Shown piece after piece: positions 1 through 64,000 of a stretch of 64,000 nt of DNA. Positions within the stretch are counted from its first letter, which is position 1. Each line of letters begins with the position of its first letter. Source of the stretch: Mesorhizobium denitrificans (GTDB lineage: Bacteria > Pseudomonadota > Alphaproteobacteria > Rhizobiales > Rhizobiaceae); contig NZ_QURN01000001.1 in NCBI RefSeq assembly GCF_003403035.1, positions 434,001-498,000 on the forward strand, written 5' to 3'. The notes under the pieces were generated by a model. It was given only the letters and a program-made list of their open reading frames with translations. It did no database searches and was not told the origin of the DNA. A program made the translations under genes and the position numbers.

Positions 1-938
1 TCTTCAGCAATCGGAGCCATCGTCACAACGGCAAGCTCGGCCAGCGCAGGCTTGAAGATCGAAAACTGCGTTCCTCCGAATTCCTTCAATACCTGCTCCT
101 TGCTGATGTCCGCCAGACCCGCATAGATGCCGACGAGGTTTTCCGCCTCCGGCCTACCCGCCAGCCCATCGACTTCGCTTGGCAATGCATCGGGGTCGGT
201 CTTTGCCTTCTTGATCTTTTTCGAGATCGTGTCGGCATCGTCCGTCAGGTTAATGCGTGACAAATCCGAAGGGTCGGACTTGGACATCTTCTTCGAGCCA
301 TCGCGCAGCGACATGATGCGCGCGGCGGCTCCGCCGATAATCGGCTCGGTGATCGGGAAATAACCATTCACCGTCTCGTCGCCAACCTGCATTTCCACAC
401 CGAGATTGCGCGCGGCAATGCGCTCCGAAAAGTCATTGTTGAACTTCTGCGCAATGTCGCGGGTCAGTTCGAGGTGCTGCTTCTGGTCTTCGCCAACCGG
501 CACATGCGTCGCGCGATAGAGCAGGATGTCCGCCGCCATCAGGCTCGGATAGGCAAGCAGGCCGAGCGAGGCGTTTTCACGATCCTTGCCTGCCTTGTCC
601 TTGAACTGCGTCATGCGGTTCATCCAACCGATGCGCGCGACACAATTGAATATCCAGGCCAGCTCGGCGTGCTGCATGACGCGGCTCTGGTTGAAAACAA
701 TGTGCTTTTGCGGGTCGATGCCCGATGCCAGAAACGCCGCCGTAATGGAGCGCGTCTGGTCTTCCAGATCGTCGTGAACGAGCTGGGCTGTCAGCGAGTG
801 CAGATCGACGACGCAGTAAATGCAGTCGTAGTTGTCCTGCAACGCAACGAAGCGCCGGATTGCACCGAGATAGTTTCCGAGATGCAGATTGCCTGTAGGC
901 TGGACGCCCGAGAAAACGAGCGGTTTGAAGGCAGACAT
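1..938 (-). CDS. trpS: Tryptophanyl-tRNA synthetase, partial (3' end outside window)
   Basis: Charges tRNA-Trp with tryptophan in the cytoplasm, as a class I aminoacyl-tRNA synthetase. The translation starts [20 protein letters not shown] and shows the HIGH-like motif as [12 protein letters not shown] near residues 15-26. The KMSKS-type loop appears as [10 protein letters not shown] in the second half. About 312 codons are present and the frame is still open at the window edge, so only the C-terminal tail is missing. The start is the ATG at 936-938. It is the last visible member of a minus-strand run glnD-murJ-trpS, 79 bases after the murJ stop, so co-transcription is possible. Nothing unusual is seen. 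Confidence 0.96.
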
Positions 939-1017
939 GTCAAATTCCTCGTGGCTTGTGGAGGGCCGTTTCGCGCGCGGCGAAAATCGCGTGCGGCTTA
1001 TGGCGCAAGCGCGGCCC

Positions 1018-2616
1018 TCAATCAAGCTCGTTGTTGGTCGCAGGTGCTGTGCCAGCCTTGCGCCGCACGCTGCGCCGGATCATTCCAATGTCGGCCCCGC
1101 CAATTGCAAACGCCGCCACGAAATAAACCAGCGCGCCGCAAGCCGTCAGCATCAGCAGCGCCGGTGCCTGCGTGTGCAGCCGAACACCGCTGTGAAGATA
1201 AGGCGCGAACCATTCGCTGCCATACCACAGCACGCCTGCCATGATCGCGGAAGCGAGGAATAGGCGCGGAATGCGTTTCAGCAGCCCGGTATCCTTCCCC
1301 CAATGGCCGCGCCGCTGCAGCGTCACGAACAGCATCGCGGCGTTCAGCCAGCCGGAAACCACGGACGCCACCGCGATACCCGGCGCACCCATGCGCGGCA
1401 GCAAAGTGATCGCCAGCGCAAGGTTCACCGCCACTGAGATCGCTGCGTAGATCATCGGCGTGCGCGTGTCTTCGCGCGCAAAGAAGCCTGGCGTGAAGGC
1501 CTTGATCAACACGAATGCTGGCAAGCCCAACCCGAAAATCGCGAGAATTGCGGAGACGGTCGGCGTGCTGTTCGTCGCGGCAAACTGCCCGCGCTCGTAA
1601 AGCACGCGCACAATCGGCTCGGCTATCACCACCAGCGCTGCCGCCGCTGGCAGTGTGAGAAACAGCGTAAACTCCACCGAGCGGTTCTGCAGGTTTTCCG
1701 CCTCGGCCATATTGTTGGCTTTCAGCGCGCGCGCCAGTTCCGGAAGCAGTACGATTGCCACGGCGATGCCAACCACACCGAGCGGAAGCTGATAGATGCG
1801 GTCGGCATAGGCCAGCGAGGAAACCGCGCTGCTGACACCCGATGCAATCGCGGTTCCAACCAGCGTGTTGATCTGCGTAATACCACCCGTCACGGCCGCC
1901 GGCAGCGCAAGCAGCAGCAGTCTTTTCACGTTCGGCGTCAGGTGTGGACGGCGGAAGCCAATTGAAATGCCAGCGTGGCGCACGGCTGCCCATACAATCG
2001 CAAGCTGCACGATGCCTGCCGCCAAAACACCCCATGCCAGCGCATAGCCGATGTCGAAATCCGTCAAATCGTAATACCAGGCGTAGGCCAGCACAGAGAT
2101 CAGGATGATATTGAGAAACACCGGCGCAACCGCTGCTGCAAAGTAGCGGCGCAGTGAATTGAGCATTCCGCTCATCATTGCCGCCAGCGACATGCAGATC
2201 AGATATGGAAACATGATCGTCGCGAGCCGTACGGTCATGTCGAACTTCTGCGGTTGCTCTGCGAAGCCCGGCGCCACGCCGTATCGCACGATCAGCGGCA
2301 TGGACAATTCCATGATGATCGTCAGCGCGAGCAGCGCGGTGAACAGCACGCCGAACACTTCTTCCGAAAAGCGCTTGGCGCCATCCGTGCCGTTCGCCTC
2401 GATCTCCTTGGCAAACAACGGTACAAAAGCCGAGTTAAAGGCGCCTTCCGCAAACAGCCGCCGGAATGTGTTTGGAAACTGAAACGCGGCATTGAAAGCG
2501 TCTGCAATTGGGCCTGTGCCCAGCGCCGCCGCCATGAACATCTCGCGCGTGAAGCCGAGGATTCGGCTCATCAGCGTGCCCGACGCAACCGTGGCAAATT
2601 TCTTGACGAGGCTCAT
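1018..2616 (-). CDS. murJ: Lipid II flippase MurJ (MviN)
   Basis: Integral membrane protein of the MOP superfamily that flips lipid II across the inner membrane for peptidoglycan synthesis. The 532-residue length fits the family. The N-terminus [20 protein letters not shown] and the following GFTREMF and [20 protein letters not shown] stretches are highly characteristic of MviN/MurJ. Many hydrophobic segments follow along the whole length, consistent with about 14 helices. The start is ATG at 2614-2616. It lies between glnD and trpS on the same strand. The 189-base gap to glnD is filled mostly by an inverted-repeat element, so linkage to glnD transcription is uncertain. Confidence 0.96.
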
Positions 2617-2624
2617 GCAAGGAA

Positions 2625-2779
2625 CCCCTCATCCGCCAGCCGGCACCTTCTCCCACATGGGGAGAAGGCAGAACCTTTCATTCCCGGTTTCAACCTTCGA
2701 CGCTGCAAGGCAAGCGAAGCTATACAATTACCCTCCTTCTCCCCTTGTGGGAGAAGGTGCCGGCAGGCGGATGCGGGGT
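2625..2779. repeat. Interspersed inverted-repeat element, family A copy 1
   Basis: About 155 bases between glnD and murJ. The left half begins CCCTCATCCGCCAGCCGGCA and the right half ends with the near reverse complement, GTGCCGGCAGGCGGATGCGG. Each half also holds its own short hairpin (CCTTCTCCC...GGGAGAAGG type). A second full copy lies at 49831-49983 and a half copy at 11542-11588. It resembles the small palindromic intergenic elements of rhizobia and brucellae (RIME or Bru-RS type), but I cannot assign the family without a search. Confidence 0.8.
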
Positions 2780-2805
2780 ATTCTAAGCTCTGTACGCTCA
2801 TTCCG

Positions 2806-5601
2806 TTATTTCCCTGCCGTCGAAGCGCGCTCTTTTTCGGCGGGCTTTTCGCGGCTACCGGCCAGCGCTTCAAGCAGGCACGTCTGAATGGCTTTTTGCC
2901 GGGAGGGGTTTTCGATTTTCTGGCCGGTCAGGTCGGTTACGTAGAACGTGTCGATCACCTTTTCCCCAAAAGTCGTGATATGCGCCGACGCGATGTCGAG
3001 CGACAAATCGGACAGCGCCCGCGTTATTTCGGACAGCAAACCGGGACGATCCAACCCTTCTACTTCGATAACCGAAAAACGATTGGACAAGGAATTTCGG
3101 ATTGCAACGCGCGGTTCGATCACAAACGCCTTGGCACCCCGGCGTAGCTTGGTGCGCTTTTCAATAATGTCGGGCAGCCAGCTCTTGCCGCTCAGCGCAT
3201 CCTCGATCAGCCGTCCCACGCGTTCGCCCCGGCGCAATTCGTCTTCGTCGCGCTCGAACTCGCGCGCAATCAGGATTGTATCGAGCGCACGCCCATCAGA
3301 CGTGGTGAACACTTGCGCATCGACAATATTGCCGCCCGCCGCCGCGCAGGATCCCGTAATCACCGAGAGCAGGCGCGGGTGGTCCTGCGCGAGAACAGTG
3401 ATCTCCGTGACCGCCTCGAAGCGATGCACCTTCACCATGGTGGCGACTTTTCTGTCGTGCTTGTCGGCATCGCGGATGAACTCCGCATGGCGCACCTGAT
3501 CGGCAAGATCGACAGTCAGCAGATAATTATCATAGTGCAGGGCCGCATATTTCGTGCCCAGCCCTTGCGGCCAGCTACTCAACGCTTCCTCAAGCTCGGT
3601 GCGGGCGGATTGTGTACGCTCGGCGCGCGACACCTCCGAGAAGCCACCGGTCAGCAAGAGCTCCGTCTCGTAATAGAGTGTGCGCAAAAGCTGGCCCTTC
3701 CAGCCGTTCCACACGCCGGGGCCAACTCCGCGAATATCGCAAACTGTAAGGATGAGCAGCAGCTTCAACCGATCGACCGACTGCACGATGGAGGCAAAAT
3801 CATCAATCGTCTTGCGGTCGTTCAGGTCGCGAGTCTGCGCCGTCATGGACATGGCCAGATGGTTTTCCACAAGCCACGCCACAAGTTCGGTATCGGCGGG
3901 CGACAGCCCCATATGCGGGCAGATATGCCGCACGATGCGTGCGCCACCTTCAGAATGATCCTCAGGGCGTCCCTTGGCGACATCGTGTAGAAGCACGGCG
4001 ACGTAAAGAACTTCGCGATACCGGCGCAGACCCGGCATCAGCGTGTGGGAAAGCGGATGTACTTTTGCGCCTTCGCCATGCTCGATTTCAGACAGCACGC
4101 CGATGCAACGGATAAGATGCTCGTCGACCGTGTAGTGGTGGTACATCGAGAACTGCATCATCGCGACGATCTTGCCGAATTCCGGTATCAGCTTGCCGAG
4201 CAACCCGGCTTCGTTCATGCGCCGAAGGTTCAGTTCCGGGTTCCGGTCCGAGCTTAGGATATCGAGGAAAAGCCGGTTGGCTTCCTTGTCGCGCCGCAGG
4301 TTCCGGTCCACCAGATTGAGCGAGCGGGTCAGCAGTTTCAGCGCATCTGGATGAAACTCGAACCCATGTCGATCCGCAAACCAGAACAGCCGCAGCATGT
4401 TCACCGGATCGCGCTTGAACACCGCATCGTCGGAAACATTAATGCGATGATTATCGACTATGAAATCGGATGTGCCTGCAATCTTGCGCTTGCGTCGCGA
4501 GAAAGTAGCAAAAATGCGGTTGAAGCCGGGAACGTGTTTGGCCTGCTCTTCCTCAAGCGCGGCACAGAAAATGCGGGTCAGGTCGCCCACATCTTTCGCC
4601 ACGAGGAAGTAGTTTTTCATGAAGCGCTCAACCGCAGAAAGGCCGGGGTGGTCGGTATAGCCGAGCCGTGCGGCGATTTCCCGTTGCAGGTCGAAATGCA
4701 GCCGCTCTTCGGCCTTCCCCGCAAAGAAATGCATGTGGCAGCGAACCGCCCATAGAAAATCTTCGGCCTTCTTGAACTGCAAATATTCCTGTCGGGTGAA
4801 AACCTCTTTTTCCACCAGTTCCGCAGCGTCGCGCACGCGGTAGAAATACTTGCCGATCCAGAACAGCGTATGCAGGTCGCGCAGGCCGCCTTTGCCGTCC
4901 TTCACGTTGGGTTCGACCAGATAGCGGCTTTCGCCGCCCTTGGCGTGCCGCGTGTCGCGCTCGGCCAGCTTCGCCTGCACGAATTCCGGTCCCGTATTGC
5001 GCACGATCTCATTGTCAAACCGGTGCACCAGATCGTCAAACAGCGCTTTTTCACCCCAGATGAAACGCGCCTCCAGAATGGATGTGCGGATCGTCATATC
5101 CGCCTCTGACTGGCGCAGGCATTCATCCACATTGCGCGTGGCGTGGCCCACCTTCAGCCCCATGTCCCATAGCACATAGAGCATGTATTCCACGATCTGC
5201 TCGCCCCAAGGGGTCTGCTTGTAGGGCAGCAGGAAAAGCAGATCGATGTCCGAGCCGGGCGCGAGCAGCCCTCGCCCATAGCCACCAACCGCAACAATTG
5301 CCATGCGTTCGGCTGTGGAAGGATTCTGCGAGCGATAAACATGCTCGGTCGCGAAGTCATAGAGAACGCAAATAAGCTCATCCATCAACTGGCAGAGCCA
5401 TTCGGCGCATCGTGTGCCGTCGCCGGTTTTGATGAGCGCAGCCTCCGCCTCGGCGCGCCCGGCGGCAAGCTCTTCCTTCATGATGCTCAGCACTTGCGCC
5501 CGGATCGCCGGACTGGAGCCGTCGCCGCCTGAATGCGCCGTCAACGCCGTGAGTCTGGAGCGCAACGCATCCGAGTCGATAAAGGAATCAGCGGTGGCCA
5601 T
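2806..5601 (-). CDS. glnD: Bifunctional PII uridylyltransferase/uridylyl-removing enzyme GlnD
   Basis: Nitrogen sensor that uridylylates PII proteins (GlnB/GlnK) when glutamine is low and removes UMP when it is high. The 931 residues show the full architecture. The nucleotidyltransferase motif GGYGRG...GSDID is near residues 106-120. An HD phosphohydrolase domain has [14 protein letters not shown] around 537-550. Two C-terminal ACT domains follow, one beginning near [16 protein letters not shown] and one near [15 protein letters not shown]. The ATG start at 5599-5601 gives [17 protein letters not shown]. It is the first gene of the glnD-murJ-trpS run, which is a common rhizobial order. Length and motifs are intact, so both activities are expected. 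Confidence 0.97.
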
Positions 5602-5634
5602 TCGTATCCGAAAATCTCAACCGGCGCGTGCTAT

Positions 5635-5664
5635 AAACCCTTTCGACTGAAGTCGAAAGGGTTT
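5635..5664. repeat. Perfect 14-bp inverted repeat (hairpin) upstream of glnD
   Basis: The arm AAACCCTTTCGACT (5635-5648) is followed by two bases and its exact reverse complement AGTCGAAAGGGTTT (5651-5664). It lies 34 bases upstream of the glnD start and about 160 bases beyond the prfC stop. It has no good T-tract on the minus strand, so a terminator role for prfC is doubtful. It may be a mobile palindromic unit or a structure in the glnD leader. Confidence 0.75.
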
Positions 5665-5700
5665 GGGGCCGCAACCATTTGGACCCTTGAACTACCCTTT

Positions 5701-5795
5701 CCGCCACCCTCGGGCTTGTCCCGAGGATCTGCGGCGTTGAGCGGTAATGTCTAAAAACACGGTTGTGGATCCTCGGGACAAGCCCGATGATGACG
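5701..5795. repeat. Interspersed palindromic element, family B copy 1
   Basis: The left arm contains CTCGGGCTTGTCCCGAGGATC (5709-5729), itself a small hairpin. The right arm GATCCTCGGGACAAGCCCGA (5768-5787) is its reverse complement, about 40 bases further on. A related single unit occurs at 11413-11446. The element sits between the prfC stop and the glnD start. It looks like a widespread intergenic repeat and not a gene; the short reading frames across it are not credible. Confidence 0.7.
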
Positions 5796-5823
5796 CTGCT
5801 CGATCGACCCAAGGGCTTCATCG

Positions 5824-7416
5824 CTACGCCGCTTCGGTGCGAACCTGATAATCCTTCACATCGGTAAAGCGGATTGCCTTCCACCGCTCCGCCTCATAGT
5901 TCAGCGAAAAGCTGTGCTGCGCTAGAAACACCGGATCATTGTCCAGATCGCGGGCAATGTCGCCACGATGGGCGTCGATAAAGCGCTGCACTTCGGCGCG
6001 ATCATCCGCTGCAATCCAGCGACACACCGAGAACCGCGACATTTCGAAATCGACCGGCAGGCTATATTCTGCGGCCAGGCGCTCTTTCAGCACGTCCAGC
6101 TGTAGCGCGCCGACCACGCCGACAATCGCCGGAGAACCATCTTCCGGCTGGAAAAGCTGCACAACGCCTTCCTCGGCCATCTGCTGCAGCGCTTCTTTCA
6201 GCTTCTTTGCCTTCATGGCATCGCCAAGTCGAACGCGGCGCAGAATTTCCGGTGCGAAGTTGGGAACGCCTCGGAAAATAACGTCCTCGCCCTCGGTCAG
6301 CGTATCGCCGATGCGCAGCGTACCGTGGTTGGGAATACCGACAACATCGCCTGCATAGGCTTCGTCCGCAGTCACGCGGCTGCGCGCAAAAAAGAACTGC
6401 GGCGCGCTGAGGCTCATTTGTTTTCCGGTGCGCACCAGCTTGGCTTTCATGCCGCGCTCCAGCGTACCGGAGCAAACGCGCACAAATGCGATACGGTCGC
6501 GGTGATTGGGGTCCATATTGGCCTGAATCTTGAACACGAAGGAGGTCATCTTGTCCTCCGTCGCGTGTACCATGCGCGTATCCGCTTCCTGGTCGCGCGG
6601 CGGCGGCGCCCATGCGCCAAGCGCTTCGATCAAGTCGCGCACGCCGAAATTGCGCAGCGCCGAGCCGAAGAACACCGGCGTCAGATGTCCCTCAAGAAAT
6701 GCCTTGTGGTCAAACGGCCTGCACGCTTCGCGTGCCAGTTCCAGCTCTTCGATAAACGCTTCGCGGTCATTCTCGGGCAGCAATCCGGCAACCCTGTTGG
6801 AATCCGGCCCATTAACCTTTTGCCGCTCGACCTCGGCATCGCCATGCCGCACGGCATTTTCTGCCAAATGATAGGTGCCGGCAAACGACTTGCCGCTACC
6901 GATCGGCCAGGTAATCGGCGCGGTGTCCAGTGCCAGCTTATGCTCGATTTCGTCCAGAATCTCGAACGTATCGCGGGCTTCGCGATCCATCTTGTTGACG
7001 AAAGTGACGATCGGAATGTCGCGCATGCGGCAAACCTCGAACAGTTTCAGCGTGCGCGGTTCGATGCCCTTTGCGGCGTCGATCACCATCACTGCGCTGT
7101 CGACCGCCGACAGCGTGCGATAGGTGTCGTCCGCGAAATCCTCGTGACCCGGCGTATCGAGCAGATTGAAAACGTTGTCGCCATATTCGAAGGTCATCAC
7201 CGAGGTCACGACCGAAATGCCGCGTTCGCGCTCGATCTTCATCCAGTCGGAGCGCGTGTTCATGCGGTCCTTTTTGGCCTTCACCTCGCCCGCAAGCTGG
7301 ATCGCGCCGCCGAAAAGCAGCAGCTTTTCCGTCAGCGTGGTCTTGCCCGCGTCAGGGTGCGCGATAATCGCAAATGTGCGGCGGCGCGCGACCGCCTTCT
7401 TAATCGGCTCGGTCAT
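5824..7416 (-). CDS. prfC: Peptide chain release factor 3 (RF3)
   Basis: Translational GTPase that recycles RF1/RF2 from the ribosome after peptide release. The 530 residues start [20 protein letters not shown]. The G1 P-loop is [10 protein letters not shown] at residues 19-28, the G3 motif is DTPGHEDF and the G4 motif is NKMD. The length matches RF3, and the sequence lacks the extended EF-G domain IV/V arrangement. The start is ATG at 7414-7416. It is divergent from dut across about 135 bases. No anomalies are visible. Confidence 0.97.
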
Positions 7417-7553
7417 TTTCTGGATTCCATTCGGGGCGGGCTTCTAGCAGTGCAGACGCTGCCTGTCGAGAAAGACGCGCAAGCCGTGGATATCGTGTCT
7501 TACATGCGCATTTACAATTGACCCCGCGCTTCACCCGGCCAATATCGTCGGCC

Positions 7554-8027
7554 ATGAAAATCGTCCGCGACGGTCATCCTGAAATCGGCATTGTTCGGCT
7601 CGCTCATGCCGAGAGGCTGCCTCTGCCCGCTTATGAGACAAGCGGCGCGGCCGGCATGGATTTGCGCGCCGCCGTGCCGGAAGACCGGCCTCTTGTCATT
7701 TTGGCCGGAAAGCGCGCCCTCGTGCCGACCGGCCTCGTTATGGAGATACCGGAAGGCTTCGAAGGGCAAATTCGCCCGCGGTCGGGCCTCGCACTCAAAC
7801 ACGGCATCACCTGCCTGAACACTCCCGGCACAATCGACAGCGATTATCGCGGTGAGGTGAAGGTGCTGCTCGTCAATCTGGGCGAGGATGATTTCACGGT
7901 CACGCGCGGCATGCGCATTGCACAGATCGTGTTCGCTGCTGTCTCGCGCGCCACCATCAGCGAGCGCAACACGGCAGCATCCACCGACCGTTCGTCGGGC
8001 GGTTTCGGCTCCACTGGAACAGCCTGA
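7554..8027 (+). CDS. dut: dUTP diphosphatase (dUTPase)
   Basis: Hydrolyses dUTP to dUMP and pyrophosphate, which supplies dTTP synthesis and keeps uracil out of DNA. From the ATG at 7554 the protein has 157 residues and starts [16 protein letters not shown]. All five trimeric dUTPase motifs are visible: AGMDLRAA (about 33-40), RPRSGLA (74-80), [11 protein letters not shown] (92-102), GMRIAQIVF (119-127) and the glycine-rich C-terminal [10 protein letters not shown] (146-155). An upstream in-frame TTG at 7518 is less likely because it adds residues before the conserved start. It is divergent from prfC. Confidence 0.96.
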
Positions 8028-8111
8028 CCAGCCAATCGGCTGTATCTGCCCTCTTTTTTGCAACCTTGCGCGGTAATACTGTCTTTATGCGATGAAGCAG
8101 AGGGATGAATC

Positions 8112-8918
8112 GTGGACAAGGGCGCGGCATTCAGAGAATTGCACGACAGCGTGTTCGTCATGCCGAATCCGGCAGACATCGGAACCGCAAAGCTGCTCGC
8201 AGCCTGCGGCTTCAAGGCTCTGGCGACAACCAGCGCTGGCTATGCGTGGGCGCGAGGCTTAAACGACGGCGACGTTGGCTTCGAAGCCATGATACAGCAT
8301 TGCCGGGAAATGGTCGCGGCAACTGACCTGCCGCTTTCCGCCGATCTCGAAAAGGGCAAGGGCAACAGCGCCGATAGCGCCGCCGAAACCGTGTTCGCTG
8401 CAGAGGCTGCCGGTCTTGCGGGCTGCTCGCTTGAAGATCACAGCGGTGATCCCGCCAATCCGATTTACGACTTCGATCACGCCGTGGAGCGCATCGCCGC
8501 CGCTGCCGAAGCGGCCAGATCGCTGAAGCATGACTTCGTCCTGACAGCTCGCTCCGAAAACTTTCTTTGGAGCCGTCCGAACGCCGACGACACGATCCGC
8601 CGCCTGCAAGCATTCGAGCAAGCGGGTGCGGATGTGCTTTTTGCGCCCGGCGTCTCTGACATCGGTGTTATTCGGGAAATCTGTAAAGCGGTCACGCGGC
8701 CCGTAAACGTTCTGGCAGGCAGCCCGCATTTCACAGTCGAGGCGCTTGCCGAAGCTGGTGTAAAGCGCATCTCGCTAGGGCCGCGCCTCTCCAATCTCGC
8801 TTTTGGCGCAATCGAGCGGGCCGCGCGTGAAATTCTGGACAGCGGCAAATTTGGATTCACCGCTGAAATCATGCCTTCCGCGCGTATCTCTCAAATAATG
8901 GCCGGCAAATCCAAATGA
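8112..8918 (+). CDS. PEP mutase/isocitrate lyase superfamily protein
   Basis: A 268-residue alpha/beta-barrel protein of the phosphoenolpyruvate mutase/isocitrate lyase superfamily. Members make or break C-C or P-C bonds next to a carboxylate, with Mg2+. Visible signs are VMPNPADIGTAKLLAACGF, SADLEKGKGNSADSA near 76-90, CSLEDH near 105-110 and LTARSENFLW. The isocitrate-lyase KKCGH loop with its cysteine is absent, so it is not a glyoxylate-cycle enzyme. Related proteins include carboxyvinyl-carboxyphosphonate mutase and oxaloacetate decarboxylase types; the substrate cannot be told here. The start is GTG at 8112. It overlaps the next gene by ATGA, implying translational coupling with the hydroxyproline dehydratase. 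Confidence 0.85.
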   Translation: MDKGAAFRELHDSVFVMPNPADIGTAKLLAACGFKALATTSAGYAWARGLNDGDVGFEAMIQHCREMVAATDLPLSADLEKGKGNSADSAAETVFAAEAAGLAGCSLEDHSGDPANPIYDFDHAVERIAAAAEAARSLKHDFVLTARSENFLWSRPNADDTIRRLQAFEQAGADVLFAPGVSDIGVIREICKAVTRPVNVLAGSPHFTVEALAEAGVKRISLGPRLSNLAFGAIERAAREILDSGKFGFTAEIMPSARISQIMAGKSK

Positions 8919-9913
8919 TGCTCTCCGTCGTAGACATGCATACCGGCGGTGAGCCGGTGCGGATCATCACCGCAGGCTATCCCGCTGTTCTCGGCAATTC
9001 CATTCTGGAAAAGCGTGCCTATGCGCGGGACAATCTCGACGATCTGCGCAAGCTCCTGATCTTCGAGCCACGCGGCCACTATGACATGTACGGCGCATTA
9101 CTGGTGACGCCCAGCTTGCCGGAAGCGGATATGGCCGTGCTCTTCATGCACAATGAGGGCTATTCCACCATGTGCGGCCACGCTGTAATCGCGCTAGGCC
9201 GTTACGCTGTGGAGCAGGGGCTTGTGCCGCCTGTCGAGCCTGTCACGACCGTCAATATCGAGTGCCCCTGCGGTCTGGTCCGGGCATCCGTCGCCGTCAG
9301 TGGCGGCAAGGCCGGCATGGTGTCGTTCGAGAGCGTTCCCGCCTTCCTTCTGGAGCGTGACCGCTCACTGGATCTGGCTGGCGTCGGCACGGTAAAATTC
9401 GACATTTCTTATGGCGGAGCTTTTTATGCGCTGGCCGATTGCGCGCAGTGGGGGCTGGAATTTGGGCGCAGCCGCATACGTGATTTTGTCGATGCCGCAA
9501 CCGCGTTGACCGAGGCAGTAAAGCGCACGCATTCAATCATCCATCCCGAACATGCCGACCTTGGCTTTCTATATGGAACCATTCTGACGGATGGCGGCGA
9601 CGGCAGCGGAGGCATCGCAACCCGAAACGTCTGCATATTTGCCGATGCCGAAGTTGACCGCTCCCCCACCGGCTCCGGCGTCACGGCGCGGCTTGCGGCC
9701 ATGCACGCCAGGAGCGATCTTCGCGAAGGTGAACAGCGACTGTTTGAAAGCATCACCGGTGCGCATTTTTCGGGCGAGATGGTTCGCCGCACCAATGTCG
9801 GCACGCATGAAGCGATTGTTGCGCGGGTGGGCGGACGGGCGTATTACACAGGCAGAGCGGAATACTCGCTGGAGGAGGGAGACAAGCTCGGCAAAGGATT
9901 TTTGCTGCGATGA
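8915..9913 (+). CDS. Proline racemase family, probable trans-3-hydroxy-L-proline dehydratase
   Basis: Cytoplasmic enzyme of the proline racemase superfamily, 332 residues. Racemases and 4-hydroxyproline epimerases use two cysteines. Here the first is kept in TMCGHAV (Cys87), but the second site reads DRSPTGSGVTAR with Thr252 in place of Cys. The Cys/Thr pair is the known signature of trans-3-hydroxy-L-proline dehydratases, which yield delta1-pyrroline-2-carboxylate. Assignment rests on this residue pattern and is an inference. It starts in the ATGA overlap with the preceding gene, and its own 3' end overlaps the next gene by 4 bases, so the three are likely one operon. Two ATGs lie in a row (8915 and 8918). 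Confidence 0.85.
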   Translation: MMLSVVDMHTGGEPVRIITAGYPAVLGNSILEKRAYARDNLDDLRKLLIFEPRGHYDMYGALLVTPSLPEADMAVLFMHNEGYSTMCGHAVIALGRYAVEQGLVPPVEPVTTVNIECPCGLVRASVAVSGGKAGMVSFESVPAFLLERDRSLDLAGVGTVKFDISYGGAFYALADCAQWGLEFGRSRIRDFVDAATALTEAVKRTHSIIHPEHADLGFLYGTILTDGGDGSGGIATRNVCIFADAEVDRSPTGSGVTARLAAMHARSDLREGEQRLFESITGAHFSGEMVRRTNVGTHEAIVARVGGRAYYTGRAEYSLEEGDKLGKGFLLR

Positions 9914-10293
9914 CGAACCTGCCCATCCTCTTGCTGCCCGCGATCGCGGCGCTCACGCCAATTTCTGCGTACGCCGCCAAGCTGCCAGACGCCGTGCAGA
10001 TGCAGCTTGTCATGATGCTTCAGGCAGAAATCGCACCATGCTGGACAATGCCGCCGATAGACGGAAAGGCGCCAGCACCAGTTACCATACAGGTGCTTCT
10101 GAAAAAGGATGGCTCGCTCGCGCGCAAGCCATCAGCCATCGCATTGCCGCAAGACAAAACTGCGAAGGCGCTGGCCACCAGTGCGATCCGTGCGGTTGAA
10201 AGATGCGCGCCGTTCGACAGTGTCGCGCAGCACCCGAAGGCCTATGACAATTGGCGGGAACTGCACATCAACTTCGCTCCGCTCGGCAATTGA
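9910..10293 (+). CDS. Small secreted protein with TonB/TolA C-terminal-like domain
   Basis: A 127-residue protein with an N-terminal signal sequence (MTNLPILLLPAIAALTPISA, probable cleavage after AYA). The rest resembles the TonB/TolA C-terminal fold: PVTIQVLLKKDGSL near the middle, then SAIRAVERCAPF and a final ELHINFAP strand. Two cysteines (one in PCWTMPP, one in ERCAPF) could form a periplasmic disulfide. Such stand-alone TonB-C domains occur widely in rhizobia, with unknown partners. It overlaps the upstream dehydratase by ATGA, but no functional link to it is evident. Confidence 0.75.
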   Translation: MTNLPILLLPAIAALTPISAYAAKLPDAVQMQLVMMLQAEIAPCWTMPPIDGKAPAPVTIQVLLKKDGSLARKPSAIALPQDKTAKALATSAIRAVERCAPFDSVAQHPKAYDNWRELHINFAPLGN

Positions 10294-10358
10294 ATTCTGC
10301 GCTTTTCTTTGCAAGCCAAAGCATTTAGACCCCAGCGCGTGACACAGTTGGGGCGCGC

Positions 10359-11351
10359 ATGAGCAAGTTTGACGTTCTTTGCATCGGCAACGCGATTGTC
10401 GACATCATCTCGCACAGCGACGAAGCATTTCTCGTCGAGAACGGCATCATCAAAGGCGCAATGAACCTTATAGACACCGAGCGTGCCGAGCTTCTTTACA
10501 GCCGCATGGGTCCTGCGATCGAGGCGTCAGGCGGCAGCGCTGGAAATACGGCGGCGGGCATCGCAAGCCTTGGCGGCAAGGCCGCGTTTTTCGGCAAGGT
10601 CGCGCTTGACCAGCTTGGCGAAATCTACACGCATGACATTCGCGCGCAGGGCGTGGCGTTTGATACGCAGCCGCTGGCCGGTCCGCCGCCAACGGCGCGT
10701 TCCATGATTTTCGTTACGCCCGATGGCGAGCGCTCCATGAATACCTATCTTGGCGCCTGCGTGGAGCTTGGACCGGAAGACGTAGAAGAAGACAAGGCAC
10801 GTGCTGCTCAGGTCACCTATTTCGAGGGCTATCTGTGGGATCCACCCCGCGCCAAAGACGCCATCCGCCTGACCGCTAAATACGCGCATGCCGCTGGCCG
10901 ACAGGTGTCGATGACGCTTTCGGATTCTTTCTGCGTCGGGCGTTATCGCGACGAATTCCTCGATCTCATGCGCTCTGGAACCGTCGATATCGTTTTCGCC
11001 AATAGCCACGAAATCAAATCGCTCTACGAAACCTCGTCCTTCGAGACGGCTGTGGATTTGATCCGTAAGGACTGCAAGCTCGCTGCCGTTACGCGCTCGG
11101 AAAAGGGCTCCCTCATCGTGCGCGGCGATGAAACCTACGAGATTGCGCCTAAAACAGTGCGCCAAGTTGTCGATACGACCGGCGCTGGCGATCTCTACGC
11201 CGCTGGCGTGCTTTACGGTTACACGCAGGGGTTCGACCTCAAGCGCTGCGGCGATCTTGGTTCACTCGCTGCAGGACTGGTCATCGAGCAGATAGGCCCG
11301 CGCCCCCGCCAAAGCCTGAAAAACGAAGCGATCAAGGCCGGATTGCTTTAG
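10359..11351 (+). CDS. PfkB family kinase, probable adenosine kinase
   Basis: Ribokinase-fold sugar/nucleoside kinase of 330 residues. It shows the N-terminal glycine motif GGSAGNTAAGIASLGGKAAFFG (about 58-79) and the C-terminal PfkB signature DTTGAGDLYAAG (272-283), with Asp278 as catalytic base. The overall form (SKFDVLCIGNAIVDII start, Y/FGKVALDQLGEIY) matches the alphaproteobacterial adenosine kinase group, which phosphorylates adenosine to AMP. Other PfkB substrates cannot be excluded. The start is ATG at 10359. A copy of its last 36 coding bases recurs 155 bases downstream (11469-11504). Confidence 0.85.
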   Translation: MSKFDVLCIGNAIVDIISHSDEAFLVENGIIKGAMNLIDTERAELLYSRMGPAIEASGGSAGNTAAGIASLGGKAAFFGKVALDQLGEIYTHDIRAQGVAFDTQPLAGPPPTARSMIFVTPDGERSMNTYLGACVELGPEDVEEDKARAAQVTYFEGYLWDPPRAKDAIRLTAKYAHAAGRQVSMTLSDSFCVGRYRDEFLDLMRSGTVDIVFANSHEIKSLYETSSFETAVDLIRKDCKLAAVTRSEKGSLIVRGDETYEIAPKTVRQVVDTTGAGDLYAAGVLYGYTQGFDLKRCGDLGSLAAGLVIEQIGPRPRQSLKNEAIKAGLL

Positions 11352-11412
11352 TGCGGCTCTGATAGCTCTGCGGAGAGCAGGCTCACTGTCGACGGGAGCT
11401 ACGTTTCTCAGT

Positions 11413-11446
11413 TCGTCATCCTTGGGCTTGTCCCAAGGATCTACTG
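11413..11446. repeat. Palindromic element, family B single unit
   Basis: CGTCATCCTTGGGCTTGTCC followed by CAAGGATCTAC forms a hairpin (CCTTGGG...CCCAAGG). It corresponds to one arm of the family B repeat at 5701-5795, with matching paired changes (CTTGGG/CCCAAG against CTCGGG/CCCGAG). It lies in the spacer that separates the two copies of the kinase 3' end. Confidence 0.65.
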
Positions 11447-11468
11447 GTTTCGACTGGCGGGCGGATGA

Positions 11469-11504
11469 GTCTGAAAGACGAAGCGATCAAGGCCGGATTG
11501 CTTT
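11469..11504 (+). repeat. Duplicate of the 3' end of the upstream kinase gene
   Basis: These 36 bases match 11314-11349, the last codons of the PfkB kinase, at 34 positions. The copy would encode SLKDEAIKAGLL where the intact gene ends SLKNEAIKAGLL. The copy lacks the stop codon and runs into unrelated sequence. It is a remnant of a local duplication or of a displaced gene end and is not a functional gene. Confidence 0.9.
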
Positions 11505-11541
11505 CAGGGAAAGGTCGGCGCTGTCCCGCATCCCGTGGCCG

Positions 11542-11588
11542 CGACCTTCCCCGTTTACGGGGAGAAGGTGCCAGCAGGCAGACGAGGG
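11542..11588. repeat. Interspersed inverted-repeat element, family A half copy
   Basis: GACCTTCCCCGTTTACGGGG then AGAAGGTGCCAGCAGGCAGA and CGAGGGG equals the right half of the family A elements at 2625-2779 and 49831-49983. The left half is missing. It lies between the duplicated kinase fragment and the lpdA stop. Confidence 0.7.
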
Positions 11589-11629
11589 GCGGCGCTATCC
11601 TTTCAGGAAAAGCGCCACAATCCCAACCG

Positions 11630-13027
11630 TCAAATATGCAGTGCGTGGCCGAGAGCCTTGAGCGCCGCTTCCTGGAACGCCTCTCCCTGAGTCGGGTGCG
11701 CATGGATCGTACCGGCAATGTCCTCGAGCCTTGCGCCCATTTCGATTGCCAGGCCAAACGCTGCGGATAGCTCCGAAACGCCTTGTCCGACCGCCTGAAT
11801 TCCCAGCACGACATGGTTATCCGCGCGCGCAACCACGCGCACAAATCCTTCTTCGCCCAGCTTGGTCATGGCGCGGCCATTGGCGGTGAAGGGGAACATA
11901 CCGATCTTGACCTCGGTGCCAGCCGCCTTCGCTTCGTCCGGCGTAAGTCCCGCCGACACGACTTCCGGGTCGGTAAAGCAAATCGCCGGAATGCAGCGCT
12001 TGTCCCACGAGCGCTTATGGCCCGCGATAATCTCGGCAACCATTTCGCCCTGCGCCATTGCGCGATGCGCCAGCATAGGTTCGCCCGTCACGTCGCCAAT
12101 CGCATAAATCCCGCGCATGGATGTGCGGCACTGGTCATCGATGCGGACAAATCGGCCAGACATGGTCAGGTCGATCTGTTCCAGACCCCAACCTGCGGTC
12201 TGAGGCTTGCGGCCCACCGTCACGAGAATTTTGTCTGCAACGATTTTCTCATCCTTGCCGTCGGCAGTTTCCACCAGCAGCGCGTCGGCCTTGGCCGAAA
12301 GTCCCTTTGCCTTCGCGCCGGTCAGCACCGTAACGCCAAGCGCAGCAAGACGCTTCGTAACAGGTCGCGTCAGTTCAGCGTCATATGTCGCCAGCACGCG
12401 CGGCAGAGCTTCCACCACCGTGACCTTCGCGCCCATCTTGGCAAAGGCAATGCCGAGTTCCAGCCCGATATAACCGCCGCCAACAACCGCGAGCGTCTTC
12501 GGCACCTCTGTCAGCGAGAGCGCTTCCGTGGAGGAAATAACGTTTCCGCCAAACGGCAGGAACGGCAGTTCAACCGGTACAGAACCAGTCGCGATCACGA
12601 CATTTTCGGCGCGAATAATCTGCGTGCCGGTCTCCGTCTCGACCTCAACGGTTTTACCGTCACGGAATGTCGCCCAGCCGTTCACCACCTTGACCTTGGC
12701 CTTTTTCAGCAGGCCGGAAACACCGCCGGTCAGGCGGCCGACAATGCCGTCCTTCCACGCGATTGTCTTTGCCAGATCAAGCTTCGGCGCCGAAACGCTG
12801 ATACCGAGCGGGCTCGCGCCATCAGCAAAATGCGTCGCCTTCTCGAATTCCTCGGCCGCATGGATCAGCGCCTTGGAAGGGATACACCCGATATTGAGGC
12901 AGGTGCCGCCCGGCTTGTTAGCCTCGACAATAACCGTGTCGATACCAAGCTGGCCCGCGCGAATAGCGCAGACATAGCCGCCCGGACCCGCACCGATAAC
13001 CAGAAGTTTGCAGGAAATTTCTTTCAT
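11630..13027 (-). CDS. lpdA: Dihydrolipoyl dehydrogenase (E3) of the branched-chain complex
   Basis: Flavoprotein that reoxidises the dihydrolipoyl groups of the E2 component and reduces NAD+. The 465 residues show the FAD motif [19 protein letters not shown] (9-27), the redox disulfide [13 protein letters not shown] with Cys43 and Cys48, an NAD-binding [12 protein letters not shown], and the C-terminal catalytic [10 protein letters not shown]. The start is ATG at 13025-13027, 10 bases after the E2 stop. It is the last gene of the operon E1alpha-E1beta-E2-E3, so it probably serves the branched-chain 2-oxoacid complex. Confidence 0.95.
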
Positions 13028-13037
13028 GGTCCCGATC

Positions 13038-14330
13038 CTAGTTATCCATGAAGATCAGCGCAGGCGTTTCGAGCAGCGCCTTGATGCGCTGGACAAACAC
13101 CGCCGCATCCCAGCCGTCGATCACGCGATGATCGAATGACGAGGAGAGGTTCATCATCTTGCGCGGCACAAATTGCGTGCCGTCCCACATGGGGCGAACC
13201 ATCATCTTGTTCACGCCGACAATCGCGACTTCCGGGTAGTTGATAACCGGTGTCGTGGCGATCCCGCCCATCGCGCCAAGCGACGTAATGGTAATGGTCG
13301 AGCCCGACAATTCCTCGCGCGTCGCCGTTCCAGATTTCGCCGCATCGGCCAACCGGTTCACCTCCGAAGCGCAATCCCACAGGTCGCGCGCCTCGGCGTG
13401 GCGAACCACCGGCACCACCAAGCCAGTCGGTGTCTGCGCGGCCATGCCGATATGCACGCCGCCATGCTGGTGGATCACCCCGGCATCGTCGTCGAACAAT
13501 GCGTTCAACTGCGGCTGTTCGGAAATCGCCTTCACCATCGCTCGCATCAGGAAGGGCAGAAGGGTAAGCTTCGGCCTGTCCGCGCGCTTGCCCTTGTTGA
13601 GCGATGCGCGCAGTTCTTCGAGAGTCGTAACGTCTATTTCCTCGACATAGGTAATGTGCGGAATGCGCGACTTTGAAATCCGCATCTTCTCCGCGATCTT
13701 GCGGCGAAGCCCGACAACCTTGATTTCGGATACGTCATTGTTCTGAACAAGCCCGCTGCTCTTGCCTGCCGGCTGCGGACCGCGCGCAATAAACGCATCA
13801 ATATCCTCGTGCGTAATGCGTCCCGCAGGCCCTGAGCCCGCAACCTGACGCAAGTCAACACCGGCCTCGCGTGCCCTCAGGCGTATTGCCGGCGATGCAA
13901 GAGGCTTCTCGCCCTCGGCACGCGGAGCGCCCGAAAGCGCACGCGTTGCCGCCGGTTTCGGAGCCGTAGCCACTGGCTTTGGCGCAGGCTCGTCCTTTTT
14001 CGCTTCTACAGGTTCAACGGCCTTCGGCTTTTCTTCCTGCTTTGCCGGCTTGGCTTCGGGCGCATCGCCTGCCTTGACATTGCCTTCGCCAGCCACTTCC
14101 AGCCGCACGATTGGCGAGCCGATGGCAACAGTGTCGCCAATTTCAGCGCCGAGCCAGATAACCTTGCCATCGACCGGTGAGGGAATCTCGACCGTTGCCT
14201 TGTCAGTCATGACGGCGGCCAGCACAGCGTCTTCGCGCACCAGATCGCCGACCTTCACCTGCCATTCGACAAGCTCGGCCTCTGCAACGCCTTCGCCCAC
14301 ATCGGGCAGCTTGATGACGTATTCACCCAT
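13038..14330 (-). CDS. bkdB: Branched-chain 2-oxoacid dehydrogenase E2 (lipoamide acyltransferase)
   Basis: Core of the branched-chain 2-oxoacid dehydrogenase complex; moves the acyl group from E1 to CoA. 430 residues. The N-terminal lipoyl domain has the lipoylation lysine in MTDKATVEI (Lys44). An Ala/Pro/Lys-rich linker spans about 90-140. The peripheral subunit-binding domain is [14 protein letters not shown]...[15 protein letters not shown] (about 144-181). The catalytic acyltransferase domain ends with [14 protein letters not shown], which contains the active His. The start is ATG at 14328-14330, 3 bases after the E1beta stop, indicating translational coupling. A single lipoyl domain is normal for this family. 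Confidence 0.94.
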
Positions 14331-14333
14331 GTC

Positions 14334-15347
14334 TCAAGCCTCCATCGTTTCGATCAGCGCGCGCCCGACGCGGGCAGGGCCGGGGAAGTAATCCCACTCC
14401 TGCGCGTGCGGATATGGCGTGTCCCAACCGGCTACGCGCGCGACCGGCGCTTCGAGATGGTAGAAGCAATTTTCCTGAACCAGCGTCACCAGTTCGGCGC
14501 CGTAGCCTGAAGTCATTGTCGCTTCGTGGATCACCACGCAGCGGCCCGTTTTCTTCACGGATTCAACGATCGTATCGAGGTCGAGCGGCACCAGCGTGCG
14601 CAGGTCGATAACTTCAGCGTCGATGCCCGTTTCTTCCGCCGCCGCCAGCGCGACATGCACCATCGTGCCATACGCCAGCACCGTAACCGCGGCACCGGGG
14701 CGGCGGATCAACGCCTTGCCGAGCGGCACGACATAATGCCCGTCCGGCACTTCGCCCAATTCGTGCTTTGACCATGAGGTGACTGGCCTGTCATGGTGCC
14801 CGTCAAACGGTCCGTTATAGAGCCGCTTCGGCTCCAGAATAATCACCGGATCGGGATCTTCGATCGCCGCGATCAGCAGGCCTTTCGCATCGACCGGATT
14901 GGAGGGAACGACAACTTTCAAGCCCGCAACATGGGTGAACAGCGCTTCGGGGCTTTGACTATGCGTTTGCCCGCCGAAAATGCCGCCGCCCGTTGGCATA
15001 CGCACCACCAGCGGACAGGTAAAATCGCCCGCCGAGCGATAGCGCAGTCGCGAAGCTTCCTGCGTTAGCTGGTCGTACGCAGGGTACATATAGTCGGCGA
15101 ATTGAATTTCTACGCAGGGACGCAGGCCATATGCGGCCATGCCGATAGCCGTGCCCACAATACCCGATTCATTGATCGGCGCATCGAAGCAGCGCTCTTT
15201 TCCATACTTGGCTTGCAGGCCGGCCGTGCAGCGGAACACGCCGCCGAAATAGCCGACATCTTCACCGTAAACGACGACGCGCTTGTCGCGCTCCATCATC
15301 ACGTCCAGACCATCGCGAATGGCCTCGATCATAGTTTTGCGCGGCAT
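14334..15347 (-). CDS. bkdA2: Branched-chain 2-oxoacid dehydrogenase E1 beta subunit
   Basis: Pairs with the alpha subunit to decarboxylate the 2-oxoacids of Val, Leu and Ile. The 337-residue protein starts MPRKTMIEAIRDGLDVMMER and shows VYGEDVGYFGGVFRCTAGL, FDAPINESGIVGTAIGMA and the transketolase-type region FADYMYPAYDQL, typical of E1beta. The C-terminal transketolase domain includes AEVIDLRTLVPLD. It sits 3 bases after the E1alpha stop and 3 before the E2 start, so it is central in a tight operon. Confidence 0.95.
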   Translation of the reverse strand: MPRKTMIEAIRDGLDVMMERDKRVVVYGEDVGYFGGVFRCTAGLQAKYGKERCFDAPINESGIVGTAIGMAAYGLRPCVEIQFADYMYPAYDQLTQEASRLRYRSAGDFTCPLVVRMPTGGGIFGGQTHSQSPEALFTHVAGLKVVVPSNPVDAKGLLIAAIEDPDPVIILEPKRLYNGPFDGHHDRPVTSWSKHELGEVPDGHYVVPLGKALIRRPGAAVTVLAYGTMVHVALAAAEETGIDAEVIDLRTLVPLDLDTIVESVKKTGRCVVIHEATMTSGYGAELVTLVQENCFYHLEAPVARVAGWDTPYPHAQEWDYFPGPARVGRALIETMEA

Positions 15348-15350
15348 GGG

Positions 15351-16616
<1,266 letters not shown>

Positions 16617-16689
16617 TTACCACACCAGTCGGCCACGCTTCTGATGGCTTTTCAAGGTGATTTCAATGGGGAGTTTACGCCCCCGCTAA

Positions 16690-16722
16690 AATAGCAAGAG
16701 CGGACCGAATTTCGGCCCGCTC
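16690..16722 (-). terminator. Hairpin terminator after the flavin monooxygenase gene
   Basis: On the minus strand GAGCGGGCCGA and TCGGTCCGCTC (16698-16722) form a near-perfect stem, followed by TTGCTATTTT. It lies about 40 bases after the monooxygenase stop at 16761 and upstream of bkdA1. The T-rich tail supports rho-independent termination. In the rest of the spacer (16584-16760) I see only the bkdA1 ribosome-binding site. Confidence 0.7.
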
Positions 16723-16760
16723 GCGCAATTTTCGATCTAGCTGCCCGCGTCTCTGCGCAA

Positions 16761-18563
16761 CTAAGATTTATGATGCACTTTCTGCAGCCCATAGACTGGC
16801 GTTGGCAAGCCTTCCATCCGCGCTTTCAGTTGCAGCGCGAGATAGAGCGAATAGTGCCGCGACTGATGCAGATTACCGCCGTGGAACCACAGGCCGTCCT
16901 GCTGGGTCGGCTTCCACATGTTGCGTTGCTCGCCCTCCCACGGTCCCGGATCTTTGGTGGTGTCGGAGCCAAGGCCCCAGCATTTCCCAACCTTGTCCGC
17001 CACTTCTTTTGATATCAGGTCGGCCGCCCAGCCATTCATCGAGCCATAGCCGGTGGCATAGACCACCAGATCAGCGGGCAGGCGCGTCCCGTCTTTCAGG
17101 ATTACCGCGTCTTCGGTCAATTCCTGCACATCAGACCCGCTCTTGAGCTTGATGGACCCGTCAATCACGAGGTCACATGCGCCGACATCGATGTAGTAGC
17201 CGGAGCCGCGCCGCAGATATTTCATGAAAAGGCCGGAGCCATCATCGCCCCAGTCCAGCATGAAGCCTGCTTTTTCCAGATTGGCGTAGAAGTCCTTGTC
17301 GCGCTCCTTCATCTGTTCATAAAGCGGGATCTGGAACTCATGTAGTATCCGGTAGGGAATGGACGCAAAGATCATATCTGCCTTTTGCGTAGTCACGCCG
17401 CTGTTTACAGCCTTTTCGGAATAGAGCGAGCCGAGCCCAATATCCATCAGCGTGTCGGACTTTACGATGTGCGTGGACGAACGCTGCACCATCGTTACAT
17501 CAGCACCCGCCTCCCACAGTGCAGCGCAAATATCGTGCGAGGAGTTGTTGGACCCGATAACGACGACCTTCTTGCCCTTATATTTGTCCGGTCCGGGATG
17601 CGTCGAGGAGTGCTGTTGCTCTCCCTTGAAAACATCCTGCCCCTTGATCTTTGGCCAGTTGGCTTTGCCAGACATGCCTGTCGCCAGCACCAGCTGCTTC
17701 GGCTTCAGGGTAATTTCCTTGCCGTCGCGCTCAACGACGACAGTCCATTCTTTGGTCTTCTCGTCGTAGGTCGCTTTCTTGGCCGTGGTGGAAGCCCAAT
17801 AGTTCAGCTCCATCACCTTGGCATACATTTCCAGCCAGTCGCCGATCTTGTCCTTCGGAGCAAACACCGGCCAGTTCTTCGGAAAATCTATGTAGGGCAG
17901 GTGATCGTACCAGACCGGGTCATGCAGGCAGAGCGACTTGTAGCGCTTGCGCCAGCTATCGCCCGCCCGCTCGTTTTTCTCCACGATGATGGTCGGCACG
18001 CCGAGTTGCTTGAGCCGTGCCGCCAGCGCGATGCCGCCCTGACCGCCACCGATGATAAGCACATAGGGCTGCTTGCTGTGGCCCAGCTGGGCAATTTCCT
18101 CGTCGCGCTCTTCGCGCCACGTCTTGCGGTCCTTGCCGTGTCCGTGTTTCGCGCCGAGCGGGCGCGTATAGCCGGATTTTTCTTCGTGGCCCTTGAGTTC
18201 GGTCAGCGCGGTCAGCAGTGTCCAGATGCGGCCGTCCCTGAGCCGCAGCAGGCCATAGCCGCGACCGGCTTCAGTTTCGAACTGAATCCAGCTTTCAGTA
18301 ATCCCGTTCGCTTCGGTTGCCTCTTCGCCCTCGGCAATCTTCCAGCCGGATGGGGCAATTTTCGCGAGCTGCGCTTTCAGCATGTCGCGTATCTGGTCCT
18401 GGCCTTCCAGCGTTTTGATATTCCAGGTAAACGCGATCAGGTCACGCCAATAAGAATCTGTCTGGAAGCAGCCGACTGCCGCTTCAATGTCTTGCTCAGC
18501 CAGCGCCTTCCCGAATTTCTCCAGGAACGCCGACACCTTTGTGCTGGGCATTTTTTCTAGCAT
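16761..18563 (-). CDS. Flavin-containing monooxygenase-like protein with N-terminal NTF2/SnoaL domain
   Basis: A 600-residue FAD/NAD(P)H oxidoreductase. Residues about 8-125 look like an NTF2/SnoaL-type cone domain. The first Rossmann motif VLIIGGGQGGIALAARL is at 168-184. A second, NADPH-type motif, VVVIGSNNSSHDICAALWEAG, lies near 340. The ATGYGS motif, typical of flavin-containing monooxygenases, is near the C-terminus. Related two-domain proteins are annotated as monooxygenases (YUCCA-like or Baeyer-Villiger-like) with mostly unknown substrates; none can be inferred here. A strong GGAGGAG 5 bases before the ATG at 18563 fixes the start. It lies 93 bases after the aminotransferase gene on the same strand and may share its transcript. 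Confidence 0.85.
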   Translation of the reverse strand: MLEKMPSTKVSAFLEKFGKALAEQDIEAAVGCFQTDSYWRDLIAFTWNIKTLEGQDQIRDMLKAQLAKIAPSGWKIAEGEEATEANGITESWIQFETEAGRGYGLLRLRDGRIWTLLTALTELKGHEEKSGYTRPLGAKHGHGKDRKTWREERDEEIAQLGHSKQPYVLIIGGGQGGIALAARLKQLGVPTIIVEKNERAGDSWRKRYKSLCLHDPVWYDHLPYIDFPKNWPVFAPKDKIGDWLEMYAKVMELNYWASTTAKKATYDEKTKEWTVVVERDGKEITLKPKQLVLATGMSGKANWPKIKGQDVFKGEQQHSSTHPGPDKYKGKKVVVIGSNNSSHDICAALWEAGADVTMVQRSSTHIVKSDTLMDIGLGSLYSEKAVNSGVTTQKADMIFASIPYRILHEFQIPLYEQMKERDKDFYANLEKAGFMLDWGDDGSGLFMKYLRRGSGYYIDVGACDLVIDGSIKLKSGSDVQELTEDAVILKDGTRLPADLVVYATGYGSMNGWAADLISKEVADKVGKCWGLGSDTTKDPGPWEGEQRNMWKPTQQDGLWFHGGNLHQSRHYSLYLALQLKARMEGLPTPVYGLQKVHHKS

Positions 18564-18656
18564 CTCGTCTCCTCCGGGCCTCCCGCGAGACGATGGTGGC
18601 GCGGCTAGGGCGCGGCGGCAACTGTACTATCCGACAATCTTCATGGAATCGCCGGT

Positions 18657-20189
18657 TCAGGCAAAAATCCGGGCCACAAAGGCAGCAATTCCAGATTTGC
18701 GCGGCGCTTTTTCGATTGCGCCCACGGGCATCACAGAACCCGGAACGCATTGCGCAGACCGCGTATACTCGTCCTCAAACAGCGGTGCATCTTTGGCCAG
18801 TTGTGCCACGGATTCGATGATGAAATTCACCTTATCATCAGGAAGCAACACGCTGAAATTCAGCCTGGTGAAGCCGGGCTTCTTGATGTCGTCGCCAGCG
18901 AGGATGGCCGCACGAATGTCATCAGACTGTTCTTCGCCAATCGCCAGCAGCCTGTGCGCATAAGGGCCTGCACAAGCGCATCCACCGCGCGCCTGAATGC
19001 CGAACCTGTCGCTCAGCATTTTGGTGACGAGCTGTTGATGAACATAGGCGCCTTTGCCGTTTCGGATACGAAACGAAAATATGGGGAGCCGCTCAGCCAG
19101 CGGAAGTCCCAGCATTTCCATTTGCGGAATGTCCTTCCAGATGGCGAATGCGCGTTGTCGAAACTCGCGGTTCTTCGCCTGCATTTCTTCCAACCCGATC
19201 GCATGCTTGACGATAAAGGCCAGCGCGACACGTATGTCGCCAATCACATTTGGCGTGCCTGCTTCCTCTCTCGCCTCGACATTGTCGAGATAGTCATGCC
19301 AATGCGAGGAAACGAACTTCACCGTGCCACCGCCGGGCCATGAGGGCTTGCCGGTAGCAACACTGTCGCGGCGTACGATCAGCAGCCCGGATGCGCCGGG
19401 GCCGCCTATGAACTTGTGCGGCGAAAGCGCTATCGCATCGATCTCCGCGTCCACGCCCGCAGACATGTTGATCGGCACATATGGACCTGCGCCCGCATAG
19501 TCCCAGACCATCTTTGCGCCGGCAGCTTTCACCATGCGCGTAATGTGGAGCACGTCGCTGCGAATGCCGGTGATGTTCGACGCCGCAGACATCGTGCACA
19601 CCGTCAGATCATAGGACGTATCGCGCAGCGCCTGCTGCAACTGTCCAAGGTCGGGACCACCTTCGGCGGCCTCATCGATCTCGACAACCTGCGCACCACT
19701 TTCCCTCCAGGGCAGAATGTTGGAATGGTGCTCATACGGCCCCACAATAACGCGTACGTTCTTTCCAGCTGCCACAGCCTCGGCAGTGCCAAACAAGGAC
19801 ACAAGCCGGTTGAGGCCGGAGGTTGCGCCTGAACCGGTAAATATCACGGCGTGGTCTGCGCTTGCCCCGCAATAGTCGGCTACCATTGCGCGCGCCTCGC
19901 GACGCAGGCGCGTTACGAATCCTCCGCAATATGAGTCTTCCGTGTGGCTGTTGGCATAGTAGGGCAGAACCTCGTCGAGGATAAAGTTCTCGACTTGCCT
20001 TAGCGCCCGTCCTGAAGCCACATAATCCGCGTAGACCATGTCCTTGCTGCCATAGCGGCCAATCACACGCGCATTCGCTCCGATCAAGCCCGCCCTTAGT
20101 TCTGCAAGCACATCGCCTTGAAGCAGCGTATCGCGAAACCGCGCCAAACTCGTGCTGTTCTCGTGCATATGAACGTTTGTGACTGACAA
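18657..20189 (-). CDS. Class V aminotransferase/cysteine desulfurase-like protein
   Basis: PLP enzyme of the aminotransferase class V (NifS/SufS/isopenicillin epimerase) group, 510 residues. The PLP lysine is in SPHKFIGGPGASG (Lys259). HH in GPYEHHSNILPW is the usual cofactor-contact region. A cysteine pair in RGGCACAGPY (Cys404, Cys406) occupies the position of the desulfurase catalytic loop. The C-terminal ~50 residues add a tail beyond typical SufS length. Function may be cysteine desulfuration or another beta-elimination or aminotransfer; the sequence does not decide. The start is a TTG at 20189 after GGGGGG; an ATG at 20168 is an alternative. It is divergent from the Lrp-family gene, which may control it. 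Confidence 0.82.
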   Translation of the reverse strand: MSVTNVHMHENSTSLARFRDTLLQGDVLAELRAGLIGANARVIGRYGSKDMVYADYVASGRALRQVENFILDEVLPYYANSHTEDSYCGGFVTRLRREARAMVADYCGASADHAVIFTGSGATSGLNRLVSLFGTAEAVAAGKNVRVIVGPYEHHSNILPWRESGAQVVEIDEAAEGGPDLGQLQQALRDTSYDLTVCTMSAASNITGIRSDVLHITRMVKAAGAKMVWDYAGAGPYVPINMSAGVDAEIDAIALSPHKFIGGPGASGLLIVRRDSVATGKPSWPGGGTVKFVSSHWHDYLDNVEAREEAGTPNVIGDIRVALAFIVKHAIGLEEMQAKNREFRQRAFAIWKDIPQMEMLGLPLAERLPIFSFRIRNGKGAYVHQQLVTKMLSDRFGIQARGGCACAGPYAHRLLAIGEEQSDDIRAAILAGDDIKKPGFTRLNFSVLLPDDKVNFIIESVAQLAKDAPLFEDEYTRSAQCVPGSVMPVGAIEKAPRKSGIAAFVARIFA

Positions 20190-20250
20190 GATCGGCCCCC
20201 CAAATTTCCCTAAGCCGAGCTGATTTTAATATTCCCGTCGCAATCAATAT

Positions 20251-20275
20251 CTTCTAATATATGCAATATTAGTAG
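20251..20275. promoter_or_regulatory. Palindromic candidate operator between aminotransferase and Lrp-family genes
   Basis: CTTCTAATAT (20251-20260), spacer ATGCA, then ATATTAGTAG (20266-20275): the arms pair at 9 of 10 positions. The site is AT-rich, unlike the flanking genes, and sits 13 bases before the regulator's ATG and about 60-85 bases before the aminotransferase start. The position fits autoregulation plus control of the divergent gene by the Lrp-family protein. The role is an inference; the palindrome is seen directly. Confidence 0.6.
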
Positions 20276-20288
20276 AACATTGGGTCAC

Positions 20289-20771
20289 ATGATCGAAAAA
20301 TCGGAAAAGATTGATGCGTTTGATTTGAAGTTGCTGAATGCCTTGCAAAAGGATTCCGCGCAGTCACAGCGCGAGTTGGCGGACAAGGTTGGATTGTCTC
20401 AAAACGCCTGCTGGCGAAGGCTCCAGCGGCTCCAATCCATCGGCATTATTCAGGGTTCGCGCACGGAACTCGACCTGAGCGCTCTGGGTCTGGATTTGAC
20501 CGTGTTCGTGATGATCCGCACGCGTTCCCATTCGCGCGAATGGAGCGAAGCGTTCAAGACTCATGTGATGAAATTGCCGGAAGTGACCGACTTTTATCGC
20601 ATCGGAGGCGATTGGGATTATCTGATAAAGGTCATAGCCAGAGGCATGTCCGGCTATGACGCGTTCTATCAAAAACTCATTTCGAGCTTCGATCTAGCCG
20701 CTGTTACCGGCTTCTTTTCGATGGAGGCGATTGTCAAAAATCGTCCCCTCGATCTCAACCGCCTGAAGTAG
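20289..20771 (+). CDS. Lrp/AsnC family transcriptional regulator
   Basis: A 160-residue DNA-binding regulator. The N-terminal winged HTH is seen in DAFDLKLLNALQKDSAQSQR and LADKVGLSQNACWRRLQRL. The C-terminal RAM ligand-binding domain includes LPEVTDFYRIGGDWDYLIKV and the Gly-rich loop. ATG at 20289 is preferred to TTG at 20280. Such regulators usually respond to an amino acid and act on a neighbour; the divergent aminotransferase and the palindrome between them are the natural target. Its 3' end overlaps the convergent CPBP protease gene by 17 bases. Confidence 0.9.
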   Translation: MIEKSEKIDAFDLKLLNALQKDSAQSQRELADKVGLSQNACWRRLQRLQSIGIIQGSRTELDLSALGLDLTVFVMIRTRSHSREWSEAFKTHVMKLPEVTDFYRIGGDWDYLIKVIARGMSGYDAFYQKLISSFDLAAVTGFFSMEAIVKNRPLDLNRLK

Positions 20772-21507
20772 TTTCTGCGGGTGGCGTGAGCCACTTGCCG
20801 CCCTCGGTCATCAACCAGCCGACAAGGCCGGTAATCGCGAGCAGGGCCAGCGGCGCAACGACCCAGAATGAAATTTGATCCGATCTGAACGCGGTCGCGG
20901 GCCATACTGTGTCGTTCACAAAATTGAACATGCCGTGCCAGATAACGAGTTCGGCAATCGTCAGCCCAAATCGGCGCAGAGTGCCCAATAAAATGCCGAA
21001 CGCGAAATAGTAGGGAAGCATCGGCAGTCCATTGTTCAAATGCATGAAAGCGAAAAGCGCCGCGCTGGCGAAAATGGCCAGACCAACGCGCTTCTTGAAC
21101 GCTTCAAATGCAATTCCGCGATAGATCAACTCTTCGGGCAGGGCGATGAGGACGATAAAATATATGAACTGCCACGCAATATTCCCGCTTCCGGCAAAAA
21201 TACTGTCCGCGCGAACCGTCAGAAAGACCATCGTCGCGATGGTCAGCACCCACGCGAGCAGGGCCACCGCACTGACCTCACGTTTGACTGCGCGCAACCC
21301 GCCACGCGGCAGCAGGTCAGCCATGAACGCGCTGCCGGCAACCTTTCGATAGACCAACAGCGCCGCAGTTAATTCCACGATGGAAAACGAGTACAACAGC
21401 GCAACGCGCGGTCCCGGTTCCAGCACGTTTGCCCACGCCACAATTGCGACCGTACCGAGTGTTGCAAGCGCGACGAAAAACAGAACGGAAATGCTTTTGC
21501 GTGTCAT
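20755..21507 (-). CDS. CPBP family intramembrane glutamic protease
   Basis: A 250-residue polytopic membrane protein of the CPBP/ABI (Rce1-like) family. Motif 1 is EELIYRG (Glu125-Glu126), motif 2 has His in FAFMHLNNG, and motif 3 is IWHGMFNF. About seven hydrophobic segments are visible. Family members process CAAX proteins in eukaryotes and bacteriocin precursors or immunity functions in some bacteria. Its ATG overlaps the stop of the upstream ABC-fusion gene (ATGA at 21504-21507), so the two are translationally coupled and probably work together. Substrate unknown. Confidence 0.85.
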   Translation of the reverse strand: MTRKSISVLFFVALATLGTVAIVAWANVLEPGPRVALLYSFSIVELTAALLVYRKVAGSAFMADLLPRGGLRAVKREVSAVALLAWVLTIATMVFLTVRADSIFAGSGNIAWQFIYFIVLIALPEELIYRGIAFEAFKKRVGLAIFASAALFAFMHLNNGLPMLPYYFAFGILLGTLRRFGLTIAELVIWHGMFNFVNDTVWPATAFRSDQISFWVVAPLALLAITGLVGWLMTEGGKWLTPPAETTSGG

Positions 21508-24383
21508 TGGAAGCGCTCACGGTTGATCGGTGGTCTCGAAGTCATGCCGTTGGGCGCGGTTTCCATCGGCATTTGCCCGCCTTGTTGCGGCGACAGGGAG
21601 ATAGTGCGGTCGCATAGCGACTGAATCTCCGGCCTGTGCGTCGCCATTATAACGGTCGTTCCAAGGTCACGCAGGCGTTGAAGAATGCGAACGCTCTGCT
21701 CCAGCGATAGATGTGTGAAAGCCTCGTCGAATATCAGGCATTCACCACTGCGATAGAGCGCCTGAGCAAGCATGAGGCGCTGGATTTCGCCGCGGCTAAG
21801 CCCTTGCTTTTCAAGGCGTTCGGAACCGTCACCGTCGACAAAGAAGCCGAGCCGCTCCCAAAGTTCCACGAACTTCAGCACATAGACCAGCCGCGGAATG
21901 TCGATCTCGCGTCCGCTGGCAACGAACGCCGCGAGCGGGCCTTCTACAAACTCGTCATCCGCGACAACGAAGCCGGCAGAAATGGGGCCAGTTACGGCAA
22001 TTCCTTCGAAATAGACGCCACCTGCGATCGGACGCCGCAAACCGGCGAGCAAATCGAGCAAAGTGCTTTTGCCTGCGCCGCTCTCACCGAGAACGTTGAC
22101 GACCTCGCGTCTTTTGATAGCGAAGTTGAGATTTGCAAACAGATCAGCATCAAGGCCATTGTAGCCGAAGCTCAGCCGGTCCGCGATCAGCATATCCGCG
22201 CCTCTGTGCTCAATCGGCTGCTCTGGCAGAATGATCTGGTTTTCAGCTAACCCTTCGTCGCGATCGACCTCGTGCACTACTTCGGCCACGCGACGCACCA
22301 CCGGCCCCAAGGCACGGTATTTCTGGAATGTGTCGGACAATTCGGTCAGCTGTGTTGACAGGACCAGTCCCAGCGCCGTCGCCAGCATGAAACCGCCATA
22401 GGTCAGTTGACCGGCAATCATCAGATAAGCTCCGGCAAATGCAGCGAGCGGTTGGGAGGAAGTGTCAATCGCGCGTTGGAAGGCGCGGAACGTGATAAAC
22501 CGGCGCTCATAATTTGCCCGTGCGGTCTGCCAGCGGCTGATGCCGGGCAGGCAGGTTGTCAGCAGGTGGTCTTGCAGACCTGCCGCGAAGAAACGCAGGA
22601 ACCCGCCCGCTCTCTGCGCTTGAAGCGCGCGGTTGCGATCCCCCTCATCTCTGATCTTGAGTTCAAGCTCATGCGTTCGTTTGGAGACCACATACATCCA
22701 GCCAATAATCGCCACGCGCGGGATGATTAGCAGAATCGCGATAATTGGCGCGATCAAGAAGAGCGCAGCAGTGGACGCAACGGCGATTATCGCCTGCGGC
22801 ACGACGGAGTGATGCGCACGCAAGGACAGCCGCAGGCATTGATCAAGATCTTTTAGCCGGCCAAACAGCTCGCCTGCAAAATGCGCATCGAAAAACACCG
22901 TTGGACGAGCATAGAGCCGATCAAGAAACGCCCGCTTTATTTTCAATGTGGTGTCCAGCGACTGGCTCTCAAGGCGTAGCGATTGCAGATGGCGAAGACC
23001 CAATCGCACCGCGAGAACCGGCAACCCTGCCCAGGCAAGCGCATAGCCGTTGGTGTCGGTCGAAACGGTGAGTTGGTATGTTCCGGTGCTTGAGCTGTAG
23101 CCGGCAGCAGCAATGTAATAAGTATCGTTGCGCTGCGGCGTGAAGAAGACCATCGAGTCGACCGTGCCATTGCTGTCATCATTCATGGCTCGTCCAACGC
23201 CATCCGGCCTGACATTGCCGAAAATGTCGACGGGGTTGGGCGATGAGTCATAGATCGCCCACAGATAGGGGTCCGTCAGCGTGCCGCGTCCGGTCGGCGC
23301 CCCACGCAGGTCGATGCGGTATGTCGTTCCGGCTGAAAGCGTAACCGCGTACCAATCCCTGTCACCGGAGGTGCTTATGGTGCCCTTCGCCATACCGTTG
23401 ATCGCGACCGAGCCAATCCGCTCGTTTCGCGCTGAAGTGATATCGGATGCGAAATCTCCCCCGACCTCGACGGACGGCAAAAGCGGCTCGGTATATGCGT
23501 TGTTGACGACCTGTAGCTGATAGGTACCCGTGCCCGCCGAATATGCGCCCGCGGCTATATAGTATGTGCCCGAGTTCGTTGGCGTGAAGACAATGCGCGA
23601 CTCCAGCCCGATGGCGTCGTCATTTGCCAGGCCCATCGAGGCCCCATTGGCGCTGACGATGCCGTGGATCATGGGATCGTTCAGCGTGCCGCGTCCTGAC
23701 CCCGAGCCGCGCAGGTCGATCCTGTATGGCACTCCGGCATTCAGCATCACCGCGAACCAGTCCTGATCGCCCGCCTTTTCAATCGAGCCGGTCGCGGCGG
23801 CGTTTGCGTTCAGAAACCCGATATTGCCTGCCTGTGCATCCTTGATGGACGCGCCGAAATCGTAACCACCCGAAGGCATACCGTTGAACAACAGTTCGGC
23901 ACTCGAAATTTCGCGGTCTTCAAATTCATCTTCATCGGCCAGAACATCGTCGGCCATCTCGAGCAGAAGTCCGCGGCAGAAAGCCAGCATAACCTCAGGC
24001 GCAATTTCCAGATCGGCGCTCTGTTCATTCGTGACCGCGTCCGTTGGCAAACCGCACAGCGTCACGACGCGCCGGCTCATAGAAATCAACGTATATTCGC
24101 CGACCCCGGTGATGCGAATGCTGAACGAACCGCCCAGCCCTTCCAGCCAGCCGGCATCGTAGCTGACCGGCAGCATCTCTTGCATGATTGCGCCAAACAA
24201 CAAGGACGGCGCATTCAGCGCCGGCATCTTTTCCCAACGATCATTGAGCAGAAAATTTTCATCCACCCGCAGGCCGCCCGCAAACTTTCGGAACATCACC
24301 GGGTTTGAAATACGGCTCGCATCCAACGCACAAACGTCATCAACGCTTAGCGCCACATTCGCGACGCTGTCCAAAATCAGCAT
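21504..24383 (-). CDS. Chimeric protein: unknown N-domain, two PPC domains, truncated ABC exporter
   Basis: 959 residues from the ATG at 24383 (GGGGA upstream; a TTG at 24395 is less likely). Residues 1-145 are an unrecognised domain ending in an acidic stretch near 143-158. Residues about 197-293 and 333-441 are two bacterial pre-peptidase C-terminal (PPC) beta domains, each with a GDxDW(F/Y)AV strand, YRIDLRG, and a GTYQL end. From about 445 the sequence is a type I ABC exporter: weak TM2 end, four clear helices (about 528-566 and 645-676), Walker A GESGAGKST (766-774), signature LSRGE instead of LSGGQ, Walker B CLIFDEAF, and switch His in ATHRPE. TM1, most of TM2 and any C39 peptidase are missing. 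The NBD resembles CvaB/colicin V exporters. It could be a deletion fusion of a secreted PPC protein with its exporter. Activity is uncertain. Confidence 0.8.
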   Translation of the reverse strand: MLILDSVANVALSVDDVCALDASRISNPVMFRKFAGGLRVDENFLLNDRWEKMPALNAPSLLFGAIMQEMLPVSYDAGWLEGLGGSFSIRITGVGEYTLISMSRRVVTLCGLPTDAVTNEQSADLEIAPEVMLAFCRGLLLEMADDVLADEDEFEDREISSAELLFNGMPSGGYDFGASIKDAQAGNIGFLNANAAATGSIEKAGDQDWFAVMLNAGVPYRIDLRGSGSGRGTLNDPMIHGIVSANGASMGLANDDAIGLESRIVFTPTNSGTYYIAAGAYSAGTGTYQLQVVNNAYTEPLLPSVEVGGDFASDITSARNERIGSVAINGMAKGTISTSGDRDWYAVTLSAGTTYRIDLRGAPTGRGTLTDPYLWAIYDSSPNPVDIFGNVRPDGVGRAMNDDSNGTVDSMVFFTPQRNDTYYIAAAGYSSSTGTYQLTVSTDTNGYALAWAGLPVLAVRLGLRHLQSLRLESQSLDTTLKIKRAFLDRLYARPTVFFDAHFAGELFGRLKDLDQCLRLSLRAHHSVVPQAIIAVASTAALFLIAPIIAILLIIPRVAIIGWMYVVSKRTHELELKIRDEGDRNRALQAQRAGGFLRFFAAGLQDHLLTTCLPGISRWQTARANYERRFITFRAFQRAIDTSSQPLAAFAGAYLMIAGQLTYGGFMLATALGLVLSTQLTELSDTFQKYRALGPVVRRVAEVVHEVDRDEGLAENQIILPEQPIEHRGADMLIADRLSFGYNGLDADLFANLNFAIKRREVVNVLGESGAGKSTLLDLLAGLRRPIAGGVYFEGIAVTGPISAGFVVADDEFVEGPLAAFVASGREIDIPRLVYVLKFVELWERLGFFVDGDGSERLEKQGLSRGEIQRLMLAQALYRSGECLIFDEAFTHLSLEQSVRILQRLRDLGTTVIMATHRPEIQSLCDRTISLSPQQGGQMPMETAPNGMTSRPPINRERFQ

Positions 24384-24513
24384 AGTTTTCCCCAAGAACT
24401 CGACCGCCCCGTGGTCGTTTATGCTTGGAAATTCTCAGGGTGCCTCAAACACTTTGAGAAACTTCAGAAGCATTAGGGAAATCTAATAGCTATGCTGTGT
24501 GAACCTTTGATGT

Positions 24514-24538
24514 CAGCGGTGTGCAAGTCACACCGCTG
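24514..24538 (-). terminator. Hairpin after fabI
   Basis: CAGCGGTGTG (24514-24523), a 5-base loop, and its exact complement CACACCGCTG (24529-24538) form a 10-bp stem 10 bases past the fabI stop on the minus strand. There is no T-tract, so it is either a weak or Rho-assisted terminator or a transcript-stabilising structure separating the fab operon from the ABC-fusion gene. Only the ribosome-binding site of the fusion gene is otherwise clear in 24384-24547. Confidence 0.55.
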
Positions 24539-24547
24539 CCTGGCAAC

Positions 24548-25363
24548 TCAATCCTTGCCCGTCATATCCGTGCGCTTGAGTTCGTCGAGCGTCGGCATCG
24601 AAACGACGTGATAGCCGCTATCGACGTTCAACACTTCGCCGGTCACGCCGCTGCCGAGGTCGGAAAGCATATAGAGCGCAGAGCCGCCAATCTCGTCCAG
24701 CGTTACAGGGCGGCGCAGCGGTGAGTTGCGCTGCTGGAAGGAGAACATATAGCGTGCGTCGGCAATGCCAGCACCCGCCAGCGTGCGCACCGGTCCAGGC
24801 GAAAGCGCGTTCACGCGTATTGCGCGCGGGCCGTAATCATTGGCGAGGTAGCGCACGCTTGCTTCAAGTGCAGCTTTTGCCACGCCCATTACATTGTAAT
24901 TGGGCATCACGCGCACCGACCCTGCATAGGTCAGTGTCAGCAGCGAGCCGCCGTTAGTCATCAGCTCCGCAGCATGGCGCGCCACTTCCGTGAAGGAGAA
25001 GCACGAAATCACCATGGTGCGCGTGAAGTTGTCCCGGCTGGTGTCGGCGTAAAGGCCCTTCAACTCGTTCTTGTCGGAAAAGCCGATAGCGTGGACCAGA
25101 AAATCCATGCTGCCCCATTCCGATTTAAGCGCGTCGAACACCGAGGCCACCGATGCGCTGTCCTCGACGTCGCAAGGCAGTAGCAGCTTCGTGCCAACCT
25201 TTTCCGCCAAAGGCGCAACGCGCTTTCCAAAGGCTTCGCCCTGATAGGTGAAGGCCATTTCCGCGCCATGCGCGGCGAGCGTCTGCGCGATGCCCCAGGC
25301 GATAGAATGGTCATTCGCGATGCCCATGATAAGGCCGCGCTTACCCTTCATCAGTCCGTCCAT
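24548..25363 (-). CDS. fabI: Enoyl-ACP reductase (NADH) FabI
   Basis: Catalyses the last step of each fatty-acid elongation cycle, reducing trans-2-enoyl-ACP. 271 residues. The FabI-type cofactor motif is GIANDHSIAWGIAQTLA, and AFTYQGEAFGKRV follows. The catalytic Y-x6-K is in PNYNVMGVAKAALEASVRYL. SPGPVRTLAGAGI is the substrate loop. The start is ATG at 25363 (a second ATG is 4 codons in). It is the third gene of the fabA-fabB-fabI operon, 12 bases after fabB ends. Confidence 0.96.
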   Translation of the reverse strand: MDGLMKGKRGLIMGIANDHSIAWGIAQTLAAHGAEMAFTYQGEAFGKRVAPLAEKVGTKLLLPCDVEDSASVASVFDALKSEWGSMDFLVHAIGFSDKNELKGLYADTSRDNFTRTMVISCFSFTEVARHAAELMTNGGSLLTLTYAGSVRVMPNYNVMGVAKAALEASVRYLANDYGPRAIRVNALSPGPVRTLAGAGIADARYMFSFQQRNSPLRRPVTLDEIGGSALYMLSDLGSGVTGEVLNVDSGYHVVSMPTLDELKRTDMTGKD

Positions 25364-25375
25364 GAGGGAAAATCC

Positions 25376-26593
25376 TTATGCGTAGCGCTGCAGGACCAGC
25401 GTTGCGTTAGTGCCGCCGAAGCCGAAGGAGTTGGAGAGCGCCACATCGAATTTCGGGTTGTCTATGCGCTTGCGCACAATGTTCATGCCCTCGAATTCGG
25501 GATCGAGTTCTTCGATATGGGCGCTTTCGCCAATGAAATTGCCCTGCATCATCAGCAGGCAATAGATTGCTTCCTGCACGCCTGCGCCGCCGAGCGAATG
25601 GCCGGTCAGCGACTTGGTGGAGCTGATATAGGGCGAGTTGGCCCCGAAAACTTCGCGGATCGCGCCCATTTCCTTGGAGTCGCCCACCGGCGTCGAAGTG
25701 CCGTGCGTATTGATGTAATCGACCGGGTTCTTGACCGTCGAAAGCGCCTGTCTCATGCAGCGGATCGCCCCTTCGCCGGAAGGCGCAACCATGTCATAGC
25801 CATCCGAAGTCGCACCATAGCCGACGATTTCAGCGAGAATATTCGCGCCGCGCGCCTTCGCCACTTCCAGTTCTTCAAGCACCAGCACGCCCGCACCGCC
25901 CGCAATCACGAAGCCGTCGCGGTTCACATCATAGGCGCGCGAAGCGACCGATGGCCGGTCGTTGAAATTGGAAGACATAGCGCCCATCGCGTCGAACAGG
26001 TTCGACATTGTCCAGTCGAGATCTTCGTGACCACCTGCGAACACGCGGTCCTGCTTGCCCCATTGGATCAGCTCATAGGCGTTGCCGATGCAGTGCGCCG
26101 AGGTCGAGCAGGCCGACGAAATCGTGTAGTTCACGCCGTGAATCTTGAACCAGGTTGCCAGCGTCGCGGACGCGGTGGACGACATCGCCTTTGGCACCGC
26201 AAATGGCCCGATTCGCTTCGGGCTATGGTTCTTCTCGGTTATCTCCGCAGCATCCACGATAATGCGCGTCGATGGCCCGCCGGAACCCATGATGATTCCG
26301 GTGCGCTCATTGGATATTTCCGACTCTTCCAGTCCTGCCTGCGCGATAGCCTGCTGCATTGCCACGTGGTTCCACGCGCCGCCCTTGTGCAGGAAGCGCA
26401 TGGCGCGGCGATCTACCAGTGGCGTTGGGTCCAGCGTTGGCGCGCCCCAAACCTGGCAGCGGAAGCCGTGATCCGCAAAATCCTGACTGAAGCTGATTCC
26501 CGAACGGGCGTCGCGCAGCGAAGCCTGTACCTCGGCGGCATCGTTGCCGATGGAAGACACGATGCCAAGGCCCGTGACGACGACACGTCTCAT
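25376..26593 (-). CDS. fabB: Beta-ketoacyl-ACP synthase I FabB
   Basis: Condensing enzyme needed for unsaturated fatty-acid elongation. 405 residues from the ATG at 26593. An upstream GTG at 26602 is possible, but GGAG sits 8 bases before the ATG, and the N-terminus [16 protein letters not shown] is then canonical. The active Cys162 lies in [12 protein letters not shown]. The catalytic histidines are in [10 protein letters not shown] and [12 protein letters not shown]. It lies between fabA and fabI, the standard alphaproteobacterial operon for anaerobic-type unsaturated fatty-acid synthesis. Confidence 0.96.
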
Positions 26594-26635
26594 ATTGTTC
26601 ACTCCGTTCCTGCCCTCAAAAGCTGCCTGGAGAAT

Positions 26636-27154
26636 TTAGGTGGCAGCTTCCTGCTTTGCGAGGCCGACTCTCAGGTCGGTCGCCGTATAAATTGTTTCGC
26701 CGTCTGCTTTCAGCCAGCCATCGGCGATGCCCAGCACGAGACGACCGCGCATCACGCGTTTGAAATCCACACCATATTCAACAAGCTTGACCTTTGGCGT
26801 CACCATGCCCTTGAATTTCACTTCCCCTGTGGAAAGCGCCATTCCCTTGCCCGGTTCGCCGAGCCAGCCAAGGAAAAAGCCGGTCAACTGCCACAGCGCG
26901 TCAAGACCCAGACAGCCGGGCATCACAGGGTTGTCGATGAAATGGCAGGGGAAGAACCATAGATCGCGATGGATCGCGAAATCCGCACGGATAAATCCCT
27001 TGTCGAATGTTCCGCCCGTCTCGCTGATCTCGGTAATCCTGTCGAACATCAGCATGGGAGGGTAGGGCAGTTGTGCGTTGCCTGGGCCAAACAATTCGCC
27101 CTTGGCGCAGGCTAGCAAATCTGCGTATTCGTAGCTGGACTTCCGGTCCGTCAT
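26636..27154 (-). CDS. fabA: 3-hydroxydecanoyl-ACP dehydratase/isomerase FabA
   Basis: Dehydrates 3-hydroxyacyl-ACP and isomerises trans-2- to cis-3-decenoyl-ACP, the branch point to unsaturated fatty acids. 172 residues starting [20 protein letters not shown]. The active His71 is in [14 protein letters not shown] and Asp85 in GLDALWQL, matching E. coli His70/Asp84. I chose the ATG at 27154; the frame stays open upstream to 27241, but that extension is not FabA-like. It is the first gene of fabA-fabB-fabI and divergent from irr, a common arrangement in rhizobia and brucellae. Confidence 0.96.
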
Positions 27155-27279
27155 AAAACCATCCCCATTGCCGCCGACATGTTGTCTGTCGTTATATGGC
27201 TTATTCGCCTGTAACGCCCGACACATCAGACTTTTACGCACGGTTAAACTGCCGGTCGCCTGTGGTCAATGTGCCGCTA

Positions 27280-27308
27280 TTGATCGGTTTTCGGGTACAG
27301 AATATATG
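27280..27308 (+). promoter_or_regulatory. Candidate irr promoter
   Basis: TTGATC (27280-27285) and TATATG (27303-27308) are 17 bases apart, with the irr ATG 79 bases downstream. This is a reasonable sigma-70-like pair by eye. I found no obvious iron-control (ICE) or Fur box in the 232-base fabA-irr spacer. Confidence 0.35.
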
Positions 27309-27386
27309 TGGAAAGGAAAAGGCGAGTTTGTAGGGAGTTTACAGTTATCTCCAAACAAGCGCGAACTTGCGACCGATAAGGGCTAA

Positions 27387-27839
27387 ATGACGCACGATCA
27401 GGATCATAACGGGCAGGAACATAACTCGCAGGCAATGGCGGATCATCGTGTCCGCACTGCGGGCTTGCGCCCCACGCGTCAGCGCATTGCGCTGGCAAGC
27501 CTGCTGTTTGCGAAGGGCGACCGTCATCTTTCGGCAGAGGAGTTGCACGAAGAAGCCGTTTGCGCAGGCGTGCCTGTGTCGCTGGCCACTGTCTACAACA
27601 CGCTGCATCAGTTCACTGAAGCTGGAATGCTGCGCATTTTGAATGTCGAAGGCTCACGCACTTATTTCGACACCAATACGTCCGATCACCATCACTTTTT
27701 CGTTGAGGGCGAAAACCGCGTCTTCGACATTGAGCTCCATGGATCGCCCATCGCGGTTTCCAACCTGCCGACTCCGCCGGAAGGCATGGAAATCGTCAAT
27801 GTGGACGTTGTAATCCGCGTCAGGCCAAAGCGCGCCTAG
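27387..27839 (+). CDS. irr: Iron response regulator Irr (Fur family)
   Basis: Fur-superfamily transcription factor that senses heme status and controls heme synthesis and iron uptake genes in rhizobia and brucellae. 150 residues. The winged helix is RTAGLRPTRQRIALASLLF to VSLATVYNTLHQFTEAGML. The dimerisation/metal region has the histidine cluster SDHHHFF that binds heme in Irr proteins. The N-terminal GCPWHD heme motif of Bradyrhizobium is absent, as in many other rhizobia. AAGGG precedes the ATG at 27387 by 5 bases. It is divergent from fabA. A small palindrome GCGCCTAGGCGC with TTTT overlaps its stop and may terminate it. Confidence 0.93.
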   Translation: MTHDQDHNGQEHNSQAMADHRVRTAGLRPTRQRIALASLLFAKGDRHLSAEELHEEAVCAGVPVSLATVYNTLHQFTEAGMLRILNVEGSRTYFDTNTSDHHHFFVEGENRVFDIELHGSPIAVSNLPTPPEGMEIVNVDVVIRVRPKRA

Positions 27840-27846
27840 GCGCCTT

Positions 27847-28434
27847 TTATTCCCCGACCTGCTCGTCGGGATAAGCGCCCCAGATCAGCGATTGGCTGAT
27901 CCAGCCTGAATTGCCGTCGAAGGTCGCTTCGCACCATGCGCCGTTGCAAGTCTTGATCTTGCCGACAACGCCGGGCTCCAGAATTGCGACGATGGAAGAT
28001 TTCGTGTCCGGCTCGTACATCAGATTGATGTGGATATCCTTGCCCTTTTGCCAGGGTGCAACGAGCGCTGTGCGCTTGCCGGAAAGCAGCGATTGGTTGA
28101 CCCAGCCTTCTGCGCCTTCGGAATCGCGCACGCGCCGCCAGTTGTCATACTCTTGCAGAATTTCCATCGGCAGTCCGGCCTTCAGGTAAAGCCATTCCAC
28201 CGCATAATTGATTCCCGGCCCGGTGCGCACATTCACGCGGCCTGATTTCAGGCTGACAAATCGCGGCAGCGGCAGGCCGCTTGGGCCGCGCTGTATGCTG
28301 CCAGTCGGTTGTGTGTCAGGTGTTACTTCCTGCGCAAATGTGGCGGGGATAGCCAATGTCGCCGTCAAGGCAACCGCCAGCAAACCGCGCCAGAACAACC
28401 CCACCAATTTCTTCTCCTGTCCGCTGCTTTGCAT
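27847..28434 (-). CDS. Secreted bacterial SH3 domain protein
   Basis: 195 residues with an N-terminal signal sequence (hydrophobic GLLAVALTATLAIPATFA, cleavage likely near FAQ). The first SH3b repeat is RVNVRTGPGINYAVEWLYLK...GWVNQSLLSGKR. A second, more diverged repeat ends GNSGWISQSLIWGAYPDEQ. Such periplasmic SH3 proteins are thought to bind cell-wall or protein ligands; no enzymatic domain is present. It is convergent with irr across 7 bases and divergent from the glyoxylate reductase gene. Confidence 0.85.
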   Translation of the reverse strand: MQSSGQEKKLVGLFWRGLLAVALTATLAIPATFAQEVTPDTQPTGSIQRGPSGLPLPRFVSLKSGRVNVRTGPGINYAVEWLYLKAGLPMEILQEYDNWRRVRDSEGAEGWVNQSLLSGKRTALVAPWQKGKDIHINLMYEPDTKSSIVAILEPGVVGKIKTCNGAWCEATFDGNSGWISQSLIWGAYPDEQVGE

Positions 28435-28532
28435 CGCGCGCCGGCCTTGCTAGAACGCATCAGGCCAATCCGGTTTCCAGTTTCGCCGGTCTTGGTTAAA
28501 GAGGTCTCAACGGGGTCCGATTCGAGGAAATA

Positions 28533-29534
28533 ATGGCGGGCAGAAAAAAGCCTCAGGTGGTTATCACGCGCAAGCTGCCCGATCCGGTGGAAACCCGGAT
28601 GCGCGAACTTTTTGATGCCCGATTGAATCTCGACGACCATCCCATGAGTCAGGATGAGCTGGCGGATGCATTGCAGACCGCCGAAGTTCTCGTTCCAACC
28701 ATAACGGATAAGATCGACGCAGCACTCATCGAGCGCGCGGGGCCGAATCTCAAACTCATCGCGAATTACGGCAATGGCGTCGAGCATATCGACATCGCCG
28801 CCGCCGCGAAAAAGGGCATTGCTGTCACCAACACGCCCAACGTGCTGACGGAAGATACGGCAGACATGACGATGGCGCTCATGCTTGCCGTCCCGCGCCG
28901 CGTAACCGTTGGCGCACAAATGCTCATCGAAGATGGCAAATGGCCCGGCTGGTCACCCACATGGATGCTCGGCCGCCGCATCTGGGGCAAGCGCCTGGGC
29001 ATTGTCGGCATGGGCCGCATTGGCACGGCGGTTGCGCGTCGCGCAAAGGCGTTCGGCCTGTCGATCCACTATCACAACCGGCACCGCGTTGCGCCGCGCA
29101 TAGAAGACGAGCTTGAGGCGACCTATTGGGAAAGCCTCGACCAGATGCTTGTGCGCATGGACATCATCTCGGTCAATTGCCCGTCCACGCCCGCAACATT
29201 CCACCTGCTATCGGCGCGCAGGCTCCAACTCATGCAGCCAAACACCTATATCGTGAACACCGCACGCGGCGACATCATCGATGAAGACGCGCTCATCAAG
29301 CTGCTCCAGCAGGACAAGCTTGCCGGTGCTGCGCTGGATGTTTTTGAGCATGAACCGGCCATCAAGCCCGATTTGCTGGCGCTCGCCGCCGCGGGCAAGA
29401 TCGTCCTTCTGCCGCATATGGGGTCGGCCACCATTGAAGGCCGCATCGATATGGGCGAAAAGGTCATCATCAACATTCGCGCCTATGCGGATGGTCACCG
29501 CCCGCCGGATCGTGTGCTGCCAAATCGCGTCTAA
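28533..29534 (+). CDS. D-2-hydroxyacid dehydrogenase, probable glyoxylate reductase
   Basis: NAD(P)H-dependent reductase of the D-isomer-specific 2-hydroxyacid dehydrogenase family, 333 residues. The nucleotide-binding motif is GIVGMGRIGTAVARRAKAFG. The catalytic triad appears as Arg in NTARGDIIDEDAL, Glu in DVFEHEP and His in LLPHMGSAT. The overall form matches GyaR-type glyoxylate/hydroxypyruvate reductases. GAGGA lies just before the ATG at 28533. It overlaps the convergent aconitase-X small subunit gene by 4 bases. The exact substrate is inferred. Confidence 0.88.
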   Translation: MAGRKKPQVVITRKLPDPVETRMRELFDARLNLDDHPMSQDELADALQTAEVLVPTITDKIDAALIERAGPNLKLIANYGNGVEHIDIAAAAKKGIAVTNTPNVLTEDTADMTMALMLAVPRRVTVGAQMLIEDGKWPGWSPTWMLGRRIWGKRLGIVGMGRIGTAVARRAKAFGLSIHYHNRHRVAPRIEDELEATYWESLDQMLVRMDIISVNCPSTPATFHLLSARRLQLMQPNTYIVNTARGDIIDEDALIKLLQQDKLAGAALDVFEHEPAIKPDLLALAAAGKIVLLPHMGSATIEGRIDMGEKVIINIRAYADGHRPPDRVLPNRV

Positions 29535-29938
29535 ATAGCTGAAATTTCAGATTTTTTGACGCGAACTGAGTGCCCTTCAAATGCGCCGTATAACCCTCGA
29601 TCAAGCTGGATCGCGGGTGGTGTCTGCCAGTCCATTTCCTGCGCAACAATCAAGCCGAGCAGCAAGATCGCATCCGGCTCGTGTAGCACCATCGCCGCCG
29701 GCGCATGGCCGTTACGCACCAGTTCCATCAGCACGGCCGAGGCTGAGGACGACCCGATCGTGCCCGGTAAAAACAGCACGGTTCCAGCAATATTCACACC
29801 GCATTGCGGATGGCGCACGTCGGCTATCCGCCCGCTTTTCGGATCGACGCCGCCCCAGAAACTGATCGGCTGACTAAGCACGAGCGCCGGACCGCTCGCG
29901 TCAGCACCTTCCACCAATATCTTGCCGCTATGCATCAT
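29531..29938 (-). CDS. Aconitase X swivel-domain (small) subunit
   Basis: 135 residues of the AcnX swivel family (DUF126), starting MMHSGKILVEGADASGPALV, with PISFWGGVDPKSGRI, GTVLFLPGTIGSSSAS and PDAILLLGLIVAQEM. It forms a heterodimer with the large subunit encoded immediately upstream (ATGA overlap at 29935-29938). Bacterial AcnX enzymes with split subunits have been shown to be cis-3-hydroxy-L-proline dehydratases; that role is inferred here. Confidence 0.88.
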   Translation of the reverse strand: MMHSGKILVEGADASGPALVLSQPISFWGGVDPKSGRIADVRHPQCGVNIAGTVLFLPGTIGSSSASAVLMELVRNGHAPAAMVLHEPDAILLLGLIVAQEMDWQTPPAIQLDRGLYGAFEGHSVRVKKSEISAI

Positions 29939-31185
29939 GCGCCGAACCTCGGTCTGCCGCTGACAGCGCTTTCGACACAGTCGGCCATCGATCCATAAAG
30001 CACCGCATAGCCAGTATTTCCGGGCGCATAATGTGCGAATTTCCCGGAATTCGTCATCAACACACCGCCGGGCATATCAGCCATGATCGGCGTTACCACC
30101 ACACACGTATCCGCCACAACCGTGATGCCCTGCGCTTCCAGCGTCACGCGGCCTCCGTCGCGGTCGAGTTCGCTCAGCACATGCCTGCCCGTACACGCGT
30201 AAAACGGCACAGCTACCCGCCGTCCGGCCAGCAATTTCCGTAGCCGCGCGAACTCCTCCACCGACAAATGCGGACTGCCGATAGCAACCGCGTCGATCCG
30301 GTCCGTTCGCTCTGCGGTCGAAAGGCGAGCCTGCGCGTCCCGCACCATCTGGCCTGTCACGACAATCCGCTCCGCCGGTTCGGCCCCGCGCAGCACCCTC
30401 GCCAAATCCGGCGCTTCGGGCGTTATGCCCTCCATGTGGAACAGCCCAACCGAACCGGAAGAAGCCGCCGCAGCGCCGAATGCTTTCAGCGCATCCTCGC
30501 CCGGATGCTTGCCGATCCCCGCCACCACGCCGATTTCCGTACCGGCCAAGCGTCCAAAAAGGCTTCCCAGAACCGGCCACGCGATTTCGGATTCCAGAAA
30601 CGCGCGGTCCAGCCCAGAAACGTCAAAAACAAAGCGGGCCAGCCGGTTTTCGCTTCGATGCAGCCCGTAATCCGGCGCGCGACCGCTTATAGCGCAGGCA
30701 ATATCGAGAAAATCGCCATAGCGATTGGTGCGCGCGCCGAGCACGGAATTGCAGAAAACCACGGCGTTGGATTCGCCCCACGCAACATCGCTGCCAAGCG
30801 CTGGACGATGCCCGCTTTGATAGGGCGCGCATGTCCAACTAGGCTCACAGCCAAGATCGAGATAGGCGTGCATCATGCGTTGCGCCATCTCGCGCTCGTG
30901 TCCGACCAGCCGCACGCGCGCGCATCCGGTCAGGTCCAGCGCGCCGACATTCAGCGTCGCGCGTACGGCGGTTTTCGCACCGCCTTCGACCAGCTTTTCC
31001 GCAAACAATGTGCCGGAATCGCCGTGATAAAGCGCGCCATCGATATGCGCGGATTGCACCGGAATAAGCCGCGGCGCTCCCAGCAGCCGCGCCGATTCCA
31101 CCACGATGCGCATGGCCATTGCCGCGCCGGCTCCGGTGTCGCCTGCCAGCGTTGACCGCTCCTGCGCCGATAATTCGAGGCTCAC
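29935..31185 (-). CDS. Aconitase X catalytic (large) subunit, probable cis-3-hydroxy-L-proline dehydratase
   Basis: 416 residues from a GTG at 31185. I prefer this start because AGAGG lies just before it and it begins 4 bases after the moeB stop; the longer frame to 31236 would add a poor leader and overlap moeB by 47 bases. AcnX family (DUF521) hallmarks are WTCAPYQSGHRPALGSDVAW, ESNAVVFCNSVLGARTNR, GRAPDYGLH and the C-terminal TNSGKFAHYAPG. With the small subunit it likely dehydrates cis-3-hydroxy-L-proline to delta1-pyrroline-2-carboxylate. A trans-3-hydroxyproline dehydratase lies 20 kb away. No transporter or reductase for the pathway is adjacent. Confidence 0.86.
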   Translation of the reverse strand: MSLELSAQERSTLAGDTGAGAAMAMRIVVESARLLGAPRLIPVQSAHIDGALYHGDSGTLFAEKLVEGGAKTAVRATLNVGALDLTGCARVRLVGHEREMAQRMMHAYLDLGCEPSWTCAPYQSGHRPALGSDVAWGESNAVVFCNSVLGARTNRYGDFLDIACAISGRAPDYGLHRSENRLARFVFDVSGLDRAFLESEIAWPVLGSLFGRLAGTEIGVVAGIGKHPGEDALKAFGAAAASSGSVGLFHMEGITPEAPDLARVLRGAEPAERIVVTGQMVRDAQARLSTAERTDRIDAVAIGSPHLSVEEFARLRKLLAGRRVAVPFYACTGRHVLSELDRDGGRVTLEAQGITVVADTCVVVTPIMADMPGGVLMTNSGKFAHYAPGNTGYAVLYGSMADCVESAVSGRPRFGA

Positions 31186-31189
31186 GCCG

Positions 31190-31945
31190 TCACCTCTTGT
31201 AGCGCATGGTGTCGAACCGCGCGGCCAGCCCGTCATAGAGCAGCAACCGCCCGACCAGCGGCTCGCCTATGCCGGTAATCAGCTTGATCACTTCCATCGC
31301 CTGCAGGGTTCCCATCACGCCCGTCAGCGCGCCAATGACGCCCGCCTCGGCACAGGATGGCACCAACCCGTCAGGCGGCGGCTCAGGAAACAGGTCGCGA
31401 TAGCGCGGGTTCTGCCTGCCCTCATCATCCACCCCAAACGGCATCAGCACCGTCAGCGAGCCGTCAAACCGCCCCACCGCTGCATGAACCAGCGGCTTTT
31501 TCTCTGCTTCGCATGCATCCGCCAATGCAAACCGCGTTTCAAAATTGTCGGATCCATCCACGACAATATCGTAGCCGATAACCAAACCTGCGGCATTTTC
31601 TGCGCTCAATCTGACTTTATGTAGTTCAACGCTTACATTTGGATTTGTGCGCACAATCGATGCTTTTGCGCTTTCGCCTTTTGGCAGTCCGAGCGCGCCT
31701 GTCTCGTGGATAATCTGCCGCTGAAGGTTGGAAAGCGAAACTGTGTCGTCCTCGACAATACCGAGCGTTCCAACCCCTGCCGCCGCCAGATATTGCAGCA
31801 CCGGCGCACCTAGCCCGCCCGCACCAATCACCAATACACGCGCCTGTTTCAGCTTTTGCTGTCCCGTGCCTCCGATTTCCGGCAGCACGATATGCCGCGC
31901 ATAGCGTTCAATCTCACTATCGGAAAGCGGCGGCATCGTTGTCAT
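31190..31945 (-). CDS. moeB: Molybdopterin-synthase adenylyltransferase MoeB (ThiF/HesA family)
   Basis: E1-like enzyme that adenylates the C-terminus of MoaD (or ThiS) for sulfur transfer. 251 residues: RYARHIVLPEIGGTGQQKL, nucleotide-binding VLVIGAGGLGAPVLQYLAAAG, then LSNLQRQIIHETGALGLPKG, and DGSDNFETRFALADAC. PSCAEAGVIGALTGVMG follows. The Zn-binding cysteine pairs of MoeB are incomplete by eye (single Cys in PSCAE, none in the tail), so it may be a zinc-free variant. It is followed by the AcnX genes 4 bases later. Confidence 0.88.
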   Translation of the reverse strand: MTTMPPLSDSEIERYARHIVLPEIGGTGQQKLKQARVLVIGAGGLGAPVLQYLAAAGVGTLGIVEDDTVSLSNLQRQIIHETGALGLPKGESAKASIVRTNPNVSVELHKVRLSAENAAGLVIGYDIVVDGSDNFETRFALADACEAEKKPLVHAAVGRFDGSLTVLMPFGVDDEGRQNPRYRDLFPEPPPDGLVPSCAEAGVIGALTGVMGTLQAMEVIKLITGIGEPLVGRLLLYDGLAARFDTMRYKR

Positions 31946-32000
31946 TTCAGTAACATAGCGACCATTTCGGCCATTGCCACCAGTTAGTTCACTTTACCCC

Positions 32001-33137
32001 TCAACCTTCCGTCTCTTGCACACTCCCATGATCGACGGTCAAAAATTGAGCGCGTCCGCGCAGACTGGAGAACAGCGTCGCTTCTGTGCCCGTCATAAAG
32101 CACTGACAACCGAGTTCTTCCAGAATCGAAAACAATGCTGCGCGGCGTCCGGCATCCAGATGCGCGGCAATCTCATCCAGCAGCAGAATCGGCGTCAAAC
32201 CGGACATGTCACGGCAAAGTCGCGCGTGCGACAACACAATCCCCACCAAAAGCGCCTTTTGCTCGCCGGTTGAGCACAAATCGGCGGGCATGTCCTTGGG
32301 CCGGTGTCGCACCCGCAAATCCGCGCGATGCGGGCCGTCCAGCGCACGCCCGGATGCTCGATCCCTCTCGCGCCCCTCCGCCAAAACCCGTCGAAAATAC
32401 TCCTCGGCCTCAACCGCGGGCATTTCCGCGACAAACCCCTCGACCACCCCATCCAGCGCCAAATCGGCCTGAGGAAACGGCCCGTCGTTTGGCAGCTTTT
32501 CAATCATTGCCGCGATCAGCCGCAAAGTCTCGACACGCGCCGCCGCAACTGCTGCCCCGGCTTCAGCCATTTGCGCTTCAATCGCCTCAAACCAACCCAC
32601 GTCGCGCACATTATCCGTAAGCAAACGATTACGATCACGCATGGCCTTTTCATAGGCCGACGTCACTTGGCCATGCGATGTATTGACCGTCATCACCAAG
32701 CGGTCGAGAAAACGCCGTCGGTCTGCCGCTGGTCCGGTAAATAGCCCGTCCATCGCTGGCGTCAGCCACATCACGCGCAGCCATTCCAGCAGCGCATCGG
32801 CGCTTTTTGCATTTGCGCCGTTTATCCGCACCTTCCTGACAGACTCTCCGGTCAGAATATCGGGCGCGGTCGTGCCGGTTCCAATCTCGGCATCGCCTTC
32901 TTCGCCATCAATGCTTGCATGAATCGCGAACGTCCCGCTGCCGCCCTCGCGCGCCACCTCCGCCAGCGTTGCGCGCCGAAATCCGCGACCGGGCGCAAGA
33001 AGCGAAATCGCCTCAAGCAAATTCGTCTTGCCCGCCCCGTTGTCGCCGGTCAGCACCACAGCGCCCGGCTCGAACTCGATGCTGAGATTTCCGTAGTTGC
33101 GGTAATCAGTAAGCGTAAGCTTACCAATAAAGCTCAT
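32001..33137 (-). CDS. recF: DNA replication/repair protein RecF
   Basis: SMC-like ATPase that loads RecA at gaps with RecOR. 378 residues: N-terminal LTDYRNYGNLSIEFEPG, Walker A GDNGAGKTNL (31-40), an ABC-like signature around CSTGEQKALLVG, and Walker B LLLDEIAAHLD. It starts one base after the dnaN stop, so dnaN-recF are coupled. Confidence 0.96.
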   Translation of the reverse strand: MSFIGKLTLTDYRNYGNLSIEFEPGAVVLTGDNGAGKTNLLEAISLLAPGRGFRRATLAEVAREGGSGTFAIHASIDGEEGDAEIGTGTTAPDILTGESVRKVRINGANAKSADALLEWLRVMWLTPAMDGLFTGPAADRRRFLDRLVMTVNTSHGQVTSAYEKAMRDRNRLLTDNVRDVGWFEAIEAQMAEAGAAVAAARVETLRLIAAMIEKLPNDGPFPQADLALDGVVEGFVAEMPAVEAEEYFRRVLAEGRERDRASGRALDGPHRADLRVRHRPKDMPADLCSTGEQKALLVGIVLSHARLCRDMSGLTPILLLDEIAAHLDAGRRAALFSILEELGCQCFMTGTEATLFSSLRGRAQFLTVDHGSVQETEG

Positions 33138-33138
33138 G

Positions 33139-34257
33139 CTAGACCCGCATCGGCATCAGGACATAAAGCGTGTGTTCGTCTGCCGCATCCTGTATCAGCG
33201 TTGGCGAACCCGCATCGGCCAGCAAAAAGCGCGCTTCCGTGCCGCCAAGCTGCGCCGCAACATCCAGCAAATATTTGGCGTTGAAGCCGATCTCGATCGG
33301 GTCTGACGAATAGTCCGCCGCAACCTCTTCCGTCGCGCTGCCCGAATCCGGGTTGTTCACCGCCAGCGTCACCTGTCCGTCGGCGATGGAAAGCTTCACT
33401 GCGCGCCCGCGCTCGGATGAAATCGTGGAAACGCGATCCACCGCCGAAGCAAAGCTCTGCCGGTCCAATATCAGCTTCTTGTCATTATTCGCCGGAATAA
33501 CGCGCTGATAATCCGGGAATGTCCCGTCAATCAGCTTCGACGTAAGAATCACAGGCCCGATTGTGAAGCGGATTTTGCTTTCGGAAACTTCGGTCGTCAC
33601 CGCAATATCCGGATCGTCGAGCAGCTTCTGCATTTCGCTGACGGTCTTGCGTGGAATGATGATTCCCGCCATTCCCTCGGAGCCCGCCGGCGCGTCCATT
33701 TCGGCTCGCGCCAGACGGTGACCGTCCGTCGCGACGGCCCGCAGTTTCAGTTTTCCGCCGCTTTCATGGGTATGGAAATAGATGCCGTTCAAATAATAGC
33801 GCGTTTCCTCGGTCGAAATCGCAAATTGCGTCTTGTCGATAAGACCTTTCAGTGCCGTCGATTCGAGACGGAAAATATGCGGATAGGAACCGCTTGAAAG
33901 CGCCGGGAAATCCGATGCGGGCAGGCATTGCAGCCGGAACGATGTGCGGCCGGAAATCACCGACATTGCCGCGCCGCCGTCGTCAACCTTGAGCATAACT
34001 TCGGCGCCATCCGGCAGCTTGCGAACAATGTCATAGAGCAGATGCGCGGGCACGGTCGTAGATCCGGCTTGCTCAACGCGTGCGGGCGTTGCCTCGTTCA
34101 TTTCCAGATCGAGGTCGGTTGCCTTCATCTCCAGCGTTGCGCCTTCCGCCGTCAGCAGCGCGTTCGACAGGATCGGTATGGTGTTGCGCCGTTCCACCAC
34201 GCGATGAATGTGGTTGAGCGACTTGAGAAGATTCGACCGTTCGATGATGACACGCAT
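33139..34257 (-). CDS. dnaN: DNA polymerase III beta subunit (sliding clamp)
   Basis: Ring-shaped processivity clamp of DNA polymerase III. 372 residues from the ATG at 34257 (MRVIIERSNLLKSLNHIHRV), which is the canonical alphaproteobacterial N-terminus. The frame extends to 34305, but that Ser/Pro-rich leader is not family-like. Three clamp repeats are covered, with IPILSNALL near the start and the end YVLMPMRV. dnaA lies 2.5 kb upstream on the same strand, separated by two opposite-strand genes, so the classical dnaA-dnaN operon is broken. Confidence 0.96.
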   Translation of the reverse strand: MRVIIERSNLLKSLNHIHRVVERRNTIPILSNALLTAEGATLEMKATDLDLEMNEATPARVEQAGSTTVPAHLLYDIVRKLPDGAEVMLKVDDGGAAMSVISGRTSFRLQCLPASDFPALSSGSYPHIFRLESTALKGLIDKTQFAISTEETRYYLNGIYFHTHESGGKLKLRAVATDGHRLARAEMDAPAGSEGMAGIIIPRKTVSEMQKLLDDPDIAVTTEVSESKIRFTIGPVILTSKLIDGTFPDYQRVIPANNDKKLILDRQSFASAVDRVSTISSERGRAVKLSIADGQVTLAVNNPDSGSATEEVAADYSSDPIEIGFNAKYLLDVAAQLGGTEARFLLADAGSPTLIQDAADEHTLYVLMPMRV

Positions 34258-34555
34258 TGGAGGCTCACTTGACGAACTTGGCGCGGCGGAAGGGTCTTCT
34301 GCCACGCGTATAAATTTGGTTCAAATGACAGGAAAAGCAGGCGAAAGGCAAGGGTTAGACTGGCAGTAAAGCCTCATGATCGCCCCCTTGTTGATAACCT
34401 CGATCCGCCCCCTCGCAACGTTCTGCGCCCGACCGTGCTACAACCCTGCCAAGGTGCGCTGCCCTTCTCTGTCCTGCTGCGCCGTCATACCTTCGCCCAA
34501 TCGCTCGCGAGTCGGCCGCGTGCTATGGCCGGTGGTGCCGCTCGGGAGGAGGGCG
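34258..34555. other. Gene-free spacer between dnaN and the phosphoesterase leader
   Basis: About 300 bases with no credible gene. It must carry the dnaN promoter (minus) and the promoter of the phosphoesterase-kinase pair (plus). I cannot assign either with confidence. No repeat element is visible. Confidence 0.5.
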
Positions 34556-34588
34556 ATGATTACACTAATTAAGCCACTGTCATGTTGA
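34556..34588 (+). CDS. Possible leader peptide overlapping the phosphoesterase start
   Basis: ATG at 34556 has an excellent ribosome-binding site (GGAGGAGGG, about 6 bases upstream) and encodes only MITLIKPLSC before TGA at 34586-34588. Its stop overlaps the ATG of the phosphoesterase gene (34582), which has no good ribosome-binding site of its own. This layout suggests translational coupling through a 10-residue leader. Alternatively the ribosome-binding site belongs to a start lost by a frame change. Confidence 0.5.
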   Translation: MITLIKPLSC

Positions 34589-35325
34589 TTGGCATATTGT
34601 CCGACATTCACGCCAATCGAGAGGCGTTTGACGCCGCGCTCGAAGCAATTTCGCAGGCGGGGGCGCAGCGCATAATTTTGCTGGGCGATCTGGTCGGCTA
34701 CGGTCCCGACCCGACTTATGTCGTTGAAAAAAGCCGCGCGCTGATAGCCTCCGGCGCGGTCGGTATTCTTGGCAATCACGACGAGGCGGCGGCCACGGGT
34801 AACACATCCGGCATGTCGGAAAACGCGCGCGATGCGATCCGCTGGACCATTGAACAACTCTCCGCCGATCAGCGCGACTTTCTGGCAAAGCTGCCATTGT
34901 CACATCTGGACGGCGAAATTCTCTACACGCATGCCGGCGCGTGGCGGCCTCAGTCCTGGCCCTATGTGATGGAGGCATCGGACGCCAGGCGTTCTTTTGA
35001 AGCCGTGCCGGCGCGCATCGCGATTTGCGGTCACACCCACGTTCCGGCGATATTCTATTCCACGGCGCACGGCTCGGTCAGCAGCTTCACGCCGTTGGCA
35101 AACAAGCCCGCACCGCTGTTCGCCACGCTTCGCAGCGTCATCGTCACCGGCTCGGTGGGCCAGCCGCGCGATGGCAACCCCGCGGCCTGTGTCGCATTGC
35201 TCGACACAGGCGCCATGGACGTCACTATGTTACGTATCGCTTACGATTGGGACAAAACAGCCGAGAAAATCAGCCGCGCTGGCCTGCCAGGCTGGCTTGG
35301 CATGCGACTGAAAATCGGGAGGTAG
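34582..35325 (+). CDS. Metallophosphoesterase (calcineurin-like, YfcE/MJ0936 type)
   Basis: 247-residue metal-dependent phosphoesterase. Motifs: SDIHAN (7-12), GDLVGYGPDP, GNHDEAA, HAGAW and the terminal GHTHVP. This group includes phosphodiesterases and diadenosine-tetraphosphatase-like enzymes; the substrate is unknown. It is followed 3 bases later by the protein kinase-Usp gene, so it may act as the phosphatase or nucleotide-signal partner of that kinase. That pairing is inference from position only. Confidence 0.88.
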   Translation: MLIGILSDIHANREAFDAALEAISQAGAQRIILLGDLVGYGPDPTYVVEKSRALIASGAVGILGNHDEAAATGNTSGMSENARDAIRWTIEQLSADQRDFLAKLPLSHLDGEILYTHAGAWRPQSWPYVMEASDARRSFEAVPARIAICGHTHVPAIFYSTAHGSVSSFTPLANKPAPLFATLRSVIVTGSVGQPRDGNPAACVALLDTGAMDVTMLRIAYDWDKTAEKISRAGLPGWLGMRLKIGR

Positions 35326-35328
35326 TGC

Positions 35329-36747
35329 ATGAGCCAGACTTTCGCCCCCGGCGTGGTCATAGATGGGTTTGAGCTCGTCGAGCGCCTTCCGTCAGGCGGC
35401 ATGGCGTCCGTCTGGAAAGCGCGGAAGCCGGGCATTGATGGCGATGTTATCTTGAAAATCCCGTTTCTTGACCCCGGTCAGGATGTGTCCGTCGTCATTG
35501 GGTACGAAGTGGAGGACATGATTGCGCGCCGCCTTTCGGGCAAGCATGTTCCGCACTTTCATGCATTTGGCGACCTCAGAAACGTTCCATACATTGCGAT
35601 GGAGTTCGTCGAAGGCACCAGCGTTGCCGCGCTCGCCAAGTCCGCGCCTTTGCCGTTCGAGGAAGTTCGCCGCATCGGTATTCAAACGGGCGAAGCGCTC
35701 GCCGCGCTGCACGAGCAGAAGGTCACGCATCTCGACCTCAAGCCGGAAAACATTATCATCGCCAAGCGTGGCGCGGTCTTGCTGGATTTCGGGCTGGCGC
35801 GTCACGCAGAATTACCAGACCTGCTGGCCGAACAGAGCGACGTTCCGATGGGCACCGCCGCCTATATTGCGCCGGAGCAGGTTCTTGGCATTCGCAACGA
35901 CAAATCCAGCGATATTTTCGCGCTGGGTTGCATTCTTTACCAACTCGCCAGCGGCGAGGAACCGTTCGGTTGGCCACAGACGACTGCCGGAATGCGCCGC
36001 CGTCTGTTCCAGCGTCCACCTGCATTGCGTTCACTCAATCCCAATGTGCCACGCTGGCTGGAACAGATCATCGAGAGATGCATGGAGGTTGACCGCGCCC
36101 GCCGCTACACCGATGCAGGGCAGCTCGTTCACGATTTGCGAAATCCAGATCAAGTCAGATTGATCGAACGTAAGCCAGAGCCAACGGGGCTCAAGGCGCT
36201 TTTCCACCGACTGTTTGGCGGCGGCGATGCGCGCACCGAGCTTTTGCTGAGGAAAAGCACTGACATGGGCGAGGGGCCGCCGGTAATTGTCACGGCGGTA
36301 GACCTCTCCGGTGGCATCGATGCCTTGGCCGAAGAAATCCGCACCGAGACGGCAATCGTTCTCGCCGCGCGGCGCGATTCGCGCTTGGCGTGCGTTGCAG
36401 TGCTCAAAACCGAGATCATCGGCGATTCACCGCAGGTCGATGCGGATGGCCGTTCAAACTACGTCAACATGCTGGTTTCATTGAAAGATTGGGCGCATCC
36501 GCTGCATTTGCCGGATGGTCGCGCTAGTTTTCACGTGCTGGAGGCCGTCAGTCCTGCAGATGCGATTCTGGATTTCGCGGAGCGCAACCATGCAGGCCGA
36601 ATCGTGATGGGCGCGCGCGCGTCATCCGCCATGCGGCGGCACCTTGGCTCCGTCTCCACCAAGGTTGTGGCGGAAGCGAAGTGCTCCGTTTCGGTCGTCA
36701 GGATAAAAGCGGTCGAAACCGCCGCGAGCGATACGACACCGGAATAG
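35329..36747 (+). CDS. Serine/threonine protein kinase fused to a universal stress protein domain
   Basis: 472 residues. Residues about 14-275 are a Hanks-type kinase: glycine loop LPSGGMASVWK (20-30), ATP lysine in VILKIP (Lys43), alpha-C Glu60, catalytic HLDLKPEN (Asp136) and the DFG Asp153, followed by MGTAAYIAPEQ. Residues about 318-465 are a UspA-like domain ending with RIVMGARASSAMRRHLGSVS and TKVVAEAKCSVSVVRIK. No membrane helix or PASTA domain is present, so it is cytosolic. The kinase may be regulated by nucleotide binding or stress through the Usp domain. Similar fusions are known in Hyphomicrobiales with unclear targets. Confidence 0.92.
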   Translation: MSQTFAPGVVIDGFELVERLPSGGMASVWKARKPGIDGDVILKIPFLDPGQDVSVVIGYEVEDMIARRLSGKHVPHFHAFGDLRNVPYIAMEFVEGTSVAALAKSAPLPFEEVRRIGIQTGEALAALHEQKVTHLDLKPENIIIAKRGAVLLDFGLARHAELPDLLAEQSDVPMGTAAYIAPEQVLGIRNDKSSDIFALGCILYQLASGEEPFGWPQTTAGMRRRLFQRPPALRSLNPNVPRWLEQIIERCMEVDRARRYTDAGQLVHDLRNPDQVRLIERKPEPTGLKALFHRLFGGGDARTELLLRKSTDMGEGPPVIVTAVDLSGGIDALAEEIRTETAIVLAARRDSRLACVAVLKTEIIGDSPQVDADGRSNYVNMLVSLKDWAHPLHLPDGRASFHVLEAVSPADAILDFAERNHAGRIVMGARASSAMRRHLGSVSTKVVAEAKCSVSVVRIKAVETAASDTTPE

Positions 36748-36770
36748 CGGCGCGCGGTTTGGCGCGCCGC
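36747..36770. terminator. Convergent hairpin between the kinase and dnaA
   Basis: GCGGCGCGC, loop GGTTTG, then GCGCGCCGC: a perfect 9-bp GC stem that begins at the kinase stop and ends 13 bases before the dnaA stop. It could end transcription from both sides. A T-tract is lacking, so intrinsic termination is uncertain. Confidence 0.5.
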
Positions 36771-36782
36771 CCCTGTAATTGT

Positions 36783-38306
36783 TCAAGCCTGATCGACAAT
36801 CAGGCGGCGCAGCAGTTCAAGCTCCTGCGCCAGTGTCTGGTCCGACGATGACAGGTCCTCGATCTTGCGCACGGCGTGCAACACGGTCGTGTGATCCCTT
36901 CCGCCAAACCGCCGTCCGATTTCCGGCAGCGAGCGAGGCGTCATGGATTTGGACAGAAACATTGCGACCTGACGCGGCTTTACGATCGTCCGCGTGCGGC
37001 GGTTCGACAGAAGCTCCGTCTTGGACACGTTGTAATGCCGCGCGACGATGCGCTGAATATCCTCGATGCGCACACGCTTCGGCTCACCCGAGCGGTAGAT
37101 GCGGCCCAGAATATCGTCGATACGATCCACGGTTATCTGCGGTTCGAGTGTGTGGCGCAGCAGAAGCTGGTTGAATGCACCTTCCAGATCGCGACCGCTG
37201 CCGGTTATGGTGCGCGCGACATGCTCCAGCACTTCCGCAGAAATCTCGACAGACGCGTCATCGCCCTTGGCCGAATCCAGTCGCTGCTTCAGCATGTCGT
37301 ACCGCATTGCGTAATCGGGCGCTGACATTTCCAGCGCAACGCCGCCGACAAGGCGCGAGCGCACGCGTGGCTCCAGCGATTCCAGATCTGATGGCGGGCG
37401 GTCGGCCGCAACCACGACCTGCTTGGCGCTGTCCAGCAGCATGTTCAGCAGATGGCAGAACTCGTGCTGGATCGACTTGCCCTGCAAAAACTGCATGTCG
37501 TCGATGATTAGCAGGTCGATGTCGCGGAACTGCTCCTTGAGCACCAGCGCGTAATTGTCGCGAATGGCGGTCGCAAAGCGCCACATGAAATATTCCGCCG
37601 TCAGGTAAACGACTCGCGCCTTCGGATTCTGCTTCACAGCTTCTGCCGCGATGGCCTGCAGCAGGTGAGTCTTGCCGAGTCCAACCGAAGCGTGGAGGAA
37701 AAGCGGATTGAACCGCACCGCGCTGGCATGGGATTCCGCCACGGCACGAGCCGCCGCGAAGGCAACGCGGTTCGATGGGCCTTCAATGAAAGACCCAAAC
37801 GTATAGCGCGTATCGAGGGGCGAGCCGAGCACCGGCGAACGGCCGGCATCTATCGCCGCAGCCGATGGCGCCGCAGTTTTTGGGCTGGCGTGGCGCTCAA
37901 CACGAGGCGCGGCAGCGGTCGAATGTGCAGAAGTTGCGCTGCGCGCCGGTTGCGGCGCAGGCTGAACAGCCACGGTGGCTTGTGTCTGACGTGCCGCCGA
38001 ACGCACGACGATTTCCAGCTTCAGCAGTTCCGGTTCTTCCGCGCGCCACAGCTCCACGATCAGGTCAAGATAGTGGCTGTTGATCCAGGAGCGCAGAAAA
38101 GCGGTTGGGACCGAAATGCGAACGAGGCTCTTCGATGCTTCCGCCAGCTTCATGCGCTGGAACCAGCTCGAATATACCTCCGTGCCGAGGCGCGCTTTCA
38201 ACTGGGCTTTGACGCGTTCAAAAGTCAGCGCTGAAGCATCGACTTTTTCCATGTCCTCCCCGTTATCCTCTTGCGCCCAATGCGATGGCACCACACTGAT
38301 CGACAT
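36783..38306 (-). CDS. dnaA: Chromosomal replication initiator DnaA
   Basis: AAA+ initiator that binds DnaA boxes and melts oriC. 507 residues from the ATG at 38306. AGGAAGGG just upstream supports this start over a GTG at 38357. Domain I is around [20 protein letters not shown]. Domain II is an Ala/Pro-rich linker. Domain III has Walker [12 protein letters not shown] and Walker [14 protein letters not shown]. Domain IV carries the DnaA signature [16 protein letters not shown]. It is convergent with the kinase-Usp gene and preceded by a long gene-free region. Confidence 0.97.
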
Positions 38307-38998
38307 CCACCCTTCCTTTTCTTCCACGCGCACTGTCCTCTCGCCGCGTTGGGGCACGGCAGGGTCGGCGCATACTTAATTTGGTTTGAGTTCCTTGCGT
38401 ACGAAAACCCCTCCGGTCATGAAAACTCGACCGGCGCAAAGAACACGCAGACTAATACCAACCTCGTTCCCCGCCACACGGAGACAAACCTTATCTGGCC
38501 CCGGAATCGCTCCCAAGGTCAGAACAGCCGCCGCTTTGGCTTGGTTTGTCGGGCGTGGCCCGCTGTTTGATGGATCGACCTTATCGATATCGCGGAGATA
38601 AGAGCAAGGGCGTGAATAACGTTTTTTTAACGTACAAGCTCATCCCGAGCTCTCAAATGGCCTCAACCTCACGGCAAGGTATTGTGATTCAAACCTTTTC
38701 AGAATGTGCTGCTAGAAGGATCAAAATTTCTTTTTTTTGCCCTTGACACGAAGCTAGCCGGCTTGGGCCGGAGGAGTCACATAGACCATATTCGCTATGT
38801 TCTATAAGTCATTGAAAAATATGAAAAAATGTCGTCAAGGAAACGCCGCAACTATGGGTAGAATTTCCTTAAATCCGTTTAGCCAATTGATCTTTCGTAA
38901 CAAATTGAGCGCGGCTTAAGTAGTGCTCTCGCCGGGGGTCGGAACCAAATCCTGAACACCGCACCAGCGCGTCAAAGCCGATCATTTGCCGGCAAACG
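38307..38998. other. Gene-free region upstream of dnaA
   Basis: About 690 bases with no credible coding sequence. It should hold the dnaA promoter (minus). Visible features: an inverted CTTATC...GATAAG pair at 38580-38602, another CTTATC at about 38490, a T-run near 38623-38629 and a run of 8 T at 38730-38738, a TTGACA at 38743-38748 (plus) with no matching -10, and an AT-rich section from about 38780 to 38910. I did not find clear TTATCCACA DnaA boxes, so I do not call oriC here. An unannotated small RNA is possible but not shown. Confidence 0.5.
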
Positions 38999-39022
38999 AA
39001 AAAAGCGCCCAGAAGGGCGCTT
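38999..39022 (-). terminator. Intrinsic terminator of rpsT
   Basis: On the minus strand AAGCGCCC, loop TTCT, GGGCGCTT followed by a run of T (six T in all): a classic rho-independent terminator 29 bases past the rpsT stop. Confidence 0.9.
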
Positions 39023-39050
39023 CATCCAAATAGTCAAATTTTGTTAAGGC

Positions 39051-39317
39051 TTAGGCCTGAACAGAACGTACGCGCTTGGCAAGGCGCGAAACCTTGCGGG
39101 ATGCGGTGTTCTTGTGCATCACGCCCTTGGTTGCGGCGCGCATCAGTTCCGGCTGCGCTGCGAGGAAGGCTGCTTCTGCTGCCGTCTTGTCGCCGGAAGC
39201 GATTGCCTCTTCGACCTTACGGACATAGGTGCGCACGCGCGAACGGCGGTTCTTGTTGATCTCGGTACGGCGTGCGATCTTGCGCGTCGCCTTCTTGGCC
39301 GAGGGAGTATTGGCCAT
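39051..39317 (-). CDS. rpsT: 30S ribosomal protein S20
   Basis: 88-residue basic 16S rRNA-binding protein starting [20 protein letters not shown], with [14 protein letters not shown] and the C-terminal [17 protein letters not shown], diagnostic of S20. It is monocistronic by its signals: a strong promoter at 39409-39437 and a clear terminator at 38999-39022. The order echA-rpsT-(gap)-dnaA is conserved in many rhizobia. Confidence 0.97.
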
Positions 39318-39378
39318 GATGCCTCTCTAGACGTTTCAGGTGACTGGCGTCGGACCAAGCCCGGGCCAAAAACAAAGG

Positions 39379-39396
39379 GGCAGCCAAAGGCCGCCT
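39379..39396 (-). promoter_or_regulatory. Hairpin in the rpsT leader
   Basis: Minus-strand GGCGGCC-TTT-GGCTGCC followed by CCTTTGTTTTT lies inside the predicted rpsT 5' leader. It looks terminator-like, and could be an attenuator or an S20 autoregulation structure, or a leftover terminator for the upstream enoyl-CoA hydratase gene. Confidence 0.4.
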
Positions 39397-39408
39397 CAGT
39401 TGGCGCGG

Positions 39409-39437
39409 CTTATAGTCCAGCTTCCGCGCCCCGTCAA
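39409..39437 (-). promoter_or_regulatory. rpsT promoter
   Basis: Minus-strand TTGACG (39437-39432), 17-base spacer, TATAAG (39414-39409). This is a near-consensus sigma-70 promoter about 90 bases upstream of rpsT, placed just after the enoyl-CoA hydratase stop. Confidence 0.75.
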
Positions 39438-39455
39438 CGGCCTCGATGCCTGATT

Positions 39456-40229
39456 TCAACGGTTACGGAAATTTGCCGGACGCTTTTCAACAAAGGCGGC
39501 CATGCCTTCCTTCTGGTCCTCGAATGCGAACATGGAATGGAACACGCGCCGCTCGAAGCGCAGGCCCTCGGCCAGCGTGGTTTCGTAGGCGCGGTTTACC
39601 GATTCCTTGTTCATGATGACGGCGGGCAGGGAAAGTGCTGCAATCTTGTCGGCGGCCTTCATGGTTTCGTCGAGCAATTGCTCCAGCGGCACCACGCGCG
39701 ACACCAGACCGGAGCGTTCGGCCTCTGCTGCGTCCATCATGCGACCGGTCAGGCACATATCCATCGCCTTCGACTTGCCGACAAAGCGTGTCAGGCGCTG
39801 CGAACCTCCCATGCCGGGCATGACGCCGAGCGTGATCTCCGGTTGACCGAATTTCGCGTTCTCTGCGGCAATGATGAAATCGCACATCATTGCCAGTTCG
39901 CATCCGCCGCCAAGCGCATAACCGGCCACGGCAGCGATAATGGGCTTGCGGATACGGGTCAGCCCTTCCCAGCCCACGAAGAAATCTTCGAGATACATTT
40001 CCGCATAGGCCTTGGCCTGCATCTCCTTGATATCCGCACCCGCCGCAAAGGCCTTTTCTGAGCCGGTAATCACCATGCAGCCAATATTGGCGTCCGCGTC
40101 AAACGCCTGCGCCGCCGCCACCACTTCGGCCATCACCTGGCTGTTCAGCGCATTCAGTGCCTTTGGTCGGTTGAGCGTTATGAGCCCCACCTTGCCTCGC
40201 GTTTCGACAAGAATGGATTCATATGTCAC
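39456..40229 (-). CDS. Enoyl-CoA hydratase
   Basis: Crotonase-fold enzyme hydrating trans-2-enoyl-CoA in fatty-acid or amino-acid oxidation. 257 residues: [20 protein letters not shown], the oxyanion/CoA motif [12 protein letters not shown], then [14 protein letters not shown] (catalytic Glu) and [19 protein letters not shown] (second Glu). The form is that of the short-chain mitochondrial-type enzyme. The gene is 35 bases after mutM on the same strand. The substrate range cannot be told. Confidence 0.92.
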
Positions 40230-40264
40230 GGCTTTGCTCCTCGTAATTTAGTGAAGGCTTCTAG

Positions 40265-41152
40265 CTAACGCTGGCACACCGGGCAATAGAAAGTGGAGCG
40301 TCCTGCCTGCGCGATCCGCCGCACTGTTCCGGTGCAGCCTGCGTGCAGGCAAGGCTCGCCCTCACGATCATAAACCGCAAAGCGATGCTGGAAATAGCCA
40401 AGCGAGCCATCGGTCTGGCGATGGTCGCGCAGCGATGAGCCGCCGGCTTCCACGGCCTCCGCGATCACCGCGCGTATGGCGTCGGCAAGGCGGTCCGTGC
40501 GCGCTCCGGTATCCTGCTTTTCGGGCACAATGCTTCCGGCGCTGCGTTTCGGCGAGATTCCCGCCCGCCACAGCGCTTCGGATACGTAGATGTTGCCTAG
40601 CCCCGCGATCAGCCGCTGGTCGAGCATGGCTGATTTGATCGGCGCTGACCGGCCCCGGAAAAGCGAGGCCAATGTCGGCCCGTCAAACGCGTTGCCGGTT
40701 GGCTCTACGCCGAGTTCGGCCAGCATGGGGTGCGTCTCGCGGTCCTGCGCAAATAGCATGAAGCCGAAGCGCCGCGGATCGTTGTAGATGATGCGATAGG
40801 TTCGGCCGTCCTCATGTCCGATCTCGAACACCACATGGTCGTGCTTTTCGTCTTTCGAGCGGGGATGATGAAACAGTCCCGGCGTCGCCGGTCCACCCGT
40901 CGCTTCAATGCGGAATGAGCCGGACATGCCGAGGTGCGAAATGAGCAATGGCGCATCGCTCGCCTCGATCAGCAGATATTTTGCCCTGCGGCCCACGGAA
41001 ATGACCGTCTTGCCTGTCAGGCTTTCCGCAAACTTCTCAGGCAGCGGAAACCGCAGATCGGCGCGTCGTGTCAGAAGCCCCGTAATGCGGCCACCTTCCA
41101 TAACGGGCGCAAGACCGCGCCTGACGGTTTCGACTTCGGGCAGTTCAGGCAC
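40265..41152 (-). CDS. mutM: Formamidopyrimidine-DNA glycosylase MutM (Fpg)
   Basis: Base-excision repair glycosylase/AP lyase for 8-oxoguanine and formamidopyrimidines. 295 residues. The N-terminal [13 protein letters not shown] includes the catalytic Pro (after Met removal) and Glu. The C-terminal zinc finger has Cys residues in CLHAGCTG and YCPVCQR, preceded by [13 protein letters not shown]. The GTG start at 41152 lies one base after the deoB stop, so it is coupled to deoB instead of having the ubiE neighbour common in related genomes. Confidence 0.95.
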
Positions 41153-41153
41153 G

Positions 41154-42383
41154 TCAGGAAATCTCGCTCAGAAAGGAATTGCCATGCTTTCCCGCGCTCA
41201 GGCCCAGATGCTGGGCAATTGTTTCGCCAAGGTCCGCATAGCTTGGGCGCAGCCCCGCAGGGCCTCCCGTCCGGTCCGCCAAAATGCCGATAACGGGCAC
41301 CCGTTCGCGCGTGTGGTCATTGCCCTTCCAACTTGGGTCGCAGCCATGATCTGCCGTCAACAGCAAAAGGTCGCCGTCGCGCAGTTTGGCAATTGCCTCC
41401 GGTAGACGACGATCAAAAGCCTCCAGCGCGGCGGCGTAGCCTGCAACATCGCGCCGATGGCCGAACAGAGTGTCGAAATCCACGAAATTCGCGAATACGA
41501 GTTCGCCGTCCTGCGCATCGTCCATCGCGCCAAGCGTCTTGTCGAACAAGGCGTCATTGCTTGGTCCCTTGCGCACTTCAGATACGCCCTGATGCGCAAA
41601 AATATCGCCAATCTTGCCGATCCCTATCACCTTGCTGCCGCGCGCGGTCAGTCGGTCGAGCAGGGTTGGTTCGGCTGGCGGCACGGCATAGTCGCGCCGA
41701 TTTGCCGTGCGCACGAATTCGCCCTTGCGCTCTCCTGCAAATGGCCGTGCGATAACGCGCCCGATATTCAGTGGATCGACCAGCTTGCGCACGATTTCGC
41801 ATAGCGCATAAAGCCGCTCCAAACCGAAATGGGTTTCATGCGCTGCAATCTGATATACGGAATCCGCAGAGGTGTAGCAGATTGGCTTGCCGGTGCGGAT
41901 ATGCTCCTCGCCCAGCTCATCGATAATCTCAGTGCCGGATGCGTGTCGGTCGCCCAGAATGCCGGGCAGCTTCGCGGCCTCAATGATGCTGCGTGTCAAA
42001 TCCGGTGGAAAGGTTGGCTGCGTCTGGGGAAAATAGCCCCAGTCGAATGGCACCGGGACGCCGGCAATTTCCCAATGGCCCGAAGGCGTGTCCTTGCCCT
42101 GTGAGACTTCCTGCGCCGCCGCATGAAAAGAGCCGGGTTGCAGCTTGGCAGACGCGTCCTGCCTCGCATCGCCTGCAATCGCCGCGGCGTGGTCGAGGCC
42201 CAGCGACCGCATCACAGGCAGGTCGAGCGCGCCTTTGCGCAAACCTTCCCGGTCTGCTTTGCCGTCGCGGCACCAGTCTAGAATATGGCCATAGGTGTTC
42301 GATCCTTCGTCACCGTAAGCGGCGGCATCGTGCGCGCCGCCGATGCCGAAGGAATCCAGCACAAATATAAATGCTCTGGGCAA
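41154..42383 (-). CDS. deoB: Phosphopentomutase DeoB
   Basis: Interconverts (deoxy)ribose-1-phosphate and -5-phosphate in nucleoside salvage. 409 residues: [14 protein letters not shown] with a metal Asp, SGHWEIAG, the mid-region [12 protein letters not shown], and the C-terminal metal site [19 protein letters not shown]. The start is a TTG at 42383 giving [17 protein letters not shown] lies just upstream inside a hairpin (42386-42411). It is followed by mutM one base later. Confidence 0.95.
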
Positions 42384-42385
42384 GG

Positions 42386-42411
42386 CTCACCTGTTGCGAA
42401 ACACAGGTGAG
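42386..42411 (-). promoter_or_regulatory. Hairpin covering the deoB ribosome-binding site
   Basis: Arms CTCACCTGT and ACAGGTGAG pair perfectly over 9 bp. On the minus strand the 3' arm contains the deoB ribosome-binding site AGGTGAG, 2 bases before the TTG start codon region. The same hairpin could end the minor-pilin transcript, but it has no T-tract. Confidence 0.5.
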
Positions 42412-42432
42412 AAATAGTGCGACCCTGGGGTT

Positions 42433-43050
42433 TTAGCAATCGCTGCAGTTCACAGTGCCGCCGACGCGAGGCCGGAAGTAATAGGTCTTTTTCATCGGGA
42501 TTCCGTTGAAGAAGCCCGCAACGCCATATGACGAAGCATGCTGCCCATCCCAGGTCATCATCAGATTATAAGGAAGCGTGGTTTCGACCATGATCACAAC
42601 CTGCCCCTTTTCCCTGAACGTCGCCGGAACGGCTACGGCTGTGTTGGAAGAGCCCGCGCTCGAGAAAGCCCCGTTCACGCGGTTGCGTTTCCACAGAACT
42701 GTCGAGGTAGGCACTGCGTCGTTCGACATCTTGACCGCCGTGATTTTTACGTCCGGCGTCGAGCGATCGTAAGGCATCATGGATGCTTGCGCGATCTGCA
42801 TGATTGCGTCGATACCAGCCTTATCAAGGTTCATATTCTGCGAGACGAGATCCGCGATCTGGGCGGTTGTCCGGTTCAGTTTTCGGTTGGTTTCGATTGC
42901 CTGCATGACCTCCATCGAGCCGAAATACATGCAAAGCAGCAGAGGAATCAGGATTGCGAACTCAACGGCGGCAGCGCCGCTGTGATCAAGGCCAAATCGC
43001 TTGAAAAGCGAGTTTCCATTCTTGGTTGCCATTGGTGTGCGAGTGTTCAT
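42433..43050 (-). CDS. TadE-family minor pilin/pilus assembly protein
   Basis: 205 residues starting MNTRTPMATKNGNSLFKRFG. The TadE-like motif is DHSGAAAVEFAILIPLLLCMYFGSMEVM: short leader, then G-A-A-A-V-E-F, followed by one membrane helix. The remaining periplasmic part ends with a Cys pair (VNCSDC). I chose the ATG at 43050; the longer open frame overlaps the previous gene. Such pseudopilins help assemble the Flp pilus. It is encoded with a second TadE-like gene 8 bases upstream, on the strand opposite to the main cpa operon. Confidence 0.85.
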   Translation of the reverse strand: MNTRTPMATKNGNSLFKRFGLDHSGAAAVEFAILIPLLLCMYFGSMEVMQAIETNRKLNRTTAQIADLVSQNMNLDKAGIDAIMQIAQASMMPYDRSTPDVKITAVKMSNDAVPTSTVLWKRNRVNGAFSSAGSSNTAVAVPATFREKGQVVIMVETTLPYNLMMTWDGQHASSYGVAGFFNGIPMKKTYYFRPRVGGTVNCSDC

Positions 43051-43058
43051 GGCGCGCC

Positions 43059-43640
43059 TCAATAAACTTCGTTTTGCCAGGTTTGCGTTGCTCCCAGCAG
43101 AATACGACCGCTTCCGGCGGTACCCATGGATTCGCTTAGCAAATTCGTCATCAGCGGCCAGAAGTAGAAGGTGCGCAACGTTTGCTTTGCGCCGGCCCCT
43201 CCGATTTGTGCCTTCAGCGGCGCGGCGCCACCGCCATTCATTTCCAACGCAACATCGTTGGGAAGCACGGTAACGACCTGATTGGCGGCAGCCTGAAATG
43301 TCGCATAAGTGCGCAAATCTACGCGCAGACCGGGGCATCCCGCCGGCACCAGCGACTGTATGCGATTGCAGATCAATTGCTTGAGCTGCGTTTGCGTAGT
43401 GGCCTTGATTTCGCCTGTGCGCACCTGGCGCGCGACACTATCCGTAGCGTTCACAAGCAATTGTTGCACAGCCATCGAAACACCTGATTCGAGGATTGCA
43501 AACAACGCCATCAAAAAAGGAACTGCCAGCAAGCCGAACTCGACCGCCGTCGTGCCGTCTGAATTTCGCGCGTATCGCCTTAAAAGAAAGCAGCGCTTCG
43601 CGCCGCGTGCGCGCGCCCCTGAGCCTGTTTTCGTCATCAT
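43059..43640 (-). CDS. TadE/TadG-like minor pilin protein
   Basis: 193 residues from the ATG at 43640 (next ATG 43637; TTG at 43667 possible). The processing/TM motif is NSDGTTAVEFGLLAVPFLMALFAILESGV. The basic N-terminus (RARGAKRCFLLRRYARN) fits an inner-membrane pseudopilin. A Cys pair in ICNRIQSLVPAGC may form a disulfide. It is the first of the two minor-pilin genes; with the second it likely forms part of the Tad pilus. Confidence 0.85.
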   Translation of the reverse strand: MMTKTGSGARARGAKRCFLLRRYARNSDGTTAVEFGLLAVPFLMALFAILESGVSMAVQQLLVNATDSVARQVRTGEIKATTQTQLKQLICNRIQSLVPAGCPGLRVDLRTYATFQAAANQVVTVLPNDVALEMNGGGAAPLKAQIGGAGAKQTLRTFYFWPLMTNLLSESMGTAGSGRILLGATQTWQNEVY

Positions 43641-43754
43641 ACCCGTAACCCTGATACTTCCCACCAAGGCAGAGTATGAACGAAACTTGTTGCAGTAGGG
43701 TTTGAGGCGAAGATCGAAATGCTAAGCGTATATTTACGCTCAATTAACGCCTAG

Positions 43755-44198
43755 CTATTGACCGGTGGTAATTATTGGCTGCGCCATCGAAGCATCGGAG
43801 CGTGCTTCATAGCTGCTTGTATAAGCGCGTTCGCACAGCGGGGTGCACGAAAGTGTTTGCACCGCCGCGCGGCGGTAAACACGAAGCGTCGATACGGTCT
43901 GGCGAGAAACCGTAACCTGTTGGTCAACGATAGCGGTGCCATCCTTTGCGAGTATGACAAGGTTGGTCACGCCAAAGGCTTTGCCGGTAAGAACAATCGT
44001 CTGGTCGTCCTGCACAGCCACATCCGCGATTTCGGGATTGCCCACGATCACTGTGTCTGCCGCTTGTGGCAGTTTAACGATACGCGCCTGGTTGGTCTCT
44101 ACAGCGATCCCCTCTGCTGCCTGCGCGGAAAGTGCGCCCAGCAGCACCACGCACGAAATCGCCGTTGCTGCGCAGCGATTGAAGAAAGACCGATTCAT
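43755..44198 (-). CDS. Pilus assembly protein: CpaC N-terminal-domain paralogue
   Basis: 147 residues with a signal sequence (CVVLLGALSAQAA). The rest is the pilus assembly N-domain: ARIVKLPQAADTVIVGNPEI, VLTGKAFGVTNLVILAKDG. This matches the N-terminal region of CpaC in the same locus (SIVIDLPSDAYDILVANPVV), but no secretin channel follows. It may be a periplasmic accessory that binds the secretin. It is divergent from the flp pilin gene. The ATG at 44198 was chosen; the upstream in-frame extension crosses two short direct repeats (AGTTCAATGG). Confidence 0.82.
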   Translation of the reverse strand: MNRSFFNRCAATAISCVVLLGALSAQAAEGIAVETNQARIVKLPQAADTVIVGNPEIADVAVQDDQTIVLTGKAFGVTNLVILAKDGTAIVDQQVTVSRQTVSTLRVYRRAAVQTLSCTPLCERAYTSSYEARSDASMAQPIITTGQ

Positions 44199-44544
44199 GC
44201 GAGGCTCCCGCCACTTCGAGTTCAATGGCCACTTTGAGTTCAATGGAAAGTGAATGAAATTGGTGAATTAACGGTTAAGCGGAATGTGGATGGACATTAG
44301 GCGCTGCAGCGCGTCTATATTATATACGGCGCAATAAAGCGGCAATTTAACTAAAAAGATAAATGATTTACTTTGTAATGTTCAGTTGAGTGAACATTAA
44401 CTACATATCGCACATAAGAAAAGAAAGGAATTAGTAAGGGTATTTCTTAAGGTGATTGCAACGGCTCTCGCATAGGTTTGCAGCATCCGATCTGCAAAGA
44501 AAAAAGCCGACGGACAGAGAGCTGCAAACAAATGGAGTAAGGGA
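44199..44544. promoter_or_regulatory. Divergent AT-rich regulatory region of the pilus locus
   Basis: 345 bases between the CpaC-like gene and flp, much more AT-rich than its surroundings. It contains a 24-base palindrome at 44376-44399, the palindrome TTAACGGTTAA near 44267 and TTAAC half sites that loosely recall CtrA boxes. GGAG at 44534-44537 is the flp ribosome-binding site. No gene is seen. Confidence 0.55.
44376..44399. promoter_or_regulatory. Perfect 9-bp-arm palindrome upstream of flp
   Basis: TAATGTTCA, spacer GTTGAG, TGAACATTA. The arms are exact complements. It is 146 bases upstream of flp and 178 bases from the divergent gene. Size and symmetry fit a dimeric regulator site; the regulator is unknown. 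Confidence 0.6.
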
Positions 44545-44724
44545 ATGTCCAAACTGATCGCACGTTTTGTTAAGGACGAGTCGGGTGCAACCGCAATCGA
44601 ATACGGCCTCATCGCCTGCCTTATCGCAGTCGCTATCATCGTCGGCGCACGTTCGCTCGGCGGTTCGCTGAACACCACGTTCTCGAACATCTCTGCAACG
44701 GTTGACGCTAATCAGCCGCAGTAA
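44545..44724 (+). CDS. flp: Flp-type major pilin
   Basis: 59-residue pilin, MSKLIARFVKDESGATAIEY then a hydrophobic helix (GLIACLIAVAIIVGA). The Flp cleavage motif is SG/ATAIEY: processing after Gly14 leaves mature Ala15 with Glu19-Tyr20. The short basic leader is cut by CpaA. GGAG sits 7 bases before the ATG. The gene is followed by a strong terminator (44761-44789) before cpaA, as expected for a highly expressed major subunit with limited read-through. Confidence 0.95.
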   Translation: MSKLIARFVKDESGATAIEYGLIACLIAVAIIVGARSLGGSLNTTFSNISATVDANQPQ

Positions 44725-44760
44725 GTTTTCGGCTACGGCCGGTCGGTTTTTACCGAACAG

Positions 44761-44789
44761 AAGGCCGTCCTTATGGGCGGCCTTTTTTT
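44761..44789 (+). terminator. Intrinsic terminator between flp and cpaA
   Basis: AAGGCCGTCC, loop TTAT, GGGCGGCCTT then TTTTT: a 10-bp stem with one G-T pair and a T-tract. It would set a high pilin-to-assembly-gene ratio by partial termination. Confidence 0.9.
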
Positions 44790-44823
44790 ATAGCAAGGCA
44801 TTTCAGACCACGGAACGATAGCA

Positions 44824-45342
44824 ATGCTTGAAGCCATCATCTTCGTCGTGTTCCCGTTCTGCATGGTCTATGCAGCCATCTCCGATGTGCTGTCCATGAA
44901 GATCAACAATATCGTGCCGCTTCTGATGCTCGGCGCATTTGTCATCGTCGCGCCGATGACAGGCATGGAAGCAAGCGCAATCGGCATGCATCTGGCAGCC
45001 GGTGCCGCAGTCCTCGCAATAACCTTTGCGCTGTTCGCTTTCGGGGGAATGGGCGGCGGCGATGCCAAGCTTATGGCAGCCACCGCAGTCTGGATGGGTT
45101 TCGGCCCTGCACTCATCACATATTTAATGGCGATAACGCTTATCGGCGGGCAGCTCACGCTTGCTATATTATTGTTCCGCCGTTCGCCCTGGCATCATCT
45201 CGCCTATCAAAACCAGTTCCTGCGCAACTTCGCGTCGGACGTAAAGGGCGTGCCTTATGGGATCGCGCTTGGTGCGGGCGGCATGATCGCCTTTGCTGAA
45301 TCGCCCCTGATGCTCTGGGCGCTGGCCAAGCTCGCATCCTGA
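44824..45342 (+). CDS. cpaA: Prepilin peptidase CpaA (TadV)
   Basis: Type IV prepilin-like aspartic protease that removes the Flp leader. 172 residues, about six membrane segments. The two catalytic aspartates lie in AAISDVLSMKINN (Asp21) and GMGGGDAKLM (GGGD). No N-methyltransferase domain is present, as usual for TadV. It starts 99 bases after flp, beyond its terminator. Confidence 0.93.
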   Translation: MLEAIIFVVFPFCMVYAAISDVLSMKINNIVPLLMLGAFVIVAPMTGMEASAIGMHLAAGAAVLAITFALFAFGGMGGGDAKLMAATAVWMGFGPALITYLMAITLIGGQLTLAILLFRRSPWHHLAYQNQFLRNFASDVKGVPYGIALGAGGMIAFAESPLMLWALAKLAS

Positions 45343-45465
45343 GCGAGTATTAGCTCGAAATACAAAATTAAGCACAAACGTAAGCGCTTCATTAACCATA
45401 ATTTGACGATTGGCGGGGCAATGTCGGGTCACAACATGTGATCCGTACGGGCAGGAGCCACGCGA

Positions 45466-46272
45466 ATGGCAGCATCGAGAATCCTCATATTAGGGGTGGC
45501 AGTCGCAGCAGCCATTGGTGCCGGCTACGTTGCCAAAACCATGCTGGTTCCGCAGCAGATCGTCGTTCAGTCAGACAAGCCCAGCATCGCCTTGAAAGAT
45601 GTGATGGTTCTCACCGGCGATGTGCCGATGGGTTCGTCACTGGAAGGCAAGATCGCGTGGCAGGCTTGGCCGGCCAGCAATGTTGCGGAAGGCTTCATCA
45701 CGCGTGATGCAGAAGGCGATGCTCTGGAAAAGCTGAATACCTCGCTGGCTCGCGTGCCGCTTTACACGGGCGAGCCGCTGCGCCGCTCCAAGCTTGTCGG
45801 CGATGGTCAAAGCTTTCTCTCTTCGATTTTGCCCGCGGGCAAGCGCGCCGTGGCCGTCCAGATTGCAGCTGACACATCTGCGGGCGGGTTCATCCTGCCG
45901 AACGATTATGTCGACGTCATCATGACGCGCCGCTCCAACGCGCAGGAAGGTGGCGCAAATGGTTTCACGACTGAAACCATCCTGCAGAACATCAAGGTTC
46001 TGGCCATCGACCAGACCATTCAGGAAGACGAGGACGGCAAGAAGGTCAAGGTCGGCGACACCGCCACGCTGGAACTGACCTCACAGCAAGCGGAAATCAT
46101 TACCGTCGCCCAGCAGATGGCGGATCGTCTGACACTGGCTCTGCGCTCCGTTGCGGATGCCCAGCAAAAGGCTGACCACGAGGCGGATTACCTCGTCTCT
46201 GGTGAAGGGCGTGCCGGTACGGTCCGGATTATCAAGTCCGGTGAAATTTCAGAGGTTGGGGGACGGAAATGA
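45466..46272 (+). CDS. cpaB: Flp pilus assembly protein CpaB (RcpC)
   Basis: 268-residue periplasmic/outer-membrane-associated protein thought to modulate the secretin channel. N-terminal membrane anchor (ILILGVAVAAAIGAGYVA), SAF-like domain, and RcpC region GKRAVAVQIAADTSAGGFIL and PNDYVDVIMTRR. It overlaps cpaC by ATGA. The 123-base gap after cpaA is AT-rich with a TTAACCAT and may hold a promoter. Confidence 0.93.
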   Translation: MAASRILILGVAVAAAIGAGYVAKTMLVPQQIVVQSDKPSIALKDVMVLTGDVPMGSSLEGKIAWQAWPASNVAEGFITRDAEGDALEKLNTSLARVPLYTGEPLRRSKLVGDGQSFLSSILPAGKRAVAVQIAADTSAGGFILPNDYVDVIMTRRSNAQEGGANGFTTETILQNIKVLAIDQTIQEDEDGKKVKVGDTATLELTSQQAEIITVAQQMADRLTLALRSVADAQQKADHEADYLVSGEGRAGTVRIIKSGEISEVGGRK

Positions 46273-47804
46273 GTGCGATGTTGAAATCAGCGCGGGCAGC
46301 AATCCTCGCGGCATCGACTGCAGCCATGCTTGTTACCTCGCCTTGCTGGCAGGCAGCGGACGCTTTGGCGGCATCCACCCGCGTAACGGCCACGACCGCA
46401 AGCCAGCGCGTCAAGCTTGGTCTTAACAAGTCGATCGTCATCGACCTGCCGTCCGATGCCTATGACATTCTGGTCGCAAATCCGGTAGTTGCCGATGCCG
46501 TAACCCGCACATCGCGCCGCATCTATCTCTTCGGCAAGGCTGTCGGTGAAACCAATATCTTCGTATTCGGTGCGAATGGCGAGCAGATCGCCAGCCTCGA
46601 TCTCCAGATCGAGCGCGATGTTGCCGGCCTCGAATCCTACATCAAGAAAATTCTGCCGACCTCGGACGTCAAGGTCGAGCTTCTGAACGACAACGTGATC
46701 CTGACCGGCACGGTCGATACACCTCTCGACGCGAAGCGTGCAGCCGATCTGGCAAATATCTTCGTAACCGGCGGTGAGGCAACCACCGGGCAATATTCGC
46801 AGACCGCTTCCGCTCCAACGGATGGCGGCGGTGTTTCCATCAGCAATCCGGACGAGGTGCGCCAAAAATCGCAGATCGTGAACCTTCTCCAGATCATTGG
46901 CGAAGATCAGGTCATGCTGAAGGTGACTGTCGCTGAAGTCAGCCGCAACGTCATGAAGCAGCTCGGGGTTAACCTGTTCGCCCAGGACGAAGGTTCCAAC
47001 GGCATCACCTTCCAATCGGCCAGCCAAAATATCTACGGTCTCGGCAAGTCACTTATCGGAGCCGGAAGCCCCTCTATTGCGTTGGCCAAGACGGGTGTCA
47101 CCGCGCTGAGCGCCTCGCTTAGTGCGATGGAGCAGGCCGGTGTTATGAAAACGCTTGCCGAGCCAACTCTTTCCGCCGTTTCCGGCGAGCAGGCAACGTT
47201 CAAGGTCGGCGGCGAATTCAACCTCGTTACCGGCTACACGGAAAACCGTTCGAACGACAACATGTCCGGCAATCCCACATGGGCGCTCCAGAAGATCGAG
47301 TACGGCATTGGATTGGAATTCAAGCCGGTCGTTCTGTCGGCCGGCCGCATAAGCCTGAAGGTCCGCACCAGCGTTTCCGAGCCGACGAATGAAGGTGCGG
47401 TCGCATTGGGCGGGCAGACGAACATCATATCCATCCGCAAGCGCCTTGCGGATACAACGGTCGAGTTGCCTTCCGGCGGCACTATGATGATTGCTGGTCT
47501 GGTCCGAGATGATGTCCGTCAGGTTCTTAATGGTCTGCCCGGCGCGTCCAAGATTCCGGTGCTCGGCACGATGTTCCGCAGCCGTGATTTTGTCCGCAAC
47601 GAAACCGAGCTGGTGATCCTGGTTACGCCGTATCTGACCAAGCCGACCGCGCGATCCGATCAGGCTTTGCCGACCGACAATTTCAACCCCGCCGGCGAAC
47701 TCGATGCCATGTTCATGGGCAAAGTGAACCGCATCTACGGAAACACCAAAACAGCGATGCCTGCCGGTCAATACAACGGCACTGTCGGCTACATTTATAA
47801 GTGA
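46269..47804 (+). CDS. cpaC: Secretin CpaC (RcpA)
   Basis: Outer-membrane channel for the Flp pilus, 511 residues. Signal peptide near the start (cleavage around ADALAAS). The pilus N-domain SIVIDLPSDAYDILVANPVV is followed by a BON-type region (LNDNVILTGTVDT) and the secretin core with LLQIIGEDQVMLKVTVAEV and the C-terminal VELPSGGTMMIAGL and FVRNETELVILVTPYL. Translationally coupled to cpaB. A stand-alone paralogue of its N-domain is encoded at 43755-44198. Confidence 0.95.
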   Translation: MSAMLKSARAAILAASTAAMLVTSPCWQAADALAASTRVTATTASQRVKLGLNKSIVIDLPSDAYDILVANPVVADAVTRTSRRIYLFGKAVGETNIFVFGANGEQIASLDLQIERDVAGLESYIKKILPTSDVKVELLNDNVILTGTVDTPLDAKRAADLANIFVTGGEATTGQYSQTASAPTDGGGVSISNPDEVRQKSQIVNLLQIIGEDQVMLKVTVAEVSRNVMKQLGVNLFAQDEGSNGITFQSASQNIYGLGKSLIGAGSPSIALAKTGVTALSASLSAMEQAGVMKTLAEPTLSAVSGEQATFKVGGEFNLVTGYTENRSNDNMSGNPTWALQKIEYGIGLEFKPVVLSAGRISLKVRTSVSEPTNEGAVALGGQTNIISIRKRLADTTVELPSGGTMMIAGLVRDDVRQVLNGLPGASKIPVLGTMFRSRDFVRNETELVILVTPYLTKPTARSDQALPTDNFNPAGELDAMFMGKVNRIYGNTKTAMPAGQYNGTVGYIYK

Positions 47805-47819
47805 TTTGAGGGGACCATC

Positions 47820-48485
47820 ATGCTTCGCTCTTCTTTGCGGATCGTCACTATAGCGGCCCCACTGGCCATGCTTGCGCTTGCCGGCTGTGCGGACCGCGTC
47901 AAAACCGGCGCCATCCCCGATGATTATCGGACCAACCACCCGATCATGATTTCGGAGCAGGAATCCGCGATCGACCTTCCCGTCGGTTCGACCGATCGCG
48001 GCGCCACAAAGGCGCAGGTGGAAACGCTCGAAGGTTTTCTGGCCAATTATGACAAGCACGCCGCGCCCGCATTGACGATCATGCGTCCCGTTGGTGCGAT
48101 GAACGACCTCGCCGCTTCGCGCGCTGCGCGTGATTTCGTGCGTGTCGCAAAGGCAAACGGCGTGCCGGCCGGCCGCATCAGCGTCACCACCTATCAGGCT
48201 GGTGCGCCAGACGCTTCCGCGCCCGTCCGCGTGTCCTTCATGGGCGTTAAGGCGCACACCAATGAGTGCGGTGTCTGGCCGGAAGACCTCACCCGCAACA
48301 AAGACAACACACATTATGCAAACTTCGGCTGCGCCTATCAGAACAACATTGCAGCGCAGATTTCCAACCCGAACGATCTGCTTGGACCACGCAAACAGAC
48401 CACGATCGACGCGGAAAATCGGGCCGTCGTTATCGAGGATTATCGCGTGAATTCGCGATCATTCATACCAACTATCAACTATTAA
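47820..48485 (+). CDS. cpaD: Pilus assembly lipoprotein CpaD
   Basis: 221 residues with a lipobox LALAGCAD near residues 18-25, so an outer-membrane or periplasmic lipoprotein. The CpaD-type C-terminal region is NECGVWPEDLTRNKDNTHYA, then NFGCAYQNNIAAQISNPNDL. GAGGGGA lies just before the ATG at 47820. It probably assists secretin assembly. Confidence 0.92.
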   Translation: MLRSSLRIVTIAAPLAMLALAGCADRVKTGAIPDDYRTNHPIMISEQESAIDLPVGSTDRGATKAQVETLEGFLANYDKHAAPALTIMRPVGAMNDLAASRAARDFVRVAKANGVPAGRISVTTYQAGAPDASAPVRVSFMGVKAHTNECGVWPEDLTRNKDNTHYANFGCAYQNNIAAQISNPNDLLGPRKQTTIDAENRAVVIEDYRVNSRSFIPTINY

Positions 48486-48537
48486 TAACTTAATAGAGAT
48501 ACTCTGCACGTATTGGTAGAGGGCAGGGGACGCTGAC

Positions 48538-49809
48538 ATGAGCAACCTGGCATATGAGGATCACGGCGGAGAGGATGATGGCGATGCGGCAGCGCTTCGC
48601 TCGGTTCGTCCCGTTCCGCGAATTTCGATTCAGTCATTTTGTGAGACGGAAGCCGTTGCCAGCGCGGTAGAACGGGCGGGACAGGACCGCCGCATGCTCA
48701 AGACGCACCTTAAGGTGCACATGGGCGGCCTGTCGACGGCGCTGGAATTTTACCAGACCGCACCCACGCCGAATCTCATCATTCTGGAATCGCGCAACGA
48801 ACCCAAGGATTTGATGGGCTCGTTGCAGCAGCTTTCCGAATATTGCGATCCTGCAACCAAGGTTATCGTCGTCGGCCACTATAATGATGTCGGCCTATAC
48901 CGTGACCTGATGCGCGCCGGTATTTCCGAATACATGGTTGCTCCGGTCACAATGACGGACATCATCAATGTCATTGCCGGCATCTTTATCGACCCCGAAG
49001 CCGCTCCGATGGGCAACTCCATCGCATTTGTCGGCGCAAAGGGTGGCGTTGGATCATCAACTATCGCGCACAATATCGCGTGGAGCATTTCCACGCTTTT
49101 CAAGTCCGAAGTCGTTGTCGCGGATCTCGATCTGGCTTTCGGCACGGCAAACATCAATTTCGATCAGGATCCACCGCAGGGCATGGCCGAAGCCGTGTTC
49201 GCGCCGGATCGTGTCGACGAGGTGTATCTGGACCGCTTGCTTACCCAATGCGCTGAGCATCTGTCATTGCTGGCTGCGCCGTCCACGCTCGACCGCACAT
49301 ATGATTTCGACAGCGATGCCTTCAGCCAGATCATCGACACCGCACAGCGCAGCGCGCCGGTGCTTATTCTCGATCTGCCACATGTGTGGACGGGTTGGGC
49401 GCGGCAAATCCTGACACGCGCTGATGAAGTGGTCATCACCGCAACGCCGGAACTTGCCAATCTGCGCAACGCCAAGACCATGATCGATATGTTGAAGAAG
49501 CTTCGGCCAAACGATGCGCCGCCGAAGCTGATCCTCAATCAGGTGGGCATGCCGAAGCGTCCGGAAATTTCGCCGAAAGAGTTTGCCGATCCTTTGGGCA
49601 TCGATCCATTGGCAGTCATCCCATTCGATCCCCAGCTTTTCGGCAAGGCCGGCAATAGCGGTCGCATGATTGGCGAGACGGATGCCAAAAGCCCGATAAC
49701 GCAGCAGCTTTCCGAAATCGCCCGCATCCTGACGGGTCGCGGCGAAATCAAGGCGCGCAAGTCACGGTCGTTCGGCGGGTTGCTGGGACGATTGAAGCGG
49801 AAGAAATAG
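48538..49809 (+). CDS. cpaE: Pilus assembly ATPase CpaE (TadZ)
   Basis: 423-residue MinD/ParA-like ATPase that localises the Tad machinery. An N-terminal receiver-like domain (NLIILESRNEPKDLMGSL) is followed by the deviant Walker A FVGAKGGVGSSTIAHNIAW and VVVADLDLAFGTANIN. The final basic tail is RKSRSFGGLLGRLKRKK. It is separated from cpaF by 221 bases filled by a family A repeat, an interruption of the usual tight operon. Confidence 0.94.
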   Translation: MSNLAYEDHGGEDDGDAAALRSVRPVPRISIQSFCETEAVASAVERAGQDRRMLKTHLKVHMGGLSTALEFYQTAPTPNLIILESRNEPKDLMGSLQQLSEYCDPATKVIVVGHYNDVGLYRDLMRAGISEYMVAPVTMTDIINVIAGIFIDPEAAPMGNSIAFVGAKGGVGSSTIAHNIAWSISTLFKSEVVVADLDLAFGTANINFDQDPPQGMAEAVFAPDRVDEVYLDRLLTQCAEHLSLLAAPSTLDRTYDFDSDAFSQIIDTAQRSAPVLILDLPHVWTGWARQILTRADEVVITATPELANLRNAKTMIDMLKKLRPNDAPPKLILNQVGMPKRPEISPKEFADPLGIDPLAVIPFDPQLFGKAGNSGRMIGETDAKSPITQQLSEIARILTGRGEIKARKSRSFGGLLGRLKRKK

Positions 49810-49830
49810 TTGGATGTTGGTGGAGATATA

Positions 49831-49983
49831 CCCCTCATCCGCCTGCCAGTACCTTCTCTCAAATGGGGAGAAGGGGGCAATGGCGATGCTGGGTTCAATC
49901 ACCAACGTTGCAATGTTTGTGAGGCGTTGACGTTTCTGCCTTCTCCCTTGCGGAAGAAGGTGCCGGTAGGCGGATGAGGGGTT
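49831..49983. repeat. Interspersed inverted-repeat element, family A copy 2
   Basis: Starts CCCCTCATCCGCCTGCCAGT and ends with the near reverse complement GTGCCGGTAGGCGGATGAGG, with internal CCTTCTC...GAGAAGG-type hairpins in each half. Same structure and length as 2625-2779. It lies between cpaE and cpaF inside the tad operon, so cpaF may have altered expression. Confidence 0.8.
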
Positions 49984-50030
49984 ATTTCTTGTCCGCTCGC
50001 TCAATGTACAAAAGTGGTGTGTAGGAAGTT

Positions 50031-51503
50031 ATGTTCGGTAGAAGAGGTAATGAGGAGCCGAGGGTAACTGGCGCGAAGCCGCCTGTTCCTCCTGCCCCGC
50101 CCGCGCGTCAACCGGCTGGTGATACGGCTGTGCTGACTGCACCGCGTCCCGCTGCTCGCCCGGCTCCTGAACCCGTTCGTGCGCCCGAGCCGCCAAAGCC
50201 GGTTGCCGCTCGCGAGCGCAGCGAAGCCTATTACGACACCAAGAGTCAGGTCTTTTCGGCGCTCATCGACACCATCGATCTTTCGCAGCTTGCCAAGCTC
50301 GAACCAGAAAATGCGCGCGAAGAAATCCGCGACATCGTCAACGACATCATCGCCATCAAGAATTTCGCGATGTCTATTGCCGAGCAGGAAGAGCTGCTCG
50401 ACGACATCTGCAACGACGTGCTTGGCTATGGTCCGCTGGAGCCGCTTCTGGCGCGCGATGACATTGCCGATATCATGGTCAATGGCGCGAAGCAGATTTA
50501 TATCGAGGTCAACGGTAAGGTCGAGCAAACGGGCATTCGCTTCCGCGACAACCAGCAGCTTCTGAACGTCTGCCAGCGCATCGTGAGCCAGGTTGGCCGT
50601 CGTGTTGATGAATCTTCGCCAATCTGCGACGCGCGCTTGCCAGATGGCTCGCGTGTCAACGTTATCGCGCCTCCGCTCGCCATCGATGGCGCCGCACTCA
50701 CCATTCGTAAGTTCAAGAAGGACAAGCTCACGCTTGACCAGCTCGTGCGCTTCGGGGCCATCTCGCCCGAAGGCGCGGAAATCCTGAAGATCATTGGCCG
50801 GGTGCGCTGCAACGTTATTATCTCCGGTGGTACGGGTTCGGGCAAGACCACATTGCTCAATTGTCTGACCAACTATGTTGACCGCGACGAGCGCGTCATC
50901 ACCTGCGAGGACTCCGCCGAATTGCAGCTCCAGCAGCCCCATGTCGTGCGGCTTGAAACGCGTCCACCGAACCTCGAAGGCGAAGGTCAGGTTACGATGC
51001 GCGATCTCGTAAAGAACTGCCTGCGTATGCGTCCTGAACGGATCATCGTGGGCGAGGTCCGCGGACCCGAAGTGTTCGACTTGCTGCAGGCCATGAATAC
51101 GGGCCACGATGGCTCGATGGGCACGATCCACTCCAACAGCCCGCGCGAATGCCTGAACCGTATGGAATCCATGATCGCGATGGGTGGTTTTTCCCTGCCG
51201 CAGAAGACCGTGCGCGAAATCATCGTCGGTTCGGTGGATGTCATCATTCAGGCTGCGCGTCTGCGCGATGGTTCACGCCGCATCACGCACATCACCGAGG
51301 TGATCGGCATGGAAGGCGACGTCATTATCACGCAGGATGTCGTCCTCTACAACATCACGGGCGAAGATCAGAACGGCAGGCTCGTCGGTCGGCATGTTTC
51401 GACAGGCATTGGCCGCCCGCAGTTCTGGGAGCGCGCTCGCTATTTCAATGAAGAGCAGCGCCTCGCCAATTCACTCGAATCCATGGAGGTCCAGAGGGAC
51501 TGA
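50031..51503 (+). CDS. cpaF: Pilus assembly/secretion ATPase CpaF (TadA)
   Basis: Hexameric ATPase that powers pilus extrusion, 490 residues. A Pro/Ala-rich N-terminus precedes the VirB11-like core. Walker A is [15 protein letters not shown]; the Asp box and Walker B region is [17 protein letters not shown]; the His box is [22 protein letters not shown] is 4 bases before the ATG at 50031. Confidence 0.96.
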
Positions 51504-51579
51504 GTTTTGCGTGAGGATGGGTATCTGGCGCTGCGGCCGAGTAGATTAGAGTACAGTACAGTAGAGTAGGAAAGCGTTC

Positions 51580-52593
51580 GTGTTCGGTTTCGATCTTACT
51601 TTCATAGGCATTCTCGTGCTTTCGGCAATTTCCGCCGGGGCCTTGGCCTATGCGATCCTTTTCAACACTGTGCGCGAAGAGAAGGTCCAGCAGCGGCGTT
51701 TCGAAAATGTGAAACGGGCTGAGGACGACCGTTCTGCTGCCAAAATCGTTCGCGACCGTCAGGCAGATGTGAGCAAGCGCCGCAAGGCGGTGCAGGAAAC
51801 GCTGAAAGATCTTGAGGACAGGAACAAGGCTCGCGAGCGCAACACCATGCGCCCGCCGTTGAAGATCCAGATCAAGCAGGCTGGCCTGGAAACCTCAATG
51901 GAACGCTTCTACATCTATTCCGCAATTTCCTGCGTGATGCTGACATTCGGCGCATATTTCATCAACATGCCCTATTATCTGCTTCCGGCGGTGGCTTTGG
52001 TTGGTGCGCTTGGTCTGCCTCGCTTTGTCATTTCTTTCCTTCGCAAGCGCCGCATCAAGCATTTCCTCGAAGAGTTTCCGAATGCGCTCGACATTATCGT
52101 CCGCGCGGTCAAATCCGGTCTGCCCTTGAACGATGGCGTGCGCCTCATTGCAACGGAAGCGCGAGAACCCGTGAAGGGCGAATTTCGGCGCATCGTCGAG
52201 GCTCAGCAGATTGGGATTTCCATTCCCGAAGCGTCCATGCGCATGACGGAAACGATGCCTTGCGCGGAAGCCGGATTTTTCGGCATCGTGATTCAGATTC
52301 AGTCGCAAGCAGGTGGTAATCTCTCCGAGGCGCTTGGCAATCTTTCGCGCGTGCTGCGTGACCGTAAAAAGATGAAGGCCAAAGTGGCCGCGCTTTCGAT
52401 GGAAGCAAAAGCTTCCGCTGTCATCATCGGCGCTTTGCCGATCGTCGTTGCGTTTCTCGTATACCTTACCAGCCCCACTTACATCATGCCGCTCTTCACC
52501 ACCTCGACCGGCAATCTGATGCTCGGCATTGGTGGGTTCTGGATGGGCATCGGCATTTTCATCATGCGGCAAATGATGAACTTCGAGGTATGA
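51580..52593 (+). CDS. tadB: Tad inner-membrane protein TadB
   Basis: 337-residue platform protein with the T2SF (GspF-like) domain FPNALDIIVRAVKSGLPLND. N-terminal and C-terminal membrane helices flank cytoplasmic domains. The start is GTG at 51580 with AGGAAAG upstream. The 76-base spacer after cpaF contains a short run of AGTAC/AGTAG repeats (about 51539-51570). With TadC it forms the pilus platform. Confidence 0.93.
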   Translation: MFGFDLTFIGILVLSAISAGALAYAILFNTVREEKVQQRRFENVKRAEDDRSAAKIVRDRQADVSKRRKAVQETLKDLEDRNKARERNTMRPPLKIQIKQAGLETSMERFYIYSAISCVMLTFGAYFINMPYYLLPAVALVGALGLPRFVISFLRKRRIKHFLEEFPNALDIIVRAVKSGLPLNDGVRLIATEAREPVKGEFRRIVEAQQIGISIPEASMRMTETMPCAEAGFFGIVIQIQSQAGGNLSEALGNLSRVLRDRKKMKAKVAALSMEAKASAVIIGALPIVVAFLVYLTSPTYIMPLFTTSTGNLMLGIGGFWMGIGIFIMRQMMNFEV

Positions 52594-52596
52594 GCC

Positions 52597-53610
52597 ATGA
52601 CTAGTTACGTATTCTCGACGCTCACCGACGGCTCGTTTCTCGTTTCGTTGTTTGTCGCTATCGCGGTCTTCGCTTCGCTGCTTTCCGTTTTTCCAAGCTT
52701 CGGCGGCAATACACTTGCATCGCGGATGAAAACCGTAGCTCTTGAGCGCGAAGAACTTCGCAACCGGCAGCGCAGCAAATTAGCGGAAGCCGAAGGCCGT
52801 CGTCGTGGTTTGCGCATCGAAGAATCGAAAGGCATGCGATCAATCGTTGATCGGCTCGATCTGCGCCGCGCACTTGCCGATGAAAACACGCTTGCCAAGC
52901 TGAAAATCGCCGGCTTTCGCGGCAATGATCCGCTGAACCGCTTCCTGTTTTTCCGCCTTGTGCTGCCATTCCTTTTCTTCGGCGGTGCGCTTTTCTACGT
53001 CTATGGCCTTGGCGAATTTGCCGAGCAGGCGGCTCCGATCCGTTTCTTCATCTGCGTCCTTGCCGCCTATGCTGGCTTTTACGCGCCGATCCTTTACGTC
53101 AATAACCGGGCTAACAAGCGCAAGGGTTCAATTCAGCGCGCCTGGCCGGATGCGCTCGACCTCATGCTGATCTGCGTGGAATCGGGTATGTCGGTCGAAG
53201 CCGCTTTGAAAAAGGTGTCGGAAGAAATCGGTTCCCAGTCCATCGATCTTGCCGAAGAACTTGTATTGACGACTGCCGAACTTTCATTCCTGCAGGAGCG
53301 TCGCCAGGCCTACGATAACCTGTCCTCCCGCACGGGCGTCGAAGCCGTCAAGTCGGTCGCGCAAGCTCTGATCCAAGCCGAGCGCTATGGTACTCCTGTT
53401 GCGCATGCCTTGCGTGTGCTTGCTCAGGAAAGCCGTGAAGCGCGTCTTACCGCCGCCGAAAAGAAGGCTGCCGCACTTCCGCCGAAGCTCACCGTTCCGA
53501 TGATCCTGTTTTTCCTGCCAGTGCTGTTCCTGATCATTCTCGGACCTGCCGGTATGCAGATCAGTGCGCAGGGCGGCTTCTCCGGCATGATGAACAGCGC
53601 GCCTCGCTAA
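52597..53610 (+). CDS. tadC: Tad inner-membrane protein TadC
   Basis: 337-residue second T2SF-domain protein (WPDALDLMLICVESGMSVEA), membrane helices near the N-terminus, centre and C-terminus (VPMILFFLPVLFLIILGPAG). It starts 3 bases after tadB. Last gene of the plus-strand cpa/tad run, followed by a strong hairpin terminator. Confidence 0.93.
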   Translation: MTSYVFSTLTDGSFLVSLFVAIAVFASLLSVFPSFGGNTLASRMKTVALEREELRNRQRSKLAEAEGRRRGLRIEESKGMRSIVDRLDLRRALADENTLAKLKIAGFRGNDPLNRFLFFRLVLPFLFFGGALFYVYGLGEFAEQAAPIRFFICVLAAYAGFYAPILYVNNRANKRKGSIQRAWPDALDLMLICVESGMSVEAALKKVSEEIGSQSIDLAEELVLTTAELSFLQERRQAYDNLSSRTGVEAVKSVAQALIQAERYGTPVAHALRVLAQESREARLTAAEKKAAALPPKLTVPMILFFLPVLFLIILGPAGMQISAQGGFSGMMNSAPR

Positions 53611-53636
53611 GCACGCTTTTACGGGCGTAAAACATG

Positions 53637-53663
53637 AAAAGCTCGCGCAAAGCGCGAGCTTTT
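53637..53663. terminator. Bidirectional terminator between tadC and tadD
   Basis: AAAAGCTCGCGC, loop AAA, GCGCGAGCTTTT: a perfect 12-bp stem that starts 26 bases after tadC and lies 70 bases after the convergent tadD stop. The flanking A and T runs serve both directions. Confidence 0.9.
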
Positions 53664-53733
53664 ATGACCGTATTTTTCCGAAAACCGCGCGTTTTGCGCT
53701 TAAAAGACCCGTTCGTTTGCGCGGTTTTTGCGC

Positions 53734-54543
53734 TCAGTTCGTGTTTTTGTCCTGCGCCTTGAGCTGGCCCCAGGCATTTTGCTGCGACAACATGCTGCGA
53801 AGATAAGCGACATTCGCCTTCGCTTGTTCAGGCGAAATATCCTGCCCGGCAATCTGTTCGGCCTCTCCGAACCGGCCCTGCAATCCGACCACCAGCGCCA
53901 GATTCTGCCGCACCCTGCTATCCGCACCCGGCTGCGAAACCGCTGTTTTCAAATAGCTTTCAGCGGTCTTCAAATTGCCTTCCAGAACGTAGGACATACC
54001 GAGATTTGAAAGTACGCTCGGCTCGTTCGGCTGGATGTCCAGCGCCTTGCGATAAAGCTCTCTTGCCAGCTCGCGATCGCCCAGCTGGTCCACAATCGAT
54101 GCCTCTGCCGACATCAATCGCCAATCCGGATATTCCGGCGTTTGCGCTCTGCGAACTGCGTCCAATGCCGGCTCGAGTTGACCGTCGGAAGCCAGCGCTT
54201 TCCCATATGCCGCAAGGACTTCACGGTCTTTCGGATGCTCAATTGCGAGCTTGCGAACGACCGCCAAAGCCTGATCGCTATTGCCGTTCGCCTGCAATGC
54301 ACTGGCATAACCCAATGCCGTGCCTTTGTCGGTCGGGTTCTTGGAATAAGCGTTTCCGAGCGTCGTCGCATCGCCCGTTGCAATTGCTGTTTGCGTGCCG
54401 GAACCATCGCGATTGATTGATCCGGTTGTCATCTTGCTGTTGGCACATGCTGAAACACTGGCCGCCAGCGCTATTGCCGCAGCAACCTTGATCATGCGTT
54501 TCCCGGTTGCCTTCCCAGCCCTATTGGTCCACATCGCCACCAT
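53734..54543 (-). CDS. tadD: TPR-repeat lipoprotein TadD
   Basis: 269 residues from the ATG at 54543 (GGAG 8 bases upstream). Signal with lipobox: AAAIALAASVSACANS. Several tetratricopeptide-like repeats follow (GYASALQANGNSDQALAVVR, AYGKALASDGQLEPALDAVR, LYRKALDIQPNEPSVLSNLG). In Tad systems TadD is an outer-membrane pilotin-like lipoprotein for the secretin. It is convergent with tadC. Confidence 0.88.
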   Translation of the reverse strand: MVAMWTNRAGKATGKRMIKVAAAIALAASVSACANSKMTTGSINRDGSGTQTAIATGDATTLGNAYSKNPTDKGTALGYASALQANGNSDQALAVVRKLAIEHPKDREVLAAYGKALASDGQLEPALDAVRRAQTPEYPDWRLMSAEASIVDQLGDRELARELYRKALDIQPNEPSVLSNLGMSYVLEGNLKTAESYLKTAVSQPGADSRVRQNLALVVGLQGRFGEAEQIAGQDISPEQAKANVAYLRSMLSQQNAWGQLKAQDKNTN

Positions 54544-54647
54544 GTCCCTCACTCCACAGCGGCTTCGTTGGCCGCGCTATCACGAAGAAATATTCTGTTA
54601 ACCCTAACGGATGGTTAATTACCGCCGGAACTTGTTAAGGAATGACC

Positions 54648-56015
54648 ATGCAGCTTGAGTTTCTGGACGCTGGAAAAACTGCGCGAACGGTCCACCTCGT
54701 TACCGTCGATGGGCTGGCGGAAAGTGGCGCTGGAGCGCAGGCGCTGGCTTGGGCAAAGGCCAATGGGTATACGGGCAAAGCCGGTAAATTGCTGGCTTTT
54801 CCTGATGCAACTGGCGCCGTGGCGGGCGCTTTTTTCGGCCAGTCCGATGAACTCGGCACAACGCTCAAGCTGGCTTCGCTGACACGCGATTTGCCGGAAG
54901 GCGATTGGGCCGTTTCAGGTTCGCTGGCCGATCCCACATTCGCTGCTTTGGCATTGAAACTCGGCGCATATGACTTTGTCCGCTATCGCAAAGAAACCGA
55001 TCGCACGCTGCGTTTCGTTGCGCCTGAAGGTGCCGACATGGCGCGCGCCGGTCGCATTGCGGATGGCGTTTTTCTCGCCCGCGATCTCATCAACACCCCG
55101 ACCAATGATATGGGGCCTGACCAGCTCGAAGATGCGGTCCGCCAGTTGGCCAAGCAGCATGGCGCCGAAGTCTCGGTTACTTCGGGCGATGCCTTGCTCA
55201 AGGAAAGACTTTTCATGATCCACGCGGTTGGCCGCGCATCGGCGCATGCGCCGCGACTGATCGACATGCGCTGGGGACCGGCGAATGCGCCGCTGGTAAC
55301 GCTGGTCGGCAAAGGCGTTTGCTTCGATACTGGTGGCCTGGACATCAAGCCAGCCAGCGGAATGCTGCTGATGAAAAAGGATATGGGCGGCGCTGCAAAT
55401 GTGCTCGGCCTGGCCTCAATGATCATGGCTGCAAAGCTGAAATTGCGCTTGCGGGTACTGATTCCGGCGGTCGAAAACTCTATTTCGGCCAATGCATTTC
55501 GCCCCGGCGATGTGCTGCAAAGCCGCAAGGGCATCACGGTCGAGATCGGCAATACGGATGCGGAAGGCCGTCTGATTCTTGGCGATGCACTCGCCGTTGC
55601 GGATGAGGAAGCGCCTTCGCTTTTGATCGATATGGCAACGTTGACCGGCGCCGCGCGTGTCGCGCTCGGCCCGGATTTGCCCCCTTATTATACGGATGAT
55701 GACGCGTTTGCGGCTGAGCTGGAAGCAGCCTCCGCGAAGGTCGCCGATCCGCTTTGGCGTATGCCGCTTTGGCAGGCCTATCGCCCCAAACTGGACTCGA
55801 AAATCGCTGACACGAACAATGTGACGACCGATGGATTTGCAGGCTCGATCACTGCCGCACTGTTCTTGCAGCGCTTTGTCGAAAAGGCCGCGAGCTGGTC
55901 GCATTTCGATATTTTCGGCTGGAATCCGACTGCGAAACCTTGGTCGCCGGTGGGTGGCGAGGCGCAATGTATTCGCGCGCTGGAGCAACTGCTGACCACA
56001 CGCTTCGGCGCATAA
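54648..56015 (+). CDS. Leucyl aminopeptidase family protein (M17)
   Basis: 455-residue cytosolic metallo-aminopeptidase that trims N-terminal residues from peptides. The M17 signature NTDAEGRLIL is present, with metal-binding GKGVCFDTGGLDIKP and the active-site KKDMGGAANVLGL. The ATG at 54648 is favoured because AAGGA is 6 bases upstream; an ATG at 54642 is too close. Shorter than E. coli PepA in the N-domain, as usual in this subfamily. It may process peptides imported by the nearby yej system. Confidence 0.92.
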   Translation: MQLEFLDAGKTARTVHLVTVDGLAESGAGAQALAWAKANGYTGKAGKLLAFPDATGAVAGAFFGQSDELGTTLKLASLTRDLPEGDWAVSGSLADPTFAALALKLGAYDFVRYRKETDRTLRFVAPEGADMARAGRIADGVFLARDLINTPTNDMGPDQLEDAVRQLAKQHGAEVSVTSGDALLKERLFMIHAVGRASAHAPRLIDMRWGPANAPLVTLVGKGVCFDTGGLDIKPASGMLLMKKDMGGAANVLGLASMIMAAKLKLRLRVLIPAVENSISANAFRPGDVLQSRKGITVEIGNTDAEGRLILGDALAVADEEAPSLLIDMATLTGAARVALGPDLPPYYTDDDAFAAELEAASAKVADPLWRMPLWQAYRPKLDSKIADTNNVTTDGFAGSITAALFLQRFVEKAASWSHFDIFGWNPTAKPWSPVGGEAQCIRALEQLLTTRFGA

Positions 56016-56058
56016 AATCTGAAACGGATGCGAAACGATTGTTGCATATCCTGCAAGT

Positions 56059-56409
56059 ATGTCGATTGTTCTGCGTCCGATACAAGCGTTGCGCCTCTGG
56101 GAGCGGGTGGCATTGGCAGAGGTCCACGACGATGGACCTGACCTCAGCACGCGCCAGATTGCCATTCTGCTTTGCATCTATCTGGAGCGGCCACCGCACA
56201 CGGTTCGCGGGCTGGCTGCAAGATTGGGCGTGACCAAGCCTGTCATATCGCGCGCGCTGGATACGATGGGCGCGCTCAAACTGGTGCATCGGCATCGGGA
56301 CGAAAACGACCGCCGCAACGTGCTTGTCGGACGCACGGTAGAGGGCGCACTTTATGTCGAGCGCTTTGGTGATACGATCATCGCCAAGGCAAGGGAGCTT
56401 CCGCTTTGA
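56059..56409 (+). CDS. MarR-like winged-helix regulator
   Basis: 116-residue protein with a MarR-type winged helix: LSTRQIAILLCIYL, HTVRGLAARLGVTKPVISRA, LDTMGALKLVHRHRDENDRR. It lacks the longer MarR dimerisation helices. Its stop overlaps the TTG start of the NlpC/P60 gene, so both are coupled; control of that gene is possible but unproven. Confidence 0.85.
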   Translation: MSIVLRPIQALRLWERVALAEVHDDGPDLSTRQIAILLCIYLERPPHTVRGLAARLGVTKPVISRALDTMGALKLVHRHRDENDRRNVLVGRTVEGALYVERFGDTIIAKARELPL

Positions 56410-57257
56410 CGCATTTCGACAAACGCCTTCATGCGATCCGTGACGATCTTGCAGATGCGCGGCTGAAGAGCGAAGTCGCTGCTCCACGCTATGTCCAAGG
56501 TCGCCGCGCGTTCGTTCGCGCGCCCGTTGTCGATCTCAAGCGCAAGCCGTCCGAAAGCGCCGGGATCGACACGCAATTGATATATGGCGCGCCGGTTCTG
56601 CTGTTTGATGAGGCCGAAGGTTGGGCCTGGGTGCAAGCCGAGCAGGATGGTTATGTTGGCTATGTCGATGCCGGTGCGCTTGCTGAAGCGCAGGAGCATC
56701 CGACGCATCGTGTAGTGGTTCCGCGCACATTCATCTATCCCGGTGCCGATCTGCGCTTTCCAAGAGCCAGCGTGCTTTCAATGGGATCGGTAGTTGCGAT
56801 TTCCGGCGAAGCTGAAACCCGCGGCACGCGGTATGCACTGACGGCCGATGGCAACGCGCTGATTGCCGCGCATCTTCAGCCGATTGATGCCGAGGCGGAC
56901 GACTATGTTTCCATCGCGCAGCTTTTTCTGAACACGCCTTATCTCTGGGGCGGCACGACCGGCTTCGGCATTGATTGTTCCGGGCTGGTGCAGACATCAA
57001 TGATGATGGCTGGCCGGAAGGTGCTTCGCGATACGGACATGCAGGAAGCGACGATCGGCGAAGAAATCAATCCGGAAAATGGACTGCGCCGCGGCGATCT
57101 CGTTTTCTGGAAGGGCCACGTCGCGATCATGGTCGATCCCGAACTGATGATACACGCAAACGGCCACACCATGCTGGTGTCGTTGGAACTGCTGGCCGAT
57201 GCGATAGAGCGCATCGGCTATCTCTACGGACATCCCAACCGCTACAGACGGCCTTAG
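56406..57257 (+). CDS. C40-family (NlpC/P60) hydrolase with SH3-like region
   Basis: 283-residue cell-wall peptidase. An SH3-like region lies near 33-95 and a second near 100-158. The NlpC/P60 domain has Cys191 in GFGIDCSGLV, His238 in WKGHVAIM and a further His250. No signal sequence is seen from the TTG start at 56406; homologues have the same start, and gamma-D-Glu-diaminopimelate bonds are the usual target. Overlaps the MarR-like gene by 4 bases. Confidence 0.9.
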   Translation: MTHFDKRLHAIRDDLADARLKSEVAAPRYVQGRRAFVRAPVVDLKRKPSESAGIDTQLIYGAPVLLFDEAEGWAWVQAEQDGYVGYVDAGALAEAQEHPTHRVVVPRTFIYPGADLRFPRASVLSMGSVVAISGEAETRGTRYALTADGNALIAAHLQPIDAEADDYVSIAQLFLNTPYLWGGTTGFGIDCSGLVQTSMMMAGRKVLRDTDMQEATIGEEINPENGLRRGDLVFWKGHVAIMVDPELMIHANGHTMLVSLELLADAIERIGYLYGHPNRYRRP

Positions 57258-57398
57258 TGTTGCTTAGCGTCGGTGGCGCGAGGGGTTTGCAAATTGCGAT
57301 AACTCGTGCTGCTCCTCACCCTTGCTCACTCCCCGTAAGCAGGGAGATGGAGAATTGAGAAGTTCACGCGATACTCAAAACTCGCAAGCCCACCGACC

Positions 57399-58334
57399 TC
57401 AATATCCCGCAGCGCGGTCCACAAGGTTTAGCAAAGGCTTGCCTTCGTCGGCCGCCCGCATCTGCTCCAGCATGGGGCGGACAAGGTGCGCGGGATTGGA
57501 TGTAGCGGCGGCATGGGGTGTGATGAAAACTTTCGGGTTGCCCCAGATCGGGCTGGTCTTCGGCAGGGGTTCCTGCTCGAAAACATCAAGGCTGGCTTCT
57601 TTCAGCGTGCCATCTTCAAGCGCGCGAAGAATGTCGGCGTCCTTGTGCAGCTTGCCACGTCCCGCGCTGATCAGCACGGCTCCGCCAAGGCCATTGCGGC
57701 GGCGCAGCTCGCGCAGAAGTTCGTAATTGATGATGCCGCGCGTCTGGTCAGTGAGTGGCAGCAGCACGACAAGAATGTCTGTCGAGTTCAGGAATGGGAT
57801 CAGGCCGCTCTCGCCGTGATAGGCATTGACACCCGAGACTTTGCGCTCGGTGCGGCTCCAGCCGTTGACGTGAAAACCAAGCGAGGTGAGCGCCTTCGCG
57901 GCAGCGCTTCCCAATGCACCAATGCCCATAATGCCGACCGAAATATCCTGTGCGGTGCGCTGCGCGCGCTCGTTCCAAACCTTCCGAGCCTGTTGCGCGC
58001 GGTAGGCCAAGCCCTGGCGATGGTGATCCATAACGCGCCAGACAATGTATTCTACCATGTGTTGCGTAAGGTTCGGATCGATCACACGAACGATCGGCAC
58101 ATCGGGCAGGGTGCGATCCGCGAGAATGTGATCGACGCCTGCGCCGATTGAGAAAATGGCCTTCAGGTTGGGCAAGCGCGCCAGAACATTAGGCTTCTGC
58201 TTCCAGACAACCGCATAACGGATCGACGGGTCATTTGACCCATCCGGCTCCAGAACGACCTCACGGTCTTGCGCCAGCAATTCCTGCCAGCGATGCGGGT
58301 TAAAGCCAGTTACAGAAAGAAGAATGCGATCCAT
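57399..58334 (-). CDS. ghrA: Glyoxylate/hydroxypyruvate reductase A-like protein
   Basis: 311-residue D-2-hydroxyacid dehydrogenase of the GhrA type. NAD(P) motif VGIMGIGALGSAAAKALTSL, catalytic Arg in SAGRGKLHKDADIL, Glu in DVFEQEPLP and His in ITPHAAATSN. It probably reduces glyoxylate or hydroxypyruvate. It precedes the yej genes on the same strand as the last gene of that run, 36 bases after yejF. The 141 bases between this gene and the NlpC/P60 gene hold only a decayed repeat-like hairpin (CTCCCCGTAAGCAGGGAG). Confidence 0.88.
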   Translation of the reverse strand: MDRILLSVTGFNPHRWQELLAQDREVVLEPDGSNDPSIRYAVVWKQKPNVLARLPNLKAIFSIGAGVDHILADRTLPDVPIVRVIDPNLTQHMVEYIVWRVMDHHRQGLAYRAQQARKVWNERAQRTAQDISVGIMGIGALGSAAAKALTSLGFHVNGWSRTERKVSGVNAYHGESGLIPFLNSTDILVVLLPLTDQTRGIINYELLRELRRRNGLGGAVLISAGRGKLHKDADILRALEDGTLKEASLDVFEQEPLPKTSPIWGNPKVFITPHAAATSNPAHLVRPMLEQMRAADEGKPLLNLVDRAAGY

Positions 58335-58369
58335 GCAGATTCCATACGCATGGCTCGCTGTAATCGCAA

Positions 58370-59994
<1,625 letters not shown>

Positions 59995-59998
<4 letters not shown>

Positions 59999-61128
59999 TT
60001 GAACGTCTTTCGCGGATCGAAGGCGTCGCGCGTCGCCTCGCCGATGAAGATGAGCAGCGACAGCATGACAGCCATGACGGCGAAGCCGGTGAGGCCGAGC
60101 CACGGAGCGTTCAGATTGCCCTGACCCTGCTTGAGCAATTCGCCCAGCGAGGCCGAGCCGGGCGGCAGGCCAAAGCCGAGATAATCCAGTGAGGTGAGCG
60201 TCGTGATGGACGAGTTCAAAATGAATGGCAGGAAGGTGAGCGTTGCCACCATTGCGTTGGGCAAAAGATGGCGGACGATGATGGTGGCATTTGGCACCCC
60301 GAGCGCGCGGGCTGCGTTCACATATTCAAAATTGCGCGCGCGCAGAAACTCGGCGCGCACCACGCCAACGAATGCGACCCACGAAAACAGCAACATGATG
60401 CCAAGCAGGATGAAGAAGCCGGGCGGCAGGATCGCCGCAATAATCATGAGCAGGTACAGCATCGGCATGGCCGACCATATCTCGATGAAGCGCTGGAAGA
60501 TCAGGTCGGTCCAGCCGCCGAAATAGCCCTGCACAGCGCCAGCGGATACGCCGATGACGGCGGAGCCGATGGTGAGAAGCAGGCCGAACAGCACCGAAAT
60601 GCGGAAGCCGTAAATGACGCGGGCGAGCACATCGCGCGTCTGGTCGTCCGTGCCCAGCCAGTTCCAGTTGCCGAGCGTGCAGTTCGCATCGTTGACGCCT
60701 TGCGGATAGCGCTGGCAGCGCTCCTCCTTGGTGTACATCCAAGACGGCTTGGCGGGTGCTGCCTGCGGAATCTCATTGTTGGGCGTGCGGTAGGAATAGC
60801 GGATTGGCGGCCAGATCATCCAGCCATTCGAGTTGATCTCGTCCTGAATGACAGGATCGCGATAATCCGTGATGGCGAGGAAGCCGCCGAATTTTTCTTC
60901 AGGGTAGTCCACCACTGTCGGGAACAGGATTTCGCCTTTGTACGAGGCCAGCACCGGACGGTCATTGGCGATGAATTCAGCAAACATCGACAGGATGAAC
61001 AGGACGAGGAAAATCCAGAGCGACCAGTAGCCGCGACGGTTTGCCTTGAAATTCGCCCAGCGGCGCTGGTTCAGCGGTGAGACGAGTGGCCGCTTGGTGG
61101 GCTTGGCGATGGCGTCTGCGACAGTCAT
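59995..61128 (-). CDS. yejE: Peptide ABC transporter permease YejE
   Basis: 377-residue permease of the DppC/OppC type with a long periplasmic N-terminal segment after the first helix (WSLWIFLVLFILSMFAEFIA) and the EAA-like loop FEYVNAARALGVPNATIIVR. Overlaps yejF by ATGA. Its GTG/ATG start at 61128 coincides with the yejB stop region. Confidence 0.93.
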
Positions 61129-62222
61129 CAGACATCCCTCCGCTCGAAGTCGATGCGGGGGTCGATCCAGGTGTAGACCATGTCGGACAACAGGTTCACG
61201 AGCAGACCCATCAGGGAAAAGATGTAGAGCGTTGCGAACACGACCGGATAGTCGCGGTTCAGCACGGACTGCCAGCCGAGCAGGCCGAGGCCATCCAGCG
61301 AGAAGATGTTTTCGATGAGCAGCGAGCCGCTGAAAAAGGCCGAGATGAACGCGCCGGGAAAGCCTGCGATGACGATCAACATGGCGTTGCGGAAAACGTG
61401 ACCGTAAAGCACGCGCTGCTCGGAAAGGCCCTTGGCGCGGGCGGTGACGACATATTGCTTGCGAATTTCCTCGAGGAAGGAATTTTTCGTCAGCAGGGTC
61501 GTGACGGCGAACGCCGACAGCACCAACGCGGCCAGCGGCAAGGTGATGTGCCAGAGATAATCGAGGACTTTCCCGCCGAGCGAGAGTTGGTCGAAATTAT
61601 CCGAGGTCAGGCCCTGCAACGGAAACCAATCGAAGAATGAGCCGCCCGCAAAAAGCACCATCAGCAGAATGCCGAACAGGAAGCCGGGAATTGCGTAAGC
61701 GACAATGACGATGGCGCTGGTCCAGATGTCGAAGCGCGAGCCGTCTTTCACGGCTTTTCGAATGCCGAGCGGGATGGAAATGAGATTGGACAGAATGGTG
61801 ATCCAAAGGCCGATGGTGATCGACACCGGCATTTTCTCAAGGATCAGGTCCAGCACGGAAATATCGCGGAAATAGCTCTCGCCGAAGTCGAAGCGGGCAT
61901 AGTCCCAAAGCATTTTGCCGAAGCGTTCCAGCGGCGGTTTGTCGAAGCCGAATTGCTTTTCCAGCTTGGCGATGAATTCCGGGTCCAGCCCCTGCGCGCC
62001 GCGATATTTCGAGCTTTCGCCTCCCGCGTCGAAATTGCCGCCGGCACCGGCGTCTGCACCGCCGCCGGAGAGGCGGTCATCACCGCCCTGACCGCTGATA
62101 CGTGCAATGACCTGCTCGACCGGGCCGCCGGGCGCAAACTGAATGACGGCGAAGGAAATAGCCATGATGCCGAAAATGGTCGGAATCATCAGCAGCAGGC
62201 GGCGGAGAACATAGGCTGCCAT
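61128..62222 (-). CDS. yejB: Peptide ABC transporter permease YejB
   Basis: 364-residue DppB/OppB-type permease. N-terminal helix [20 protein letters not shown], a Gly-rich periplasmic loop ([20 protein letters not shown]) and the EAA loop [20 protein letters not shown]. It shares one base with yejE, so they are coupled. Second gene of yejABEF. Confidence 0.94.
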
Positions 62223-62272
62223 CAGCTTACGTCCGAGTTTCGCTTATGGCCGAAAGGTATCGCGTTTTGTGT

Positions 62273-64000
62273 TCAAGCTTTCCCAATCGCCTTTGCCTTT
62301 GCCTCATCGAACCACCACAGCGTTTCGACCGGAAAGCCATAATCGGGCTTTGGCTCCTTGAAGCCGAACATATCCCAATAGGCAGCGCGGTGATTCGCCA
62401 GATAGTATGTTGGAATCCAGTCGAGCCGCGCGCGCAAGACCCGGTCGAGCGCATTCAGCGCCGTGACAAGCTCTTCGCGGCTTTTTGCCTGACCGGCCTT
62501 GTCGATGAGAGCGTCCACGGCAGGGCTCTCCGTACCCGGATAGTTGCGCGTGCCGGGACGCTTGGCTGCGCGGGAATGATAGAGAGATTGAAGCGAGTCG
62601 AATGTGGGCGTCGCGCCGATATTGACCGCGAGCATGTTCACGTCGAAATCGAATTCGCTCTGGCGCGATTCATACTGCGTGGCGTCCACAAGGCGGATGG
62701 AGGCATCGACGCCGATGGCCTTGAGGTTTTCGACCCAAGGCGAATAGAGCCGCACAATGCCATCATCATTCGCGAGAAATTCGGCCGCCAGCCGCCCTCC
62801 CTTGTCGTTGACGACGAAGTTGCCCTGCCGTTTCCAGCCAGCTTCGGCCAGCAATTTCGCTGCCTGGCTGAGCAGCTTGCGGTCGCGACCGGAACCATCC
62901 GATACGGGTTGCATGATTGCCTCGCCGAACACTTCCGGCGGAAGGTCTGCGCGCAAGGGTTCGAGCAGCGCTAACTCAGCAGGCGATGGCATGCCCTGCG
63001 CCTTGAAATCGGATCGCTCGAAGGTTGATTGCGAGCGGTCATAGGAGCCGAAGAACAGCGCGCGTTTCGACCATTCGAAATCGAAACACAGCGAAATTGC
63101 GCGGCGCACCCGGACGTCCCGGAATTGCACGCGGCGCTGGTTCAGCGCGACGGCCTGCATTTGCGGCCATGCCTCACCCGGAAACTCGCGTTTGATGACG
63201 CGGCCATCCTTTATGGCGGGGAAATCATAGCCGGTTGCCCAAACGCGCGATGTAAATTCCTCCCGGCAGGTCGTGTCGCCCTTCTTGAAGGCTTCAAACG
63301 CGGCCTGACGCTCGGAATAAAAGTCGATGCGGATGCGGTCGAAATTGCACAAGCCCTTGCGAACGGGCAGATCGCGACCCCAATAGTCCTCGACGCGCTC
63401 AAGAACGATGCTGCGCCCCGCCATGACCTTGCCGAGCCTATAGGGACCGGAGCCGAGCGGCGGTGTGAGCGACGAAGCCTCGAAATCATTGACCGTATAA
63501 AAGGCCTTGGACACAATAGGCATGACGACGATGGACAGGATGTTCTGCGCCGACTGGTTGCCGTTGAACACAAGCTTGAGCGTTGCCGGATCAACCGCAG
63601 TGGCTTCGGTCAAGTCGCGCAACGGTAGCGCCAGATCGGGGTGGCCCTTGTCTTTGAAGAGGTTGTAGCTGAAGGCTGCATCGTCGGCAGTTAGCGGCGT
63701 TCCGTCTTGCCATCGCGCCTGCGGCCGCAGCTTGAAGGTGAAAATATTTCGGTCGTCCGAGACAGTTACGGTTTCGGCCAGAAGGCCATAAACTGCATCG
63801 GGTTCGTCCAGCGCGCGCTCCATAAGCGTGTCGAAGCAGAGTTCCGTGCGCGGCGGAGACTCGCCCTTAAGTGTAAGCGAATTCAAAGTGTTGAAGGTGA
63901 ATGGCGTCTGATTGAAAGTCCAGTTTGGCGGCTGGAAATTCATCTGCCCGCCTTTGGGCGCCTCCGCGTTCACATAATCGAAATGGGTGAAATCCGGCGC
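62273..64000 (-). CDS. yejA: Peptide ABC transporter substrate-binding protein YejA, partial (5' end outside window)
   Basis: 576 codons visible, still open at the window edge (FTHFDYVNAEAPKGG upstream of the first possible internal start), so the signal peptide lies outside. Family 5 solute-binding protein: NSLTLKGESPPRTELCFDTL, and the C-terminal YLANHRAAYWDMFGFKEPKP is typical of YejA. Binds oligopeptides in the periplasm and delivers them to YejBE. 50 bases separate it from yejB. Confidence 0.94.
   Translation of the reverse strand, partial: APDFTHFDYVNAEAPKGGQMNFQPPNWTFNQTPFTFNTLNSLTLKGESPPRTELCFDTLMERALDEPDAVYGLLAETVTVSDDRNIFTFKLRPQARWQDGTPLTADDAAFSYNLFKDKGHPDLALPLRDLTEATAVDPATLKLVFNGNQSAQNILSIVVMPIVSKAFYTVNDFEASSLTPPLGSGPYRLGKVMAGRSIVLERVEDYWGRDLPVRKGLCNFDRIRIDFYSERQAAFEAFKKGDTTCREEFTSRVWATGYDFPAIKDGRVIKREFPGEAWPQMQAVALNQRRVQFRDVRVRRAISLCFDFEWSKRALFFGSYDRSQSTFERSDFKAQGMPSPAELALLEPLRADLPPEVFGEAIMQPVSDGSGRDRKLLSQAAKLLAEAGWKRQGNFVVNDKGGRLAAEFLANDDGIVRLYSPWVENLKAIGVDASIRLVDATQYESRQSEFDFDVNMLAVNIGATPTFDSLQSLYHSRAAKRPGTRNYPGTESPAVDALIDKAGQAKSREELVTALNALDRVLRARLDWIPTYYLANHRAAYWDMFGFKEPKPDYGFPVETLWWFDEAKAKAIGKA

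Follow-up and report, generated by a model that had tools for sequence, protein, structure and literature searches.

A single open reading frame joins a putative leader domain, two PPC domains and a truncated ABC exporter in Mesorhizobium denitrificans

Architecture of the fusion gene

The window, a 64,000-nucleotide stretch of the Mesorhizobium denitrificans genome, contains a gene in which an N-domain of 172 residues and two PPC domains are followed by TM2-TM6 and the NBD of an ABC exporter (Table 1). An initial annotation of this DNA had proposed the order N-domain, two PPC domains and truncated ABC exporter, and both Pfam searches and alignment to the intact exporter of a congener (G001) bear this out. 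The frame is indeed single and unbroken; it runs on the minus strand, which had not been given, for 963 codons from a TTG. The alternative start is an ATG whose first base is the end coordinate originally reported, giving 959 codons. Coding of 21504-24380 on the plus strand is ruled out by 15 stops. At its 3' end, the stop of the fusion overlaps the start of a gene for a CPBP (Rce1-like) intramembrane protease by 4 bp. The fusion is present once in the genome (G000), a 4.38-Mb assembly of 45 contigs with 99.75% completeness, where it sits on a 534-kb contig.

Table 1. Features of the fusion locus (positions within the window)
Feature	Position	Strand	Remarks
Fusion ORF	21504..24395	-	TTG at 24395; alternative ATG at 24383
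N-domain, putative leader domain	23868..24383	-	172 residues; otherwise only in three G001 ORFs
GMPSG motif closing the conserved leader	23868..23882	-	Putative double-glycine-like processing site; candidate role
PPC domain 1	23553..23768	-	Pfam PF04151
PPC domain 2	23106..23363	-	Pfam PF04151
Join, PPC 2 end to start of exporter homology	23049..23063	-	Residues 445-449
Exporter membrane part, helices equivalent to TM2-TM6	22311..23048	-	TM1 and C39 peptidase absent; alignment to G001, model
NBD	21594..22181	-	Walker A, Walker B Glu and H-loop His intact; Q-loop Gln, signature Gly and D-loop Asp substituted, in common with G001
CPBP (Rce1-like) intramembrane protease gene	20755..21507	-	4-bp overlap with fusion stop; G001 exporter likewise followed by CPBP gene

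The whole fusion protein scores 32.2 bits against PF04151, above the curated cut-off of 25.9, with two matching stretches as its likeness to bacterial PPC proteins; scored singly in the genome search, the stretches reach 23.1 and 23.2, both under the cut-off. Matches to PF04151 are found in 3 of 14 control genomes. The initial annotation described PPC domains as normally found in secreted proteases or RTX-like proteins; here the PPC part belongs instead to the leader-passenger family described below. The fusion further differs from bacterial PPC proteins in having no protease domain, its PPC domains being instead the passenger of a putative leader and abutting an ABC membrane domain.

The exporter part and its intact relative

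Pfam assigns residues 446-680 to ABC_membrane, with the profile beginning only at position 38 (29.9 versus a cut-off of 28), and residues 754-893 to ABC_tran. In the alignment, homology to the intact G001 exporter starts at G450, and the join falls within the range of 23030-23070 proposed initially. The absence of the peptidase region and TM1 was also correctly recognised: Pfam detects no C39 domain, and TM1 is missing by alignment to G001. The exporter part does not, however, start near the end of TM2 but at its beginning. Structure modelling, proposed in the initial annotation as a check, was done with AlphaFold2; the model of the full fusion (mean pLDDT 65.4, pTM 0.35), in which the N-domain is poor, was used solely for secondary structure at and after the join. 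It places, with modest confidence, a helix at residues 446-491 (959-residue numbering) right after the last PPC strand (434-442), so that TM2 would be the first membrane helix, followed by helices 503-544, 546-600, 604-656 and 662-691 and then the NBD. TM2 looks less hydrophobic in the fusion than in G001: no window of the fusion is at or above 1.3, and the best among windows sampled every third residue is 0.94, versus 1.54 in G001.

The initial label "CvaB-like" is imprecise, since among NCBIfam models the intact G001 exporter scores best against that of the NHLP exporters (TIGR03796/NHLM_micro_ABC1, within the PCATs). As in these exporters, the G001 relative has a C39 domain, TMD and NBD, matching positions 2-662 of the 689 in the model. 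Both proteins nevertheless remain under the curated cut-off of 853.3, the G001 exporter scoring 292.7 bits and the fusion 126.3. The fusion departs further from TIGR03796 and the PCATs in that it has no C39 domain or TM1, and so not six TM helices, and in its non-canonical Q-loop, signature and D-loop. The part of PMC6959990 drawn on here describes the cytosolic peptidase domain of PCATs as binding the substrate via its leader; this leader-binding domain is the one missing from the fusion. No other C39 domain of this exporter type was found in the G000 assembly by a C39 search. The sole C39-family match there is to a type I exporter that is also represented in G001 and G002 (the second congener compared); read by eye, its N-terminus lacks the catalytic Cys. 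PF03412 matches occur in 8 of 14 control genomes.

Within the NBD, alignment shows that the Walker A Lys, the Walker B Glu and the H-loop His are kept. The LSRGE signature and the replaced Q-loop Gln noticed initially are both present, with A812 in place of the Q-loop Gln, R868 in place of the second Gly of LSGGQ/E and, in addition, S897 in place of the D-loop Asp. The intact G001 exporter has identical residues in all three motifs, and the same residues are found in the two ORFs of a frame-broken relative in a further genome (G358). Since they are common to G000 and G001, the deviations are ancestral and belong to this exporter lineage. Decay of the NBD after the fusion is ruled out as their source, they carry no information on whether such decay took place, and their inclusion in the fusion event, as had been supposed, is not supported.

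A 172-residue N-domain in front of differing passengers

The N-domain, described initially as unrecognised, has four copies: that of the fusion and three in other G001 ORFs, on contigs C5, C2 and C10. None of the four matches a Pfam or NCBIfam family at E ≤ 10, a search in which HMMER filters discard the majority of matches with E over about 0.1. Of 72 PDB matches to a modest fold model (mean pLDDT 67.6), not one reaches E ≤ 0.001. Cut at GMPxG, with which they all end, the copies are each exactly 172 residues long and share 44-53% pairwise identity; closest to the fusion N-domain is the C2 copy, with 53% over 172 residues versus 49% for the other two. After GMPxG the passengers differ. PPC domains follow in the fusion and the C5 protein, and the C2 and C10 passengers have no BLAST match to any other passenger at E ≤ 1e-3. 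No second copy of the N-domain was found in the G000 genome.

A constant front that ends in a glycine motif, joined to a variable rest, is also the layout of NHLP leaders, and for this reason the N-domain looks like an export leader. GMPxG is conserved, and a C39 peptidase may cleave after it. PMC2887384 describes NHLP precursors as having long glycine-motif leaders and being partly encoded apart from their exporter, and NHLP and Nif11 leaders as conserved up to the glycine motif, with a hypervariable part next. The putative substrates of G001 resemble the former in that their leaders are long and close with a glycine motif and in that some of their genes lie apart from the exporter, and the N-domain resembles NHLP and Nif11 leaders (TIGR03793, TIGR03798) in being long and in having its conservation end at the glycine motif. 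It differs from them in that none of the four copies matches a curated leader model, in that its passengers are large proteins, and in its length, 172 residues compared to average positions of 83 and 70 for NHLP and Nif11 leaders in PMC2887384. Upstream of GMPxG, EISxxEL-like residues are present, at an unusual spacing to the glycine that we count against our preferred reading (below). This leader-domain family, which matches nothing in the libraries searched, is together with its exporter the more novel outcome of the analysis; among the genomes searched it is seen in one genus only.

The fusion is confined to one genome among those searched

A full-protein search of 394 genomes of the family gave matches in 47 at E ≤ 1e-20, with only G001 and G358 reaching 60% identity in the ABC part. 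Two candidates were scored per genome, by which N-domains may be missed, and the search was repeated with an N-domain alignment; this matched 2 of the 394 family genomes (G000 and G001) and 1 of 385 genomes of the class (G000 itself). With the ABC part and four candidates scored per genome, 2 of the 385 class genomes matched at E ≤ 1e-26, namely G000 and one at 29% identity. The intact exporter as a query matched 45 of 397 genomes of the order at E ≤ 1e-32 (two candidates scored per genome), and among the matches listed all except G000 are at 23-30% identity. Although 4333 plasmid records match the fusion, all do so with less than 60% identity, none covers 80% of the query, and the best 30 of the 4333 all lie within residues 441-961, the ABC part. 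A genome-contig search added two loci with 27% identity to the ABC part only, and 113 pattern stretches in viral contigs include no relative. Many homologues with the same full-length architecture, which the initial annotation named as evidence against a recent fusion, were not found; across the family genomes, plasmids and genome contigs, an end-to-end match is limited to G000. Among the titles and abstract openings listed from an open-licence library, none reports a substrate-exporter fusion.

PADLOC matches to the exporters fall in the ATPase part. A HlyD partner was sought with TIGR03794, which gave matches in 3 of 3 genomes, none above the cut-off, as well as in 12 of 14 control genomes; this candidate was rejected as unspecific, the only matches beside the locus being weak ones within the BCKDH E2 genes of G000 (448085 on C1) and G001.

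The locus in two congeners

Two other genomes of the genus, G001 and G002, were compared with G000 by BLASTN and ORF maps. The G000 order is fabI, fusion, CPBP gene, aminotransferase, FMO and BCKDH E1-alpha. In G001, the exporter ORF has 62% identity over fusion residues 447-951, carries a C39 domain in front (85.4 bits), and has hydrophobic stretches for both TM1 and TM2. This ORF, CPBP and BCKDH E1-alpha stand at the start of contig C8, and the end of contig C2 carries fabI, a PPC gene, two ORFs with no Pfam or NCBIfam match, and an N-domain gene. The place of the single G000 gene is thus taken in G001 by a cluster, with putative substrates first and the exporter last. The initial annotation had suggested looking for genomes with the parts in separate neighbouring genes; in G001 the N-domain proteins and the C39 exporter are apparently encoded separately at this shared locus, although a contig gap lies in between. 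The two contig ends do not overlap, the N-domain ORF being open at the C2 end and the exporter ORF at the C8 start, so that adjacency of substrate and exporter genes in G001 is what we infer across the gap. The G001 N-domain gene at the fabI locus has no PPC domain, which we count against the preferred reading. Opposite the catalytic Cys, the sequence of the G001 exporter reads Asp, at the first complete codon of C8, making cleavage uncertain even in the parent system. In G002, fabI is followed about 200 bp on by FMO and then BCKDH E1-alpha, and no secretion gene lies between fabI and BCKDH.

Constraint and age

Between G000 and G001 the ABC part has a pN of 0.26 and a pS of 0.76, with synonymous sites saturated, and dS in flanking genes is 1.39 for fabI, 1.38 for E1-alpha and 1.16 for E2. 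Among the four neighbours compared, the CPBP genes show the lowest conservation (47% identity, pN 0.39, dS 2.45). Under neutrality and ignoring indels, the probability that the fusion ORF acquires no stop is 0.197 at 2% divergence and 0.019 at 5%. As a neutral ORF of this length soon closes and the frame is still open, the fusion should be either young relative to the species split or under selection.

To compare the two exporters, conserved columns of the ABC part were counted against 12 outgroups, whose ORFs were chosen by BLAST. Conservation in at least 80% of the outgroups is seen at 71 columns, of which both proteins keep 40, G000 alone 1, G001 alone 0, and neither 30. At the 50% threshold, with 244 columns, the counts are 72 for both, 11 for G000 only, 15 for G001 only and 146 for neither, which we count slightly against the preferred reading. 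The summed BLOSUM difference to the outgroups, G000 versus G001, is -35.0 (bootstrap about -79 to +8); it is not significant and gives a weak hint that G000 may be more diverged from the outgroups than G001.

Origin and present state of the fusion

We propose, with a probability of roughly 65%, that an in-frame deletion joined a leader-PPC substrate gene to an exporter gene, and that the product is probably a defective young remnant. In the ancestral locus, a substrate gene encoding the 172-residue leader, GMPxG and a variable, PPC-containing passenger would have preceded, in the same orientation, an exporter gene for a C39-type peptidase, six TM helices and an NBD, with the CPBP protease gene next. 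By analogy with PCAT and NHLP systems, the leader in this parent system would hand the passenger to the C39 domain of the exporter, with a possible cut after GMPxG during translocation. The deletion would have taken the 3' end of the substrate gene as well as the 5' part of the exporter gene, which codes for the peptidase and TM1, such that the PPC passenger leads straight into TM2. Such a product should be unable to work as a normal peptidase exporter; the fusion is probably a broken exporter whose present function is most likely lost, a young remnant whose frame would not yet have decayed. The deletion-fusion origin is well supported, its weak point being the contig gap in G001. Of the initial reading, the option that a deletion fused a secreted substrate to its exporter is supported, given the parts that appear to lie apart in G001; the inclusion of the altered motifs in that event does not.

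Persistence under selection is an unlikely alternative, in which the ABC part would serve as an anchor or regulated tether, holding the leader-PPC part permanently in the periplasm. With TM1 gone, the five helices left and a cytosolic NBD would make the N-terminus and PPC part face the periplasm, and a membrane-anchored PPC protein is thus possible. The modelled position of the join, between the last PPC strand and TM2 with both domains looking complete (modest confidence), fits such a protein, as do the frame open over 963 codons, the preserved overlap with the CPBP gene, and the retention by G000 of every one of the 40 columns kept by G001 at the 80% threshold. The low pN relative to pS in the ABC part points the same way, but it covers all time since the split and cannot date selection to the period after the fusion. 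Against a tethered protein speak the lack of a signal peptide evident by eye, the approximately 440 residues that would need to cross the membrane, the apparently lower hydrophobicity of TM2, and the absence of a second species with the fusion among the genomes searched. Unlikely too is a broader version, in which a system private to the genus would use a folded leader of fixed length, 172 residues, to deliver unrelated large passengers to a C39 exporter with a degenerate NBD, and the window species would have a merged, working protein that holds the PPC domains in the periplasm.

It is improbable that the fused order is the older one, i.e., that the genus had one leader-passenger-C39-TMD-NBD gene of which G000 lost only the middle. 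While the G001 N-domain and exporter ORFs are both open into the contig gap, as this would predict, an exporter ORF cut near the expected position of the catalytic Cys would be open at that end anyway, and 2 of the 3 G001 N-domain genes (C5 and C10) are closed by a stop codon and have no exporter in the short flanking stretches that were read. A wrong joining of two separate G000 genes during assembly is very improbable, considering that the join DNA is unique within the genome and lies approximately 76 kb from the nearer contig end, that the highly complete assembly has no second C39 domain of this type, that the frame is kept across the join, and that both flanks are syntenic with G002.

Implications

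The fusion offers a natural test of the requirements of an ABC exporter, this one having lost its peptidase and TM1 and being covalently attached to its substrate. It also led to a family of leader domains, with 172 residues, a GMPxG end and differing passengers, and to an exporter with unusual ATPase motifs. If the fusion protein is made and inserted, it would show how operon collapse can yield a new membrane-anchored protein; if the fusion is dead, as our preferred reading has it, it would be the loss of a secretion system, freshly caught.

Relatives of the exporter

Like the ABC exporter of the fusion, a relative in another genus (genome G358) has RGE in its signature, ADDE in its Q-loop and Ser in its D-loop. 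Pieces of its NBD are carried in two frames, and the gene looks broken. In the exporter of G001, another genome of the same genus as the window species, the codon at the C39 position that aligns with the catalytic Cys reads Asp (L009:2-4, contig C8). Because this codon is the first whole one of the contig, the Asp reading may be an assembly-end error.

Neighbouring genes and PPC proteins

The class V aminotransferase gene had no BLASTN match in the stretches compared from G001 (L044, L045) and from G002 (L050), a further genome of the genus. For the FMO-like gene, whose product has a weak SnoaL_2-like stretch at its N-terminus, BLASTN likewise gave no match in L044 and L045; the gene is also present at the equivalent locus in G002.

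Coordinates of exporter relative, PPC-related and neighbouring genes
Feature	Position	Remark
FMO-like protein gene	window 16761-18563	
Class V aminotransferase gene	window 18657-20189	between CPBP and FMO in the window genome (G000)
Aconitase X (AcnX) gene	window 29935-31236	in the neighbourhood
PPC protein gene	L013:1456-2514 (G001:C2)	adjoins fabI
Exporter relative	L055:9591-10733 (G358:C12)	other genus
Three tandem ORFs	L082:957-4306 (G001:C27)	

The PPC protein encoded beside fabI in G001 contains 19 Cys in 352 residues, and many repeated Cys-Gly steps were observed in its C-terminal part. The proteins of the three tandem ORFs have Tyr/Pro-rich stretches and lack the N-domain (the putative leader of the fusion); one of them gave a PPC match below the cut-off. 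These ORFs possibly constitute another secreted set.
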